From NCBI GenBank assembly GCA_903870275.1, contig CAIQCK010000012.1, forward strand, positions 124,001 to 188,000: a DNA stretch of 64,000 bases, given 5' to 3'. Both the position numbers and the translations under genes were made by a program. Under the pieces are notes generated by a model that ran no database searches, was not told where the DNA came from, and saw nothing but the letters and a program-made list of their open reading frames with translations. How positions within the stretch are numbered: the stretch's first letter is position 1; each line of letters begins with the position of its first letter. This stretch comes from an uncultured bacterium. GTDB lineage: Bacteria; Verrucomicrobiota; Verrucomicrobiia; CAIQCK01. Positions 1-64,000 of this stretch are shown one piece after another.

Positions 1-2201
1 TGCGCGACTGGATCGCGAAACGGTTCGATATGATTTACGTCGAACCAGGTGAGCGAAGCGTAGGGGCATATTGCCTGGCTGACCCGCGCGTAGAGCAGGA
101 GTTGACGGCCAATCTTGCCCGCTACGTCCACGATCACGACGTGGCGATGTATTACTACGACTGGGGCTCGTTCAACTGCCCGGCTGGCAATCATCGCGGT
201 CACATGCCGGGCTACGGCACCGAGGCGATTGCCGATGCGTTCATCCGGCAATTGGAAGCCATGCGTGCGGCGCGGCCGGACATTTTCCTCTGCGACACTG
301 GTTGGTTCAGCCCGTGGTGGCTGCGCTGGTATGACGGTGTCTACTACCAGCCGGGGGGCGACTGGAACAGCCGCCTCGACGGTCCGCCTTCATTTGCCAC
401 CGTGGACCTGCTCGGCACGTTTCGCGACGCCGGGATGAAACGAAGGTTTGAGAAGCGGCCCTACTACCCCGCCACCGGCTACATCAACCACGGCGCGATC
501 AGCTACGCGTGGATGGATTGGAAGAAACGTGCGTCTCCGCCGCGGCAGGCGTTTGTTAACTACGTCGCGATGATGTTCCTGCTCGGCCCACAGATCGCCG
601 AATACATCCTCTCCCTGCCGGAACTGTCGGAGGAAAACCGCGACGATCTCGCTGCGGTTCACCGCTGGGGCCTCGCACGCGATCCGTGGCTATTGGCCGA
701 CACACGGCCGCTCGGCGGCGACCCGATGAAAGGCCAGGTCTATGGCTTCGCTCACATCGTCAAAGGCAACCGCGGCATCATCGGTCTGCGCAACCCAACG
801 GTGTTCGAGCGAAGCTTCAGGCTTGTCTGCGACGAGCAAGCAGGCTTCTGGCCTGAGGACGCGCCGTTTGTAGTGACGACATCCTATCCATTCACGCGCG
901 CGGAGGCGCGCCTGGTGTCCTTTGGCGATACGGTCGAGGTGAGGCTGGCCGCGCATGAGTTGCGCGTGCTGGAGATCGCCGAGCCAGGCGCGATGCCGCG
1001 TCCGGTGACGCTAGGCTGTCGCGAGCAGTTGCTCAAGTCCACGCCGACAAGCACGACCATCGCGTTGTTGGGCGGCGCGGGCGACGCGGTAACCATTGTC
1101 AGCCCGACGCCGATGGAGCGAGTGCTGCTGGACGGTAAACCAAGCGCGATCAAATCGGGCGCACGACAAGCCTCCATCCACCTGCCGCAGCGCGCCGCAG
1201 CCTTGCGGACCGTTCACGCGGAGAACATCTCGCTGCAAGATCGCCGGCCTGAGATCAACCTCCTCTTCACAGCGGACGTGCCCGACGGCGTCAGGGCGAA
1301 ATTGGTGGTCGTGTTCACAGAGATGGCCACCGGCGCGCGTTTCGATGCGTCCATCACTTGCGGCGGCAAGCCGTGCGATGTCGAGGCCCCACATGGGTTG
1401 TTGCGCGACAGCGAAGGCCGCGACACGGGCAAGCGCGCCGCCGCCACGGACTGGAATCTTTTCCGCGCTGAACTGCCCACGGGGCGGTCGGACGTTCGAT
1501 GCGTCTTCCGGCAAACCGAGCCGTCGCTCGCAACATCCGCAGTGGGATCATGGAGGGCGAAGGCGCACGTGTTTGTGGATGCTGCGCAGGATTTTTCGGA
1601 GACGCATCGCATCGAGATTCGCCATCAGCCGGTTGCGGCGAAGCCATTGCCGTCGCTGCCGACACACTGGAACGCTGTCGAGGAAACCCGGACCACGCTC
1701 ATTGACGGCCGCCTCGTCATCTGCGGCACGCCCACCGACCCGCACAACATCGCTTTGGCCACCGGCCCGTGTCCGCCGAACGTCGAGGTGGACAGCACCT
1801 TTCCAGACTATACGAAGGAGCCGCTGAATGACGGCGTGGTACTACCGCGCGGCCAGGCTGGTCAAGCATGGGCCTCGGCCGAGACCCCGCAGGAGCATTC
1901 TGTGACGTTGACCTGGCCACAGCCGCACAAGATCGGCAGCGTCTTTCTCTGTTGGGGCCAAAATGACTGGCTGCCTCGAGCTTACCGCATCGAGTGCAGG
2001 GTCAATGGCGCCTTCGTTCCCGTCGCGCCGCCGGCGGGATCGTCCTCGCTTTGGTTGACAGCGACGAAGCGCGACGAGACACTCCCCTTCAAAGTCGTCC
2101 TGGCCGACGCGCTGCGGATCGTCCAGAAACCCGCCGGCGGCAGCGCCCGCCGGCCCGACTTGATGGGAATCGCAGAAATTGCGGTGCATGTGAGCGAATA
2201 A
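1..2201 (+). CDS. Glycoside hydrolase, alpha-galactosidase-like TIM barrel with C-terminal F5/8 (discoidin)-like region; 5' truncated by window edge
   Basis: Frame is open to the window edge (RDWIAKRFDM...). Motifs YYYDWGSFNCPAGNHRGHMPGYG and FLCDTGWFSPWWLRWYDGVYYQ; C-terminal PHKIGSVFLCWGQNDWLPRAYRIECRVNG resembles F5/8-type modules. Confidence 0.6.
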   Translation, partial: RDWIAKRFDMIYVEPGERSVGAYCLADPRVEQELTANLARYVHDHDVAMYYYDWGSFNCPAGNHRGHMPGYGTEAIADAFIRQLEAMRAARPDIFLCDTGWFSPWWLRWYDGVYYQPGGDWNSRLDGPPSFATVDLLGTFRDAGMKRRFEKRPYYPATGYINHGAISYAWMDWKKRASPPRQAFVNYVAMMFLLGPQIAEYILSLPELSEENRDDLAAVHRWGLARDPWLLADTRPLGGDPMKGQVYGFAHIVKGNRGIIGLRNPTVFERSFRLVCDEQAGFWPEDAPFVVTTSYPFTRAEARLVSFGDTVEVRLAAHELRVLEIAEPGAMPRPVTLGCREQLLKSTPTSTTIALLGGAGDAVTIVSPTPMERVLLDGKPSAIKSGARQASIHLPQRAAALRTVHAENISLQDRRPEINLLFTADVPDGVRAKLVVVFTEMATGARFDASITCGGKPCDVEAPHGLLRDSEGRDTGKRAAATDWNLFRAELPTGRSDVRCVFRQTEPSLATSAVGSWRAKAHVFVDAAQDFSETHRIEIRHQPVAAKPLPSLPTHWNAVEETRTTLIDGRLVICGTPTDPHNIALATGPCPPNVEVDSTFPDYTKEPLNDGVVLPRGQAGQAWASAETPQEHSVTLTWPQPHKIGSVFLCWGQNDWLPRAYRIECRVNGAFVPVAPPAGSSSLWLTATKRDETLPFKVVLADALRIVQKPAGGSARRPDLMGIAEIAVHVSE

Positions 2202-2217
2202 CTCAAGGAGAAATCAA

Positions 2218-4647
2218 ATGATCTCAAGACTGACGGTTGTGACACTGTTGTCCGCGCTGACGATCACAGCATCTGCGGAACCACAAACACCCACGGTCTT
2301 GGTCCCATCGGCGGGCGATCCCGCCTATCGCATCGCCGGCAATGTTTTCTGTGAGATGTTGGAGAAGATTACGGGCGCGAAGCCGCGCACGATGGCTTGT
2401 GCCAGCCCTGACGACGGGAAACTGCCGCCGGGCGACCTCGTGCTCATCGGCTCCGACGCGGTGAATCCCATCGTGCATCGCCTGATCTTGCAGGGGAGCA
2501 TCGAGAGCCTCGGCATTCGCTACGGCACGGACGATTATCGCATCCTCTCGCTGCCGGACCACGGGCGCACGCTGCTGATCCTCGCCGGCAGCGCGGGGCG
2601 CTCGACGATCTACGCGGCCTACGATTTCTTCCGCAAGAAAGCCGGCGTGGAATATTTCTGGGACGGCGACGTGATTCCGAAGCGCGCGAATATCGAGCTG
2701 GCTGGCTGCGATTTCACCGAACAACCGCGTTTCCAGTATCGCGGGCTGCGCTACTTCGCCCACCGCGGGCCGCATCGGTTTCAAGCGGAGATGTGGGACT
2801 TCGAGGATTGGAAGCGCGAGATGGATTGGATTCTCAAGAAGCGGTTAAACCTCTTCATGCTGCGCACGGGGATTGACGACCTTTTCCAGCGCGCGTTCGA
2901 CCTGCCGTATCCGCCCACCGACGGCGTGGACCCCGACGCCGAGCCGCGCTCCTACAACGACCGCACGTCATTCTGGCCGCTCAAGTATCGCGGCGAGTTG
3001 CGCAAGCGCGTGCTTGCCTACGCCCGCGAACGCGGCCTGATTCATCCGGAGGACACCGGCACCATCACGCACTGGTATTCGCACACGCCGGGATCGTTTT
3101 ACAAAACATTCCCCGACTTTCCCGTCACGCACGATCAGAAAACCGGCTACACGCTCGCCTCCGCCGCGATCTGGGACATCGAACACGAACGGACATGGGA
3201 CGCCTACTGGAAGCTGACCGAAACGCACATCCGCGAGTTCGGCGAGCCGCGGATGTTCCACACCATCGGCCTGGCCGAGCGGAGCTTCGGCGGCAGCGAG
3301 CGCGAAGACTTGCAGCGGAAGCTTCACGCGTATCGCAAAATCCAGGAAGTCCTGCGGCGGCATTACCCGGACGCGCCGTTGTTGATCGCAAGCTGGGACA
3401 TGATGGGCTGGTGGAAAAACGACAACGTGCGGCGGCTGCTCAGTGAGTTCGACCCGCAACGCACGATCCTGCTCGACTACACCGCCGACCTGATCCACCG
3501 GAAGACCTATCGCGACTGGGACGCCTACAAGAAGTTTCCGTGGATCTTCGGCGTGTTCCATGCCTTCGCCGCCGACAGCGAAATCCGGGAGGATTATGGC
3601 ATCCTGCAAGAACGCATCGGCGAAGCCGCCCAAGACTCGCAATGTCTCGGCCTCGTGCTCTGGCCGGAAATTTCGCACAGCAACACGCTGCTGCTGGAAT
3701 ACCTCGCCGCCAACGGCTGGCAGCCGGATCAGCTGGACGTGAACGCGTTTGTGGGCCGCTATTGCGCGGGCCGCTATCCGTCCGATCTTGCCGCGCGCAT
3801 GGAAAAAATCTGGCGCCCGTTCCTGCCCATCGCGGCCACGCATCACTGGACTGGCGGCGACGCGCACAAGAAAACCTACCCGGCTGTGCAAACCGATCCG
3901 CAATTCCGAATGCTGACCTACGCCACGTACGCGAATCTCAACGAGGCGCGCGCGCACGCTTATGAAGAGGAATTCCAGCGGCTCGCGGCGGCGCTTGGCC
4001 AGGCGCCCGCGTTGCTGGCGCAACTCGCGCCATTGGCGGAGGCCAGCTACGCGAATGAACTGTGGCGTCGCGACACGATTGACATCACGCGGACCGTCAT
4101 CAACCGGGCGCTGAAGGCGTCCCTGATGCGTGGCTGCGTGGCTATGGAAGCATGGCGGACGGGCCGTGGCGACGAGGCTGCGGTGAGAAGCATGGAGACG
4201 GCGAGCAAGGGCCTCATGGAGCAACTCGGCGATTTGCTGGACCTCAGCGACGATTTCTCACTTTACGCGGCCATGAAGCAACTCGGACGCGCCCGCGAAC
4301 TCGGCGGCGTCACGCCGCAGATCAATCCCCACACCGAGCTGACGCTGAAGGGCAACGCCGAAAACACCTACTGCCGCGCCCACCAATACGAGCTGGTCCG
4401 TTACGTTTACCCGGCCGAGTTGGACGAATACTGGAAGTGGGTCAACGGGCGGCTCGAGTCCGGCAAGAAAGATGCGTGGAAGCAGCCGGCGGCGTTTGGT
4501 CCGGCCGAAAAAGCCATTCAAGAGCGCTTTTACGCCACGCCGCTCGCCGAGATGGCTCCCAAACGCACACGCTCGGCGGAAAGTTTGAGCCGGACCATCG
4601 AACGGACGCGGGAACTGATCGCCACCTTGCTGACACCGAAGCAGTGA
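2218..4647 (+). CDS. Secreted glycoside hydrolase, GH89 (alpha-N-acetylglucosaminidase)/alpha-glucuronidase-like
   Basis: Signal peptide MISRLTVVTLLSALTITASA. FRKKAGVEYFWDGDVIPKR and WDFEDWKREMDWILKKRLNLFMLRTG are reminiscent of GH89/GH67-type N-terminal and catalytic regions. Confidence 0.55.
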   Translation: MISRLTVVTLLSALTITASAEPQTPTVLVPSAGDPAYRIAGNVFCEMLEKITGAKPRTMACASPDDGKLPPGDLVLIGSDAVNPIVHRLILQGSIESLGIRYGTDDYRILSLPDHGRTLLILAGSAGRSTIYAAYDFFRKKAGVEYFWDGDVIPKRANIELAGCDFTEQPRFQYRGLRYFAHRGPHRFQAEMWDFEDWKREMDWILKKRLNLFMLRTGIDDLFQRAFDLPYPPTDGVDPDAEPRSYNDRTSFWPLKYRGELRKRVLAYARERGLIHPEDTGTITHWYSHTPGSFYKTFPDFPVTHDQKTGYTLASAAIWDIEHERTWDAYWKLTETHIREFGEPRMFHTIGLAERSFGGSEREDLQRKLHAYRKIQEVLRRHYPDAPLLIASWDMMGWWKNDNVRRLLSEFDPQRTILLDYTADLIHRKTYRDWDAYKKFPWIFGVFHAFAADSEIREDYGILQERIGEAAQDSQCLGLVLWPEISHSNTLLLEYLAANGWQPDQLDVNAFVGRYCAGRYPSDLAARMEKIWRPFLPIAATHHWTGGDAHKKTYPAVQTDPQFRMLTYATYANLNEARAHAYEEEFQRLAAALGQAPALLAQLAPLAEASYANELWRRDTIDITRTVINRALKASLMRGCVAMEAWRTGRGDEAAVRSMETASKGLMEQLGDLLDLSDDFSLYAAMKQLGRARELGGVTPQINPHTELTLKGNAENTYCRAHQYELVRYVYPAELDEYWKWVNGRLESGKKDAWKQPAAFGPAEKAIQERFYATPLAEMAPKRTRSAESLSRTIERTRELIATLLTPKQ

Positions 4648-4688
4648 GAACACCCAATCAACCTAACGCAACGTCGCGGCGCGATTTA

Positions 4689-5963
4689 GTGATTCGAGCG
4701 CAGATTCACCGGTTCGCGAGGTTTTCATTCCCACTGTTGCTTCTGACGGCCTTGTGCCTGTCGGCTGGTTCTGCCGACGGCCCGACTGGCAAGGCATTCA
4801 AGATTTCGGTGGACCGGACGATGTGGGCCAAGTGGGGCTTCCAGTATCCTGTGACGTATGTTTTTGACGTCTCCGGTGTGTCTCTTGGCGCGAAGGTCAG
4901 TCGCCGGGACATTCCGTCCTCTGCGTGGAAGCCTGTGCCCACCAAAGCGGCCACCAACTTTTTCAACGGCGTCGAGTGCGTGCGGTTCGATTACAGCCGG
5001 GAGCGCGCTTTTGTATCGGTGGGGTTTGGCGCCAGCGACACCATCGAGCTGCAATTTACGAACGTGACCTCGGCACGGTTTGCCGGAGTGGCCAGGTATT
5101 ATGACGACCGCAAGGCGGCCTACACGCTGTCGATCGACAACTGGGGACGCAGGGCGACGGCCAATCCCGGCGCGGCGTGGAACGCGGCAGACGACGACCG
5201 GTGTGACAACTATCAGGCGGCCTTGCGAGTCTGTCGCGGTTTCCATTTGCCCGTTTCGATTGCCATCAACACCCACATGGCCGGCAGCAACACGATGTGG
5301 AATGTGATGCAACAAGAACTGGACCGACGGGATTTCAGTTGGGAGCCGGCTGTCCACGCGCAAACTCATCCGGGCAATGCGAAAGCCTACAGCGTTCGCG
5401 GCTGCAAAGCGGAGATTCTCGGCTGCCGCGACGAAATCCTGCAGCACCTTCACCGCATCCCCTGCGGCGAACATGTCTTCGAGCACATCCTCACATCCGG
5501 ATACAAAGACGAGGACATCCTCGGCACGGATGCCGGAGAGTTTCTTTTCGTGCGCGGCTACAACGGCCGCGACAACCCCACAAGCACCGATTACGCGACG
5601 TGGGACGCGGCGCACAAGTTTTACGGCGTTGGCGGGCTGAACACCAAAGACTACGACCGCGTCTTCGCAAGGCGCGCTCCGAAGGGGCGGTTCTTTGCCG
5701 CGGACGTTGCGGAATTAAATGCGGAGTTCGACCGCGCGCGTGCCGCTGGTGGCATTTGTTATGCCATGTGGCACCCCGACCGCTATCTCAACAGCGTTCT
5801 CCACGACCCGCGCCCCGGAGAGGACGGTGTTCAAGGCTCGACCCTGGTGCAGCATCTGAGCCACGTCGCGAACCGCAAAGACGTATGGTATGTGGCCAAC
5901 GGCTGGCTCTACAGTTATCGCTACGTAGCCGAACATGCCTCGATTACCAACCAGCAACCGTAG
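4689..5963 (+). CDS. Secreted polysaccharide deacetylase-like protein (GTG start proposed)
   Basis: The ORF runs 4152-5963, but the signal-like segment IHRFARFSFPLLLLTALCLSAGSA implies initiation near GTG 4689, after the previous stop. YTLSIDNWGRRA and HAQTHPGN resemble NodB-like folds. Confidence 0.5.
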   Translation: MIRAQIHRFARFSFPLLLLTALCLSAGSADGPTGKAFKISVDRTMWAKWGFQYPVTYVFDVSGVSLGAKVSRRDIPSSAWKPVPTKAATNFFNGVECVRFDYSRERAFVSVGFGASDTIELQFTNVTSARFAGVARYYDDRKAAYTLSIDNWGRRATANPGAAWNAADDDRCDNYQAALRVCRGFHLPVSIAINTHMAGSNTMWNVMQQELDRRDFSWEPAVHAQTHPGNAKAYSVRGCKAEILGCRDEILQHLHRIPCGEHVFEHILTSGYKDEDILGTDAGEFLFVRGYNGRDNPTSTDYATWDAAHKFYGVGGLNTKDYDRVFARRAPKGRFFAADVAELNAEFDRARAAGGICYAMWHPDRYLNSVLHDPRPGEDGVQGSTLVQHLSHVANRKDVWYVANGWLYSYRYVAEHASITNQQP

Positions 5964-5979
5964 GAGGTATCAACCAACG

Positions 5980-7575
5980 ATGAAAACCCCAACATCCATA
6001 TTAACTTCGCGCCGGGAGTTTCTGAAAACCTCCGCCGTCGTTGCCGGCACCCTCGCTCTTGGCCGCACGGCGCTCGCACAGTCCGCCGCGCCGCCGGTCT
6101 CCGGTCTTCTGCCGCGCAGCATTCATCCTTATCCCAACAAGGTCACGTGGGGTGCGGGTGCGCTGAGCCTCAGCAAACGCGCGACGCTCACAGTGGGGCG
6201 CGAGAGCGACGCGGGCGTTGTCGAGATGATGAAGGACACGTGGAACCGGTTTACGTTCGGCGCGGTGGAACTGGTCGTGACACGCGACGCGGCGCTGAAG
6301 GCCGGCGAATTCGCGCTGGCAGGCGCGCAACCGCCGCCACGGGAATCGAACTCCGCCTACGCGCTCAAGGCGGACGCGTCGGGCATCGCGGCGAGCGCGG
6401 CCGATTCGGCGGGGATGCGCCAGGCGTGGTTCACGCTGCTGCAATTATTGCAAGCCGGCGAACCGGCGAGCGGCGGCCTCGCGTTCGCGCTGCCGCATGT
6501 GGAGATTCAGGACGGGCCGGCGATGAAGTTCCGCGGACTGCACCTTTGCGTTTTTCACGAGACGTCGCCGGTGATGATTGAGAAAGCCATCCGGCTCGCG
6601 GCGTTCCTCAAGTTCACCCACGTCGTGCTGGAATTCTGGGGCATGTTGCGGCTCGACGCGCTGAAGGAGTTGTCGTGGCCCGAAGCGTGGCCGAAAGCGC
6701 AGGCCGGCAAGCTCATCGCCATCGCGCGAGGCATGGGATTGGAGATCATCCCGATGTTCAACTGTTGGGGCCACGCCACCGCGTGCCGCATCAAGCACGG
6801 CCGCCACGTCGTGCTCGACCAGAACCCGAAGCTCGCCCCGCTGTTCGAGCCGGACGGCTGGACGTGGTGCCTGACGAACCCGCGCTCGCAGGACCTGTTG
6901 CGGCGCGTGTGCGACGAACTGATCGAGTTCGCCGGGCCGGGAAAGTTCTTCCATATCGGCTGCGACGAGGCTTATTCGCACGCGACGTGCGACCGCTGCC
7001 GGCAGACCGACCGCGTGCAGCTCTTCGCCGACCACGTGAACAACCTCGCCGCGCATCTGGAAAAACGCGGCCGGCGCGCCATCATGTGGGGCGACGCGTT
7101 GCTGGAGCGCGGCAAGTGGCCGGCGGGTTTCGCAGCCAATGGCTCGCCCACGTTGCCCACGCATCTGGCGCTGGACCGCATCTCGCACCAGATCGTGATC
7201 GCCGACTGGCATTACGACGTGACCAAGGGCTCGGTGCCGACGCTGGCGCATTTCCGCGAGCATGGCTTCGAGACGCTGGCGTGTCCGTGGAACTCACTGG
7301 GCAACATCCGCACACTGGCGAAAGCCGCCGTCGCCAACAACAGCGCCGGCGTGCTCATGACGACCTGGCATCATCTCGTCCAAAGCATCCCGACGCTGCC
7401 CTACGTCGCCGCGTGCGTGTGGTCGCAGGACCAAGCCGCGCTCGGCCTCGGGCAGATGGAGGGGTCGCTTTCGCGCGCCGCGACGGCCGCCATCCTGCGC
7501 AAGCTCGTGCCGGCGGAGGGCAAATTCGAGCGTGCCGGCTGGAACCCGTTCGAGCTGCCGGCGGAGACTGACTGA
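5980..7575 (+). CDS. Tat-exported GH20-like beta-N-acetylhexosaminidase family protein
   Basis: Tat motif SRREFLKTSAVVAGTLALGRTALA. LHLCVFHETSPVMIEKAIRLAAFLKFTHVVLEFWGML, GKFFHIGCDEAYSH and RRAIMWGDALLERGKW are GH20-type. Confidence 0.65.
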   Translation: MKTPTSILTSRREFLKTSAVVAGTLALGRTALAQSAAPPVSGLLPRSIHPYPNKVTWGAGALSLSKRATLTVGRESDAGVVEMMKDTWNRFTFGAVELVVTRDAALKAGEFALAGAQPPPRESNSAYALKADASGIAASAADSAGMRQAWFTLLQLLQAGEPASGGLAFALPHVEIQDGPAMKFRGLHLCVFHETSPVMIEKAIRLAAFLKFTHVVLEFWGMLRLDALKELSWPEAWPKAQAGKLIAIARGMGLEIIPMFNCWGHATACRIKHGRHVVLDQNPKLAPLFEPDGWTWCLTNPRSQDLLRRVCDELIEFAGPGKFFHIGCDEAYSHATCDRCRQTDRVQLFADHVNNLAAHLEKRGRRAIMWGDALLERGKWPAGFAANGSPTLPTHLALDRISHQIVIADWHYDVTKGSVPTLAHFREHGFETLACPWNSLGNIRTLAKAAVANNSAGVLMTTWHHLVQSIPTLPYVAACVWSQDQAALGLGQMEGSLSRAATAAILRKLVPAEGKFERAGWNPFELPAETD

Positions 7576-7596
7576 TTGTGATTTGGAGGAACGATT

Positions 7597-8340
7597 ATGA
7601 TACTAGCAAACCTGACCTGGCCCGAAGTGGCCAAGCTGAAACGCGATGTGGTTGTCGTGTATCCCATCGGAGCGTTGGAGCAACACAGCCGGCACCTGCC
7701 GTTCTTCACCGACTCGATCTTGTGCGGCGCCATCGCCGACCGCGTTGAGGCGGCGCTGCCGAAGGACGTGTTGCTGCTGCCGGTACAGTGGCTCGGCGCA
7801 TCCACGCATCACCTCGGCATGGCGGGAACGCTGAGCGCGGAAAATGAGACCTACATCAAACTCGTCGCCGAACCGATGCGTTGCCTGCTGCAACACGGCT
7901 TCAAGCGACAGTTGGTGCTCAACGGTCACGGCGGCAACAAGGACGGTTTCCACCTCGCGCTCCGCCAGCTCATCATGGAGTTCCCCGACGCGCAGCTTTT
8001 CGGGGCGAACTACTGGGACACAGCCGCCGAAGAGATTGCGAAGATCGTCGAAGGCCCGATGAAAGGCATCGGCCACGCGTGCGAGGCCGAGACGGCATTG
8101 ATGCTTACTGTCCGTCCGGACCTGGTGCGGCGCCACGCGATCCACAACGACCTTTCTGCCACACGCCAGCCGAAGGCGCTCAGCGGCGTTTACGTCGTGC
8201 CCGTCATGAAGGCGCAAACCGAACACGGCGGCATCGGCTACGCGGAACTCGCCACGGAGGAGAAAGGCAAGTTATTGCTCGATGCCATCGTGGTGCGCGT
8301 CGTGGAAGTCATCCGGGCCATTGGTAAGAAGCAAAACTGA
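7597..8340 (+). CDS. Creatininase family protein
   Basis: PIGALEQHSRHLPFFTDS and LVLNGHGGNKDGF are creatininase-family metal-binding motifs. AGGA ribosome-binding site upstream. Confidence 0.85.
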   Translation: MILANLTWPEVAKLKRDVVVVYPIGALEQHSRHLPFFTDSILCGAIADRVEAALPKDVLLLPVQWLGASTHHLGMAGTLSAENETYIKLVAEPMRCLLQHGFKRQLVLNGHGGNKDGFHLALRQLIMEFPDAQLFGANYWDTAAEEIAKIVEGPMKGIGHACEAETALMLTVRPDLVRRHAIHNDLSATRQPKALSGVYVVPVMKAQTEHGGIGYAELATEEKGKLLLDAIVVRVVEVIRAIGKKQN

Positions 8341-8353
8341 ACCGGAGATCCGC

Positions 8354-9886
8354 ATAAAGATTCTCAAACCCATCTTCACACTGAGCCAGCGCCGCTTCCT
8401 GTGCGGACTCGGCGCGACCATCGCGTTGGTTGCACACCTCGGTGCCACAGAATCGGCGCAGCCGCCGATCTCCACCTGCGCCATCGCTGATTTCAAACCG
8501 CTGCTCCTTTCTGCTGGTGAAGAGGGGACGGTTGATCTCTGGTTCTCGGATGAGTTGGAGAGGATTCCTCGCAATTGGGTGCGCGTGTTGACCACGGTCC
8601 GGGCCGAGGGGGAGACTGTGGCCGGTCTGGTCTTTGTGGACGTTCTCCGGCGGGAATATCGCGGCAAATTGAGCACGCTGCAGGCCGGCAAAGAGGGTGA
8701 AATCGGCGCGGAAATGGAACAAGCTGGGCGTCCCGTGTCGCTGCTTCGCGGCGTGAGGCTTTATTACAAGGGAGGGCCGCTTCGGATCGCCAACCTGCGG
8801 CTGCTTCACACCGAGGAAACACTGCCAAGGCCGGACGTCACTGTGCAGGGGACGTTCGACGACAGTTCGATACAGAAAGCCTTGGATGCACTCGGCCCGC
8901 GCGGTGGTGTGGTTTGTGTTCCCGCTGGCAACTACGTCATCCGAAACCAGATCAAGGTTCCGGTGGACAACGTGACCATCTACGGCGATGGAGCGAAGAC
9001 CACCCTCCAAGGCACCTGGTTCGAAACCAAGGCCCTGATCCTGGCCGAGAAGCGGCAGAACCTGCGTTTGACGCGACTCCATCTGCGAAGTCTGCCGATC
9101 ACCTGTTTTCGCGGCTACAGTGAAGCGAAGTATGCCCTGCCCGGTGACGCCGGCAGGCCGTCGGTCCACGGCACCGGGATCGAGTTGCTGCATTGCCATC
9201 GGACGCGAGTGGATCATTGCGAAGTCGAGTTGTTCGGTCACGCTGGCCTTTGGTGTTTCGGCGGCAGCGAGAATCTGGTTGACCACTGCTTCTTCCATGA
9301 AAACTTTCACTATGGTGACGGCTACGGCGTTTGCGCTACAGCCACAAAGGATCTCTTCATCGAAGACAACAGTTTCGAAAACCACCGGCACGGGATCGCC
9401 GCGGGGAACGGCGCTTCCTATACCGCTCGTTTCAACCGCATGATCAAAGACGCCGCCGTGCTGGCAGACTGGAAACAAAATGCGGATGCAATCAACCAAC
9501 TCCGTGCTCACGACATTGATGCCCATCCGGGTTGCAAGTGGATCTTCGCTCACGACAACTACGTGGCCATGCGCAACGCCCTCATGGGAGGCGGTGCCTA
9601 CATGCGTGGCAATCCGGCGTGGCTCTGTCGCAATGTGTTCGAGAACTGCGTGCCGGGGATTTTTTGCACGGGCCAGTCCGACGACGTGTGGACTTGGGAC
9701 AATCGTTTCATCGAGTGCAAGAACCCCAAGGGGCAACTGCGAGAAGAGTATTCGGATGCGACGGGGGCCATTCACTTTCGACAGAGGCCGCCCCAGTTCC
9801 GCGAGATCCCGTATCCCTGCGAGTTAAACCGTTTTAATTGGTGGCCGGGCCGGCCATCCGAAACAATGCAGAAGGAGGCACGATGA
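8354..9886 (+). CDS. Secreted right-handed beta-helix (pectate-lyase-like) protein; start codon uncertain (ATA at 8354 or ATG at 8282)
   Basis: The ORF track gives 8282-9886. Signal-like segment RRFLCGLGATIALVAHLGATESAQ. ALDALGPRGGVVCVPAGNYVIRNQIKVP...VTIYGDGAKTTLQG is typical of beta-helix proteins. Confidence 0.6.
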   Translation: MKILKPIFTLSQRRFLCGLGATIALVAHLGATESAQPPISTCAIADFKPLLLSAGEEGTVDLWFSDELERIPRNWVRVLTTVRAEGETVAGLVFVDVLRREYRGKLSTLQAGKEGEIGAEMEQAGRPVSLLRGVRLYYKGGPLRIANLRLLHTEETLPRPDVTVQGTFDDSSIQKALDALGPRGGVVCVPAGNYVIRNQIKVPVDNVTIYGDGAKTTLQGTWFETKALILAEKRQNLRLTRLHLRSLPITCFRGYSEAKYALPGDAGRPSVHGTGIELLHCHRTRVDHCEVELFGHAGLWCFGGSENLVDHCFFHENFHYGDGYGVCATATKDLFIEDNSFENHRHGIAAGNGASYTARFNRMIKDAAVLADWKQNADAINQLRAHDIDAHPGCKWIFAHDNYVAMRNALMGGGAYMRGNPAWLCRNVFENCVPGIFCTGQSDDVWTWDNRFIECKNPKGQLREEYSDATGAIHFRQRPPQFREIPYPCELNRFNWWPGRPSETMQKEAR

Positions 9887-10032
9887 AGATCGTTGACATG
9901 GAAGTTCGCACGGTGGCGATTCCGACCACGTGCCAGTTGCGCCATAACACCGGCGTTCATCCCGAGCCGGCGACAGGCGCGAACGAGAAGATTGTTTCGA
10001 CAGCATCGTGGCGAAAACCGCGGCGTTCTTAG
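9883..10032 (+). pseudogene. Truncated 5' fragment of an enolase-superfamily (mandelate racemase-like) gene
   Basis: 9883-9964 matches 11223-11304 at 80 of 82 positions. The encoded MKIVDMEVRTVAIPTTCQLRHNTGVHP matches the start of the downstream gene, then homology stops and the frame ends. Confidence 0.85.
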
Positions 10033-10067
10033 TCCTGTCAGCAAAATGGTGAATTGAAATAAACAAA

Positions 10068-11213
10068 ATGAAAAAAAGGAAGAACCTCGTTGGGGCCGCG
10101 ACACTCATTGTGGCACTATCGCTGGCCGGTGTCCCGGTTCTTGCCCAAGCCCCGAAGAGTCCAGATGGCAACCGTGCCGAAGCGGCGGGGCGCCTGCGGC
10201 CGGACATTCACGGTTGCGGTGTCTATCAGACGAGCGGATACGGGGACGAGCTTGGCGCACTGACCAACCCGCACCTCGACGGGCACAAGTTGATGAAGTG
10301 GTGGTCGCAACTCGAACCGGAGGAGGGAAAATACAATTGGTCGGCGATTGAGGGTCCGATGAGCAAGTGGCTGGCGGCGGGGAAACGGGTGATGTTAAGC
10401 CCCATCACGGCGCACGCCGGTCCGGTAAATGGACTGCCCGCGCAAGCGACGCCCGACTGGGTATTCAAGGCCGGTGCAAAGTGGGTGCCCCTGCCTTTGA
10501 AAGGAAGCAAAGACTCGGTGCGTGTGCCCGTGTATTGGGACCTGATTTACCTGGAGAAGTATCGGAATTTCATCCGGGCGCTCGGCAAGCAGTTTGACGA
10601 CCGGAAGGGAATCGAAGTCGTTTACTGCGGCACGGGAGTTTTTGGCGAGACGATCGTCTCAACTGAGCTTTGGGGGCAAAAGGAACATCGGCTCTGGAGT
10701 GAAGCCGGCCTGACCCCGGAGAACTGGACCAAGGCCGTCAATGCCATGGTAGATGCCTACGTCGAGGCGTTTCCGAAGACGGTTGTGGGGCTGCAAGTGA
10801 CCAACCCCGGCTTGGTCTCCTACATGGAGAGTTGCACACCAACCTATGTGCGCCATGCGGCCGAGAAGGGCGTCCTCTTACAGTATTGCGGGATCACGGG
10901 TGAGCCTTTCAAATGGAGTGGGCAGTTCTTTGCCGACTCCATCACGCGCTGGGCCGGTGTGACGAGCATAGGATTCGAAGCGTATAGCCCATCGAGCGGC
11001 GCCGCACCGACGAACTCCACGTTTGTGTTCGAAGGCAGTTTGAAGACCCTGGTGGACGTGGCAATCAAGTATAAGGTCAACTACATGTTGATGTGGTATC
11101 AGGATGCTGTGAAGGCCACACCGGGCAGCAAAACGCACGACCCAGAGTGGGATGAGGCGATCAAACGTGCAGCAGCCTCGCTTAAGCACGGACCTCTGGG
11201 AGGATGGAGGTGA
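10068..11213 (+). CDS. Secreted beta-galactosidase-like (GH42-type TIM barrel) glycosidase
   Basis: Signal peptide MKKRKNLVGAATLIVALSLAGVPVLAQ. KLMKWWSQLEPEEGKYNWSAIEGPMSKWLAAGKRVMLSP and YCGTGVFGE fit a clan GH-A-like barrel. Confidence 0.5.
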   Translation: MKKRKNLVGAATLIVALSLAGVPVLAQAPKSPDGNRAEAAGRLRPDIHGCGVYQTSGYGDELGALTNPHLDGHKLMKWWSQLEPEEGKYNWSAIEGPMSKWLAAGKRVMLSPITAHAGPVNGLPAQATPDWVFKAGAKWVPLPLKGSKDSVRVPVYWDLIYLEKYRNFIRALGKQFDDRKGIEVVYCGTGVFGETIVSTELWGQKEHRLWSEAGLTPENWTKAVNAMVDAYVEAFPKTVVGLQVTNPGLVSYMESCTPTYVRHAAEKGVLLQYCGITGEPFKWSGQFFADSITRWAGVTSIGFEAYSPSSGAAPTNSTFVFEGSLKTLVDVAIKYKVNYMLMWYQDAVKATPGSKTHDPEWDEAIKRAAASLKHGPLGGWR

Positions 11214-11222
11214 GGTTTGCCT

Positions 11223-12413
11223 ATGAAGATCGTTGACATGAAAGTTCGCACGGTGGCGATTCCGACCACGTGCCAGTTGCGCCATAATACCGGCGTTCAT
11301 CCCGGCTACTTCATCCGCAACGTCCTCGAATTGGTCACCGACGAAGGCATCGTCGGCTTGGGCGAGGTGGGCGGCGGCGACCAGCGCGGCGCATTGATGA
11401 AGCTCAAGCCGCGCATCGTCGGCCTCGACCCGTTTCACCTCGAAGTCATCAAGCTCAAGGTCTTGCGCAGCATCTACTATCTCTCCAACGCGCGGCTCTA
11501 CGGTGCCATAGAGATCGCCTGCCTCGACATTCAGGGCAAGGCGCTCGACCGGCCGATGTGCGACCTGCTCGGCGGCGCGGTGCGCGACCGCGTGCCGCTG
11601 ATGGGCGAGATCAGTTGGCGTTACGACCGGCCCGGCGGCGGCGACGACACGCGCGCCGAAGACCTCGTCGAGCAATGCGAGCAACTCCACGCCGAGTTGG
11701 GCGTGAAGACGGTCAAGATGAAAGGCGGTGTCGTGGACCCGGACGTGGAAGTGCGCGTGATGGAACTGTGCCGCCAGCGCATGGGGCCGAACTTCGGGCT
11801 GCGGATTGACGCCAACGGCGTTTGGAGCGTGGCGACCGCGGTGCGCGTCGGCCGGCGGCTGGAACCGCTCGGCCTTGAATATTACGAGGACCCGGCGTGG
11901 GGCATCGAAGGTCTCGCGGCGGTGCGGCGGCAGGTGCGCATTCCCATCGCGACCAACATGTATCCGGCGAAGTTCGACGACCTGGGTCCGGCAGTCCGAC
12001 TCGGCGCGGTGGATGTGGTGCTGACCGATCTCCACTACTGGGAAGGGCCGCGCGGCGTGAAAGATCTCTGTGCCGTGCTGCGGACGTTCAACCTCGGCGT
12101 GGGCATGCATAGCGGCGCGGAGTTCGGCATCGAGATGTCGGCGATGCTTCACACGGCCTGCACGATTCCCGAAATGAACTTTGCCGGCGACGCCATCTAC
12201 AATTACCTGACCGACGACATCATCGTCGGCGGCAAGATGCGTTACGAGGATGGTTGCCTGCGCGTGCCGGCCGGTCCCGGCCTCGGCGTCACGCTCGACG
12301 AGGAGAAGATGGCAAAATACGAGCGCTACTACGCCGAGAAGGGCGACTACTACGCGCGCTTCCATCAAGACCCGCGCCGGCCCGACTGGTATCCGATTGT
12401 CGGCGGAATGTGA
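11223..12413 (+). CDS. Mandelate racemase/muconate lactonizing enzyme (enolase superfamily), sugar-acid dehydratase-like
   Basis: GLRIDANGVWSVATAVRVGRRLEPLGLEYYEDPAWG, IPIATNM and GVGMHSGAEFGIEMSAMLH are enolase-superfamily barrel motifs. Confidence 0.9.
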   Translation: MKIVDMKVRTVAIPTTCQLRHNTGVHPGYFIRNVLELVTDEGIVGLGEVGGGDQRGALMKLKPRIVGLDPFHLEVIKLKVLRSIYYLSNARLYGAIEIACLDIQGKALDRPMCDLLGGAVRDRVPLMGEISWRYDRPGGGDDTRAEDLVEQCEQLHAELGVKTVKMKGGVVDPDVEVRVMELCRQRMGPNFGLRIDANGVWSVATAVRVGRRLEPLGLEYYEDPAWGIEGLAAVRRQVRIPIATNMYPAKFDDLGPAVRLGAVDVVLTDLHYWEGPRGVKDLCAVLRTFNLGVGMHSGAEFGIEMSAMLHTACTIPEMNFAGDAIYNYLTDDIIVGGKMRYEDGCLRVPAGPGLGVTLDEEKMAKYERYYAEKGDYYARFHQDPRRPDWYPIVGGM

Positions 12414-12450
12414 GAAGACTGAGTAAAGGCTTTCGCATAAAATGATGACG

Positions 12451-12523
12451 AATTATCCCGAAAACCGAAGTTGGGCAGACAGGAATGTCTGCCTCACGGT
12501 CAACTCCGGTTTTCGGGATTATT
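12451..12523. repeat. Nested intergenic palindrome (outer 23-bp arms, inner 8-bp perfect stem)
   Basis: aattatcccgaaaaccgaagttg (12451-12473) pairs with caactccggttttcgggattatt (12501-12523) at 21/23. Inner ggcagaca-ggaa-tgtctgcc spans 12474-12493. Confidence 0.85.
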
Positions 12524-12601
12524 GGATCGTCTGTCGCCCGTGGCGGTGACGCTGGAGCGCCTCCGCAAACAGAAAGCTGTGACAAACGAAGGAAACGAAT
12601 C

Positions 12602-14875
12602 ATGAGACTCAAACTGGCATTATCGGTTGTCGGGGGGGTGCTGGCGTTGTGCGTGGCGCCGGTGCCGTTTGCGAACGCCGGGATCGTCCGCATTGCGGAT
12701 GACAAATTGCAGGTTGGTTTCGATTCGGCGAGTGGATCGCTGCGCGAGTTGATTCAACTGGCTGACGGTTGCAACCAACTGGCGGATGGTGATGCTCCGT
12801 TTGCGCTGTGGCAGATTTCGGTTGGGAGCGGCGAGTCGTCGCGGGAACTGACCGCCGAGCGCGCCGGGACACCGAAGATTGAACGTTTGAGCGGCGGTCA
12901 GACTGGACTGCGCTTGGTGTGGGACAAGGTCGCGGCGGGCGCGATGGGGCCGCTGCGCGTGGAGGTTTTTGTCCGGCTCGGCCAACAGGACGCGGCGGTC
13001 AGTCGCTGGGAATTGTCGGTGGCAAAACCGAAGAATGTTCTGCTGAAACAGATTCGCTTCCCGCGAGTTGCCGGTTTGCGTGAGCGCGCCAACGAAATGC
13101 TTGCCATTCCCAGGGAGTTGGGCGTCCTGGCCCGCGACCCGCGCAAGTTGTTTCGGGGCAAGAACAACAAGGGCATGCGCATCTCTTGGGGTTATCCCAA
13201 GCCGCTGTCGGCGCAGTGCGTGGCCTTTTATCAGCAGGACGGTCCCGGCTTCTACGCGGCCAGCGACGACACGGAGGGTTATCGCAAAAGTTTCGAGATG
13301 TGGGGCGACGCAACGGGGCAGGTCCATTTCGAGGCGGTGCATGTGCCGGAACAGGAAGCCGCGGAGATGGCCGAGTTTCAGCTGCCGTTTGGGGTGGTGC
13401 TCGGCGCGTTTCACGGCGACTGGACGGCTGCGGCGCAGATTTATCGCGAGTCGCCTTCGGCAAGAACTTTCGCCGCGCGCGGACGGCTTCATCGAGGGAT
13501 GACGCCGGCGTGGTTGCTAAACACGGGGCTGTGGCTCTGGAACCGCGGCCGTTCGCAACAAGTGCTCGGGCCGGCGACGGTGATGCGAGAGCATCTGCAG
13601 ACGCCGGTGAGCATCCTGTGGCACTGGTGGCACAACTGTCCCTACGACGCCGGTTTCCCGGAGTATCTGCCGCCGCGGGAAGGTGCCGAGCCGTTCAAAG
13701 CCGCGCTGGCGGCGGCGCAACGGCAGGAGGTGCGCGCGATCCTCTACATGAACCAGCGCCTTTGGGGAACGCAGACGCGGAGTTGGACCAACGCGTGCGC
13801 CGAGGCGCGCGCGGTCAAGGGCAAGGACGGCAAGGTCCACACGGAGGTCTATAACACCTTCATGAAAGCGCCGTGCGCGCCGATGTGCATCGGCACGCGG
13901 TTCTGGCGCGACACATACGCCGGCCTCGCGCAGGAAGTCCTCTGCGACTTGAAGCCCGCCGGTGTTTACATGGATCAGGTCGGCTGTCTGGCCGACTGCT
14001 ACGATCCGAGCCACGGTCACATCCTGGGGCCGGGGCGGTATTGGACCGACGGCCTCGCGATGTTGACCGCGGAGATACGCGACCGCACGGCGCGTCGCGG
14101 CGACGTCGTGCTCGGTGGCGAGTTTTGCGGCGAGCCGTGGATCGGGAACATGGACTTGACGCTGGCGTTGAGCGTGAGCCAGGACCGCCAGGGCGTGTCG
14201 CCGGTCTGGGAACCGATCCCGTTCTTCCAGGCCGTCTATCACGGCGACACGGTCGTTTTCGGCAGCATGGCCGGGCTGGTGCATCCGCCCTACGACGAGA
14301 AGTGGCCGCAGGAACTGGCGCCGCCGGGCCGTTTGACCCTGCTGGACCGGAAATTTGCAAAACAGTTTTACCTGGATCACGCGAGGACCTTCGCATGGGG
14401 CATGCAACCGATGCTCGCCAACTTCCTGCCGTCGCTTCTGGAAGACCGCGCCGAGGAAATGGATTTCGTGACGCGCATGGTCCGCACACGAATGCGGGCG
14501 CTGAAATACCTGCTCCACGGCACATGGCTGCGCCCGCCGCCGCTCGAAGTGCCGCGACAGGAAATTGATGTCGCCGAAGTCGGATCCTACACGTTACTGA
14601 AAGCCTCCAAACGAACCTATCACGTGGCGTTGGCCGGCGCGTGGCGCGCGCCCGACGGCGACGTGGGCATCGCGCTCGCCAGCATCAGCAACGAGAAACT
14701 TGCTCTATGCCTGCCGATTGACGCGAAAGCGTATGGGCTGAAGGACGGTTGCGTGATCTATCGCACCGACGAGACCGGCCGGCATCGCTCGGGAACGCTC
14801 GACGTTCGCGAGCCGGTCGTGAAATTGGAGCTGCCGCCACGCGGCATCTGCGTGATCGAACTCTGCGCCAAGTAA
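12602..14875 (+). CDS. Secreted DUF6259-like putative glycoside hydrolase
   Basis: Signal peptide MRLKLALSVVGGVLALCVAPVPFANA. HRGMTPAWLLNTGLWLWNRGRSQQVLGP and SILWHWWHNCPYDAGFPEYLPPREG resemble DUF6259 proteins. Confidence 0.6.
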   Translation: MRLKLALSVVGGVLALCVAPVPFANAGIVRIADDKLQVGFDSASGSLRELIQLADGCNQLADGDAPFALWQISVGSGESSRELTAERAGTPKIERLSGGQTGLRLVWDKVAAGAMGPLRVEVFVRLGQQDAAVSRWELSVAKPKNVLLKQIRFPRVAGLRERANEMLAIPRELGVLARDPRKLFRGKNNKGMRISWGYPKPLSAQCVAFYQQDGPGFYAASDDTEGYRKSFEMWGDATGQVHFEAVHVPEQEAAEMAEFQLPFGVVLGAFHGDWTAAAQIYRESPSARTFAARGRLHRGMTPAWLLNTGLWLWNRGRSQQVLGPATVMREHLQTPVSILWHWWHNCPYDAGFPEYLPPREGAEPFKAALAAAQRQEVRAILYMNQRLWGTQTRSWTNACAEARAVKGKDGKVHTEVYNTFMKAPCAPMCIGTRFWRDTYAGLAQEVLCDLKPAGVYMDQVGCLADCYDPSHGHILGPGRYWTDGLAMLTAEIRDRTARRGDVVLGGEFCGEPWIGNMDLTLALSVSQDRQGVSPVWEPIPFFQAVYHGDTVVFGSMAGLVHPPYDEKWPQELAPPGRLTLLDRKFAKQFYLDHARTFAWGMQPMLANFLPSLLEDRAEEMDFVTRMVRTRMRALKYLLHGTWLRPPPLEVPRQEIDVAEVGSYTLLKASKRTYHVALAGAWRAPDGDVGIALASISNEKLALCLPIDAKAYGLKDGCVIYRTDETGRHRSGTLDVREPVVKLELPPRGICVIELCAK

Positions 14876-14879
14876 TCAC

Positions 14880-16916
14880 ATGAAAACCAAATCGCTCCTT
14901 CCAATCGTCACATTGTTGCTTGCGCCGTTCGTTGGCGCGCAGGCGGCGGAATCGCCGAAGCTGATCGCGCCGTGGACACCGGTGACGGTGAAAACCAACG
15001 CGTCCGGCGTCGAGGTCGGCGTCTGGGGACGAACGCACAAACTCACCAACGTGCTGCCGAGTTCGGTCGTCACGGCAGGCGGCGAGATATTGGCTGCGCC
15101 GATTCGCCTTGTCGGTAAAGTCAGCGGCAAGCCGATCGAGTGGAAGCGCGGCGGCAACTTCGTGTTTTGCGCCGACAAATCGCACGCCATCGTCACCGGA
15201 TGGCAGGCCGGCGACGATCTCATCGTCGACACCACCACGCGCGTTGAGTTCGACGGCTTGATGCGGGTGGACCTCGTCGTGCTGCCGCAGCACAAGATGA
15301 TGCCGAAGATCGAACAACTCTGGCTGGAGGTGCCGATCAAACGCGAGCGCGCCAGCCTGTTTCACTACTTCCCCGGCCAGTGGGGCAAATCCAAGAACAG
15401 CGGTGAATTGCCGGAAGCCGGCCTCACGCTGCCCTTCAAGCCGTTCGTGTGGCTCGGCCGTGAAGACAGCGGGCTGGGCTGGTTCGCCGAGTCGGACAAA
15501 GGCTGGCAACCGCAGGCCGCCGACCGCGCCATCGAGATCGTTCCACAAGGCAACGAGGTGTTGCTGCGCATAAGGCTGCTGGATTCCACGGTGAAGCTGC
15601 CGATCACGTTTACGTTCGGGTTTCAGGCGACGCCGGTGAAACCGTGGCCGAAGGATTTCCACGAGTGGCGCATCTGGCACGTGCCGCAACTCGGCGTCGG
15701 CTTGACGCTGCCCATCCCGAAGGAATGGTGGCTTTGCCATCGCGCGTTCCCCGACCGCAACCCGCTCGCCGTGCTCGACCGCGGCGCGCAGCTCGGCGCG
15801 AAGACAGCGGTCTTTCACGAGGACTGGGCGCCGATCCAGAACTACCCGATGACGTTCCCGGAAAACGACTTCAAGCGCATCGTCAGCGCGTGTCACCAGC
15901 GCGGCATGAAGGTGCTCGTCTATCACGGCTATGAGTTCTCGCCGCTCGCGCCGGAATGGGCGGAGTTGCACGACGAGATTCTGGTGAAGAACTCCAAGGG
16001 TGCCACCACGCCCGGCTGGTATCGCCATCCGGAGCAGCGTGACTTCCAGGTTTGTTACAACAGCGTCTGGCGCGACCGGCTGGCCGACGGCATCGAGCAG
16101 GCGCGGAAACGTTACGGCTTCGACGGCGTTTATCTCGACGGCACTGTCGAGCCGTGGGCGTGTTGCAACGAGCGGCACGGCTGTGGCTATCGCGCCGCCG
16201 ACGGCACACTGCGGCCGACGTATCCGATCTTCGGCGTGCGGCAGTTCATGCTGCGGCTCTACGGCATGATTCATCCGCGCGGCGGCCTCATCAACGCCCA
16301 CCAAAGCACCTGCTGCGTGACGCCGACCCTGGCGTTCGCGGATTCGTATTGGGACGGCGAGCAATTCGCCGGCGGCGAGTTGTCGGGCGATCCGCTGAAG
16401 GCGTTGCCGCTGGGCGCGCTGCGGGCGGAGTTCATGGGCCGCAACTTCGGCGTGCCGTGCGAGTTCCTGGCATACGAACGCCCGCCGCAATGGACGTTCG
16501 ACCACGCGCTGGCGTTCTCGATGCTCCACGACGTGCGCGTGCGCCCCTGCGGCATCGCCTCGCTGGAAAAAATGTCGCCGATCTGGAACGTGATGACCCG
16601 TTTCGGCACCGGCAAGGCCGAGTGGCATCCGTATTGGGAAACGAAGCCGCTCGCGAGCGCACAGCCGGAGTCGGTGAAGGTGAGTCTCTACGCGCGCCCC
16701 GGCGCGAAAGGCAGGGGCGGCCGCGCGCTGCTGGTCGTCGCGAACCTCTCCGCCGACCAGCCCGTGACCGCTCAGGTGACAATGGATTTCGCTTCCATCG
16801 GCGTCGCGGCAAAAACCGCAACCGACGCGCTGACCCGCGAGGCGTTGAGTTGCGCCGACGGCAAGCTGACAGTTCCACTCCAGCCGATGCGAATGCGGAT
16901 GGTGTGGGTCGAGTGA
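14880..16916 (+). CDS. Secreted DUF6067/GH123-like putative glycoside hydrolase
   Basis: Signal peptide MKTKSLLPIVTLLLAPFVGAQAA. FKPFVWLGREDSGLGWFAESDKGW and YGFDGVYLDGTVEPWACCNERHGCGY. Confidence 0.6.
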   Translation: MKTKSLLPIVTLLLAPFVGAQAAESPKLIAPWTPVTVKTNASGVEVGVWGRTHKLTNVLPSSVVTAGGEILAAPIRLVGKVSGKPIEWKRGGNFVFCADKSHAIVTGWQAGDDLIVDTTTRVEFDGLMRVDLVVLPQHKMMPKIEQLWLEVPIKRERASLFHYFPGQWGKSKNSGELPEAGLTLPFKPFVWLGREDSGLGWFAESDKGWQPQAADRAIEIVPQGNEVLLRIRLLDSTVKLPITFTFGFQATPVKPWPKDFHEWRIWHVPQLGVGLTLPIPKEWWLCHRAFPDRNPLAVLDRGAQLGAKTAVFHEDWAPIQNYPMTFPENDFKRIVSACHQRGMKVLVYHGYEFSPLAPEWAELHDEILVKNSKGATTPGWYRHPEQRDFQVCYNSVWRDRLADGIEQARKRYGFDGVYLDGTVEPWACCNERHGCGYRAADGTLRPTYPIFGVRQFMLRLYGMIHPRGGLINAHQSTCCVTPTLAFADSYWDGEQFAGGELSGDPLKALPLGALRAEFMGRNFGVPCEFLAYERPPQWTFDHALAFSMLHDVRVRPCGIASLEKMSPIWNVMTRFGTGKAEWHPYWETKPLASAQPESVKVSLYARPGAKGRGGRALLVVANLSADQPVTAQVTMDFASIGVAAKTATDALTREALSCADGKLTVPLQPMRMRMVWVE

Positions 16917-16950
16917 CGAAGCTGGCTGGAATAAACGTTTTCACCAAGCC

Positions 16951-18087
16951 ATGAAGAACTATCGCGCCCGATACGAGAGCGAACTGCTGGAACGCGTCGT
17001 GCCATTCTGGATTGAGCACGGCATTGACCGCGAACATGGCGGATTCTTCAGCGTCGTGGGTCGCAAGGGCGAACTGCTGGAGACGGAGAAATACCTGTGG
17101 ATGCAGTGGCGCGCGGTCTTCATGTTCGCCGCGCTCTACAACTCGCCTTACTCGCGCCCGGAATGGCTGGAGCACGCGCGGCGCGGATTCGACTTTCTAA
17201 GCCGCCATTCCTTTCGGCCGGATGGACACTGCTATTTCTCGTTGAAGCGGGATGGGACTCCGGGGCTGCGCGAGTTTGGCGGCTACACGGTCTTCACCGA
17301 TTCGTTCGCGGCCATTGGCGCGGCGGAGTTGTATCGCGCCGACCCGCAGCCGCGTTGCCGCGAGATTGCGTTGCAGGCGACGGCGAGCTATCGCGCGGGC
17401 TTTGCGGCGGTGGAGATGGGCGGCCCGATGACGCTGGCGCACTACATGATCCTGGTCAATGTGCTGTTCGTCCTGCAACGCGCGTTGCGGACGAAGGACT
17501 ACGACGGCGTGCTGCGCCAGGCGGCCGAGACGGTGCTCAATCATTTCTGGAGCCGCGAGCACCGGATGCTGTTCGAGAGCATGCCAGCCGACGGCAAGCC
17601 CGACCTCGATTCCGGCAACGGCCGGCTGCTGAATCCCGGCCACGCGCTGGAGGGCATGTGGTTCGTCATGCAATACGCCGAGAGCGTGAACGACCGCGCA
17701 ATGATCGCCCGCTGCCTCGAACTGACGCGCGCCATCCTGCAATACGCCTGGGACCCGGTTCACGGCGGCATCCTTTATTTCAAAGACGCGCTCGGTCTGC
17801 CGCTGCTCGACGGCAAGCAATACCTCAAGACTTGGTGGTGTCAAAACGAGGCGCTCATCGCGTCGCTTTATGCGTGGAAACTCTCCGGCGACGAGTTCTT
17901 CGCCGACTGGTTCCGGAAGATTGACGCGTGGGCGTGGCAACATTTCCGCGACCCGGAATCTCCGGAATGGTATCCGCACGTGCTGCCGGACGGCACGCCG
18001 TTCATGTTCTGCAAGGGCACAATGTTCAAAGGTTTCTTCCATTTGCCCCGCTGCCTGATGATGTGCGCGCAAATGCTGCCGCGATGA
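16951..18087 (+). CDS. N-acylglucosamine 2-epimerase (AGE)/cellobiose 2-epimerase family protein
   Basis: VPFWIEHGIDREHGGFFSVVGRKGELLETEKYLWMQWRAVFMFAALYN and LNPGHALEGMWFVMQYA are AGE-family hallmarks. No signal peptide. Confidence 0.85.
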   Translation: MKNYRARYESELLERVVPFWIEHGIDREHGGFFSVVGRKGELLETEKYLWMQWRAVFMFAALYNSPYSRPEWLEHARRGFDFLSRHSFRPDGHCYFSLKRDGTPGLREFGGYTVFTDSFAAIGAAELYRADPQPRCREIALQATASYRAGFAAVEMGGPMTLAHYMILVNVLFVLQRALRTKDYDGVLRQAAETVLNHFWSREHRMLFESMPADGKPDLDSGNGRLLNPGHALEGMWFVMQYAESVNDRAMIARCLELTRAILQYAWDPVHGGILYFKDALGLPLLDGKQYLKTWWCQNEALIASLYAWKLSGDEFFADWFRKIDAWAWQHFRDPESPEWYPHVLPDGTPFMFCKGTMFKGFFHLPRCLMMCAQMLPR

Positions 18088-18097
18088 AAAGGAAACA

Positions 18098-20695
18098 ATG
18101 ACCATGAAAACCAGATCCCTTGTGCCGCTCGCCGCTGGCTGGTTGTGCGCGTTCCTTCTTGCGTCATTGCCGGCCGAAGCGAATGTGGTTGAGTTCGGGA
18201 CCGACAAGCTGCTGGTGGATTTGCGGCAAAACGACTGGGAGTATCTCGCCAGAGACGCGCAATGGACAACGAAGGTTGGATTCGACCGCAGCGAGGCCGA
18301 CATGAAGCGCGACGCGGAGCGGGCGAAGACCGAGTGCGAGGCGGTCAGCCAGGCGGAAGGTTGGAAGCCAATTCGCGTCGGGCGTCGCTGGGAGCCGCTT
18401 GGCCATCCGGAACTCAACGACAGGATCACGTGGCTGCGGCTGCGGTTCCGTGTGCCGGCGGAACTGAAAGGCTATCGTTTGGGCTTCTTCTGCACGGCAG
18501 TGGATGACGCGGCCGACTTCTATCTCAATGGGACACACCTCGCGCGACACATGTATCACTGGGGCGCGCGCGTGCCCGAGCCGGTGAACGTGAACCTCAC
18601 GCCGCAAGTCCGCTTCGGCGGCGAGAACCTGCTGATGGTGCGCGTGAACGACTCGGCTCAGGCGCGCGGCGGCGGCGTCCTGGGCCATGTGTTGCTGTAT
18701 CGCACGCTGCCGTTCGAGCGGACGGCCCGCGGCGGCATCGCATTGGCGGACGACGCGGCGGAGCCGTTCTCCGTCGTTCTGCATTTGGGCGACGCGCTGT
18801 TGGCTCACGGCGAGAAGACGGCGTTTGCGCCTGCGGAACTGCGCGCGATGGAGATTCCACCTTACATCCTGCGGGATGACGAACTGGTTCTCGTCTTCCC
18901 CGCAGAAGTGGCGAAAGCGGCCGGGCCGCACCGCGTGCAGCTCGATGAAGTCTGCCCGACTCGCGACGAACGTCCACTGGCCGTGCGCTGCGCCCAACTG
19001 CCCGCGCGCGCGGAGCGGTTCGAGTTGCTGACGATCCCGGTCGAATTGGCGGCGGGATACGACAATGCGTTTGACCCGCGCCAGATCAACGTGCAGGCGG
19101 TTGTGGAGACGCCATCAGGAAGGACGGAGAAGGTGCCGGCGTTCTTCTGGCAGGATTTCACTTCGGTCGCCATCGGTGGGACGGAGGAAATCCTGTTGCC
19201 GAAGCGATGCGTTCCCTGGCGGCTGTATTACCGGCCGCGCGAGGTTGGCGTCCATAAGCTCCACGTGCTGGCGCAGGACAGGACCGGCGTTCGCCGCACG
19301 CCCGACCATAAGTTCGAAGTCGCCGATTCCAAGCGGAGGGGCTTCCTGCGTGTGAGCAAGAACGATCCGCGCTTTTTCGAGTTCGACAACGGCGAGTCGT
19401 ATTTCGGCATCGGACCGAGCGGCTGGTCGCGCGACGAGAACTACATCTTCGGCGGCAACCCGCGTCACGTCTCCACGCGCCGGCTCGATGACTATTATCG
19501 CCGCAAGGCCGAGGGCGGCTCGAACTACGATTATTGCCTCGCGGAATTCTTCGGCCGGCTCTACACGCGGGGAGGCTGCATGGACCAGCACGTCGCGTGG
19601 AAGTGCGAGCACCGGCTGCGCACGCTGGAGGCGCTCGGCATCTATTGGGTGACCTGCTACGACGACCTGTGCCGCTCGACGATTTACGGTCTCGACACGC
19701 TGCCTTACTCGAAGGCCCAAGGCGGGCCGTGCGGGAGCATCGAGGAGCTTTACGTCAACGAGCGCGCGCTGGAGATGCAGCGCGATCACCTGCGTTACTT
19801 CGTGGCGCGGATGAGCGACAGCCCGGCGTTGCTCGTGTGGGCCATCGGCGACGAAGGGCAGGCCGGGTCGCGCTTTTCGGGCCTGATGGTGCGTTCGTGG
19901 ATCAAGGACCTGCAGAATTACGTGCGTGCGATCGATGTTTACCAGCATCCGCACATCGTGTGCGAAGGCCCGCGCTCCGTCGCCGAGGGCGGCGACGCGA
20001 TCATCATCCCCGATTGGTATTTCCACCGCGACGTGGATGCCGTGACACGGAGCCTCGAACTCGATCTGCAATACGGCAAGTTCAACTGCCCGCTGATCAA
20101 TCCGGAAGGCGGCATGGTCGAGTGGACAAAACCGGAAGATGCCTACGGGCCGAAGCACGCGCTCTATTATCTCACCGGCGAACGGTGGAAGTTCCCGGAG
20201 GCGATCTCGTTCCACAATCACCTGTGGATCAGTTTGTTTCTGAAAAACGCCGTCGGCGGCACCGAGTGGCTCGGCGCGTTTATCGTGCAGCGCAACCAGA
20301 TGTGCCACGCCGCCGCGATGCGCAACTACCTCGCGGGCGAATCGCTTACCAAGCCGCGATGGGAGATGGCGACGCCGACGGTTTCGAACGCCGACCTGCG
20401 CGGCTTTTGCCTGCGATCCGAGGGAAAGACTCTGGCTTGGATTCAAAATCGATTCTACAACTGGATTGAGGCCGGCCACCAAGGCAAGACGCCGACGACG
20501 ATCACAGGCGCGGAAATCACGGTTCCGGTGAAAAAAGACGGCGTTTATCGCGTTGAACTTTGGGACACGCGGCAAGGTTCGGTGCAGTCACAAATGACGG
20601 TTCGGACTACAGGCAACACTGTGGTGTACAAACTGCCGCCCGTCGAAAAAGATGTCGCGCTCAAGATCATTTTCGTCGGTCCCGCCACGCCATGA
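18098..20695 (+). CDS. Secreted GH2-like glycoside hydrolase with N-terminal jelly-roll domain
   Basis: Signal peptide MTMKTRSLVPLAAGWLCAFLLASLPAEA. LGFFCTAVDDAADFYLNGTHLARH...NLLMVRVND is a GH2 sugar-binding-like segment. Confidence 0.5.
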   Translation: MTMKTRSLVPLAAGWLCAFLLASLPAEANVVEFGTDKLLVDLRQNDWEYLARDAQWTTKVGFDRSEADMKRDAERAKTECEAVSQAEGWKPIRVGRRWEPLGHPELNDRITWLRLRFRVPAELKGYRLGFFCTAVDDAADFYLNGTHLARHMYHWGARVPEPVNVNLTPQVRFGGENLLMVRVNDSAQARGGGVLGHVLLYRTLPFERTARGGIALADDAAEPFSVVLHLGDALLAHGEKTAFAPAELRAMEIPPYILRDDELVLVFPAEVAKAAGPHRVQLDEVCPTRDERPLAVRCAQLPARAERFELLTIPVELAAGYDNAFDPRQINVQAVVETPSGRTEKVPAFFWQDFTSVAIGGTEEILLPKRCVPWRLYYRPREVGVHKLHVLAQDRTGVRRTPDHKFEVADSKRRGFLRVSKNDPRFFEFDNGESYFGIGPSGWSRDENYIFGGNPRHVSTRRLDDYYRRKAEGGSNYDYCLAEFFGRLYTRGGCMDQHVAWKCEHRLRTLEALGIYWVTCYDDLCRSTIYGLDTLPYSKAQGGPCGSIEELYVNERALEMQRDHLRYFVARMSDSPALLVWAIGDEGQAGSRFSGLMVRSWIKDLQNYVRAIDVYQHPHIVCEGPRSVAEGGDAIIIPDWYFHRDVDAVTRSLELDLQYGKFNCPLINPEGGMVEWTKPEDAYGPKHALYYLTGERWKFPEAISFHNHLWISLFLKNAVGGTEWLGAFIVQRNQMCHAAAMRNYLAGESLTKPRWEMATPTVSNADLRGFCLRSEGKTLAWIQNRFYNWIEAGHQGKTPTTITGAEITVPVKKDGVYRVELWDTRQGSVQSQMTVRTTGNTVVYKLPPVEKDVALKIIFVGPATP

Positions 20696-21948
20696 ACAGC
20701 CAACCTCGCTTTTACAAATGGGAACTGTTGCTCATCCTGTGGGTGGCGTATTTTCTGAACCAGGGCGACCGGCAGATTTACAACGCGGTGCTGCCGCTGA
20801 TCAAAGCCGACCTCGGTCTCAGCGATGTCCAGCTCGGCTCGGTGGTGACGGTGTTCACGCTTCTCTACGGCGTCTTCGTTCCCATTGCGGGTTGCCTTGG
20901 CGATTTTGTGACGAAGAAATGGATCGTCTGCCTGAGCCTGCTGACGTTCAGCGCCGGCACGTTGCTGACCGGCTTCAGCACCACCTTGTTTTTGTTGATC
21001 GCCTTCCGCAGCACCGCCACCGGCGTCGGCGAAGCGTTCTATTATCCAGCGGCCAACTCGCTCATCGGCCAATATCACCATGAAACACGTGCGCAAGCGA
21101 TGGCGATACACCAAAGCGCGCTTTACGTCGGCATCGTGGCCAGCAGTTGGGTCGCGGGCTGGGTCGGCGAAACGCACGGCTGGCGCGCGACGTTCTACAC
21201 GTTTGGTGCGTTCGGCTTGTTGATGGCGGCGGTGGTCGCCACGCGGTTGCGCAACGAGCATCGCGACGCGGAAGAGGCCCGGTTGGACAAGCAGCCGGCC
21301 CCGCCGCCGGTGCAGCTTGGCGAAGTGCTGCGGAGCGTTTTGTGCACGCCGACGCTTTATTTCCTCAGCCTCGCGTTCGGCGGCATGGTATTTGTCGGCG
21401 TCGGCTACATGACGTGGATGCCGACGTTCCTCTACGAGAAGTTCCATCTTTCGGTCAAAGACGCCGCGCTGAACTCGATGCTCTACCATTTCCTGTTTGC
21501 GTTCGTGGGTGTCATGGTCGGCGGGCGCGTCTCCGACCGGCTGGCGGCGCGGCGGCGGACGATCCGGATGGAAATGGAGTATTGGGGGCTTCTGCTCGGC
21601 GCGCCCTTCATCTGGCTGATGGGCACGTCGTCGAACCTGACGATGGTTTACGTGGCGCTGGCGGGCTTCGGCTTCTTCCGCGGTCTTTACGACTCGAACC
21701 TCTTCGCCGCGCTCTTCGACGTGATTCCGCCGCGCTACCGCTCCTCGGCCACGGGCTTGATGCTTTGCTGCGCGTTCACGGTGGGCGCCACCTCGCCGGT
21801 GCTGCTGGGCTGGGTGAAACAACACATCAACCTCAGCATCGGCCTCTCCTCGCTGGCGTTTGTCTATCTGCTCGGCGGCGCGCTGATATTTATCGCGACG
21901 AAAGTGTTTTTCGCGAAGGATTACCATCAAGAGAAAGTCGAATCATGA
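20692..21948 (+). CDS. MFS transporter
   Basis: Multiple hydrophobic helices; YFLNQGDRQIYNAVLPLIKADLGLSDVQLGSVVTVFTLLYG. ATGA overlap with the preceding stop. Confidence 0.9.
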   Translation: MNSQPRFYKWELLLILWVAYFLNQGDRQIYNAVLPLIKADLGLSDVQLGSVVTVFTLLYGVFVPIAGCLGDFVTKKWIVCLSLLTFSAGTLLTGFSTTLFLLIAFRSTATGVGEAFYYPAANSLIGQYHHETRAQAMAIHQSALYVGIVASSWVAGWVGETHGWRATFYTFGAFGLLMAAVVATRLRNEHRDAEEARLDKQPAPPPVQLGEVLRSVLCTPTLYFLSLAFGGMVFVGVGYMTWMPTFLYEKFHLSVKDAALNSMLYHFLFAFVGVMVGGRVSDRLAARRRTIRMEMEYWGLLLGAPFIWLMGTSSNLTMVYVALAGFGFFRGLYDSNLFAALFDVIPPRYRSSATGLMLCCAFTVGATSPVLLGWVKQHINLSIGLSSLAFVYLLGGALIFIATKVFFAKDYHQEKVES

Positions 21949-22715
21949 GCGTTACGAAAACATTCTCCTTGGAAGGCCGCACGGCGTTGGTCACCGGTTC
22001 CTCGCGCGGCATTGGCCGCGCCATCGCGCTGGGACTGGCCGGGTGCGGCGCGGCCGTGGCCGTGCATGGTGTCAGGCCGGCCAGGGCGCTCGAAGAAACA
22101 CTCGCCACCGTGCGCAAATCCTCGCCGCGTAGCGTTGCGGTGACAGGCGACCTGGGCCTGCCCGATGTTCCCGCGCGGATCGTTGCCGACGCGACGGCGG
22201 CGCTGGGCGGACTCGACATCCTGATCGCCAACGCTTCGGTCCAGATTCGCAAGCCGTGGGCGGAGGTGACGCCAGCGGAAGCGGAGCAGCAGATGCAAGT
22301 GAACTTCCACGCCACGTTGCGCATGATTCAAGCCGCCGTCCCCGCCATGCGCGCCAAAAAGTGGGGGCGCATCCTGACCATCGGCAGCATCCAGCAGCAA
22401 CGCCCGCACCCGGACATGATCGTCTATGCGGCGAGCAAGTCAGCCCAGGAAAACCTTGTCCGCAACCTTGCCAAGCAACTCGGTCCCGATGGCATCACGG
22501 TCAACAACCTCGCCCCCGGCGTCATTCTGACCGACCGCAACACCGCCGTGCTCGCCGACGAATCCTATGCCGAACGCGTTCGTGGCGTGATCCCGCTGCG
22601 CTGCTTTGGCGAATCCGACGACTGCGTGGGCGCGGCGTTGCTGTTCTGCTCTGACGCCGGCCGCTACATCACCGGCGTGGACCTGCTCGTGGACGGCGGA
22701 ATGAGCCTGCCCTGA
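21945..22715 (+). CDS. Short-chain dehydrogenase/reductase (SDR)
   Basis: ALVTGSSRGIGRAIA, IANAS, YAASKSAQENLVRNLAKQL and LLVDGGMSLP. ATGA overlap with the MFS gene. Confidence 0.92.
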   Translation: MSVTKTFSLEGRTALVTGSSRGIGRAIALGLAGCGAAVAVHGVRPARALEETLATVRKSSPRSVAVTGDLGLPDVPARIVADATAALGGLDILIANASVQIRKPWAEVTPAEAEQQMQVNFHATLRMIQAAVPAMRAKKWGRILTIGSIQQQRPHPDMIVYAASKSAQENLVRNLAKQLGPDGITVNNLAPGVILTDRNTAVLADESYAERVRGVIPLRCFGESDDCVGAALLFCSDAGRYITGVDLLVDGGMSLP

Positions 22716-22725
22716 AGGAGGAATT

Positions 22726-24018
22726 ATGAATAAGAAACACTTCATCGTTGGCGTGGTGGCTCTCGCGTTACTCCTTCTCTCAGTCGCAGCCGATGACAAG
22801 AAAGTTTTGCCGTTCCAGACATCGGTTTCCATTGCGGTGGACCAGGCCCACGCGGAACTTTGGAACAGGCGCATCGATAAACACGGTGTCATCCTCGACT
22901 ACGTCGGCGAGACACCCACTCCTGAGGACTGTTCCTTGGGAAGGCCAAATGCAATTGGTTGGTGGAGCCCGATTGAGAACGGGCCGATGTTCACGGGGTT
23001 GTATTTGCCGGCGGCCTGCGAACGCGCGCGCCGCAGCGGAGATGCCGTTGACAAGGCCAATGCGCGTCGTCTGGCGCATGGCCTTCTGAAATGCGCCTCA
23101 GTCTCCGATGTGCCCGGCTTTATCGCCCGGGGCCTGGGCACGGATGGCAGGTGCCATTATCCCCTCGGCTCGGACGATCAAACTCATCCCTGGTTCTACG
23201 GTCTCCATGCGTATTTCACCAGTAGCATTCCCTCCGATGAGGAACGCCGGCAGATTGCAAAGAAGATGCGGGAAGTTGCGGACGTCCTTGAAACCACAGG
23301 TTGGAAATGTCCCTGTGATGGCGCTTTCAAAGGCCAGTTCCGGGGTGCCTTTCAGGGGCACCTGTTTCGTGACGCCGTCCGCTATCTGTTTATGCTCAGG
23401 GCCATGTATGACGTGACGCGGGACAGCGTCTGGCTCGAACGTTACCGCAAGGCGCTTGCCGAGCGCCCCGCAAAGAGTGACAAGACGCGCGTCCAGATAT
23501 GTGCCGAAGGCTACGCCCCCGACCACGAGGCGATAAAGGCCATTGATGAGTATCAGCTATGGATCTATGTCGGCTCCCAGGGGGCGCTGGCGAAACTCGT
23601 CGCGATGGAAACCGATGAATCCCTCCGGGCACAATACAGCGCCGGCCTCGCCGTCAACGCCAGGAACGCCCTCGCGTCCGTCGAGGCGCACAAACAATTC
23701 GATAACAACGATACGAAAGTCTTCGGGAACGCCAACTGGCGGGTTGTCTATACCACCTGGTTCCCACAATATACGCAGGCTGAAGCCCAAAAACTGTCTG
23801 AGATCGCAGACAAGTCAAAGCGAGGCGAACGAAAGCATTATGAGGCCAAATACATGAGAAATCCCCTGGCCGCCGCGGTGATCGTCGCGCTGGCGGGAGA
23901 CGGCGCGGAACGCGATGCCGTCGAGCGCGCGATTCGCCACTACGACTACTCGAAACTCCACATGTCGGAGTTCCTTTTCGCGGAATGTGCCTATTACGCG
24001 CTACCAGCCAGAAAATGA
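22726..24018 (+). CDS. Secreted protein of unknown function, possibly alpha-helical toroid
   Basis: Signal peptide MNKKHFIVGVVALALLLLSVAA and strong RBS (aaggaggaatt). No family recognised with confidence. Confidence 0.55.
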   Translation: MNKKHFIVGVVALALLLLSVAADDKKVLPFQTSVSIAVDQAHAELWNRRIDKHGVILDYVGETPTPEDCSLGRPNAIGWWSPIENGPMFTGLYLPAACERARRSGDAVDKANARRLAHGLLKCASVSDVPGFIARGLGTDGRCHYPLGSDDQTHPWFYGLHAYFTSSIPSDEERRQIAKKMREVADVLETTGWKCPCDGAFKGQFRGAFQGHLFRDAVRYLFMLRAMYDVTRDSVWLERYRKALAERPAKSDKTRVQICAEGYAPDHEAIKAIDEYQLWIYVGSQGALAKLVAMETDESLRAQYSAGLAVNARNALASVEAHKQFDNNDTKVFGNANWRVVYTTWFPQYTQAEAQKLSEIADKSKRGERKHYEAKYMRNPLAAAVIVALAGDGAERDAVERAIRHYDYSKLHMSEFLFAECAYYALPARK

Positions 24019-24114
24019 AAGCGCCAACCGAAAGAGGCCATGAAACCATCCACACCGAAAACCGCACTGCCGCCATCAACCCAACTACGAAAAGCAGATC
24101 TTGGAGGTTCCCTC

Positions 24115-25149
24115 ATGGGCATCCGTGGCGTATTGCTGACACTCGTGAGTCTTGCAATGCTGGCTGTGACCCCATCGCTGCCAGCAGCTGATCCGGTACA
24201 AGACCTGATTGACAACATGCAGAAGGATAGTGACCTGCCGGCGTCCGGCGGGAAGCCGGGTGCTTTTAGTCCGGGCGTGGGCTTTCCGGGCACCTATGAG
24301 AGTGTCCGGGATGCTTGTGCGGACCACGGGAACCTTGCCGAGCTTCTGGACTCTGTGATTACCTGGACTTGGATTTGGGAAGGGGAAGGCAACAAGGCAA
24401 CTAACACCCGCGTAGCCTGCCGACACGCCCGCGCGTATTGGCTTTCCAAGAGCACCGGAAGATGGAACCTCGCGTTTGATGTCAGACCATCCGGCTTGAC
24501 GTGGCCGATGACTTGGAGGGACGGAAAATGCACCACTCCCTTCATGGAACCCGCAAAAGTCTCCGGGCGTGGGTTCGGCAACCAGCGGAACGAAGATGCC
24601 GAGGTCATGTCCTGTAAACCAACCCTGAACATCAATTACGAGCTTTGGGGAAAGACCAATATCGGTCACGAGGCATTCTTGGACGTGAAAGCTTGGTATC
24701 TGGCGACGGATGTTAAACTCATTGTGGACGATCCTGCCCAACCGGATGATCGTGACCTGGCGAAATACATTGCGACCGTCGGCGCAGACTTCATGACATC
24801 ACAACGGGACAAGACCTCCAACGCCATCAAGTTCGGAGTGCGCGATAAACGTGAGAATGACCGTAATCAGCCAGATGGTTATCCCAACCGCGTAGTGGAC
24901 GGTTTCCACTGTCGCTACCGACTCATTGGCAAAGACTGGCTCACGGTGCATGCCATTTCGATGGGGCCCCAATACCACAAAGAGTATGGCAACCGGCCGC
25001 CGCCGCCGTGGGGTCCTCCGTGGGCGGATCATACATACCGCCCGACCAAAAATGCTTGGCCATACGCACGTCCGCCTTACGTTCTGACGGAAGACGAGGT
25101 CCGGGCGAATCCACCGCCGTTGCTGCCAACTGCGAAAGCCAAACCGTGA
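24115..25149 (+). CDS. Secreted protein of unknown function
   Basis: Signal peptide MGIRGVLLTLVSLAMLAVTPSLPAA (ORF opens at 24040). Repeated Trp-containing segments; Pro-rich C-terminus (NRPPPPWGPPWADHTYRP). Confidence 0.55.
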   Translation: MGIRGVLLTLVSLAMLAVTPSLPAADPVQDLIDNMQKDSDLPASGGKPGAFSPGVGFPGTYESVRDACADHGNLAELLDSVITWTWIWEGEGNKATNTRVACRHARAYWLSKSTGRWNLAFDVRPSGLTWPMTWRDGKCTTPFMEPAKVSGRGFGNQRNEDAEVMSCKPTLNINYELWGKTNIGHEAFLDVKAWYLATDVKLIVDDPAQPDDRDLAKYIATVGADFMTSQRDKTSNAIKFGVRDKRENDRNQPDGYPNRVVDGFHCRYRLIGKDWLTVHAISMGPQYHKEYGNRPPPPWGPPWADHTYRPTKNAWPYARPPYVLTEDEVRANPPPLLPTAKAKP

Positions 25150-25196
25150 CCACATTTCGGAAAGTCCCAACATCGCTTGAGAAAGATACGAAGATC

Positions 25197-26675
25197 ATGA
25201 AAACCAAATCGTTTGCGCTGATTGCTGTCGCGTTGCTGTGTGTGATTTCTGCAACCGCGCAGGAGCAGCCCACGCCGAATGCACCCACGCTCACTGCGAA
25301 GCTCCCCCTTCTCACCAACAAGGGCGATTTCTTCATTCTGCAGCCCAAGCCAGCCACCGGCCCCGTGGTCAACCCAGGCAAGGGTTGGATTCTCTATGGC
25401 AAAGCCGGTGAGACGCTTCCAGAGGCTCTCGCCATCGGCAGTCTCGCCTACAAGCGTTACAACTGGGGGGACGTGGAACCCAAGGAAGGCGATTATCATT
25501 GGGAAATCATAGACCGCGACTTGGAGTCTTGGTCTAAATTGGGCAAGCAGTTCGCCTTCCGTGTCATGGGTGCCAACGTCCATTCCAAAGAATTCTGGGT
25601 CACGCCCAAATACGTGTTTGATGCCGGAGCGCCCTACAGCCGGTTTGAACTCAACGACGCCAAGTCGACTCCCGCCGGCACTCCGGCAACCAGGTTGAAT
25701 CCCGCCGGCACCCCGCCCATCAAACTCGTCCCCGCGTTTGACGATCCGATCTATATGCAAAAGGTGGAGAAATTCGTGCGTGCCTTGGCGGCGCATTACG
25801 ACGGAAATCCGAATCTGGCCTTTATTGACATCGGCTCCTACGGCAACTGGGGCGAGAGCCACATGTATCCCATCAGCAAACACGAAATCTCTCCCGAAAA
25901 ATACCAGGAACACCTTGCCATCTACCGCAAGGCCTTCAAGAAGACACTGCTGGAGGTCTGCTTTGGCCGTCCAATCTACAACGATGTGTATAGATGGGCG
26001 GCGGACAACGGCATTGGGATGCGGCGCGATGGCATCTGCGGCAACAGCGACGGCAGCGATGTTCTTTTCTGCGCCGGACGGCTTCCGGCCGTCTTCGAAT
26101 TCTTCGACAGCTATGAGGGGATGGTCAAACTAGGCTGGTGGTATGGTAGGAAGGACAAACATGGCAACGGCTTTCGGCTCAAAGATTGTGTGGAAATGGG
26201 CAAACCAACCTGGTGCAGTTTGAGCGACGAACAGCATGGCCTGAAACTTCTCGCCGACGAACGCCCCTTGGTGGAATTCCTCGCCAACCGCCTCGGCTAC
26301 CACTTCGTTCTGCAACAGATACAGTTTCCCGCCGTTTTCAAAACCGGGAATCCTGCCATGCTGGAAAGCAAATGGGAGAATCAGGGAGTGGCCCCCATTT
26401 TCATCCCGGCGGCCTTGTGGTATGCGCTTCTGGATGATCGGGGCAATGTGGTGGAAGAATGCGCGGCCCGATCTGCCAAACCCGCGGAGTGGAAACCCGA
26501 TCAAGCCGTCGTTGTCCGCGACAGCGTGATCTTTTCCAAAGCGAAGCCGGGCTCCTATTCCTTGGCCGTGGGCCTCAAGCGCCCCGGTATCGCGAAGCCG
26601 GCCATCCGCATCGCCATCAAGGTGGAGACCTCCGATGGCTGGCAGATTTGTGGGAAGGTGAATGTGAGGCAGTGA
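25197..26675 (+). CDS. Secreted TIM-barrel glycosidase-like protein with C-terminal DUF4832-like domain
   Basis: Signal peptide MKTKSFALIAVALLCVISATAQ. VNPGKGWILYG...YKRYNWGDVEPKEGDYHWEIID, IDIGSYGNWGESH and FKTGNPAMLESKWENQGVAPIF. Confidence 0.65.
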   Translation: MKTKSFALIAVALLCVISATAQEQPTPNAPTLTAKLPLLTNKGDFFILQPKPATGPVVNPGKGWILYGKAGETLPEALAIGSLAYKRYNWGDVEPKEGDYHWEIIDRDLESWSKLGKQFAFRVMGANVHSKEFWVTPKYVFDAGAPYSRFELNDAKSTPAGTPATRLNPAGTPPIKLVPAFDDPIYMQKVEKFVRALAAHYDGNPNLAFIDIGSYGNWGESHMYPISKHEISPEKYQEHLAIYRKAFKKTLLEVCFGRPIYNDVYRWAADNGIGMRRDGICGNSDGSDVLFCAGRLPAVFEFFDSYEGMVKLGWWYGRKDKHGNGFRLKDCVEMGKPTWCSLSDEQHGLKLLADERPLVEFLANRLGYHFVLQQIQFPAVFKTGNPAMLESKWENQGVAPIFIPAALWYALLDDRGNVVEECAARSAKPAEWKPDQAVVVRDSVIFSKAKPGSYSLAVGLKRPGIAKPAIRIAIKVETSDGWQICGKVNVRQ

Positions 26676-26789
26676 TCCTCTGTAATCCAGACGCCGAATA
26701 AACGCGCAAGGAAACCAAACCAACCACGAAAACACACCGCTTCTGCATCCTCAGTCCTGCCTCACTATTGCGCGTTGTTTACTAAACTT

Positions 26790-28259
26790 ATGAAATCATT
26801 ATTGAATCCAAATCATATTCTTTTGGTCGCGCTTTCCATTTCGGGAGAGGCGTTGGCTGCCACTTCAGGCGCACAAACCAACACCCTTTGCTACCCCACC
26901 TCAGGCAAAGCCTACATCATTCAGTTGGCGCGCGACCCTGCGCCGGCCCTGCCGAAGAATTACGATGATCTCTTGAGATTTCATTATTATGGAATTTGTT
27001 GGGCGCGCCAAATTGATGACGGTCTGCAATTTGCCCGGCAAATGGGCTATTCCTACGTCTTCTATAAAAGCGGCATGGAAAAGAGCCCTTTGGCCAAAGA
27101 TCTCTACTTCTACTTGGAAACGCCAGAATACATGGCGTATGGCGGCTTGGGCGTTGATCGAACAATATCCGAGAATAAAACATATACCCAAGCCCAGATT
27201 GGCGCCTACCAACAGCACTTTGCCCTCAAAGACACCACTTCGCCTTTCCCAAAGAACATGCTCCCTGGCTGGCCCGTGAAAGACACCTTCTGTGTCGAAC
27301 CGGATTACCAGCAACAGAAGGTCATTGATTATTTCACCGAAAAGGTGATGGCCATTGCCGCTAAAGTCGAAAGGAAAGAAAAACGATTTCTGTTTGGAGG
27401 ATTGGCTTGGGATGTGCCGGAAGTCACCGGGCTTTTCTACGCCGATGGTAAACCCAAGCCGATATCATATTGGACGGGGAACGACTCGACGGCGCAGTTT
27501 CCCGGCACTACTCATGACTACAAAACCTATAACGAGGGGAAAGTGGCCTATTTCAACACCGTGAAGCGAGCGGCCATGACAAAATTCCCTGGTCGCAAGC
27601 TGGGCTTTATCTTTGAGCCATATCCGATCGCTCATTGGGTTACCGCCATTGCGAAGTTGGACGTTGCTTCCCAAACCAAGCTGTTCGACCATGCGTTAAT
27701 CGCCCAAGAGTCGGGCCACACGCCCTGGTCCAGCGGGACTGAGTTTGTGGATGATCCCCGCATTTTCAAATCAGGTCTAATCAAGAAAGATCAGGTTGGT
27801 TCCGACACGCCGGATAACCACGATCTAAATACCAATCTGACCATTGCCTCCAAAGCAGGGATTAACGGCGCTTGGTTTAACTGGTTTGGCCGTTTAAGCG
27901 GGTCGGGCGACAAAACGCCCATGCGCGAGATCAACGAAGTGCCCAACTGGCTGCAATTGATCCGGGTCGTGGCCAACTGGGACAACCTGAATGGCGTTCC
28001 GCTCGCCAACCGTTCTTTCACGGGAACAACTTACACAAGTGCGAACAGTCGGATGGATGAGAACATCATTTATTCCCGGCAACCGAAAACGCAAAAGCTG
28101 TTCGTGGTATTTCTCAATAAAGGCGGCGAAATCACGCTGAACCCCGGCGAGAGGATCGTCTCGGTCAAACGCGTGGATGCGTTGTTTCGTGAAACGGTGG
28201 ATGGCGCAGGCGACCTCCTAACATCTGGAAATCGAATCAAACTTTCAACAAGGCCATAA
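26790..28259 (+). CDS. Secreted putative glycoside hydrolase/TIM-barrel protein of unclear family
   Basis: Signal peptide MKSLLNPNHILLVALSISGEALA (ORF track starts at TTG 26775). GINGAWFNWFGRLSGSGDKTPMREI and KLGFIFEPYPIAHW suggest a barrel fold. Confidence 0.45.
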   Translation: MKSLLNPNHILLVALSISGEALAATSGAQTNTLCYPTSGKAYIIQLARDPAPALPKNYDDLLRFHYYGICWARQIDDGLQFARQMGYSYVFYKSGMEKSPLAKDLYFYLETPEYMAYGGLGVDRTISENKTYTQAQIGAYQQHFALKDTTSPFPKNMLPGWPVKDTFCVEPDYQQQKVIDYFTEKVMAIAAKVERKEKRFLFGGLAWDVPEVTGLFYADGKPKPISYWTGNDSTAQFPGTTHDYKTYNEGKVAYFNTVKRAAMTKFPGRKLGFIFEPYPIAHWVTAIAKLDVASQTKLFDHALIAQESGHTPWSSGTEFVDDPRIFKSGLIKKDQVGSDTPDNHDLNTNLTIASKAGINGAWFNWFGRLSGSGDKTPMREINEVPNWLQLIRVVANWDNLNGVPLANRSFTGTTYTSANSRMDENIIYSRQPKTQKLFVVFLNKGGEITLNPGERIVSVKRVDALFRETVDGAGDLLTSGNRIKLSTRP

Positions 28260-28263
28260 GACC

Positions 28264-29934
28264 ATGAATGCAATGATACTCCGAACCATCGCGATATGTG
28301 GCTTGTTTTCGGCAACCAGCCAAACTTTCATTTGCGAATCCGCCGCCGGAGCCGGCCCGTCCGCGCCAGCTACCGCCTCGAATAATTTAATCGTTTACGG
28401 TCCGGTGCCCGGCCTCGCGCCTTCCGAACACTACGCGGTGCGGGTGCGTCCCGCTGGGGTTGATGCGCCCTGGCAAAAGCCCTTTGTCTTTAAGACCGCC
28501 TGCAAGGATGTGGGCGGCAACAGCGCAGGGATTGTGGTGGAAGGTTACTGGTGTTTGCTAAGCGGCTGGAGTCATTCCTACGTGAACTTCGAGATGGCGG
28601 GCCCGGTTGAGGTGGAGGTTGCCAAGGCTGATGGCTCGGCCATCCGCAAAGCCACCGTCCACCCTGAGCGCTTCGGTCGCCATGTCCAGCTCAAGGATGG
28701 CAAGGCGTATTTCACACTCGAGAAAGCGTGCCTCGTGGCTGTGGATATTGACGGCGCAATGCGTGACCAGGACACGGGCATGACCCCCACTGGGACGGTC
28801 TATAGCGGCCCGCCTCTGCACGGGCTTTCCATTTTCGCTAATCCCATTTTCCCCAACAAGCCGCGGCTGGGAGATCCGACGGTGTATGCCGTCAAGCCCG
28901 GACAGCCGCCGCCCACCAATGGCACTTGGCAGACCCTCTCTTTCCTGCCCGGCGTGCATGATATCGGACTCGCCTATCCCCTCCAAACCAACAGGAATTA
29001 TTATATCCCCGGCGATGCGCTGGTTTACGGCACCTTCAATGGAACCGGCATCCGGGGCGGTGGACATGACATCCGAATCTTCGGTTGTGGGACGCTCTCG
29101 GGCGACCGCTTGACTCATCCGGCCTACCTGAAACCGCCCGTCCCGGGAGGTAAAGAAGGTCATTATCGTGACCAGATCTACCGTTCCATCATGATCCACG
29201 GACCCTATAACACCACGGTCGAGGGCATCACCATCGTCAATCCGGCCAATGGGGCCTGCAGCTTGTGGACGGCCGCAGATTATGATGCCAGGCGTCCCAC
29301 GATGATCCACTGGGTAAAGGTCTTGGGCTGGCGGGTCAACAGCGATGCCTTTGGCCAATCCCGCAACGCCTTGGTAGAAGATTGTTTCGTTCGCACCCAG
29401 GATGACACCATCTATCCCTGTGGCCTTGGCATCCGCCGGCTGGTCGTTTGGCATGACGCCAACGGTTCGGTCTTCCTGTTAACCAATTTATCCTTTCAAA
29501 AAGGTCAGCCCCTGGTTGTGGAGGATTGCGACGTGATCTTCGCCCGCAAGAGGGGAGCGGGTGGATCAGGCGGACGCATCTTCAACATGCGCGGAGAAGG
29601 CAAAGGGGAAAGTGGACGCGGTGTGATTTTCCGCAATATCCGGGTGGAGGATCCGCGTCCCACCGTGCAAGCCTTCTTGCTCGAAATGGCCACCGAGCCG
29701 CCCTACGCCTGGCCGAAGCCCATGAGCCGAGGTCCGGGAGACTTGGTCGGGATACTTTTTCAGAATATCGAGCTGCACCCGAGCGTCTTGGGGCAGCCCA
29801 ATGTCCTTTTTGGAGCGCTGCAGTGCAAAATCCGCGATCTGACCTTCGACAACGTCACCATCGGCGGGAAGAAGTTGGAATCCATCAAGGATTTCAAGAC
29901 CAACGAATATGTGGAGGATATCCACTTCAATTAA
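28264..29934 (+). CDS. Right-handed beta-helix glycoside hydrolase (GH28/GH49-like)
   Basis: YYIPGDALVYGTFNGTGIRGGGHDIRIFGCGTLSGDRLTHP, TTVEGITIVNPANG and NALVEDCFVRTQDDTIYP. Confidence 0.55.
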   Translation: MNAMILRTIAICGLFSATSQTFICESAAGAGPSAPATASNNLIVYGPVPGLAPSEHYAVRVRPAGVDAPWQKPFVFKTACKDVGGNSAGIVVEGYWCLLSGWSHSYVNFEMAGPVEVEVAKADGSAIRKATVHPERFGRHVQLKDGKAYFTLEKACLVAVDIDGAMRDQDTGMTPTGTVYSGPPLHGLSIFANPIFPNKPRLGDPTVYAVKPGQPPPTNGTWQTLSFLPGVHDIGLAYPLQTNRNYYIPGDALVYGTFNGTGIRGGGHDIRIFGCGTLSGDRLTHPAYLKPPVPGGKEGHYRDQIYRSIMIHGPYNTTVEGITIVNPANGACSLWTAADYDARRPTMIHWVKVLGWRVNSDAFGQSRNALVEDCFVRTQDDTIYPCGLGIRRLVVWHDANGSVFLLTNLSFQKGQPLVVEDCDVIFARKRGAGGSGGRIFNMRGEGKGESGRGVIFRNIRVEDPRPTVQAFLLEMATEPPYAWPKPMSRGPGDLVGILFQNIELHPSVLGQPNVLFGALQCKIRDLTFDNVTIGGKKLESIKDFKTNEYVEDIHFN

Positions 29935-30030
29935 AGACAAGCGACAAGGCGATAGCGATCAAAATGTCTGTCCCTGGGTAATCAGCAGAGAGCAAATTCC
30001 AAATCAACCCGTTGTGAACACAAAACCGCA

Positions 30031-31974
30031 ATGAAACTTCATCTCCCTCTCACCGCCACCGTCATACTTCATCGCCTTTCGACGTTTCTTCCAGCTATTT
30101 GCCTGGGTTTCCTAAGCGTTGCCGGTTTTGGTGACTCACTCGCCCAAGAGTCGACCGTTCGTCCGGCGCCGACCCGATTCCAGAATTTCATCACGCGCCG
30201 CGGCGACAAGCTCTACGACGGCGGGAAGGAGTTCCGGTTCATGGGTGCGAACATGCCGGGACTGGTGCTGCCGTATGACTGGACGCTCTACCTGCCGGAG
30301 CGGCTGCATTTGCCAACACCGTGGGAGCAGGAGGACGGCTTCAAGACGCTCGACCAGATGAACCTCCGCGTCGTGCGGACCTGGAACCTGCCCATCCGCG
30401 ATCCGAAGGAAGACGCGAAGCCGTGGCATTATGTGCTCGGTCCCGGCCAGTTCAACGACGAGGCGTTCAAGACGGTGGACAGTCTCTTCGCGCTCGCCAA
30501 CAAATACGGCGTGCGCGTGATCCTCGATCTCACGGCGGAGGCAGGCGATTACCTCGGCGGCATCGGCACCTACGCGGCGCACCGCGGCAAGAAACGCGCC
30601 GAGTTCTACACCGATCCGCAGGTCAAGGAGGACTACAAGGCCACCGTGCGTCACGTGCTTACGCGCACGAACACGATCACCGGCGTCGCCTACCGCGACG
30701 ACAAGGCGATTCTGGCGTGGCAGTTCGGCAACGAGATGCACAAGGCGCCGACCGAGTGGATCGCCGAGATGGCCGCCTACATCAAAAGCCTCGACCCCAA
30801 TCACCTCGTTTCCGAGACGCGCCACGAGCCGGGCCTGCCGATGGTCGTGGACCCGAACATTGATCTCTACACCCGCCATCTCTATGGGAGCTACCGCAAA
30901 TTGAGCAGCGATTGGGTGGACGCCTGCCGGAAGGAAATGGCGCCCGTGCGGGGCCAGCGGCCGTTTTACGTCGGCGAGTTCGGCCCCTACGTGGACGACA
31001 AGACGTTCACGCACGACAACGTCGTCGAAAAACTGCACACGTTCCTCGACGGTGTGTGCGCCGAGCCGGGCATCAACGGCGCGATGATCTGGAGCATGTA
31101 TTTCCATCACAACGACGGCGGTTTCTACTGGCACCAGATCATGACCTGTCCGGCGGTGTGGTCGTTTCACTGGCCGGGTTTCCCCAGCGCCGATGCGCAA
31201 CGCGAGATCGGCATCATGACGGCGATGCGTGAGGCGGCGTTCAAGATTCAAGGTCTGACGGTGCCGCCCGTGCCCGCGCCCGACGCGCCGGAATTGCTGC
31301 CGATCAACGACGTGCCGCTGATCTCGTGGCGCGGTTCGGCCGGCGCAACCGGCTACGATATCGAGCGCGCGTCGAAAGCCGGCGGTCCGTGGAAAACCAT
31401 CGCCAAGAACGTTTGCGACGCGAACGTGGCGTATCGTCCGCTGTTCAGCGACATGACCGGCCGCGCCGGCCAGACGTGGTTCTACCGAGTCATCGCCCGC
31501 AACGCCTCCGGCGCGTCGAAGCCCTCCAACGTCATCGGGCCGGTCAAGGTCAAGCGCGTCTGCTTTGTGGACGAATTGCAGGACTTCTCCCGCGTCCATG
31601 CGAAGTCCGACGGGCTGACGTTGAACAACGAATACAACGCTCTCTATGCCGAATACCTTTTCCGCGCCAAGGGCGGCGCCAACGACTGGCTCAGCTACCA
31701 GGTGCCCGCGCCCATGCAGTCGGTGAAAGTCGTCGCCTTCTTCGGGAAGGAGATCGCAGATCTGACACTGCAAGTCTCCCCCGACGGCAAAAAGTTTGCC
31801 ACGCTCCAGCCGAAGCGAAGCGAGCGCCGCCTGCCCGCTCCTCCCGGCGGCGCCGCCGGCGGCCAGCGTCGCACAATGGTGGAATACGAGTGCGCCGTGC
31901 CCGCCGGCAATCGGCAACTGAAAATCCTGTGGAACGGCCCGACGGAGTTGGACCGGGTGGAGCTTTATCAGTAG
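30031..31974 (+). CDS. Secreted GH5-type endo-beta-mannanase-like protein
   Basis: [64 protein letters not shown] and [14 protein letters not shown]. Confidence 0.75.
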
Positions 31975-32045
31975 CCTGTCGCCCCGCGAGAAGGTGTTTT
32001 TCAACAACAACTCTCTCGCAGAGCGAGGCGACGGCTAAGCTTGCT

Positions 32046-33269
32046 ATGAACCGACGAACATTCATTAATGCCACACTCGCCGCCGCGCTCGCGCCTCTGC
32101 TGCGCGCCGCGGACAGGCGTCCGCCGCGCATCGTGCTGCGCTCGTCGTGGCAGACCGTCAACATCGGCGACATCGGCCACACGCCGGGGGTGCTCGCGTT
32201 GCTGGAGAAATACCTTCCTGAAGCCGAGGTGCGACTCTGGCCGATGCACGTGGACAATGGCGTGGCCGGGATGTTACGGCGCCGGTTTCCCAAGGTGCCC
32301 ATCGTCGAAGGCGCCGACGCGGTCAAAGCCGCGTTCGCCGAATGCGACTTCCTGCTGCACGGTTCCGGCTCGGGATTGGTGGCGGCGAAAGACGTTGCGA
32401 AGTGGCGCAAGGAAACCGGCAAGCCCTATGGCATCTACGGCATCACGCTCGGCTCTGTCAGCGGTGGCACCACCGAGTTGCTGGACACGGCGAAGTTCGT
32501 GCTCTTCCGCGATTCGGCCTCGCTCGCGTTCGCGAAGGAGAAGGGCGTCCGCTGCCCGGTGATGGAGTTCGGCCCCGACGGCGCGTTTGCCGTGGACCTG
32601 CGCAACGACGCACCGGCGGAGGCGTTCCTGAAAGCCAACGGACTCGAAGACGGCAGGTTTCTCTGCTGCCTCTCGCGCCTGCGTCACACGCCCTACTGGA
32701 AGGTCAAGAAGGGCTTCGCCTTCGACGAGAAGAAACAGGCGCGCAACGAAGCGATGAAGGAGCACGACCACGCACCGTTGCGCGAAGCCATCGTCGCCGT
32801 CGTGCGCGAGACGCCGCTGAAGGTGTTGCTCTGCCCGGAGGACGCGACGCAGATGGAGATAGGCAGGGAGTTGCTCTACGACAAACTGCCCGCCGACGTG
32901 AAGGCGCGGGTCGTCTGGCGTGAAAAATACTGGCTTACCGACGAAGCCATCAGCACCTATGTCCGCTCCGCCGGCATTTTCGGGTCCGAGATGCACAGCC
33001 CGATCATGGCGCTGGGCAACGGCATTCCCGCCATTGTCTGCCGGTTCGCCGAACAGACCAGCAAGGGCATCATGTGGCGCGACATTGGCCTCGGCGAGTG
33101 GCTTTTCGACCTCGACAACGAAGACGACATCCGGCGCGTCGTCCCGGCAGTGCTGGCGTTTGCCAAGGACCCCGCCGCCGCGAAAGCGAAAGCCGCCAGG
33201 GCCCGCGCGTTCGTTCAGCAGCGCCAGCGCGAGACGATGGAGGTGCTGCGGAAGAGCCTCGGCGTTTGA
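32046..33269 (+). CDS. Polysaccharide pyruvyl transferase family protein with N-terminal twin-arginine-like export signal
   Basis: [21 protein letters not shown], then [33 protein letters not shown]...[16 protein letters not shown] and [28 protein letters not shown]. Confidence 0.7.
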
Positions 33270-33289
33270 CAACTGAACCAGACAATTTT

Positions 33290-34036
33290 ATGAACAACGA
33301 AAACCTGCTGCAAAAAGAAGCCAAGATGATGAAACTGGAGAAACTCATCGCCCAGCGCGAGGGTGTCTCCGACAAGCCGTTCGCCGTGCCCGTCAAGGAA
33401 CTGCTCCAACGTTACGAGCAGCTTTACACGGGTGCGATCAGCGACGTGCTGCGCGAGTTCTGCCTGCTCGACCAGGCGTTGCCGGGCCACCTGCGGCCGT
33501 TGCGCGACAGCGATGTCGTGGCCGGCATCGCCTTCACCGTCAAGAGCGCGCCGAACGTGAAGATCACCGGCGAGATGACGTTCCGCACGCAGATGCTCGA
33601 CGAGATGGGTGAGAACGCGTTCGTGGTGTGGGACACCTCCAACGACGAGAAGGCCACGCTCTGGGGCGGCGTGATGACCGCCACCGCCTTCGGCAAGGGC
33701 GTGAAGGCGGCGTGCATTGACGGCGGCATCCGCGACACGAAGCAGATTCTGGAGAAACCGTTCCCCGTCTATTACAAACACCGCATCCCGAACGGCTCGC
33801 TTGGCCGCTGCCTCATCACGCACTATCAGATTCCGATCAAGATCGGCGACGTGGTAATCAGGCCCGGCGACGTGGTCTTTGCCGACTGCGACGGCGTGGT
33901 CTGCGTTCCGCGCGACATCGCCTGCGACGTGCTGGTCCGCGCCGAGGAAATCCGCGCCAACGAGAAAAAGATTTTCGGCTGGGTTGCCGAAGGACAGAAC
34001 ATCCACCAGATCACGGAAAAAGGCGGGTATTTTTAA
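33290..34036 (+). CDS. RraA-like family protein (possible 4-hydroxy-4-methyl-2-oxoglutarate-type aldolase)
   Basis: YTGAISDVLREFCLLDQALPGHLRPLRDSDVVAGIAFTVK, VKAACIDGGIRDTKQIL and GDVVFADCDGVVCVPRDIA. Confidence 0.85.
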   Translation: MNNENLLQKEAKMMKLEKLIAQREGVSDKPFAVPVKELLQRYEQLYTGAISDVLREFCLLDQALPGHLRPLRDSDVVAGIAFTVKSAPNVKITGEMTFRTQMLDEMGENAFVVWDTSNDEKATLWGGVMTATAFGKGVKAACIDGGIRDTKQILEKPFPVYYKHRIPNGSLGRCLITHYQIPIKIGDVVIRPGDVVFADCDGVVCVPRDIACDVLVRAEEIRANEKKIFGWVAEGQNIHQITEKGGYF

Positions 34037-36246
34037 TGCAACGTTTCTCATGTTGCCGTTGGCTGCTCGTAACATTGATCGCCACCGTTGCGGCTGGTGG
34101 AGAGCCGGGGCCAAAGAGCGCCTCGCTCCCGAACCGACAGGCTGAAGGCGACACCAACGCCTGGCTCAATGTCCGGGACCTCGGCGCTTCAGGATCGAAA
34201 TTTGAGACCCGAGGCAGCACGACCGATGGATCGAAACAAATCACCGTCGCCAACGCCAGCGATTTTAAAGTCGGCCAGGGCGTGATGGTGTCGCGCTGCA
34301 ATATCCGATACGTCAACCCGACGCTTTGGGGACCCGGCGAGCCTTATATCGGCGCGAGCAAGGACACGGGAATGGGAATCCGCGGCTACGACGGCGCCGC
34401 GGGCAGTTGGATCGTGTTTCTGCTGGAGATGGACAGCGCGGAGCCGACGTTCCGGTGGAGTGAGGATCTAGCGCGGAACTGGAAAGGAACCAAGGTCCCG
34501 GTCACCTACGACTGGCAGCCGCTGGGCGGCGGCGTCGAGGTGCGGTTCAGCCGGCGCGACTGGAAACCGGGCCACATGATCAGCTTCAGCGCGCGCGATC
34601 AACTCGTCAGCACGATCGAGAAGATCGAGGGAAACGTGCTGACGCTGCGGGACGGCGCGAACCGCACGGCCGGCGACGCCGTCGTCAGGCATTGCGACAG
34701 CATGGCGCTTCAAGCGGCGTTCGACCGCGCCATCCGTGAGAAGAAGAACGTGTTCATCCCCATCGGCCGGTACCGGCTGGCCACCGGGCTGTTCGTGCGC
34801 AACGCCGGTGCCATCGCCATCGAGGGACAAAGCTCCGAGGACACGATCCTCGACATCTCCGACGGGCAGGGCGCGTGCCTGGCTCTGGATCGCGGCACGG
34901 AAGTGACCGTGCGCAATCTCCGGCTCGTCGGCCACACCGGGCTGGCGGAACAGCCGGGCGCGTTCCGCACGTCCAGCGGCTTCTCCTTTTGGGCCTGCAC
35001 GCTCAAGAGCTGCAGCGGCGCCAGCATCAACGGCACCGAGCGTGTGCTCTTCGAGAACGTCCACGCCAGCCGCATGGCCAGCGAGTGTTTCATCTCGGGC
35101 GGCCCGTATCGCCGCGGCGCGGAGGAACCGAAGCAATACACGAAATCGGCGACGTACCTGCGCTGCTCGGTGACCGACTGCGCGGCGAACGCATTCAACA
35201 ACTGCGATTTCGCCGAGAACACCAGCGTGTTGTATTGCCGGATAAACGGTGCGGGCTGGCACGCTTACGAGGGTTCGGGCCGGTTCATCCGCTTCATCGG
35301 CAACTACGTCCGCAACGCCGGCCCCGTCACCATCGGCGACATCCCGCACACGCTGCCGCGGCTGGACCATTACCACGACCTTGGCATCGGCCAGGCCGTT
35401 GTGCGCGACAACGTCTTCGAGGGCATCGGCCGCTGCGGCGGAGTCACGGCGATCTACGGCACCACGCAAGTCGTGATCGCCAACAACCTTTTCATCAACT
35501 ACAACGGCAACGCCATCCATGCGTCGAGCGCCACGGTCCACAACAATTACCCGTCGCGGAACATTACCATCAGCGGCAACATCATTGACCTGACCTACGC
35601 GGGCGAGAAGCCGTCTTCACGCATCGGCATCAACGTGAGCGCCTCCGACACGCTCGTTCACGACAACCAGATCTACGTCCGCGGCGCGTGCGACGCGAAA
35701 GTGACCGGCCTCCAGTTCCGCGACGGCGCGCTGAACGTCAACGCGCACGACAACCTGATCCGCAACTGCGGCCGGGGCATCACCACGCAACGTCTTTCCG
35801 GAACAATCACCGAAACCGCCGACTCGCGCACGTTCCGCCAGACCGGCCTGCCGCTCGAATGGCGCACCTCGCACCTCTACCGCAACTGGAACCTCGTCTG
35901 GCTGAAGTCAAACAAGCCGGTGGGGGAGTCCGTGATGGATGGCTACGACCCGGCGGCGCTTCAGTTCAAGTTGAAGGAACCTCGCGACATGAAAGTCGGT
36001 GACGGTTTTGAGGTCTTCCCGCCATCGGCCAACTGGAACATCCACGACAACACCATCACCGGCTGCCAGCAACCCGTCACGCTGACCGGCTACGGCAGCG
36101 ACTCGTCCTTCTTCCGCGACAACCTCGTCGAGCGCGGCGGCGCCACCAACGCAACGCAGGCCATTGTCATTACCGGGCGGTTTCAGCTCAATGGCAACCA
36201 CATCGCGGGCTTCGACGAGAAAAACAACCCAGGGATCAAACCATGA
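34036..36246 (+). CDS. Secreted right-handed beta-helix protein, paralogue 1
   Basis: LNVRDLGASGSKFETRGSTTDGSKQITVANASDFKVGQGVMVS; beta-helix repeats to the C-terminus. Start overlaps the preceding TAA. Confidence 0.65.
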   Translation: MQRFSCCRWLLVTLIATVAAGGEPGPKSASLPNRQAEGDTNAWLNVRDLGASGSKFETRGSTTDGSKQITVANASDFKVGQGVMVSRCNIRYVNPTLWGPGEPYIGASKDTGMGIRGYDGAAGSWIVFLLEMDSAEPTFRWSEDLARNWKGTKVPVTYDWQPLGGGVEVRFSRRDWKPGHMISFSARDQLVSTIEKIEGNVLTLRDGANRTAGDAVVRHCDSMALQAAFDRAIREKKNVFIPIGRYRLATGLFVRNAGAIAIEGQSSEDTILDISDGQGACLALDRGTEVTVRNLRLVGHTGLAEQPGAFRTSSGFSFWACTLKSCSGASINGTERVLFENVHASRMASECFISGGPYRRGAEEPKQYTKSATYLRCSVTDCAANAFNNCDFAENTSVLYCRINGAGWHAYEGSGRFIRFIGNYVRNAGPVTIGDIPHTLPRLDHYHDLGIGQAVVRDNVFEGIGRCGGVTAIYGTTQVVIANNLFINYNGNAIHASSATVHNNYPSRNITISGNIIDLTYAGEKPSSRIGINVSASDTLVHDNQIYVRGACDAKVTGLQFRDGALNVNAHDNLIRNCGRGITTQRLSGTITETADSRTFRQTGLPLEWRTSHLYRNWNLVWLKSNKPVGESVMDGYDPAALQFKLKEPRDMKVGDGFEVFPPSANWNIHDNTITGCQQPVTLTGYGSDSSFFRDNLVERGGATNATQAIVITGRFQLNGNHIAGFDEKNNPGIKP

Positions 36247-38444
36247 AATCGGCGGTACTTCTCAACATCGTCCTCCTGGCGGTCTGGCCCGGCTTGGCAC
36301 AGACTGGCGCGGCGGATTGGCTCAACGTCCGCGATTGCGGCGCATCGGGGTCGAAGTTTGAGACGACCGCCGCGACCACCGCCGGCTCGAATCAGATCAC
36401 GGTCGCGAACGCCGGCAACTTCAAGGTGGGGCAGGGTATCATGGTTTCGAAGTGCAACATTCGCTACACCCGGCTCAACATGTGGGGGACCGGGGAGCGC
36501 TACTACAATACCAAGAAGCCAGGAAGCTCAGTGGAGATGCGAGGCTACGACGGCAGCGCGGGAAGTTGGGTCGTGTATGTGCTGGACATCGCGCCGGGCC
36601 AACGCGCGTTCCGCTGGACCGACGACCTCGGGCGCAACTGGCACCCGGCGGTGGCCATCACGCATGACTGGCAGGCCTTGAGTGGCGGGGTCGAAGTTCG
36701 GCTCAACGAGCGCGATTGGGAGTCCGGATATGTGATCTCCTTCGGCGCGCGCGATCAACTGGTGACCACCATCGAGAAGATCGCGGGGAACGTTCTGACG
36801 TTGAAGGACGCGGCAAACCGCTCCGTGCAGGACGCGGTGGTTCGCCACAACGACGGCGTCGCTCTGCAGGCGGCGATCGATCGCGCCCTGAAAGAAAAAC
36901 GCAACGTGTATGTTCCCGCGGGGCACTACCGCATGGCGCGCGGCGTGTCGGTGAAGAACGCGGCGGCGATCACCATCGAGGGGGCCAGCGCCGTGGATAC
37001 CGTGCTGGACATCAGTGACGGCGAAGGTTCGTGCTTCTCCCTGTCGGATGGCACGGAGGTGACACTCCGCAACTTCCGAATGACCGGTTTCATGGGCTTC
37101 GACGAGGCTGATCGGGCAGACGAGCTTTCCACGAAAGGCGCGACGGCCGTGTGGGGGTTGTGGCTCAAGACCTGCTACGCCGTGGGGATCGACGGCACAG
37201 AGCGGGTGCTGGTGGAGAACTGCCACGCCAGCCGGATGTCATCGGAATGCTTCGTGTCGGGCGGGCCGAGCCGGGGGACGGTGAAACCGGGGCGGCACCA
37301 TTCCCAGGCGATCACCTACCTCCGCTGTTCGGCGACCGACTGTGCCCGCAACGCCTTTAACGACGTGAATTGCGGCACCGAGAACACAAGCGTGCTGCAC
37401 TGCCGCATCGTGAACGTGGGCGGCAACACCTGGGAGGGCGCCTCGCGCTTCGTCAAGTTCATCGGCAACTACGTGCGCAACGCGGGGCCGGTGGGCATCG
37501 GCAATCTCGGGCCGGCCAACCGCGACAAGACCTACCCGGACCTCGGCGCCGGGCAACACATCGTCGCCGACAACGTCTTCGAGGGCAAGGTGTCGTACGG
37601 CGGGCGTGCCGGCGGGAACGCCGTCTGCACCTCCCGGGGCGCGACGCAGGTCATCGTGCGGAATAACCTGTTCATCAATTTCAATTCGTCGGGCGTGACG
37701 GCCTCGGGCGAAGCCATTTCCAGGGAGTATCCCGCCGCCAACACAACCATCACGGGCAACATCTTCGACATGACGTGCGTGGGGCAGAAACCGCTGCGCC
37801 GCACCGCGATCAACGTCAGCGCGAACGATACGATCATCGCCGACAACCAGATCTACGTCCGGGGCCAGTGCGATCCGCTGGCCTCCGGCATCCGGCTTCG
37901 GGAGCCGGCGCTGAACCTGATCGTTCACGACAATCTCATCCGCAACTGTGGCTTCGGCGTCGTCACCGAGCGGGGCCGGGCGCAAATCGGCGAGGTCGTT
38001 GACGCGCGCACCTTCCTGCGCGCCGACAGAGGGCCGATGAATCTGCCGCTGGAACGGTCGAGTCCATGGCAATATCGCGGCTGGGGCATCGCCTGGTTGG
38101 TCGAAAATAAACCGGCGGCCACATCGGTCATCGAGTCATTCGATCCGGAGACGCTGCAGTTCAAGCTCCGCGAGCCGCACGAAATGAAAGCCGGCGACCG
38201 TTTCGACGTCATCGCGCCTTCGCTGAACTGGAACATCCACGACAACACCATCACCGGCTGCCAGCAACCCGTCATGCTGACCAGTCACGGCAGCGACACG
38301 TCCTTCTTCCGCAACAACCTCATCGAGCGCGGCGGCGCCACCAACGCGACGCAAGCCATCGTGGTTACCGGCCGCTTCAAACTTGACGGCAATCACATCG
38401 CAGGATTCGACGGCAAATCAACGGACGCGCCTCACAAACCATGA
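36243..38444 (+). CDS. Secreted right-handed beta-helix protein, paralogue 2
   Basis: DWLNVRDCGASGSKFETTAATTAGSNQITVANAGNFKVGQGIMVS; collinear homology with 34036-36246. ATGA overlap. Confidence 0.65.
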   Translation: MKSAVLLNIVLLAVWPGLAQTGAADWLNVRDCGASGSKFETTAATTAGSNQITVANAGNFKVGQGIMVSKCNIRYTRLNMWGTGERYYNTKKPGSSVEMRGYDGSAGSWVVYVLDIAPGQRAFRWTDDLGRNWHPAVAITHDWQALSGGVEVRLNERDWESGYVISFGARDQLVTTIEKIAGNVLTLKDAANRSVQDAVVRHNDGVALQAAIDRALKEKRNVYVPAGHYRMARGVSVKNAAAITIEGASAVDTVLDISDGEGSCFSLSDGTEVTLRNFRMTGFMGFDEADRADELSTKGATAVWGLWLKTCYAVGIDGTERVLVENCHASRMSSECFVSGGPSRGTVKPGRHHSQAITYLRCSATDCARNAFNDVNCGTENTSVLHCRIVNVGGNTWEGASRFVKFIGNYVRNAGPVGIGNLGPANRDKTYPDLGAGQHIVADNVFEGKVSYGGRAGGNAVCTSRGATQVIVRNNLFINFNSSGVTASGEAISREYPAANTTITGNIFDMTCVGQKPLRRTAINVSANDTIIADNQIYVRGQCDPLASGIRLREPALNLIVHDNLIRNCGFGVVTERGRAQIGEVVDARTFLRADRGPMNLPLERSSPWQYRGWGIAWLVENKPAATSVIESFDPETLQFKLREPHEMKAGDRFDVIAPSLNWNIHDNTITGCQQPVMLTSHGSDTSFFRNNLIERGGATNATQAIVVTGRFKLDGNHIAGFDGKSTDAPHKP

Positions 38445-40018
38445 AACCTTCATCAGTGTTCAAGGCGGCTTTTCTTGTGCTGCCGCACAGAATCTTCAGC
38501 CGGGTCGCCGGAGAGTCGGTGTATTCAGGCATGAACGCCATGGCTCGCGTGCTGGCCGTTGCCGTCCTGCTGGGAACGTGTGTCGCGGCCCGCTCGCAAA
38601 CGCCCGGCGCGGGCGATGCCGGCTGGGAAGCGCTCGACCAGCGGCCCAATCCGGCGTGGTTCGATGAGGCGAAGATCGGCATTTTCATTCACTGGAGCGT
38701 GTTCTCGGTGCCGGCGGTGGCATGGGTTTACCCGGACAAGCCTTACGGCTACGGCGGGCATTCGTGCTGGTATGCCATGTATGTGGACCACATCCGGCCG
38801 CTGAAGAACCCGGAGGAGCAGGCCCGGTTCGAAGCCTTTCACCGCGCGAACTACGGCGACGTGCCGTTCAAGGCGCTGGCGCCGCTGTTCAAGGCCGAGG
38901 CGTTCGATGCGCGCCAGTGGGCCGCGCTCTTCAAGCGCGCGGGCGCGCGCTACGCGCTCCTGACGTCGAACTTTCACGACGGCTATTGCCTCTGGCCCAG
39001 TCCACAGAGTCCGGGCTGGAACTGCATGGATGTTGGCCCCAAGCGCGACCTGCTCGGCGAGTTCTCCACCGCCCTGCGCGAGGCGGGATTGCGCGCCGGT
39101 TTTTACTACTCGATCGGCGAGTTCAATCATCCGCTGTATCAGGCCGCGCGAAAACCCGGCGGCGACGTGAAGCCGTATGTGCGCGAGCATTTCCAGCCGC
39201 AGTTGCGCGAAGCCGTCCAACGTTACCGGCCATCAATCATCTACTTCGACGGCGAGTGGGAGTTTCCGCTCGATGCGTTCGAGATGCGCGGCTTTCTCGG
39301 CTGGCTTTACCGCGACTCGCCCTGCAAGGACGACGTGGTGGTCAACGACCGGTTTGGCCGCGGCTCGCGCGGCAAACACGGCGGCGTGTATTGTTCCGAG
39401 GCGGGCGTCCGCGAGAGCGGCACGGCGCACAAGTGGTGCGAAGACCGGCCGATCAGCCGCGGCAACTGGTCCTACAACCGGCTGGAGCGGCTGGAGGATT
39501 ATCTGAGCGAGCGCGACATGATTCATCTGCTCGTGGAAACGGTGGCCCAGGGCGGCAACCTCCACCTCGATGTTTCGCCCTGCGCGGACGGCACGATCCC
39601 CATGCTGCAGCAGGAGCGTTTGGCGCAGATGGGCGACTGGCTGCGCGTCAACGGCGAGGCCATCTATGGCACGAAGCCGTGGATCGTTTCGCACGAAGGG
39701 CCGATGGTCGAGTCCGTCAACCCGCGGCTCGATGCGAAGTGGAAATGGACCGAGACGCGGCAGCGGCCGCTCGTCCACTACACGCGGAACGGAGACACCG
39801 TGTATGCCATCTGTCTGGCGTGGCCGGGGAATACGCTTCGGCTGGGCCTTCCCGTGCCGACGCCGCAAACCGAAGTGCGCCTGCTGGGTCATCCGCAGCC
39901 GTTGAAGTGGCATGCAGCCGAAAAAGGGATGGTGATTGAGATGCCTTTAGTTTCCCCTCTGGAGTTGCCCTGCCGCAATGCGTGGGCGTTCAAACTGACC
40001 GGCTTGAAAGCATCATGA
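38441..40018 (+). CDS. Alpha-L-fucosidase (GH29)
   Basis: WFDEAKIGIFIHWSVFSVPA, FDARQWAALFKRAGARYALLTSNFHDGYCLWPS and LVETVAQGGNLHLDVSPCADGTI. Confidence 0.92.
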   Translation: MKPSSVFKAAFLVLPHRIFSRVAGESVYSGMNAMARVLAVAVLLGTCVAARSQTPGAGDAGWEALDQRPNPAWFDEAKIGIFIHWSVFSVPAVAWVYPDKPYGYGGHSCWYAMYVDHIRPLKNPEEQARFEAFHRANYGDVPFKALAPLFKAEAFDARQWAALFKRAGARYALLTSNFHDGYCLWPSPQSPGWNCMDVGPKRDLLGEFSTALREAGLRAGFYYSIGEFNHPLYQAARKPGGDVKPYVREHFQPQLREAVQRYRPSIIYFDGEWEFPLDAFEMRGFLGWLYRDSPCKDDVVVNDRFGRGSRGKHGGVYCSEAGVRESGTAHKWCEDRPISRGNWSYNRLERLEDYLSERDMIHLLVETVAQGGNLHLDVSPCADGTIPMLQQERLAQMGDWLRVNGEAIYGTKPWIVSHEGPMVESVNPRLDAKWKWTETRQRPLVHYTRNGDTVYAICLAWPGNTLRLGLPVPTPQTEVRLLGHPQPLKWHAAEKGMVIEMPLVSPLELPCRNAWAFKLTGLKAS

Positions 40019-41574
40019 AAACAGCCGTTTTCCTCCTTCTGGCTTGTTCGGTGCTGACGACGAGAGGTGACGAAGTGACATCTGACGTGGTGGTGTATGG
40101 CGCCACGGCGGGCGGCGTGACGGCGGCGGTGGCGGCGGCGCGGCAGGGCGCGAAGGTGGTGTTGATCGAGCCGGGCCATCATGTGGGCGGGATGCTTTCC
40201 GGCGGGCTGGGTCACTCGGACGTCGTCGGCCAACAGAATCTCATCGGCGGGTTGTGCCTGGAAGTCTATCAGCGCATCGCCAAACATTACGGCGAGAGCG
40301 ACCCGAAGAAGGCGTTCGATTTCGAGCCGCACGTTGCCGAGCAGGTGCTTGACGGGTTGCTGCGCGAGACGGGCGTGCGCGTCGTGTTCGGCCAGCGCGT
40401 CGAATCGGTGACGAAGCGCGGCGCGAGCATCGTCGCGCTCAAGACGGACACCGGCGCGAGTTACGTGGCGCGTGTGTTTCTGGATGCGAGCTACGAGGGC
40501 GATCTCATGGCGAAGGCGCATGTGCGCTACGCCGTCGGCCGCGAAGGGCGCGCGCAATACGGCGAGTGGCTGGCGGGGCGGACGGAGTTGTTGCCGGGCC
40601 ATCATCAGTTCAAGTACGCCGTCTCGCCGTGGCGTGACGGAAAACTGCTGCCGTTCATCACGCCGCAGGAGAAGCTCGCTCCCACAGGCGAAGGCGACGG
40701 CAAGTTCCAATCGTATTGTTTCCGACTCTGCCTGACCGACCGGCCGGAGAACCGGATTCCCATCGCCAAGCCCGACCACTACAACCCCGACGATTACGAA
40801 TTGGCGCGGCGCTGCATCCAGTCCGGCGGCGGCGTCAGCCTGGGCATCGCGCGGGTGCCCAACGGCAAATGCGACGCTAACAGCGGCGGGCCGGTTTCCT
40901 CGAATCTCCTGGGCGCGTCGTGGGAATATCCCGAGGCCGGCCCGCAACGGCGGCGCGAGATTTGGGAGCAGCACCTGCGCTGGGCGCACGGCCTCGTGTG
41001 GTTCCTGCAAAACGATCCGGTCGTGCCGGAACAACAGCGCGCCAGGATGCGCCAGTGGGGATTGTGCAAGGACGAGTTCCAGGACACCGGCGGCTGGCCG
41101 CATCAGCTTTACATCCGCGAAGGCCGCCGGATGCTCGGCGAGTCGGTCGTCACGCAGCACGACCTCGAAGAGCATCGCACGAAGCCCGACAGCATCGGCA
41201 TGGGCGGCTACAACATTGACATCCGCGAGGTGCAATGGGTGTCGGTGCGCACGTTTCTTTTTCCGAAGGCCGCCGACCGTGTTTACGTGGAAGGCTACGT
41301 CAGCCAGCCGGTGCAGCCGTGGCAGATTCCCTACAGCGCGCTGTTGCCGCGCCGGGCCGAGTGCGACAACCTGCTGGTGGCCGTGTGCCCCTCGATGAGC
41401 ACGGTGGCCTACGCGTCGTTCCGGATGGAGCCGGGCTACATGATCGCCGGTCACGCCTCGGGCCTTGCCGCGGCGCTGGCCGGCAAAGACAACGTCGCCG
41501 TGCAGCAGGTCTCCGTCGCCAAGCTTCAGCGCCTGCTGCGCGAACAAGGGCAGGTTTTGGAAGTGGCCCCATGA
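40015..41574 (+). CDS. Exported FAD-dependent oxidoreductase
   Basis: MKTAVFLLLACSVLTTRG leader; SDVVVYGATAGGVTAAVAAARQGAKVVLIEPGHHVGGMLSGGLGHSD. ATGA overlap. Confidence 0.85.
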   Translation: MKTAVFLLLACSVLTTRGDEVTSDVVVYGATAGGVTAAVAAARQGAKVVLIEPGHHVGGMLSGGLGHSDVVGQQNLIGGLCLEVYQRIAKHYGESDPKKAFDFEPHVAEQVLDGLLRETGVRVVFGQRVESVTKRGASIVALKTDTGASYVARVFLDASYEGDLMAKAHVRYAVGREGRAQYGEWLAGRTELLPGHHQFKYAVSPWRDGKLLPFITPQEKLAPTGEGDGKFQSYCFRLCLTDRPENRIPIAKPDHYNPDDYELARRCIQSGGGVSLGIARVPNGKCDANSGGPVSSNLLGASWEYPEAGPQRRREIWEQHLRWAHGLVWFLQNDPVVPEQQRARMRQWGLCKDEFQDTGGWPHQLYIREGRRMLGESVVTQHDLEEHRTKPDSIGMGGYNIDIREVQWVSVRTFLFPKAADRVYVEGYVSQPVQPWQIPYSALLPRRAECDNLLVAVCPSMSTVAYASFRMEPGYMIAGHASGLAAALAGKDNVAVQQVSVAKLQRLLREQGQVLEVAP

Positions 41575-42044
41575 GACGAACCGACAAGGAAATCGCCGAC
41601 CGCCGGCAAATGGACGAGATCATCCGCGGCAGCCTCGTGTGCCGCGTGGCGGTGGCGAAGGACAACGCGCCGTATATCGTGCCGGTGTCATTCGGCTACG
41701 ACGGCGCGGCGATCTACCTGCACACCGCGCCGGAGGGAAAGAAAATCGGGTGTTTCGAGGCGAACCCGCAGGTCTGTTTTGAATTCGAGCGCGATGTGGA
41801 ACTGCGCCGCGACCCGCAGAACGCCTGCAAGTGGACGTTCAGCTTCGAGAGCGTGATCGGCTACGGCACGATCAGCGAATTGGTCGAGCCGGCGCAGAAG
41901 GAGCACGCGCTCAATGAAATCATGCGCCAGTATTCCGGCAGGGCGTGGCCGTTCGAAAGCGCGTCGGTGGCCAGGGTGCGCGTGTGGAAGATCACAATCA
42001 CTTCGATGACTGGAAAATTCTCGAAGCCGAAGACCGCCGTCTGA
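41571..42044 (+). CDS. Pyridoxamine 5'-phosphate oxidase-family (FMN-binding split barrel) protein
   Basis: MDEIIRGSLVCRVAVAKDNAPYIVPVSFGYDGAAIYLHTAPEGKKI. ATGA overlap. Confidence 0.85.
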   Translation: MRRTDKEIADRRQMDEIIRGSLVCRVAVAKDNAPYIVPVSFGYDGAAIYLHTAPEGKKIGCFEANPQVCFEFERDVELRRDPQNACKWTFSFESVIGYGTISELVEPAQKEHALNEIMRQYSGRAWPFESASVARVRVWKITITSMTGKFSKPKTAV

Positions 42045-42505
42045 TGAACATCCGCCAGGCCATCACGAAGGAAGACATCGCCGCCGCGCGTGCGCTGTTC
42101 GAGGAGTATGCCGCGTGGCTGGGCGTGGACCTGTGCTTCCAGGGATTCGCCGCCGAGCTGGCCGGCCTGCCGGGACTTTACGCGCCGCCGCGCGGCCGGC
42201 TGCTGCTCGCGTGGACGGAGGCCCAGGCGGCGGGATGTGTCGCGTTGCGGCCGATGGGCGATTCGGTTTGCGAAATGAAACGGCTTTTTGTGAAGCCGGC
42301 GTTTCGCGGTCGCGGCGCGGGGCGGATGCTGGCGGAAACCGTCATCGCGGAAGCCCGCGCGACCGGCTACGCGAGCATGAGGCTGGACTCGCTGGCTTCA
42401 CTGGCCGCGGCGACAAAACTCTACGAGTCACTGGGTTTCGTCCGCATCCCGGCTTACTACGCCACGCCGTTGCCCGACACGATCTTCATGGAGTTGCCAC
42501 TGTAG
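42044..42505 (+). CDS. GNAT family N-acetyltransferase
   Basis: EMKRLFVKPAFRGRGAGRMLAETVIAEARATGYASMRLDSLASLAAATKLYESLGF. Overlaps the preceding stop (TGATG). Confidence 0.9.
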   Translation: MNIRQAITKEDIAAARALFEEYAAWLGVDLCFQGFAAELAGLPGLYAPPRGRLLLAWTEAQAAGCVALRPMGDSVCEMKRLFVKPAFRGRGAGRMLAETVIAEARATGYASMRLDSLASLAAATKLYESLGFVRIPAYYATPLPDTIFMELPL

Positions 42506-42619
42506 CCGTGTCCCGCCCAGGCGGTGAACGCCACGGCGCGCAGTGACGATTTGACGAAGAAGCCCGCGCGAGCGAAGTTCACCGATGCGGACGCCATCGG
42601 TTGAATCCAGAAGGAAGCC

Positions 42620-43861
42620 ATGAATCACGACAATCCCTACTCGTTTTCCCACAAGACACATCCTTCCATCATCCCCGCCGGGCTGACGCGGCGCGAACTG
42701 CTCGCCCGCGGCGCGGGCGCGATGGGCCTGTTGGCGCTCGGCGGCTGGCGGACGCTGCTGCTCGCCGGCGAAGCGCCGCCGCCCGCGCACCGGCCAAATC
42801 TCGCGAAGAACGCACCGAGCCTGCCCGTGGCGATCCAACGTTGCGAATCCTACGAGCCGGCGCTGGTCCGCCAGCGGCTCGATGCGGCGCTCGACGCAAT
42901 CGGCGGCATCGGGCGGCTGGTTCAGGGCAAGACCGTGACGTTGAAGATCAACATGACCGGCCCGGCGCGCGAGGTGTGCGGCCTGCCGGCGTCGCGGACG
43001 TATCATATACATCCGAACGTCGTGGCGGCCCTCTGCGCCGCGCTGGAACGGGCCGGCGCGCGGCGCATCGCCATCGTCGAGGCGTGGTATCACCGCGAGC
43101 CGGCAGAGACGGTGCTGACCAACGCCGGCTGGGACCTCAAGGCGATCCAGGCCGCGGGCGGCCACAAGGTCGTCTTCGAGAACACGAAGAACCGCGGCAG
43201 TTGGGGCCGCTACAGCCGCGTGAAGGTGCCGTGGGGCGGCTATCTGTTCCCGGCGTTCGATCTCAACGGCTGGTATGACAAGACCGACGTATTCGTCTCG
43301 CTCGGCAAGATGAAGGACCACGCCACCGCCGGTGTGACGATGACGGTGAAAAACATCTTCGGCATCACGCCGACGGCGCTTTACGGCGAGGACGCGCCCA
43401 ACGAGGACAGCGTCGAGGCCCGCGGCGGCCCGCTGCACGAAAACAAGCGCCCGCTGCCCGCCGGCGTGCCCGCGCAGCTCGGCGCGAATCCATCGAGCGA
43501 TCCGGTCGTGCGCGTGCCGCGCATCGTCGCCGACCTGCTCGGCGCGCGGCCGGTGGACCTCGCGGTCATTGACGGCGTGACGACCATCCGGAACGGCGAG
43601 GGATTCTGGAACGAAGGCATCGAGGCGCTGTCGCCGAAGCTGCTCTTTGCGGGCCGCAACGCCGTCTGCACCGACGCTGTTTGCGCCGCCGCGATGGGCT
43701 ACGATCCGACGGCGGGCCACGGCCGGTTTCCGTTTCCCGGTGAAAACCATTTGCTGTGGGCGGCGGAGGCCGGTATCGGCACGCACGACGCCAAGCGCAT
43801 CGAGGTGGCTGGCGTGAGTATCAAGGACGCGCTCTGCCGCTTCCGCAAGCTGCCCGCGTAG
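42620..43861 (+). CDS. DUF362 domain-containing protein with twin-arginine-like leader
   Basis: TRRELLARGAGAMGLLALGGWRTLLLAG; VTLKINMTGPAREVCG, TDVFVSLGKMKDHATAGVTMTVKNIFGITP and DLAVIDGVTTIRNGEGF. Confidence 0.8.
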   Translation: MNHDNPYSFSHKTHPSIIPAGLTRRELLARGAGAMGLLALGGWRTLLLAGEAPPPAHRPNLAKNAPSLPVAIQRCESYEPALVRQRLDAALDAIGGIGRLVQGKTVTLKINMTGPAREVCGLPASRTYHIHPNVVAALCAALERAGARRIAIVEAWYHREPAETVLTNAGWDLKAIQAAGGHKVVFENTKNRGSWGRYSRVKVPWGGYLFPAFDLNGWYDKTDVFVSLGKMKDHATAGVTMTVKNIFGITPTALYGEDAPNEDSVEARGGPLHENKRPLPAGVPAQLGANPSSDPVVRVPRIVADLLGARPVDLAVIDGVTTIRNGEGFWNEGIEALSPKLLFAGRNAVCTDAVCAAAMGYDPTAGHGRFPFPGENHLLWAAEAGIGTHDAKRIEVAGVSIKDALCRFRKLPA

Positions 43862-43870
43862 GACAGCGGA

Positions 43871-43900
43871 GTTCACCGCAGAGGCGCAGAGGTCGCCGAG
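43871..43900. repeat. Short periodic element (ttcaccgcagaggcgcagaggtcgccgagg)
   Basis: Repeated cgcagag/gcgcagag units in the convergent intergenic spacer. Confidence 0.4.
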
Positions 43901-43933
43901 GCCGGCCAGAAGGGGCAGGCCTGTTCCGCTTTT

Positions 43934-44596
43934 CTACAGCGCGTTGAGCATCTTCATGAACTCGGCGAAGAACGGCGCGTAGTCGTGCCACGTGCCGCAG
44001 GAGATGACGTGGCCGGCCTTGACCACCGGTTGGTTCACGTAGGTGGCGCCGCCCTGCTCGGCGTCGAGCGCGCACTTGGCGACCGTGGTGACTTTGCAGC
44101 CGCGGATCACGCCGGCGGCGGTGGCGATCTCCACACCGTGGCAGGTGAAGCCAATGAGCTTCTTCGCCTCGCCGAAATGCTTCACGATGCGCATGAGGTC
44201 CTTGTCGTAGCGCAGATACTCCGGCGCGCGTCCGCCGGAAATGAAGATGGCGCAATATTCCTCCGGCTTCACGTCGCGGAAGGCGATCTCGGCCTTGATG
44301 TGGTAGGAGGGCTGCTCGCGCGTGATGTCCCACGGGATGGAGGCGTCGGGCGGGATCTCGTGCATGACTCCGTGGTAGAGGCGTGCTTCGGGGCCGGCCA
44401 CGACAAGCTGGAAGCCGTCCTCGGGTATGCGGAAGAACGGATACAGCGTGTCCATCATTTCCGTGGCGTCGCCGATGGGCATCAACACCTTGCCGCGCCG
44501 GGGCCTTTCCCCCGCGACGGCAGCCGAAGCCGCGAGCACTCCGGGCGCGGCGATCCTGGCAATCATACTTCTGCGGCTGATCTCTTGTTCGCTCAT
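43934..44596 (-). CDS. DJ-1/PfpI family protein
   Basis: RPRRGKVLMPIGDATEMMDTLYPFFRIPEDGFQLVVAGPE, YCAIFISGGRAPEYLRYDKDLMRIVKHFGEAKKLIGFTCHGVEIA. Confidence 0.85.
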   Translation of the reverse strand: MSEQEISRRSMIARIAAPGVLAASAAVAGERPRRGKVLMPIGDATEMMDTLYPFFRIPEDGFQLVVAGPEARLYHGVMHEIPPDASIPWDITREQPSYHIKAEIAFRDVKPEEYCAIFISGGRAPEYLRYDKDLMRIVKHFGEAKKLIGFTCHGVEIATAAGVIRGCKVTTVAKCALDAEQGGATYVNQPVVKAGHVISCGTWHDYAPFFAEFMKMLNAL

Positions 44597-44804
44597 TGCA
44601 ATAATCTCCTGCGTCAATTCAGCGGGCGTCCAACGGCGCCCGCCATCCCGGCACAAACATATTCTGATACGTCATCCAACCGGTTGCAGTCTGCCAAGAC
44701 GCGCGCCGCGCGTCGAGCAAGGTTTTTTATCTTCCGCGTGTGGTGGGCGCATCTCATGTTTTGGATAGCTCCCCTCCGGCCGCACCGAAGGTGCCAAAGT
44801 AAAT

Positions 44805-44980
44805 CAGCCCAAGGCAAGCGAGTCCGCGAGCGCCGCCCTGGGATAGCCGCAGGCAATGAGGTGCGCCCTGAAGGGGCGCAGGCAAATCGCGGACGTGTCG
44901 TTACCGCCGCCCTTTCAGGGCGGCCGGGGCGCGCTGTTTCCACCCCGGGCGGCGCTCGCGGACTCGCTTGCCCTGGGCTG
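44805..44980. repeat. Large cruciform-like intergenic palindrome with two internal hairpins
   Basis: Arms 44805-44838 and 44947-44980 are inverted repeats at 33/34. Internal tgcgccc-tgaag-gggcgca (44862-44880) and ccgccct-ttc-agggcgg (44907-44923). Confidence 0.9.
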
Positions 44981-45116
44981 GATTACCGCTGCGCCTTCGG
45001 CGCGCTCGGAAAGCTCCAGAATACGCAGCAACAAAAACGTGGTTCAGACCCATTCACACACACGTTTCAAAAACTGAGATGCGCCCCGTGCGGTCGTCCG
45101 GGCCGGTCGCCGCCGC

Positions 45117-46124
45117 TCAATCCAGCCCGCGTTCGCGCAGATCGTCCTCGTTCAGGCCCAGGTAATGGCCGATTTCGTGGAGCAGGGTCGTGCGGACTTC
45201 GGCTTCGAGTTCCTCGCGGTCGGCGGCGATCTTCTCCAGATTCTTGCGGAACAGCAGGATGACGGTGGGCATGGGGTGGCTCTCGTAGTGCGTGTTGCCG
45301 GTGAACAGGCCCAGAATCTGCGGGCCGAGCGTCGGGTGTTCCAGCACAAACTCGCGCGACGGAAAATCGTCCACGATCACCGGCACGTCGCGGATGGCGT
45401 CGCGGAAATCGTCCGGCAGCTCCGCCAGTGTGCGCCGCGCGATGCCCTCGACATCCTTCGCCGAAATCGGCACCGGCAGCGGGAAATCATCCGGTTCCAG
45501 TTCGTGCGCGCGCTCAAACGCCCGCCGCGCCGCGGGTTCGTCGCCGAGTTTCTCAACCACCAGCCCGTAGTCCCACCAGATGCCGGGATCTTCGGTGTCG
45601 AGCTGGAGGCATTTTTCGTGGGCGAGCCTCGACTGGTCGTATTGGCCGCTTTCGTAGAGCACGTGCGCCTTCCAGCTCAACAGCTCGATGTCGCCGGGGG
45701 CGTCGCGCAACGCGGCGTCCAGCAGCGCCAGCGCCTTGGCGTCGTTGCCGAGGCGGAAGTGCGCCTTGGCGGCGAAATAGCGCGCGTCGCGCACGTCGTT
45801 GCGCTTGAGTTTGCGCCGGGCCAGGCCCTCGCAAATGGCGACGGTTTCCTCATGGCGTTCGAGCGCGTCGGTCAGCAGCGCGGCGCGGTTGATGGCGATG
45901 CCGGCGTTTTCCGGATCGAACTTCTGCGCGGTGTTCAGCGCCTGGAGCGCCTCGCGGTGGCGCTCCAACGCCCACAGGCTCAGGCCGAGTCCCTCGTGGC
46001 CTTCGGGCATTTCCGGCTCCAGCTCGATCTGTTTTTGATAAAGCTCCATGGCCTTCTCGAACTGGCCGGCGTCGTAGGCGGCGTCGGCGCGTTCAAGGTA
46101 GCCTGGTTCGCGCGGCATGATCAT
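45117..46124 (-). CDS. TPR-repeat protein fused to C-terminal zincin-like minimal metallopeptidase domain
   Basis: N-terminal TPRs (YDAGQFEKAMELYQKQIELEPEMPEGHEGLGLSL...). C-terminus TVILLFRKNLEKIAA...LLHEIGHYLGLNEDDLRERGLD contains HExxH. Confidence 0.8.
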   Translation of the reverse strand: MIMPREPGYLERADAAYDAGQFEKAMELYQKQIELEPEMPEGHEGLGLSLWALERHREALQALNTAQKFDPENAGIAINRAALLTDALERHEETVAICEGLARRKLKRNDVRDARYFAAKAHFRLGNDAKALALLDAALRDAPGDIELLSWKAHVLYESGQYDQSRLAHEKCLQLDTEDPGIWWDYGLVVEKLGDEPAARRAFERAHELEPDDFPLPVPISAKDVEGIARRTLAELPDDFRDAIRDVPVIVDDFPSREFVLEHPTLGPQILGLFTGNTHYESHPMPTVILLFRKNLEKIAADREELEAEVRTTLLHEIGHYLGLNEDDLRERGLD

Positions 46125-46227
46125 ACGTCTTGCTCGTTTCTCATTTGTTTCTTAACGTGAGCTGTCAAACTTAGGACAATGATTTTACGACTGCAAGATG
46201 GGACATGCGGCGTGGGAGTGAAATACG

Positions 46228-47085
46228 ATGAGTAATCCGACCCAGAGTTTCCGATTGTCGCTGGCGCCGGGTGCGTCAGTGGAACTGCCGGTGCTTTACG
46301 AAGACGACGCGCTGATGGCGGTGGACAAGCCGGGCGGGCTGATGGTTTCGCCCGACACGTTCGATCCCGGGAAGCCGAACCTCATGTCCGGCGTCCGGCG
46401 CGCGCTCGACACCGGCGCGGCGTGGGTGCGCGAACGCGGCCTGACCATGCTGGCCAACGTCCACCGGCTCGACGCCGACACCAGCGGCGTGTTGCTGCTG
46501 GCGAAGACGCACGAGGCGTTGAGCGCGCTGTCGGGGCAGTTCAACGACCGGACCGTCAGCAAGTCTTACGTGGCGCTGGTGGAAGGCGAGCCGGCGGAGG
46601 ACGCGTTCGAGGTGGAACTGAAGATCGGCCCGCATCCGTCGCGGCCATGGGTGCAGATCGAGCAGCGGCACGGCGGCAAGCAGACCCTGACGAAGTTCCG
46701 CGTGCTGGAGCGGTTCCGGCTGCGGCCGATGCGCGGGCAGCGGGAGAGCCTGCCTTTCCTGAGCTGCTCGCTGGTCGGTTGCGAGCCGGAGACGGGGCGG
46801 ACGCATCAGATTCGCGTGCATCTGCGGCACACGGGGCATCCGATTTTGTGCGACAAGGTTTACGGCGAGGGCGAACGAAGCGCGCTGTTCTTGTCGCAGC
46901 TCAAGCCCGGCTACAAATCGCACGAGGCGGCGGCGGAGCATCCCTTGCTGGGCCGGCTGGCGCTGCACGCGGAGCGGCTGACGGTGGCGCATCCCGTTAC
47001 CGGCGCGCGCGTCGAATTTATCGCGCCGCTGCCGAAGGATTTTACGGTGGCGTTGAAGTATCTGCGGAAGTTCGCGGCGGCGTGA
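46228..47085 (+). CDS. RluA-family pseudouridine synthase
   Basis: LYEDDALMAVDKPGGLMVSP, NVHRLDADTSGVLLLAKTHEAL and CEPETGRTHQIRVHLRHTGHPILCDKVYG. Confidence 0.95.
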   Translation: MSNPTQSFRLSLAPGASVELPVLYEDDALMAVDKPGGLMVSPDTFDPGKPNLMSGVRRALDTGAAWVRERGLTMLANVHRLDADTSGVLLLAKTHEALSALSGQFNDRTVSKSYVALVEGEPAEDAFEVELKIGPHPSRPWVQIEQRHGGKQTLTKFRVLERFRLRPMRGQRESLPFLSCSLVGCEPETGRTHQIRVHLRHTGHPILCDKVYGEGERSALFLSQLKPGYKSHEAAAEHPLLGRLALHAERLTVAHPVTGARVEFIAPLPKDFTVALKYLRKFAAA

Positions 47086-47093
47086 TGCGTGGC

Positions 47094-47252
47094 GCGTAGT
47101 GCGTAGAGCGCAACTCTTGGTCGTGGTTCGTGAGAAGATCCTGGGCGGCGGGAATGGTTAACCCTTGGGTTGCATCACCGGCTGAATTTTTTGCAACCCA
47201 CGAACCACGGGTCTCGAACCATGAGTTACGCAATACTCACACTGCACTACGC
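47094..47252. repeat. Nested inverted repeats between convergent genes (possible bidirectional terminator or dispersed repeat)
   Basis: gcgtagtgc (47094-47102)/gcactacgc (47244-47252); cgtggttcg (47122-47130)/cgaaccacg (47201-47209); tgggttgca (47166-47174)/tgcaaccca (47192-47200). Confidence 0.6.
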
Positions 47253-48995
47253 ATTCCCGATAGCGGCGACACTGAAGTGAATGCCGGTGGCGCTTTCGCG
47301 TTCGAAGGTGAGCAGGGTGTAGCCCATGCGCAATCGGTCGCCCTGGCGCAAATCGGCTTCCGTGACCGGTTGGTCGTTGAGAAGCGAGCCATTGCTGGAA
47401 CCCAGGTCGCGCGCGTGCAAGCCTCCGACCGTGGCAGAGAGTTCGAGATGACGGCGCGACATGCTGGCGTCCGCAATCAGGATGTCGGCCGGCTCTTCAC
47501 GTCCGATGACGAGCGGTTTGGTCATCAAGAACACGCGCTCTTTCGGTTCGTCGGGAAACCGGATCCACAACGCCATCATGGCCGGCGGCTTGCCGGCGGC
47601 TTGCCGTGCGGCATTTCGCTCGTCGTTGGCCGGCGGCTTCGGGGTCGCGGCGTGGCCGTCTTCCGCCGCGCGGGCTTGCAACGGCGGACTGCCCGGCGAC
47701 GCCGACGGCTGGATTTCGGTTTTCACCGAGAACCGCTCCAGCAGCGGCGCGATGGCCGCCCAGCGTTTGGCGGGGTTCTTGACCAGTGCCGCGTTGATCA
47801 GTGCCTCCAGATCCGGCTGCGCGTCGGGGCAGAACAACCCCAGCGGCGGCGGTGTCGCCGTCTGGTGCGCCGTCGCCCATTCCTCGTAGGTGTCGGCGGT
47901 GAACGGCGAGCGGCCCGCCAGCAGTTCGTACAGCATGATGCCCAGGTTGTAAAAATCCGCCGCCGGCTCGCCGCGTTCGCCGGAAAAGATTTCCGGCGCG
48001 CCGTAGCGCGGCGAGATGGCCACGCCGCCGAGGTCCACCGTGGGACCGCTGACCGGCACGGCGATGCCGAAGTCCATGAGTTTCATCACGCCGTCGTCGC
48101 GCACCATGATGTTGTCCGGTTTCACGTCGCGGTGGATGACGCCGCGGGCGTGCGCGGCGCGCAACGCCTGCGTTATGCTGCAGGCGATGTTCCACACGTC
48201 GTCCGGAGGAAATTTGCCGCGGCGATCCACCTGCTCGCGCAGGCTGCAGCCCTGCACGTATTCCAACACGAGGAACATCGTGCCGTAAATTTCGATGGTC
48301 TCGTAAAGCGAGACGATGTTCTCGTGCCGAAGACCGGTCATCACCGCGGCTTCCTGGCGGAATTGTTCCAGAAAGCCGGGTCGCGTCACCAGCGAGTGCG
48401 GCAGCATCTTCAGCGCCACCACGCGGCCGTCCGGTTGGTCCGGCGAGCCGCTGTGGCTCACGGCGCGATAGACCCACGCCATGCCGCCTTCGCCGATTGG
48501 CTCGAGGACGGTGTAGGAGCCGATGCGCCGGGCGAGCACGTCGCTGCCCGACCAGCTCAAGCGGTGCGCCACCAGGCGCGTGAGGACCAGTTTCAGCACG
48601 GGCATCTGGTCGCAGAGCGCGTTGAAATCCACCGCGGACAGCCGGTCCAGCTTGCAGTCGGTGACGGCGATCACATCCGCGTTGCGCGGTTCGAGGTTGA
48701 GCAGCGCCATTTCGCCAATGACGTGGCCGGGGCCGAGCCGCGCCAGCACCTCGCCCCCGCCGCCCGCCGCCGGGGGCGGGGAGGCGACTTCCACCTCGCC
48801 GGCGCGGACGACGTAGAGGCAGTCGCCCGGTTCGCCGGCGCGAATGAGAGTTCCGCCGGTCTTGACGGACAACGGTGTGAGTTTGGATCGGAGCAACGTT
48901 GCTTGTTCGGTGGAAAAACCTTGCAGCAGGTCGAACGGCGCCGGTGGCGCGGCGCACGGACCATCGGTCGTCTCCTTTGGCGTTCGCATAGCCAT
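47247..48995 (-). CDS. Cyclic-nucleotide-binding domain + Ser/Thr protein kinase + FHA domain fusion protein
   Basis: N-terminal cNMP-like (GTLIRAGEPGDCLYVVRAGEVEV...GHVIGEMALLN); kinase (GEGGMAWVYRAV, VIHRDVKPDNIM, DFGIAV, APE); C-terminal FHA (VIGREEPADILIADASMSRRHLELS...DLGSSNGSLLN). Confidence 0.92.
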   Translation of the reverse strand: MAMRTPKETTDGPCAAPPAPFDLLQGFSTEQATLLRSKLTPLSVKTGGTLIRAGEPGDCLYVVRAGEVEVASPPPAAGGGGEVLARLGPGHVIGEMALLNLEPRNADVIAVTDCKLDRLSAVDFNALCDQMPVLKLVLTRLVAHRLSWSGSDVLARRIGSYTVLEPIGEGGMAWVYRAVSHSGSPDQPDGRVVALKMLPHSLVTRPGFLEQFRQEAAVMTGLRHENIVSLYETIEIYGTMFLVLEYVQGCSLREQVDRRGKFPPDDVWNIACSITQALRAAHARGVIHRDVKPDNIMVRDDGVMKLMDFGIAVPVSGPTVDLGGVAISPRYGAPEIFSGERGEPAADFYNLGIMLYELLAGRSPFTADTYEEWATAHQTATPPPLGLFCPDAQPDLEALINAALVKNPAKRWAAIAPLLERFSVKTEIQPSASPGSPPLQARAAEDGHAATPKPPANDERNAARQAAGKPPAMMALWIRFPDEPKERVFLMTKPLVIGREEPADILIADASMSRRHLELSATVGGLHARDLGSSNGSLLNDQPVTEADLRQGDRLRMGYTLLTFERESATGIHFSVAAIGNA

Positions 48996-49059
48996 GCTTC
49001 CATCGTTCCCGCTATTTCCCGGTCGGCGACGAGGCCCGCCGCGCCGGAAACCGCCGTGC

Positions 49060-51774
49060 CTAGAACTTGTCGCTCTTGTCCAGCTTGTCTATCGCCTTCA
49101 GCTTCTCTTTGAATCGCTTGTCCTGTTCCGGGCTGTAACCCTGCCCGTCCTGCAGCGGCAAGCCGTGCAGATCCTTGCTCTTTTGAATATAGCCCCACGT
49201 GTAACGCTGCGCTTCCTCAATAGTGCGGATGATTTTCGGCCGCAGGAAAAACACCAGTTCGGTTTTCTGGTCAGTCCAAGTCGTCGTCTTGAAGAGGTAG
49301 CCGAGCAGCGGAATATCGCCGAGCACCGGCACCTTGGACTCTTGTTGCTGGCGGCCGTTGGTGGTCAGTCCGCCCATGATGATAATCTGCCCGTCTTTGC
49401 AGGTCACCGCCGCCGCTTCGGCTTCGCGGCGGCTCAGGATGGGCACTTGATTGCCATTGATGATGGTATAGGACTTGACGGCATCCACCGTCTGATAGAT
49501 GTAAAACGTGACGACGCCGTCGGGGCTGATCAGCGGGGTGACCTGGAGACCGACGCCGATGTCCACGTTCTCGTAGTTGTTGAGCACGTTGCCGAGGGCG
49601 CTGTTCTGCGAGGAGGTGACGATGGGATCCGACTCGCCGACGAAAATGCGCGCGGCCTGGTTGTTGGAGGTGTAGAGATGCGGCGTCTGGAGCACCCTGA
49701 ACTTGTTGTCCGCGGCCAACGCCGTGATGACGGCGCGCAGATCGTCTCCGAAGAAACGCGCGAAGTAAGTCAACCCGCCCGTCAGACCCGCCGGCAGCAT
49801 TTCCGGCGAGGTGAGCGTCGAGGGGCTAATCAGTGAGGAAATCGCCGCGGCGGATGTGTTCGTGACGTTGCTGTTCGCGGGCTGGCCGAGGGTTGTCGTG
49901 GCCGTCGGGCCAGACGGGTTCGAGATAACGCCACCGCCGCCCACGCCACCACTGCCCATCCCTTTTTGGAAATAGTTGATCCCGAACGTCGCGCTGTTGT
50001 CCATGGTCACCTCGGCCACAACGACGTCAATCGCCACCTGCGGCGGGAAGACGTCCAGTTGCTTGATGACATCGGCCAGCGATTGCAGGTCCTGTTCCGG
50101 CGCGAAAGCAACCAGCGCATTGTTCCGTATGTCGGGAATGATCTCGATCATTTGCGGAATCATGCCCGTGCTGCCGGCTCCCACGCCCGCGGCTCCTGTG
50201 CCGTAGGGCGTCGTTGGCCGGGTGCCGGCGGTGCCAGTGCGCCCGGTGGTGGAGGAACCGAGGGTGCCGGTGCGCGAGGCGCCTGAAGAACGGGAACTGC
50301 CGCCCATGCTGCGGGTGCTGCTGCTGCTGCCGCCCATGCCGGTGTTGCGGCCGGTGGTGCTGTTTGCACCCGTGCGGCTCTGGTAAGGCGCTCCGGTGCC
50401 ACCAGCCCGGCCGCCGCCGACGGACATCGGCTCGGCGCCCTGCATCAACTGGTAGAGCGTGGTGGCCATATCAGTGGCATCGGCGTAATTGAGGAAGAAG
50501 ACGCGCGTCTTGAAATCTTGGTTGGTCTTCACGTCGAGCGCTTTGATGATTTTCTCGAAGAACTGGAAGTTGGTCTCCTGCGTGATGAGAATGATGGCGT
50601 TGGTGCGCGGGTCGTAGCTGGTCAGCACGCGGCCCATGATGACGGTTTCTTCGATGGAGGCGACGCTGGGCCGGCTGCGGCCGAGGGCCGCGGCTGCCGC
50701 GCCGGAGGCGCCGCCGTAGCCCGACGTCGGCATCCCCGACTGGCCCGGCATGGCGGAACCCTGGTCGGCGGCAATCAGTTGCTGAAGGATCGTGGACACG
50801 GAGAGCGCGTCCGCGTTTTCCAGAACATAGACCCGCGTTTCCATCTTCGTCTCGCTGGTGGTGTCCATGTATTCGACGATTTGTTTCAGCCGCGAGACGT
50901 TCAGCGCCGTGTCAATCAACAGCAGCGCGCTGGAGCGCGGCAATGGAATGATCTGGCCGTAGGAATGCATGAACACGCGGCCCGACGCGCCGCCGCCGGC
51001 CGCGTTCGCGGGAACCGGAGCGCCGGTCGTGCCGCCGCCGCCGCCCAGCGCGCGCGCCACGTCCGTGGGATCGAGAAACTTGACGCGCACGACCTGCGCC
51101 ACCAGCCGGTCGAACTGCTGCGTCTTCGCGTCTTCGGTGAAAACCGGCAGGCCTTCCTGCGGCCCGTAGGGCGACGGCACCACTTTGAAGAACTTTTCGC
51201 CCATGGGGACGATGGCATAGCCGTTGACGAGCAGCACGCTCTCCAGCGCTCCGATGGCCTCCTCAACGCTCAATGGACCGGCGGAACGGAAGCTGATCAT
51301 GCCGGTGATGCCTTGTTGCATGATGGCGCTGCGATGCGTCAGTTCGCCGTATTTGGCCAGCACCTGCTGGATGTCGGCGTTCATCCAATCGAACTCAATC
51401 GGTTCGTTGCCGACAAGCGTGTTCTGTTGAAAAGTCTGCGTCCCGTTGGCGGCGGCGACGGTGTTGGTGTTGGCGCCGGCGTTGGTCGCGCGCGCCAGCG
51501 CGGGCGGCAAAGCGGATGGGGCGGGGGGCGGACCAGCCGGTGGCATGGCAGCGCCCGGAGCGCTGGCGGCGGCGGGCGGCGGCGCGGATACCGGCGCGGC
51601 CGTTTGCGGAGCGCCGGCGATGACGACCGTGTTGCTGCCGTCGGGCGTCCGCCTCAGCAGATCGCTGGCGCGAATGCGGACCGCCGCCTTGGCGGGTTCC
51701 GGCCCCGGCGTCTGTTGCGCGCTCGCGCTCGCGGCGCACAGGAACGCCAACGCTATGAACAACCCTGTTTTCAT
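49060..51774 (-). CDS. gspD: Type II secretion system secretin GspD
   Basis: VQVVRVKFLDP-type N domains, PQVAIDVVVAEVTM and secretin core LQVTPLISPDGVVTFYIYQTVD...KDGQIIIMGGL. Signal MKTGLFIALAFLCAASASA starts at 51774. Confidence 0.93.
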   Translation of the reverse strand: MKTGLFIALAFLCAASASAQQTPGPEPAKAAVRIRASDLLRRTPDGSNTVVIAGAPQTAAPVSAPPPAAASAPGAAMPPAGPPPAPSALPPALARATNAGANTNTVAAANGTQTFQQNTLVGNEPIEFDWMNADIQQVLAKYGELTHRSAIMQQGITGMISFRSAGPLSVEEAIGALESVLLVNGYAIVPMGEKFFKVVPSPYGPQEGLPVFTEDAKTQQFDRLVAQVVRVKFLDPTDVARALGGGGGTTGAPVPANAAGGGASGRVFMHSYGQIIPLPRSSALLLIDTALNVSRLKQIVEYMDTTSETKMETRVYVLENADALSVSTILQQLIAADQGSAMPGQSGMPTSGYGGASGAAAAALGRSRPSVASIEETVIMGRVLTSYDPRTNAIILITQETNFQFFEKIIKALDVKTNQDFKTRVFFLNYADATDMATTLYQLMQGAEPMSVGGGRAGGTGAPYQSRTGANSTTGRNTGMGGSSSSTRSMGGSSRSSGASRTGTLGSSTTGRTGTAGTRPTTPYGTGAAGVGAGSTGMIPQMIEIIPDIRNNALVAFAPEQDLQSLADVIKQLDVFPPQVAIDVVVAEVTMDNSATFGINYFQKGMGSGGVGGGGVISNPSGPTATTTLGQPANSNVTNTSAAAISSLISPSTLTSPEMLPAGLTGGLTYFARFFGDDLRAVITALAADNKFRVLQTPHLYTSNNQAARIFVGESDPIVTSSQNSALGNVLNNYENVDIGVGLQVTPLISPDGVVTFYIYQTVDAVKSYTIINGNQVPILSRREAEAAAVTCKDGQIIIMGGLTTNGRQQQESKVPVLGDIPLLGYLFKTTTWTDQKTELVFFLRPKIIRTIEEAQRYTWGYIQKSKDLHGLPLQDGQGYSPEQDKRFKEKLKAIDKLDKSDKF

Positions 51775-51892
51775 CGTTGAACTTCTTTCTTCATTGACCG
51801 GGCAACGCGGGCGGAGGTTACCGGATGGCATCGCGGCTTCCAAGCGCGTTGTTTTGTTTTTTGTTCTTTCTGTTTGTGCGGGCGACGCCGGG

Positions 51893-52828
51893 CTATTCCT
51901 GAGCGTTGGCCTTCTCCAGCATCTGGATGTAATTCTGCAGCCGCTGCCTGGCGGCCGGGTCCGTCGTGGTCTGCAACGTCTGTTGCAACCGGCTGATGGT
52001 TTGTTGCCGTTGTTGTTTGCGCGCCGCCAATCGGCTCGCGGCGTCGGTGGCGGCGGACGTGGCTGCGGCCGGCGCGGTGCCGGGGCGCATGTTGGGAGCC
52101 GTGCCCGGCGGCGGCGGCAGGGGCGCCACGCCGGGCCTCGGTGCCGCCTGCATGCCCGGTGGCGTCGGGACTCCGGGCATGCCCGGAACGCCGGGTTTGC
52201 CAGCCGCAGGCGGGGGCATCGCTTCGCTTTCGTATTCGAGCCGGCCTTCCTCGTCGCCTTTTTTCAGCAACACGGCGCGGCCTTGCAGGTCAAAGCCGAC
52301 CACCTTGATGTCCGTGTCGGCGATGGTGTCACCGACGCGAACGAAAAGTTTTTTGTCCGGATCGCTGCGGTCTTCGATGCTGGCCTGGATGTCGTCCCCT
52401 CGCTTGTAGAAGCCGGTCACCCGCAGGCTGCCGGCGAACGTGGGGCCGACCTCGGACGCGCCGCTGACACCGCCGATCTCGGAGGACGGAACGAAGAGTG
52501 AATGATCAACCAGGTTGGTATAGGGCTGGAAGGCTGGATCGGTCCGAAGCGACTCAATGAGTGAGACTGTGTTTGTGGCAGGCGGCGGCGGCGCCGTTTG
52601 GTTGATCGCGTTGGTCGGCGACAGCGCGGCAGTGGTTGCGCTGGTCTGAACCGGCGCGACAGGCGCGGCAACGGACGGCGGCGCGACGGCCGCCGGGTTG
52701 GTCTGGGCCGGCGCGACCGATGCCAACACCCCGGCCAGTCCGGCGCCAGCGGCGGCCAGCCACCGCGCCGCGGCTTTGCGCCGCCGTTGATGTTTCGCCG
52801 TGTCAAACCTGTTCATCATGCACACCAC
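51893..52828 (-). CDS. Periplasmic T2SS-associated protein, possibly GspC-like
   Basis: Lies between gspD and gspM-like genes. Low-complexity Ala/Pro/Thr N-terminus, central small domain LFVRVGDTIADTDIKVVGFDLQGRAVLLKKGDEEGRLEYE, C-terminal coiled-coil-like segment. Confidence 0.5.
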   Translation of the reverse strand: MVCMMNRFDTAKHQRRRKAAARWLAAAGAGLAGVLASVAPAQTNPAAVAPPSVAAPVAPVQTSATTAALSPTNAINQTAPPPPATNTVSLIESLRTDPAFQPYTNLVDHSLFVPSSEIGGVSGASEVGPTFAGSLRVTGFYKRGDDIQASIEDRSDPDKKLFVRVGDTIADTDIKVVGFDLQGRAVLLKKGDEEGRLEYESEAMPPPAAGKPGVPGMPGVPTPPGMQAAPRPGVAPLPPPPGTAPNMRPGTAPAAATSAATDAASRLAARKQQRQQTISRLQQTLQTTTDPAARQRLQNYIQMLEKANAQE

Positions 52829-53416
52829 TCACGGTTTATCCTGTCGCTCCGGCGCGGGCGTGTCCACGGGATTCTTCCGCGCCGCCGCGGCTTCATTGCC
52901 GCTCAGGTAGTAAGTGACGACGGTCATGTCGCCGGCCAGTTGCGTCGGGTCCTTGGATTCGGCGCGCAACCGCAGCGTCGTCACGCGGTAAATCTCCGGC
53001 TGTTTGCTCAGCGCATACAAAAACTGGATCAGTCCCGGCCAGCGGCCCTGGAAAGTGAACGCCGCCGATTTCTCGGTATAACGCTCGCGGTTCACGGGCG
53101 CTGACGGCGCGCGCTGGTTGAAGGTGAAGCCCAACTGATTGCCGACATCCTCGACGCGCGGGATGATGTCGCCGGTGGTCTGGCCGGGGCTGCTTTGGCG
53201 CAGGCGCGCGAGCAACTCGCGGTGCTGGGCCTGCCACTGCGGTTCCATCGCCATCACCGTCTGATAGCCCTTGATCAGCATCTGGGTTTGGGAATATTTC
53301 TCGTGCGTCTCCCGCCACGCGTCCAGGGCCGGCCCGGCGGCGAACCAGTTCAGGCACACGAAGAGCACCGCGCCGGAGGCGTAAACCAGAGTTTTTTCCC
53401 GTTGAGAAAGCGCCAT
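52829..53416 (-). CDS. GspM/PilO-like inner-membrane assembly protein
   Basis: Short N-terminus plus one TM helix (LVYASGAVLFVCLNWFAAG), coiled coil and ferredoxin-like C-terminal region (GRWPGLIQFLYALSKQPEIYRVTTLRLR). Position in gsp cluster. Confidence 0.65.
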   Translation of the reverse strand: MALSQREKTLVYASGAVLFVCLNWFAAGPALDAWRETHEKYSQTQMLIKGYQTVMAMEPQWQAQHRELLARLRQSSPGQTTGDIIPRVEDVGNQLGFTFNQRAPSAPVNRERYTEKSAAFTFQGRWPGLIQFLYALSKQPEIYRVTTLRLRAESKDPTQLAGDMTVVTYYLSGNEAAAARKNPVDTPAPERQDKP

Positions 53417-53436
53417 TATTTTTCCGTGTTCGTAGG

Positions 53437-54921
53437 TTATCGCTGCCGGCGATGTCCGCCCGGCGTCTCGTGTTTCGGCGGCTTCTTGATTTTGCACTGG
53501 ATGGTGAACCGCACCACCACGTTGCCGGCCACTTTTTGGTTGGTCAGCGGCGAGAGCGCCGTGCCGCCGGGAAAGAACGGCGACTTTTGCAGCTTCGCAT
53601 CGAAATCGCTGATGGTGGACGGCGTCGCAGCATACCCGCTGAGCGACACCTGCTCGCCGTCGGTGAAATGGAATTCCGTCAGGCAGAGCGCGTCCGGTTT
53701 CAGCTTCTGCAATTCCGCGAGAATCTCCAGTGGCACACTGCGGTTGCTGACGTATTCCTTCAACACGTTCAAGTCGACCTGCAACGCGGAGGCGCGGTCA
53801 TAGGCCGGCTTCAGGCTCTCGGCTTCATCCTCCAGGACGCCGAGCCGGTTGTATTGATAAATGAACCCGCCCACGCCGCCGGCGATCACCAACGCGTAGA
53901 GCACCGCCCCCGCAATGGCCGCCAGTTGGATCTGGCGCCTGCGCGAGAGGCGTCGCCGCTCCACAAAATACTCGGCGGGCACGAGATTCATCCGCGCGCG
54001 ACCCGAGGCGGCCCGCACGCAGAGGCCGACCGCGCCGAGGCCGGCGCGCTGCCGGTCGCCCAATTCGAGCGGCTCACATTTCGATCCAAGCCGGTCGGCC
54101 AGGGCGGCGGCAAAGGCCTTCAGGTTGAGCGCATCGCCGGGCGTGCCGGCGGCGGAACGTTGCAGCACACGCACCACCGGCCAGACCGCGTCGGGCTGCG
54201 ACGCCTGCACGGCGGTCTGCGCCAGGTGCAACGCGCTGCCGATTTGCGCGGCCGCCTCCGCCACCGACGTCTCGCCTCCCAGGGGCACCGACATGATGGA
54301 ATGCGGCTGGCCACCGTGCGCCAGCAACAACGTTGCGCTGTCGCCTTCCAACGCCACCAGTGCCAGGCCGTCCAGTTCCTCCTCGCGCAACGCTTTTTCG
54401 TGCCGGAGGAACTCCAGCAGCGCCAGCGCGTCGAGGTCGAGTTTCTCGACGACGAAACCCGCCTGGCGGAGTTGATCGAGCCGCTCCACCACCGCGTCGC
54501 GTCGCGCGATGGCGACCAGCAGGTCCGTTTGCTTCTCGGCCTTGCGGATGATCTCGAAGCCAAACACAACCTGCTCGGTCGGCAGCGGCGAGAGGTTTTC
54601 CAGTTGCATCTCCAGCATCGGCTGCAGTTCGGTTTCGGCGGCGGTCGGCAGCGTGACGAGCCGGCAAAACACGTCGGCCGAACGCAAGCCGGCGGACACG
54701 GCCATGGCGCGCGCCCCGGATTGCCGGAACGGTTTCAACTTCTCAGTCACCCAGTCCGGGCCTGCCGGCGCGGTCTTGGCGCCCTCGGCGGGCGTCGCGG
54801 GCGCGGCGATCGTCTCGCACCGCACGACGCGCAAGTGGCCGCCGTCGAGCGCGACTTCGGCCGCTTCAAGTCCCCCGGCGCTGAACGCGATGCCAAGATG
54901 GTGTTGGGTTTTCGATTTCAT
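53437..54921 (-). CDS. GspL-like protein (PilM-type actin-like domain fused to PilN-like TM/coiled-coil region)
   Basis: MKSKTQHHLGIAFSAGGLEAAEVALDGGHLRVVRCE, LQPMLEMQLENLSPLPTEQVVFGFEII; later TM helix IQLAAIAGAVLYALVIAGGVGGFIYQYNRL. Confidence 0.75.
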   Translation of the reverse strand: MKSKTQHHLGIAFSAGGLEAAEVALDGGHLRVVRCETIAAPATPAEGAKTAPAGPDWVTEKLKPFRQSGARAMAVSAGLRSADVFCRLVTLPTAAETELQPMLEMQLENLSPLPTEQVVFGFEIIRKAEKQTDLLVAIARRDAVVERLDQLRQAGFVVEKLDLDALALLEFLRHEKALREEELDGLALVALEGDSATLLLAHGGQPHSIMSVPLGGETSVAEAAAQIGSALHLAQTAVQASQPDAVWPVVRVLQRSAAGTPGDALNLKAFAAALADRLGSKCEPLELGDRQRAGLGAVGLCVRAASGRARMNLVPAEYFVERRRLSRRRQIQLAAIAGAVLYALVIAGGVGGFIYQYNRLGVLEDEAESLKPAYDRASALQVDLNVLKEYVSNRSVPLEILAELQKLKPDALCLTEFHFTDGEQVSLSGYAATPSTISDFDAKLQKSPFFPGGTALSPLTNQKVAGNVVVRFTIQCKIKKPPKHETPGGHRRQR

Positions 54922-54930
54922 CGGCGCGTG

Positions 54931-56016
54931 TCAGGGCGGAGTCAACTCGTTCCAACTGATTGTGGTGAAGGCGCCGCCGGTGTCGCGGAAGACGGTGGTG
55001 ACAATCATCCGGCGGACGCTGCCGACGGCGCCGGTGGAATAGATGGTGAAGAAGGCGCTCGCCGCCCCGAAGTGGTTTCCCAGCCCCCGCACCTGGGTGC
55101 CCGAGAGGTTCCAAACGGTGCTGACCGCGCCCGCGTCCTGGAACGGCTTGTCGTCGTCGGTGCCATCCACGCCGTCGTCGCCCTGGCGGTAGCGGATGAG
55201 TTGCTCGGCCATTTGGGCGGTGATGCCGGGCACGCATTGCAGCACCTGGCTGGAGGCGGTGTTCACATTGATCTTTATAAAGGGCACGGTGGTCAGGAAC
55301 TGCGCGATGCCGGTGTAGTTCGCCTCGCCCGACGATTGCGCCTGATGACCGTAAAAAATGTCGGGAGTCATGCCGCGAACCAGCAACAGCTCTTCGATCC
55401 GATCCAGCGAGGCGTTCTTGCAATGATACGGCCCGCCCTGGTCGGACGACAGCGCCATGTAGTAATCGTCTTCGGCTCCATTCATCTTGGTCGAGCTGTC
55501 TTTGTCTATCCAGTCGCCGATGGAGTCAACAATGATGTTCACGGTATCCGTGTCCACGCCGCTGAGCTGCAACAGCGTCTTCCACTGGTCCGGCGTCATG
55601 ACGTTGGCGTTCAGCTTGGACTGCTCGTCCACCACTTGCACGGTAAAAGTGCCGTCCTCCGGGTTGTCGGTCAGGGCGTGACCGATCAGGTCCGGATTGT
55701 TGTGCCACGGCTCCGAATAGTAATCGGCGCCGGTCGTGGAAAACTGGCGGATCGAACCGTCGGCGCTGTTGATCTGGCCGATCTTGTTGACCTTCGCCGC
55801 CAGCAGCGCCTTTTCGAACTCGATGCCCGCCAAGGCCAGCGCCTTCGCCCTCAACTCGCGGTCGTGGTAGCTCGTGAGCTTCGTCTCGATCTGCATGGTA
55901 AACGCAAACGTGCTGACCATCAGCGACAAAAGCAGGACGACCCAGAGCACGACGATCAGAATCGCGCCGCGCCGCTCTCCCGCGTCCCGCTGAAGTTTGA
56001 AGCCACCGCTGTTCAT
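54931..56016 (-). CDS. gspK: Type II secretion minor pseudopilin GspK
   Basis: ERRGAILIVVLWVVLLLSLMVSTFAFTMQIETKLT; KLNANVMTPDQWKTLLQLSGVD and FIKINVNTASSQVLQCVPGI (helix-hairpin-helix). Confidence 0.85.
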   Translation of the reverse strand: MNSGGFKLQRDAGERRGAILIVVLWVVLLLSLMVSTFAFTMQIETKLTSYHDRELRAKALALAGIEFEKALLAAKVNKIGQINSADGSIRQFSTTGADYYSEPWHNNPDLIGHALTDNPEDGTFTVQVVDEQSKLNANVMTPDQWKTLLQLSGVDTDTVNIIVDSIGDWIDKDSSTKMNGAEDDYYMALSSDQGGPYHCKNASLDRIEELLLVRGMTPDIFYGHQAQSSGEANYTGIAQFLTTVPFIKINVNTASSQVLQCVPGITAQMAEQLIRYRQGDDGVDGTDDDKPFQDAGAVSTVWNLSGTQVRGLGNHFGAASAFFTIYSTGAVGSVRRMIVTTVFRDTGGAFTTISWNELTPP

Positions 56017-56025
56017 GATTTCATT

Positions 56026-56862
56026 TTAACTACCGCTGCTGCCAGTGCTGCCACTGCTGCCAGTGTTTGTTGTGGACCGGCTGGTCCGGTTTGTCGTGGT
56101 GCTGCTGCCGGCTCCTCTCGGCACCGCGCCGATTTGAGCGGCGCCGGTGCACGGAATGTCAATGATCTTCACCAGCGACACATCGCCCTGGGTGGGATTG
56201 GAGCTGGCCATGGTGATGGTCAGTTCCAGCGCCGGCGGCATCGTGGCGGTGCCGTCCCACGTGTCCAGCCACTGGTCGTTGGGCTGGTCGTAGTAGCGCA
56301 GGTTGAAGCTCTTCACCCAGTTGGCGAGCCGGATGGTCTGCCCGGCGTTGTCCAGGTCGAATGCCAGAAAATTTTTCACCCGTGCCATCAACGCCATTTT
56401 GCTTGGGTCGTCCGGGTCCGGCTCCAGCGAGAACTGGATGCGTTGCGGCACGCCGCCGGATTGCGGCAGCCCGCCAATCGCCGGCACGTCGGTGGCGACG
56501 AAACTGACGGAATCGGCGTCGGCGTTGTCCTGGGTGTCCCACACATACCAGGTGGCGTTGATCTGCGAAAAGAACGCGGTGCGGAACGAGCGCGACAGGA
56601 TGTCCATCAGCGCGCGCTGGCGCTGGAGATTTTCCGTCAGGTCGCGGCTGCGTTTCAACGCGGCCAGGCCGGTGTTCCACGTCAACAGGACCGCCGCCAT
56701 GATGCTCGCCATGATCGCCGTCGCCAGCAGCAGCTCGATCAGCGTGAAGCCGCGCCGGCGGCGTGAAGATGGAGTGTTGGGGTGGCGGAAAAACCTTTGC
56801 GCCCGGAGTTTCCACCACTCCAGTACTTCATTACTCCAACACTCCATTCCGCCTCCGCTCAT
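56026..56862 (-). CDS. gspJ: Type II secretion pseudopilin GspJ-like
   Basis: RRGFTLIELLLATAIMASIMAAVLLTWNTGLAALKRSRDLTENLQRQRALMDILSRSFRTAFFSQ. ORF track opens further upstream, but Met at 56862 is the plausible start. Confidence 0.75.
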   Translation of the reverse strand: MSGGGMECWSNEVLEWWKLRAQRFFRHPNTPSSRRRRGFTLIELLLATAIMASIMAAVLLTWNTGLAALKRSRDLTENLQRQRALMDILSRSFRTAFFSQINATWYVWDTQDNADADSVSFVATDVPAIGGLPQSGGVPQRIQFSLEPDPDDPSKMALMARVKNFLAFDLDNAGQTIRLANWVKSFNLRYYDQPNDQWLDTWDGTATMPPALELTITMASSNPTQGDVSLVKIIDIPCTGAAQIGAVPRGAGSSTTTNRTSRSTTNTGSSGSTGSSGS

Positions 56863-57350
56863 CAGCTTCCTCCTCCCATCGGGCTGGTACCGGAACTGGG
56901 GCCGAGCGCGTTGCCCGTGGAGTTGGAGGCCGCGCTCGGATTGAAAAGAAGCGAGTTCAGCGTCACGTCGTAGTCGCGGTTCCGCTCGCGCCATTTGATG
57001 ATGAGTGTTTGCCGGTAAAGCGCGTTCAGCCCGCTGTCGTCTTCGACGATCTCGCGCTGCCATTGGAAATTCGGGAAGTTGGCGTCGAAGTCGCCGGTGG
57101 TGACACCCATCGTGAAATTGGTCGGGTTGCTGAACTCCAGCAGCTTCATTTCCGCCAGGTCGTGCGCGGTCGTGTAGTTGCTCGCCTTCTTGGCCGCGTC
57201 GGTGCATCGGCCAATGGCCATCGCGATGGTGAACAGTGCCGTGCCGACGATGGCCACCGCCAGCATCACTTCCAGCAGCGTGAAGGCAGCGCGTGAAGCG
57301 TGGAGCGTGAAGCGTGAAGCGCGGCTCATCGTATCATCTCGTTTGCGCAT
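56862..57350 (-). CDS. gspI: Type II secretion pseudopilin GspI-like
   Basis: AAFTLLEVMLAVAIVGTALFTIAMAIGRCTDAAKKA; position between GspH and GspJ. Confidence 0.75.
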   Translation of the reverse strand: MRKRDDTMSRASRFTLHASRAAFTLLEVMLAVAIVGTALFTIAMAIGRCTDAAKKASNYTTAHDLAEMKLLEFSNPTNFTMGVTTGDFDANFPNFQWQREIVEDDSGLNALYRQTLIIKWRERNRDYDVTLNSLLFNPSAASNSTGNALGPSSGTSPMGGGS

Positions 57351-58053
57351 CGGGCATCAGTTTCGACAGTGATGTCAGCGGGTCCACTTCGATGCCGGTC
57401 TTGTCATCGCCGGACCCGCCCAGGAGGATGGCGCCGCCCTGGCAGGCGCCGTTGGGATAAAACGAAATGGAGGCGACGCCGCTGGCGCTGACCGTGCCGT
57501 CCATCGCTTCCAGTTGCACCAGCCGCACCGGCGGGACCATCTCGTGGCGGGTGGTGTTGGGCAACGCGAGGATGACGGCGTTGGTGGAAAGATCGTTGGT
57601 GGACGAGCCGATGTCGGGCATGTTGCCATCGGTGAAGGCCAGGGCGTTGGTGCTGAGGTCCAACACCTGCTGCACCCAATTGGTTTGGACGGTGTCCGGC
57701 ATTTCGATCCAGTAAGTCTGCTGCGAAAAATCCAGGTTCAACATCATCGCGTGCTGGCGGACGATGGCCTGATAACGCGCGTGTTGGATGGTGGAGCGCA
57801 GCGTGCTCGTCTCGCTCCGCAGGATTTCGCCGCGATACGTCCGCAAAAACGACGGCATCCCCACGCCCACCGCCAGCACGATGATAAAAATCACCGCCAT
57901 TGTTTCGATCAGGGTGAAGCCGGAACGCGGGCCGCGACGCGTGATGCGGGATGAACGGCGCAAAGCCGGGGATGAACGCAGCGTCAGGAAACCCTTCCCT
58001 CGCGCGCGATGTGCCGGCTGTCGCCGTCCGCTTGTCCCCGCTTCACTCATCAC
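57334..58053 (-). CDS. gspH: Type II secretion pseudopilin GspH-like
   Basis: RSGFTLIETMAVIFIIVLAVGVGMPSFLRTYRGEILRSETSTLRSTIQHARYQAIVRQHAMMLNLDF. Confidence 0.75.
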   Translation of the reverse strand: MMSEAGTSGRRQPAHRARGKGFLTLRSSPALRRSSRITRRGPRSGFTLIETMAVIFIIVLAVGVGMPSFLRTYRGEILRSETSTLRSTIQHARYQAIVRQHAMMLNLDFSQQTYWIEMPDTVQTNWVQQVLDLSTNALAFTDGNMPDIGSSTNDLSTNAVILALPNTTRHEMVPPVRLVQLEAMDGTVSASGVASISFYPNGACQGGAILLGGSGDDKTGIEVDPLTSLSKLMPDAQTR

Positions 58054-58072
58054 GTTTCACTCATCAAGTTGT

Positions 58073-58510
58073 TCACCGCCAGCTCACGATGTCGTCGTCG
58101 GTGTTCGCGCGGCCGTCAGGCCCCATGCTGTAGAGGTCGAAGCCTTCGGGGTCGGGATTCTGCTGCGGCGGGCAGACGTAAATGTAGTCATGGCCCCACG
58201 GATCGGGCTTGATCACCGCCGGGTCCAGGTAGGGGCCGTGCCACTTCGACGGCACCGGCTCGCTGTTGGGCGGCGAGAGCAACGCCCGCAGGCCCTGCTC
58301 GGTGGAGGGGTAAATGCCGCTGTCGAGGCTGTAGTTTTGCAGCGCCATCTTGTAGGCGCTGATCTGGTTCTGCGCCTGGGTGATGAACGCCTTTTTCCGC
58401 TGCGGGCCGATGTTGACAACCACCGTGCCCACGAGCAGGGCGATGATCGCGACGACAAGCATGATTTCGATGAGGGTGAAGCCCGAGTGTTTGTTCAATC
58501 GCAGTTTCAT
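58073..58510 (-). CDS. gspG: Type II secretion major pseudopilin GspG
   Basis: MKLRLNKHSGFTLIEIMLVVAIIALLVGTVVVNI; LDSGIYPSTEQGLRALL...WHGPYLD...DPWGHDYIY...YSMGPDGRANTDDDIVSW. Confidence 0.95.
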   Translation of the reverse strand: MKLRLNKHSGFTLIEIMLVVAIIALLVGTVVVNIGPQRKKAFITQAQNQISAYKMALQNYSLDSGIYPSTEQGLRALLSPPNSEPVPSKWHGPYLDPAVIKPDPWGHDYIYVCPPQQNPDPEGFDLYSMGPDGRANTDDDIVSWR

Positions 58511-58526
58511 TTCTGTTTTCTCCTTT

Positions 58527-59804
58527 TTACCGATTCAATCCCGACGTAATGCTCATGACGGCGCTGAGCACGCTGAACACGATGAAGCCGACGACCAGCG
58601 CGATCATCACAATGACCGCCGGCTCCAACAAGGTGGTGTAACGTTTGACATCCTGCGTCAACTCTTGTTCATACAAAGTAGCGACGTTGTTGAGCGCCGT
58701 CGGCATGTCGCCGGTGGCCTCGCCGATCGCCATCATGTCAATCAGCAACGGCGGAAAAATCTGGCCCGCCGCCAGCGGCGCGGAAATGGTGGTGCCGTCG
58801 GTGACGCGCTCGCGGGCCTTGGCGATCTCGCGGGCGATGACGAGATTGGTCATCGTGTCCTCGGCAATCTTGAGCGCGGTGAGCACGGGCACGCCGTTGC
58901 CCAGCAGCGTGGCCAGCGTGCGGCTGAATTGCGCGAAGAACGCCGCCTTGATCGTGTTGCCGACCAGCGGAAAGCCCAGTTTCCACCGGTCCAGCATCAG
59001 CCGGCCTTCGATGGTGCGCATGGTGCGTTTGTAAGCCGTCACGATGCCGGCGACGACCAGCGCGACGCCGATCACGAACCACGGGTTGCCGGCCATGTTG
59101 CCGGCGCCGATCAACATGCGCGTGGGCAACGGCAGCGTCGTGCCGAGATCCTGAAACATCGCCGTGAACTTCGGCAGCAGGAACACCATGAACACGAACA
59201 CGACGCCGATGCCGACGGTGAGCACGATGGCCGGATAGAGCAGCGCGGAGGTGACTTTCTCGCGGATGTCCGCGAGCCGCTCGTAGTGCTCGGTCAGCCG
59301 CTTGAGCACGTCCGGCAGCGTGCCGCTCTGCTCGCCGGCGCGGATCATGTTGGTGTAGAAGCGGGTGAAGATTTTCGGGTGCCGCGCCAGCGCGTCGGAG
59401 AGGTTGGAGCCTTGCAGGAGCTCCTCGCCGATCTGCTCCAGAATCGGCCCGAACGCCTTCTTCTGCTGCTGGCGCGTGAGGCTTTCCAGCGCCTGTTTCA
59501 GGCTCATGCCGCTCTTGAGGAGATTGGCCAGTTGCAGCGTGAACAACATCACCTGCCGGGAACTGACGCGGACTTTTTTCGCTGCGGGCGCTCCCGGCTT
59601 GGCCGCCGTCGCGGCGGGCGGCGCGCCGGCCTTCGGTTTGGACGGACCCGTGTCAGCGCTTTTCTTCTGCGCCGCGTCCACCGCGATGGGGAAATACCCC
59701 TGCGCGGCCAGTTGCGAGAGCGCCGCCTTGCGGTCCGGCGCGGTCAGCAGGCCGCTGACCGATTCGCCGCTCTTGTTGCGCGCACTGTAGGAGAAGTCTG
59801 GCAT
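58527..59804 (-). CDS. gspF: Type II secretion inner-membrane platform protein GspF
   Basis: MPDFSYSARNKSGESVSGLLTAPDRKAALSQLAAQGYFP; FYTNMIRAGEQSGTLPDVLKRLTEHYE; C-terminal TM helices. Confidence 0.95.
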   Translation of the reverse strand: MPDFSYSARNKSGESVSGLLTAPDRKAALSQLAAQGYFPIAVDAAQKKSADTGPSKPKAGAPPAATAAKPGAPAAKKVRVSSRQVMLFTLQLANLLKSGMSLKQALESLTRQQQKKAFGPILEQIGEELLQGSNLSDALARHPKIFTRFYTNMIRAGEQSGTLPDVLKRLTEHYERLADIREKVTSALLYPAIVLTVGIGVVFVFMVFLLPKFTAMFQDLGTTLPLPTRMLIGAGNMAGNPWFVIGVALVVAGIVTAYKRTMRTIEGRLMLDRWKLGFPLVGNTIKAAFFAQFSRTLATLLGNGVPVLTALKIAEDTMTNLVIAREIAKARERVTDGTTISAPLAAGQIFPPLLIDMMAIGEATGDMPTALNNVATLYEQELTQDVKRYTTLLEPAVIVMIALVVGFIVFSVLSAVMSITSGLNR

Positions 59805-59828
59805 CGGGAGAATTTTTTCCGCGAGGCG

Positions 59829-61565
59829 TTATTCGTCCCCGTAGGCTTCGTCTTCCTGCGTGATGCGGAGCACTTCCTCGAGCGATGTGACGCCCAGCGC
59901 CGCCTTGCGCATCCCGTCGTCGCGCAGCGTCCGCATGCCGTGCGCGACCGCCATCTTTTTCAGTTCCGCCGCGGGACGCCGGTCCACGACCAGCGGCCGG
60001 AGCCCCTCGCTCATCAGCATGATCTCGTAAATGGCGGTCCGGCCCTGGTAGCCGGTGCGGCGGCATTCCTCGCAGCCGACGCCGCGATAGAACCTCGTCT
60101 GCCGGTATTTTTCGTTCTCGCCGCCGAGTCGATCCATCATGTCCTCGCTCGGCTTGTCCTCGGCCTTGCAGACGGGGCAAAGCGTGCGCAACAACCGCTG
60201 GGCGACGATGGCCTCCACTGACGAGGTGATGAGGAACGGCTCGATGCCCATGTCAATCAGCCGCGTGAAACCGCTCGGCGCGTCGTTGGTGTGGAGCGTG
60301 GCGAAAACGAGGTGGCCTGTCAGCGACGCGCGCACGGCGATCTCGGCTGTCTCCAGGTCGCGCACCTCGCCGATCATAATCACGTCCGGGTCCTGGCGGA
60401 GCAGGTGGCGCAAGCCGCGCGCGAAGGTCAGCTCGATGTCCGGCCGCACCTGCATCTGGATGATGCCGGTGAGCTGGTTTTCCACCGGGTCCTCGACGGT
60501 CATGATGCGCTGGTCAATCGTATTGATCGAGCTGAGGCAGGCGTAGAGCGTGGTGCTCTTGCCGCTGCCGGTCGGGCCGGTGACCAGGATGATGCCGTGT
60601 GGGCGTTCGATCAGGCGGCGGAAAATCTTCTCGTCCTCGGCGGCCATGCCGAGTTTGTCCAGGCCGAGGAGCATCGTGCTGCGGCTGAGCAACCGGAGGC
60701 TGACGCTCTCGCCGTGGATGCTCGGAATGGTGGAAACGCGGATGTCCACTTCTTCGCCGCCGACGCGGAGGTTGATCGCGCCGTCCTGCGGCAGCCGCTT
60801 TTCGGCGATGTCCATGTTGGCCATGACCTTCACGCGGCTGATGATGGACGCCTGAAACCGTTTCAGCACCGCCGGCACGGGCACCTGCACCAGCACGCCG
60901 TCAATGCGGTAGCGGATGCGCAGGTCATCCTCCATCGGTTCGATGTGAATGTCCGTGGCGCGGTCGCGCTTGGCCTCGGCGACGATCTGGTTGACGAACT
61001 TCACCACGCTGGCTTCCTGCGAGGCTTCGTCAATGTCGCCGATGTTGATCCGCTCGTTGGCGGGGATGTCAATGACGCTGCCGGCGGCGAGCATCTGGTC
61101 GAGCGTGTCGGCACCGACGCCGTAGTAGCGTTTTTGCGCCTTCTCGATCTCTTCGCGGGTGGCCAGCGCCAGTTCGACGCGCAGGCCGGTGAGCCAGCTG
61201 ATGGCGCTGCGGGCGGCTTCGTTGAACGGGTCGCTGGTGGCCACGCAGAGCGTGCCGTTCTCGGCCTTGATCGGCACGACCATGTGCTGGAAGACGACCT
61301 TGGGTTGCAGCTTGGAGGTGACGGCGCGGTCCAGTTCCATGTCCGCTAGCCGGACAAACGACAGGCCCAGCCGCGCGCCGATCGCGCGCAGCAACGGCTC
61401 TTCTTTCACCTTGTGCGTGGCGACGATGATCTCGACGAGCGATTTGCCCGGCTGTTGCTGGCGCTCGGCGAAAATAGCGTCCAGCTCCTCCAGCGTGAGC
61501 GGCGCCAGCGACTGGAGCAGTTCGCGCAAGTTCAGCGCGGCAGGTTTGGTCGCAATCTTATCCAC
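59829..61565 (-). CDS. gspE: Type II secretion ATPase GspE (GTG start)
   Basis: Walker A ILVTGPTGSGKSTTLYACLSSIN, VEDPVENQLTGIIQMQVRPDIELTFARGLRHLLRQDPDVIMIGEVRDLETAEIAVRASLTGHLVFATLHTND; CxxC zinc motifs (CPVC, CEEC). Confidence 0.96.
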   Translation of the reverse strand: MDKIATKPAALNLRELLQSLAPLTLEELDAIFAERQQQPGKSLVEIIVATHKVKEEPLLRAIGARLGLSFVRLADMELDRAVTSKLQPKVVFQHMVVPIKAENGTLCVATSDPFNEAARSAISWLTGLRVELALATREEIEKAQKRYYGVGADTLDQMLAAGSVIDIPANERINIGDIDEASQEASVVKFVNQIVAEAKRDRATDIHIEPMEDDLRIRYRIDGVLVQVPVPAVLKRFQASIISRVKVMANMDIAEKRLPQDGAINLRVGGEEVDIRVSTIPSIHGESVSLRLLSRSTMLLGLDKLGMAAEDEKIFRRLIERPHGIILVTGPTGSGKSTTLYACLSSINTIDQRIMTVEDPVENQLTGIIQMQVRPDIELTFARGLRHLLRQDPDVIMIGEVRDLETAEIAVRASLTGHLVFATLHTNDAPSGFTRLIDMGIEPFLITSSVEAIVAQRLLRTLCPVCKAEDKPSEDMMDRLGGENEKYRQTRFYRGVGCEECRRTGYQGRTAIYEIMLMSEGLRPLVVDRRPAAELKKMAVAHGMRTLRDDGMRKAALGVTSLEEVLRITQEDEAYGDE

Positions 61566-61668
61566 AGCAACAACTCACATTATAGCCAGATCGAAAACCC
61601 GGGTCAAAGTGATACCACAAACCAGCGCCGCTTTCCCGAAAAGTTTTCACCGCCAACGCCGCGGACGG

Positions 61669-62490
61669 TCACTTCGCCGGCGCGGCAGCCGGCGGCTTCG
61701 CGGCCGGCACCGCGGGAGCAGCGGGCGTGGCCGGCAACAAGACCGACGGGATCGTTGTCGCGCCGCTGCTGGGCGGCGGCGGTGGCGCCAGCGACTCGCC
61801 GCGCGCCCGGGCTTCGCGATCCAGGACGGTGATGCGGCCGCGCGCGCGCCCGGCCCACGCGCTGTTGGGCTGGGCTGCGATGAGGTCTTCGTAATTCTGG
61901 CGAGCCCGCTTCCATTGCTGCGTGGCCTCCAGGCAACGGGCGACGGCGAAGCGGGCGTCGAGAACATGCGAATTGTTGGGCGTCTCCACCGCGCGCTGGT
62001 AGAGGTTGATCGCCGCGGTGTAATCGCCCTGGCTCTCGCGCGCCGCGCCTTTGCCGTAGAGCGCCGGGCCGAGCATCGGATGCTTCGGGTATTCGTCCAC
62101 GAACCGCTGGTAGGTTTTCTCCGCGTCAGCGTATTTGCCGTCCTGGTATTGATGGTCCGCCAGCAACAACAGCGCATACGCGCCGACGTTCTCGCCGCGG
62201 AACTGGCTGGCCACCGCCGCGAGGTCCTTGGCGTCCTGCGCACCGGCCAGCGCGCGGCCTTGCTGCGCGCGTTTCTGCTCCAGCCACCAATCCCCGGCCA
62301 GATACACGCTCACGCCGGCCACGAGAATGCAGGCGGCGGCGATGATCGCCTTCTTGTTCTTGTCCCAAAAATCCAGAAGCTGGAGGTCCAGCGGCAACTC
62401 CTCCGGCGTGGCGGGCGCATCCGGCGCCGGCGCGGGTTTGCCGTTGGCGGGCCTGATCTTGTCGTTAGGTTTGTCGGCGTTAGGCTTCAT
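61669..62490 (-). CDS. Membrane-anchored tetratricopeptide repeat protein (YfgM/BamD-like)
   Basis: FWDKNKKAIIAAACILVAGVSVYLAGDWWLEQKRA then TPRs (DGKYADAEKTYQRFVDEYPKHPMLGPALYGKGAARESQGDY). Confidence 0.75.
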   Translation of the reverse strand: MKPNADKPNDKIRPANGKPAPAPDAPATPEELPLDLQLLDFWDKNKKAIIAAACILVAGVSVYLAGDWWLEQKRAQQGRALAGAQDAKDLAAVASQFRGENVGAYALLLLADHQYQDGKYADAEKTYQRFVDEYPKHPMLGPALYGKGAARESQGDYTAAINLYQRAVETPNNSHVLDARFAVARCLEATQQWKRARQNYEDLIAAQPNSAWAGRARGRITVLDREARARGESLAPPPPPSSGATTIPSVLLPATPAAPAVPAAKPPAAAPAK

Positions 62491-62625
62491 CGCTTGTTCC
62501 ACGAAAAGGGGCCGGATGATTCGCCACTACGGCGCGAAACGCAAGAGGGAAATGAAGGCCCACGCGCGGCTTGACTCCGGCGGGCGCAGGATTTATCACT
62601 CGGCGCAACCAACAAAGGAGCTACC

Positions 62626-63960
62626 ATGGACACCAACATCAATTCCACCAGTCGGCGGCAGTTTTTGAAAACCTCCAGCGCGGCGGTCGTCACCGGCGCG
62701 ATGGCGGCGCCATTCATCCTTTCCAGCGACGCCCGCGCAGCGGGCAGCAGCGAGAAGCTCAAGATCGGCTTCATCGGCTGCGGCGGGCGCGGCTCGGGCG
62801 CGGTCCGGCAGGCGCTCAAGGCCGACAGCAATGTCGAGCTGTATGCCATGGCCGACGTGTTCCCGGAGAAGATCGCCAGCAGCCTGGCGCAGTTACAGAA
62901 GCTCACGAAGGCCGAGCCGCCGCAAATCGCGCCGGAGAAGATCAATTGCCCGCCGGAGCGGCAGTTCGTCGGGCTGGACGCCTACAAGAAAGTCCTCGAT
63001 TGCGGCGTGGATGTGGTGTTGCTGACGACACCGCCGGGATTCCGCCCGCAGCAGTTCAAGGCCGCCGTCGAGGCGGGCAAGCACGTTTTCCTGGAGAAAC
63101 CGATGGCCACCGACGCCCCCGGCGTGCGGTCGGTAATGGAATCGGTGAAGCTCGCGAAGGCGAAGAAGCTCGCCGTCGTCGCCGGCTTTTGCTGGCGCTA
63201 CGACTACGCGCGGCGCGAGTTCTTCAAGCGCATCCTCGATGGCGCCGTCGGCGAGTTGCGCGCGCTCTACGGCTGCTACTGGTCGGGACCGGTCAAGCCG
63301 ATGGACAGCGCCGAGCAGCGCCCGGCGGGCATGAGCGACGTCGAATGGCAATTGCGCCACTGGTATAACTTCGTCTGGACCTGCGGCGACGGCCTCGTCG
63401 AGCAGGGCTGCCATACGCTCGACAAAGTCCTCTGGGCCATGAAGGACGAGCCGCCCCTGAAGTGCGTCGCCGTCGGCGGCCGGCAGGTGCCCAATCCCGG
63501 CGGCAACATCTACGATCACGTCGAGGTCAACTACGTCTGGCCCAACGGCGTGCGCGCGTTCTTCGGCCACCGCCAGTTGCCCAAGTGCCCCGGCATCGTC
63601 GCCGACTATGTCATGGGCACCAAGGGCGTCGGCACCATCGGCGAACAGGGCCAGCCGCTCCCGCAGATCACTGGCGAGTCGAAATGGATCTACGACGGCC
63701 CCAAGAACGACATGTATCAGACCGAGCACGACGAGTTCTTCGCCTCCATCCGCAGCGGCGAGCCGATCAACAACGGCGAGCGCATGGCCACCAGCACCAT
63801 GGCCGCCATCATGGGCCGCATGGCCGCCTACACCGGCGCGGAGGTCACGTGGGAAAAGGCCCTCGCCTCCCAGGAGCGCCTCGTGCCGGAAACGCTCGAT
63901 TGGAACCAGGAACTGCCCGTCGCGCCGATGGCCATCCCGGGAACGACGAAGTTCTCCTGA
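62626..63960 (+). CDS. Tat-exported Gfo/Idh/MocA family oxidoreductase
   Basis: Tat leader SRRQFLKTSSAAVVTGAMAAPFILSSDARA; KIGFIGCGGRGSGAVRQAL...MADVFPEKI and GKHVFLEKPMATDAPG. Confidence 0.93.
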   Translation: MDTNINSTSRRQFLKTSSAAVVTGAMAAPFILSSDARAAGSSEKLKIGFIGCGGRGSGAVRQALKADSNVELYAMADVFPEKIASSLAQLQKLTKAEPPQIAPEKINCPPERQFVGLDAYKKVLDCGVDVVLLTTPPGFRPQQFKAAVEAGKHVFLEKPMATDAPGVRSVMESVKLAKAKKLAVVAGFCWRYDYARREFFKRILDGAVGELRALYGCYWSGPVKPMDSAEQRPAGMSDVEWQLRHWYNFVWTCGDGLVEQGCHTLDKVLWAMKDEPPLKCVAVGGRQVPNPGGNIYDHVEVNYVWPNGVRAFFGHRQLPKCPGIVADYVMGTKGVGTIGEQGQPLPQITGESKWIYDGPKNDMYQTEHDEFFASIRSGEPINNGERMATSTMAAIMGRMAAYTGAEVTWEKALASQERLVPETLDWNQELPVAPMAIPGTTKFS

Positions 63961-64000
63961 TGCGACCCAGGCGTGCGCAAAGGTTGTGAAGTTCCAGACA

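Follow-up and report, generated by a model that had tools for sequence, protein, structure and literature searches.

The 82 bp by which the start of the enolase-superfamily gene enolB is repeated ahead of a glycosidase gene are probably a recombination scar, left by a homologous crossover inside enolB together with an illegitimate join at nucleotide 82. The repeat lies in the window (the whole 64-kb stretch of DNA that was analysed, C12:124001-188000 of a Verrucomicrobiota MAG), and it most likely records genuine gene shuffling of an ordinary kind. Copy 1, upstream of the glycosidase gene, would be the resident enolB start truncated at nucleotide 82, and copy 2 together with the glycosidase gene would come from, or be built on, a second arrangement.

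A repeated gene start around a glycosidase gene

Positions 9883-9964 (copy 1) and 11223-11304 (copy 2) form an ungapped direct repeat of 82 nt. Our repeat search found 80 of the 82 positions identical and placed the two mismatches where the initial annotation had put them, at 9901 (G) versus 11241 (A) and at 9948 (C) versus 11288 (T). No other short repeat in the 64-kb window is near-identical. When the copies were searched against the whole 7.1-Mb genome, the repeat gave an E value of about 2e-33, and the sole other match was the start of the paralogue enolA (C12:120352, 79%). As previously described, the homology begins at the ATG, ends abruptly after 82 nt and has non-matching flanks, the ATG being preceded by GAAGGAGGCACG in copy 1 and by GAGGTGAGGTTTGCCT in copy 2.

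Copy 2 constitutes the first 82 nt of enolB (11223-12413, plus strand), a complete MR_MLE gene of 396 aa with both N and C domains. No equivalog model reaches its cut-off for enolB; the nearest scores are those of glucarate dehydratase and muconate cycloisomerase, and among solved structures putative isomerases and glucarate dehydratases come closest. The only second enolase-superfamily copy, enolA, is 77% identical to enolB and far older. An inverted repeat with 23-nt arms and a 27-nt loop, possibly a REP-like element or a terminator, lies directly behind enolB (12451-12523). Between the two copies sits a GH42-like glycosidase gene (10068-11213, plus strand), which matches Pfam PF02449 weakly (22.5 bits against a cut-off of 21) and for which a structure search returned no solved relative.

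Copy 1 retains only the first 27 codons of enolB and one further nucleotide (9883-9964, plus strand), a truncated 5' stub in the context of a PL-enolB junction. It is preceded by a good Shine-Dalgarno sequence and would open a chimeric ORF of 49 codons (9883-10032, plus strand), identified from the sequence, in which 27 enolB codons run into unrelated sequence. This ORF has no NCBIfam match and is probably a by-product of the stub. Its Shine-Dalgarno sequence and its 49 translatable codons would also suit a conserved regulatory leader peptide of enolB, a possibility that the initial annotation had set against its own reading. The relatives at hand (G001, G002, G003 and G016) refute it: none has a free-standing stub, and G003 carries the full gene at that position. 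Moreover, the tail of the ORF is without counterpart and the stub bears a private Lys-to-Glu change, leaving a leader function with a near-negligible probability.

The Lys-to-Glu change of the stub is derived. In copy 2 a synonymous site reads T, against C in most relatives, and among near relatives T is otherwise found only in G016. One private change per copy is what a genuine duplication of slight age would show if the stub no longer functions and the gene next to it is under constraint. The copies differ at 2/82 sites from each other, versus 6 or 7/82 to G001 and G003. The event can therefore be called recent, as had been suggested, only relative to the genus.

Junction contexts in related genomes

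We compared the locus with G001, G002, G003 and G016, four relatives at the genus or class level, the first three being congeneric. Their core order is enolA, creatininase, extra genes where present, enolB and NAGLU. No extra gene is found in G016, where creatininase stands directly before enolB; G001 and G002 have one GH10 gene, and G003 has GH10-GH10-PL. In the window, the creatininase-family gene (7597-8340, plus strand), whose place upstream of the enolB module is conserved in relatives, is followed by PL, a beta-helix/pectate-lyase-like gene (8282-9886, plus strand; PF12708, PF13229) whose last bases overlap the start codon of the stub (ATGA).

PL shares 81% amino acid identity with the G003 gene that directly precedes a full enolB. 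There, PL and the complete enolB are joined through the same junction as in copy 1, with no glycosidase gene between them. Window positions 8386-9964 align without a break with G003, which runs on as full enolB, and both have the upstream context gccggccatcc...atgcagaagga..cacgATG in common. This unbroken alignment indicates that copy 1 preserves a natural PL-enolB junction, which was formerly followed by the entire gene. An insertion or recombination at the dehydratase start, as initially proposed, is thus supported, since PL in G003 joins full enolB where the window has the 82-bp stub.

Copy 2 stands in a different context. In G001 and G002, the GH10 gene precedes enolB via TGAGGTTYGCCTATG (altered in G002), which is the junction of copy 2. 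In the window, TGAGGTTTGCCT-ATG corresponds to TGAGGTTCGCCT-ATG at the GH10-enolB junction of G001, again altered in G002, and the copy 2 context TGAGGTTTGCCTATG equals TGAGGTTCGCCTATG at that G001 junction except for one base. As the upstream contexts of the copies differ and each is native in a relative, we reject the simple, partial tandem duplication that had been offered as another origin. The glycosidase gene is absent from the syntenic locus in all four relatives, in agreement with what the insertion reading had led one to look for.

The same end product would result if an ancestor had carried a full-length enolB behind PL as well as behind the glycosidase gene and most of the copy following PL had then been deleted, leaving 82 bp. 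Two enolase-superfamily paralogues and relocated modules are indeed present in the genus. However, this history requires an extra step and no relative has two enolB genes, the sole second copy being the much older enolA; we consider it unlikely.

The window comes from a MAG and both junction types occur in related genomes, which raises the question of an assembly chimera, that is, a contig joining co-existing strain variants with PL-enolB and GH42-enolB. Against this, the longest exact run common to both copies is 46 nt, and the stub is followed by 103 unique bases and the glycosidase gene without overlap or Ns. A k-mer or overlap mis-join does not give this order, given the 46-nt limit and the gap-free unique sequence behind the stub. 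Each copy also has a private substitution, and other breakpoints in the region indicate that real rearrangement is common here. A chimera therefore appears improbable.

The shuffling of modules asserted by the initial annotation is seen in other cases too, one at the 5' end of PL and one in the position of a gene module. At window positions 8341-8391, the PL 5' end is fused to a GH10 gene-start remnant, with about 45 nt alike to the GH10 signal-peptide DNA of G001 and G002. The GH10 ATG has been turned into ATA, and PL is without an obvious start codon outside the creatininase gene; this 5' end is a GH10 deletion scar. In the window (2218-8340), creatininase-PL-enolB is preceded by the NAGLU, deacetylase-like and GH20 genes, whereas same-genus relatives in which these genes were found have them downstream of enolB; this module has thus been displaced.

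Two GH10 relatives of the genes missing beside enolB are located on contig C85 (G000, L093:7965-11745) with a different gene between them. They show 77% and 52% amino acid identity but have other signal peptides and neighbours. We therefore did not adopt a move of the lost genes to this contig, and the two may be paralogues. Elsewhere in the window, two adjoining stretches of about 2.1 kb with 67% DNA identity form an older tandem duplication (34162-38422), and an imperfect palindrome of about 236 bp is 72% self-complementary (44775-45010).

The start of PL in G003 (L047:9103, minus strand), a gene that adjoins enolB immediately upstream, is probably another scar with the same polarity. This start, ATGGACATCGTTGCC, lies directly behind TGAGGTTTGCCC and is identical at 12/15 bases to the enolB start ATGAAGATCGTTGAC. 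Among the 598 ATG-started ORFs of the loci, it is the only non-enolase start with at least 12/15 matches to the enolB start. PL may have arrived at this position in a similar way, with a 15-nt remnant of enolB becoming its start. Alternatively, PL was possibly lost from G001 and G002 by deletion between two similar starts. By enolB identity the window branches outside G001-G003, and hence both a gain of PL in G003 and a loss in G001 and G002 are compatible with the branching order.

The inserted gene, its joints and a possible route

The glycosidase ORF also occurs in G001, at another locus and with 90% DNA identity. This homology covers the mature part only and starts sharply after the signal peptide; the 3' end of the G001 gene also reads TGAGGTTCGC, after which the sequences diverge. 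The signal-peptide region in the window (residues 1-34, 10068-10181) is unrelated to that of the 89% identical G001 orthologue, and a search for its source in the window's own genome gave chance matches only. Between the window and G001, dS is about 0.32 for the glycosidase gene and 0.35 for enolB. These similar values suggest that the glycosidase gene has probably resided in the genus since the species diverged and was relocated within it, rather than freshly imported from afar. A home locus modelled on that of G001 was not found in the window genome, where only the glycosidase gene itself matched at high identity over its length.

On the left, copy 1 ends in an abrupt join between 9964 and 9965, which would be the illegitimate joint. 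It is followed by a unique linker of 103 nt (9965-10067, plus strand) with no second copy in its own genome at the DNA or protein level and only chance-level DNA matches in 188 relatives. On the right, the glycosidase stop codon overlaps the Shine-Dalgarno sequence within TGAGGTTTGCCT (11211-11222, plus strand), as in the GH10-enolB junction of G001. The 10-mer TGAGGTTYGC is found at four gene ends: GH42-enolB in the window, GH10-enolB in G001, GH10-PL in G003 and the GH42 end in G001. It occurs nowhere else in all fetched loci, with a chance expectation of 0.35 for the window. This restriction to gene-end joints makes the 10-nt stretch the likely right joint.

We propose the following course. 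Both junction contexts, the loci of relatives that lack the insert and the common joint sequence are observed; which donor took part, in what order the steps occurred and by which recombination route are reconstructed from the product. In the resident chromosome, full enolB would have followed PL immediately, an arrangement that G003 retains. The incoming segment would have carried the GH42-like gene, then TGAGGTTTGCCT, then enolB; this glycosidase-enolB fusion was probably made earlier at TGAGGTTYGC, which is common to the glycosidase and GH10 gene ends. On the right side the segment would pair by homology within enolB, and on the left it would be joined illegitimately at nucleotide 82 of the resident enolB, which past this point would be replaced or displaced. 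The sequence from enolB nucleotide 83 onward, missing behind the stub, could equally be the present full gene, displaced downstream. The product would be PL, the 82-nt stub, the 103-nt linker, the glycosidase gene and an intact enolB. Given a glycosidase-enolB donor, a single step comprising one homologous crossover in enolB and one illegitimate join accounts for the entire layout. None of the other genomes examined has the predicted donor arrangement GH42-enolB, and a windowed comparison against five relatives revealed no mosaic step in the full enolB.

We have very little confidence in a bolder reading, in which the enolB start is a recurrent docking point where a dedicated mechanism exchanges extracellular glycan-enzyme genes, cassette-like, via the stop/Shine-Dalgarno joint TGAGGTTYGC and leaves enolB 5' stubs behind. 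As a recombination scar, the locus changes no known principle. It offers a readable case of glycan-degradation clusters of uncultured Verrucomicrobiota growing one gene at a time, in which the anchor gene is identified, both parental junctions are kept in relatives and gene-start stubs mark the joints. The stub signature can be searched for systematically.

Comparison with known systems

Transposons and insertion sequences are recognised by terminal inverted repeats, a transposase and a short target duplication, and integron gene cassettes by an attC core, GTTRRRY, at the cassette end. If the insert had arrived by site-specific recombination or transposition, the 82 bp would be a target duplication or a pair of attachment sites. 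This would account for direct repeats flanking the insert and for a restored target gene, and the enolB start has apparently been struck twice in the genus. However, 82 bp far exceeds transposon target duplications, and the 1.26-kb insert contains no transposase or integrase ORF and no inverted repeat linking its ends. The stub lengths also differ (15 versus 82 nt), which argues against a fixed crossover site. The right joint reads GTTTGCC, with T where the attC core requires R, and no mobile-element ends were found at the insert. An origin of this kind is extremely improbable.

The layout of the locus matches the product of a Campbell-type integration, in which a circle enters by a single crossover and the homologous stretch is repeated on both sides, truncated upstream and full downstream. 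Here, however, the insert carries no plasmid or circle functions and the crossover would have to fall within the first 82 nt.

Homology-facilitated illegitimate recombination (HFIR) involves RecA-dependent uptake of linear DNA; the event described here is read from its product. HFIR has been described in S. pneumoniae, A. baylyi, P. stutzeri and, rarely, E. coli, and combines one homologous with one illegitimate end, such that about 1 kb is inserted and about 1 kb of the recipient is replaced; the illegitimate joins typically use 3-10 bp of microhomology (PMC3240628). The locus resembles this in that homology lies on one side of the insert, which is followed by enolB, homologous to the gene entered, and in the size of the insert (1.26 kb compared with about 1 kb). 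A linear donor with one homologous end and an integrating circle would leave an identical product, and the product is therefore consistent with either.

Our literature search on partial gene duplications at insertion sites returned no closer precedent. Partial gene duplications and 5' gene remnants are known at horizontally shuffled operon junctions. The stub is reminiscent of these, as a non-functional fragment marks a gene insertion beside a conserved anchor gene. It differs in that both parental junctions are kept in relatives, so that the parts can be assigned.
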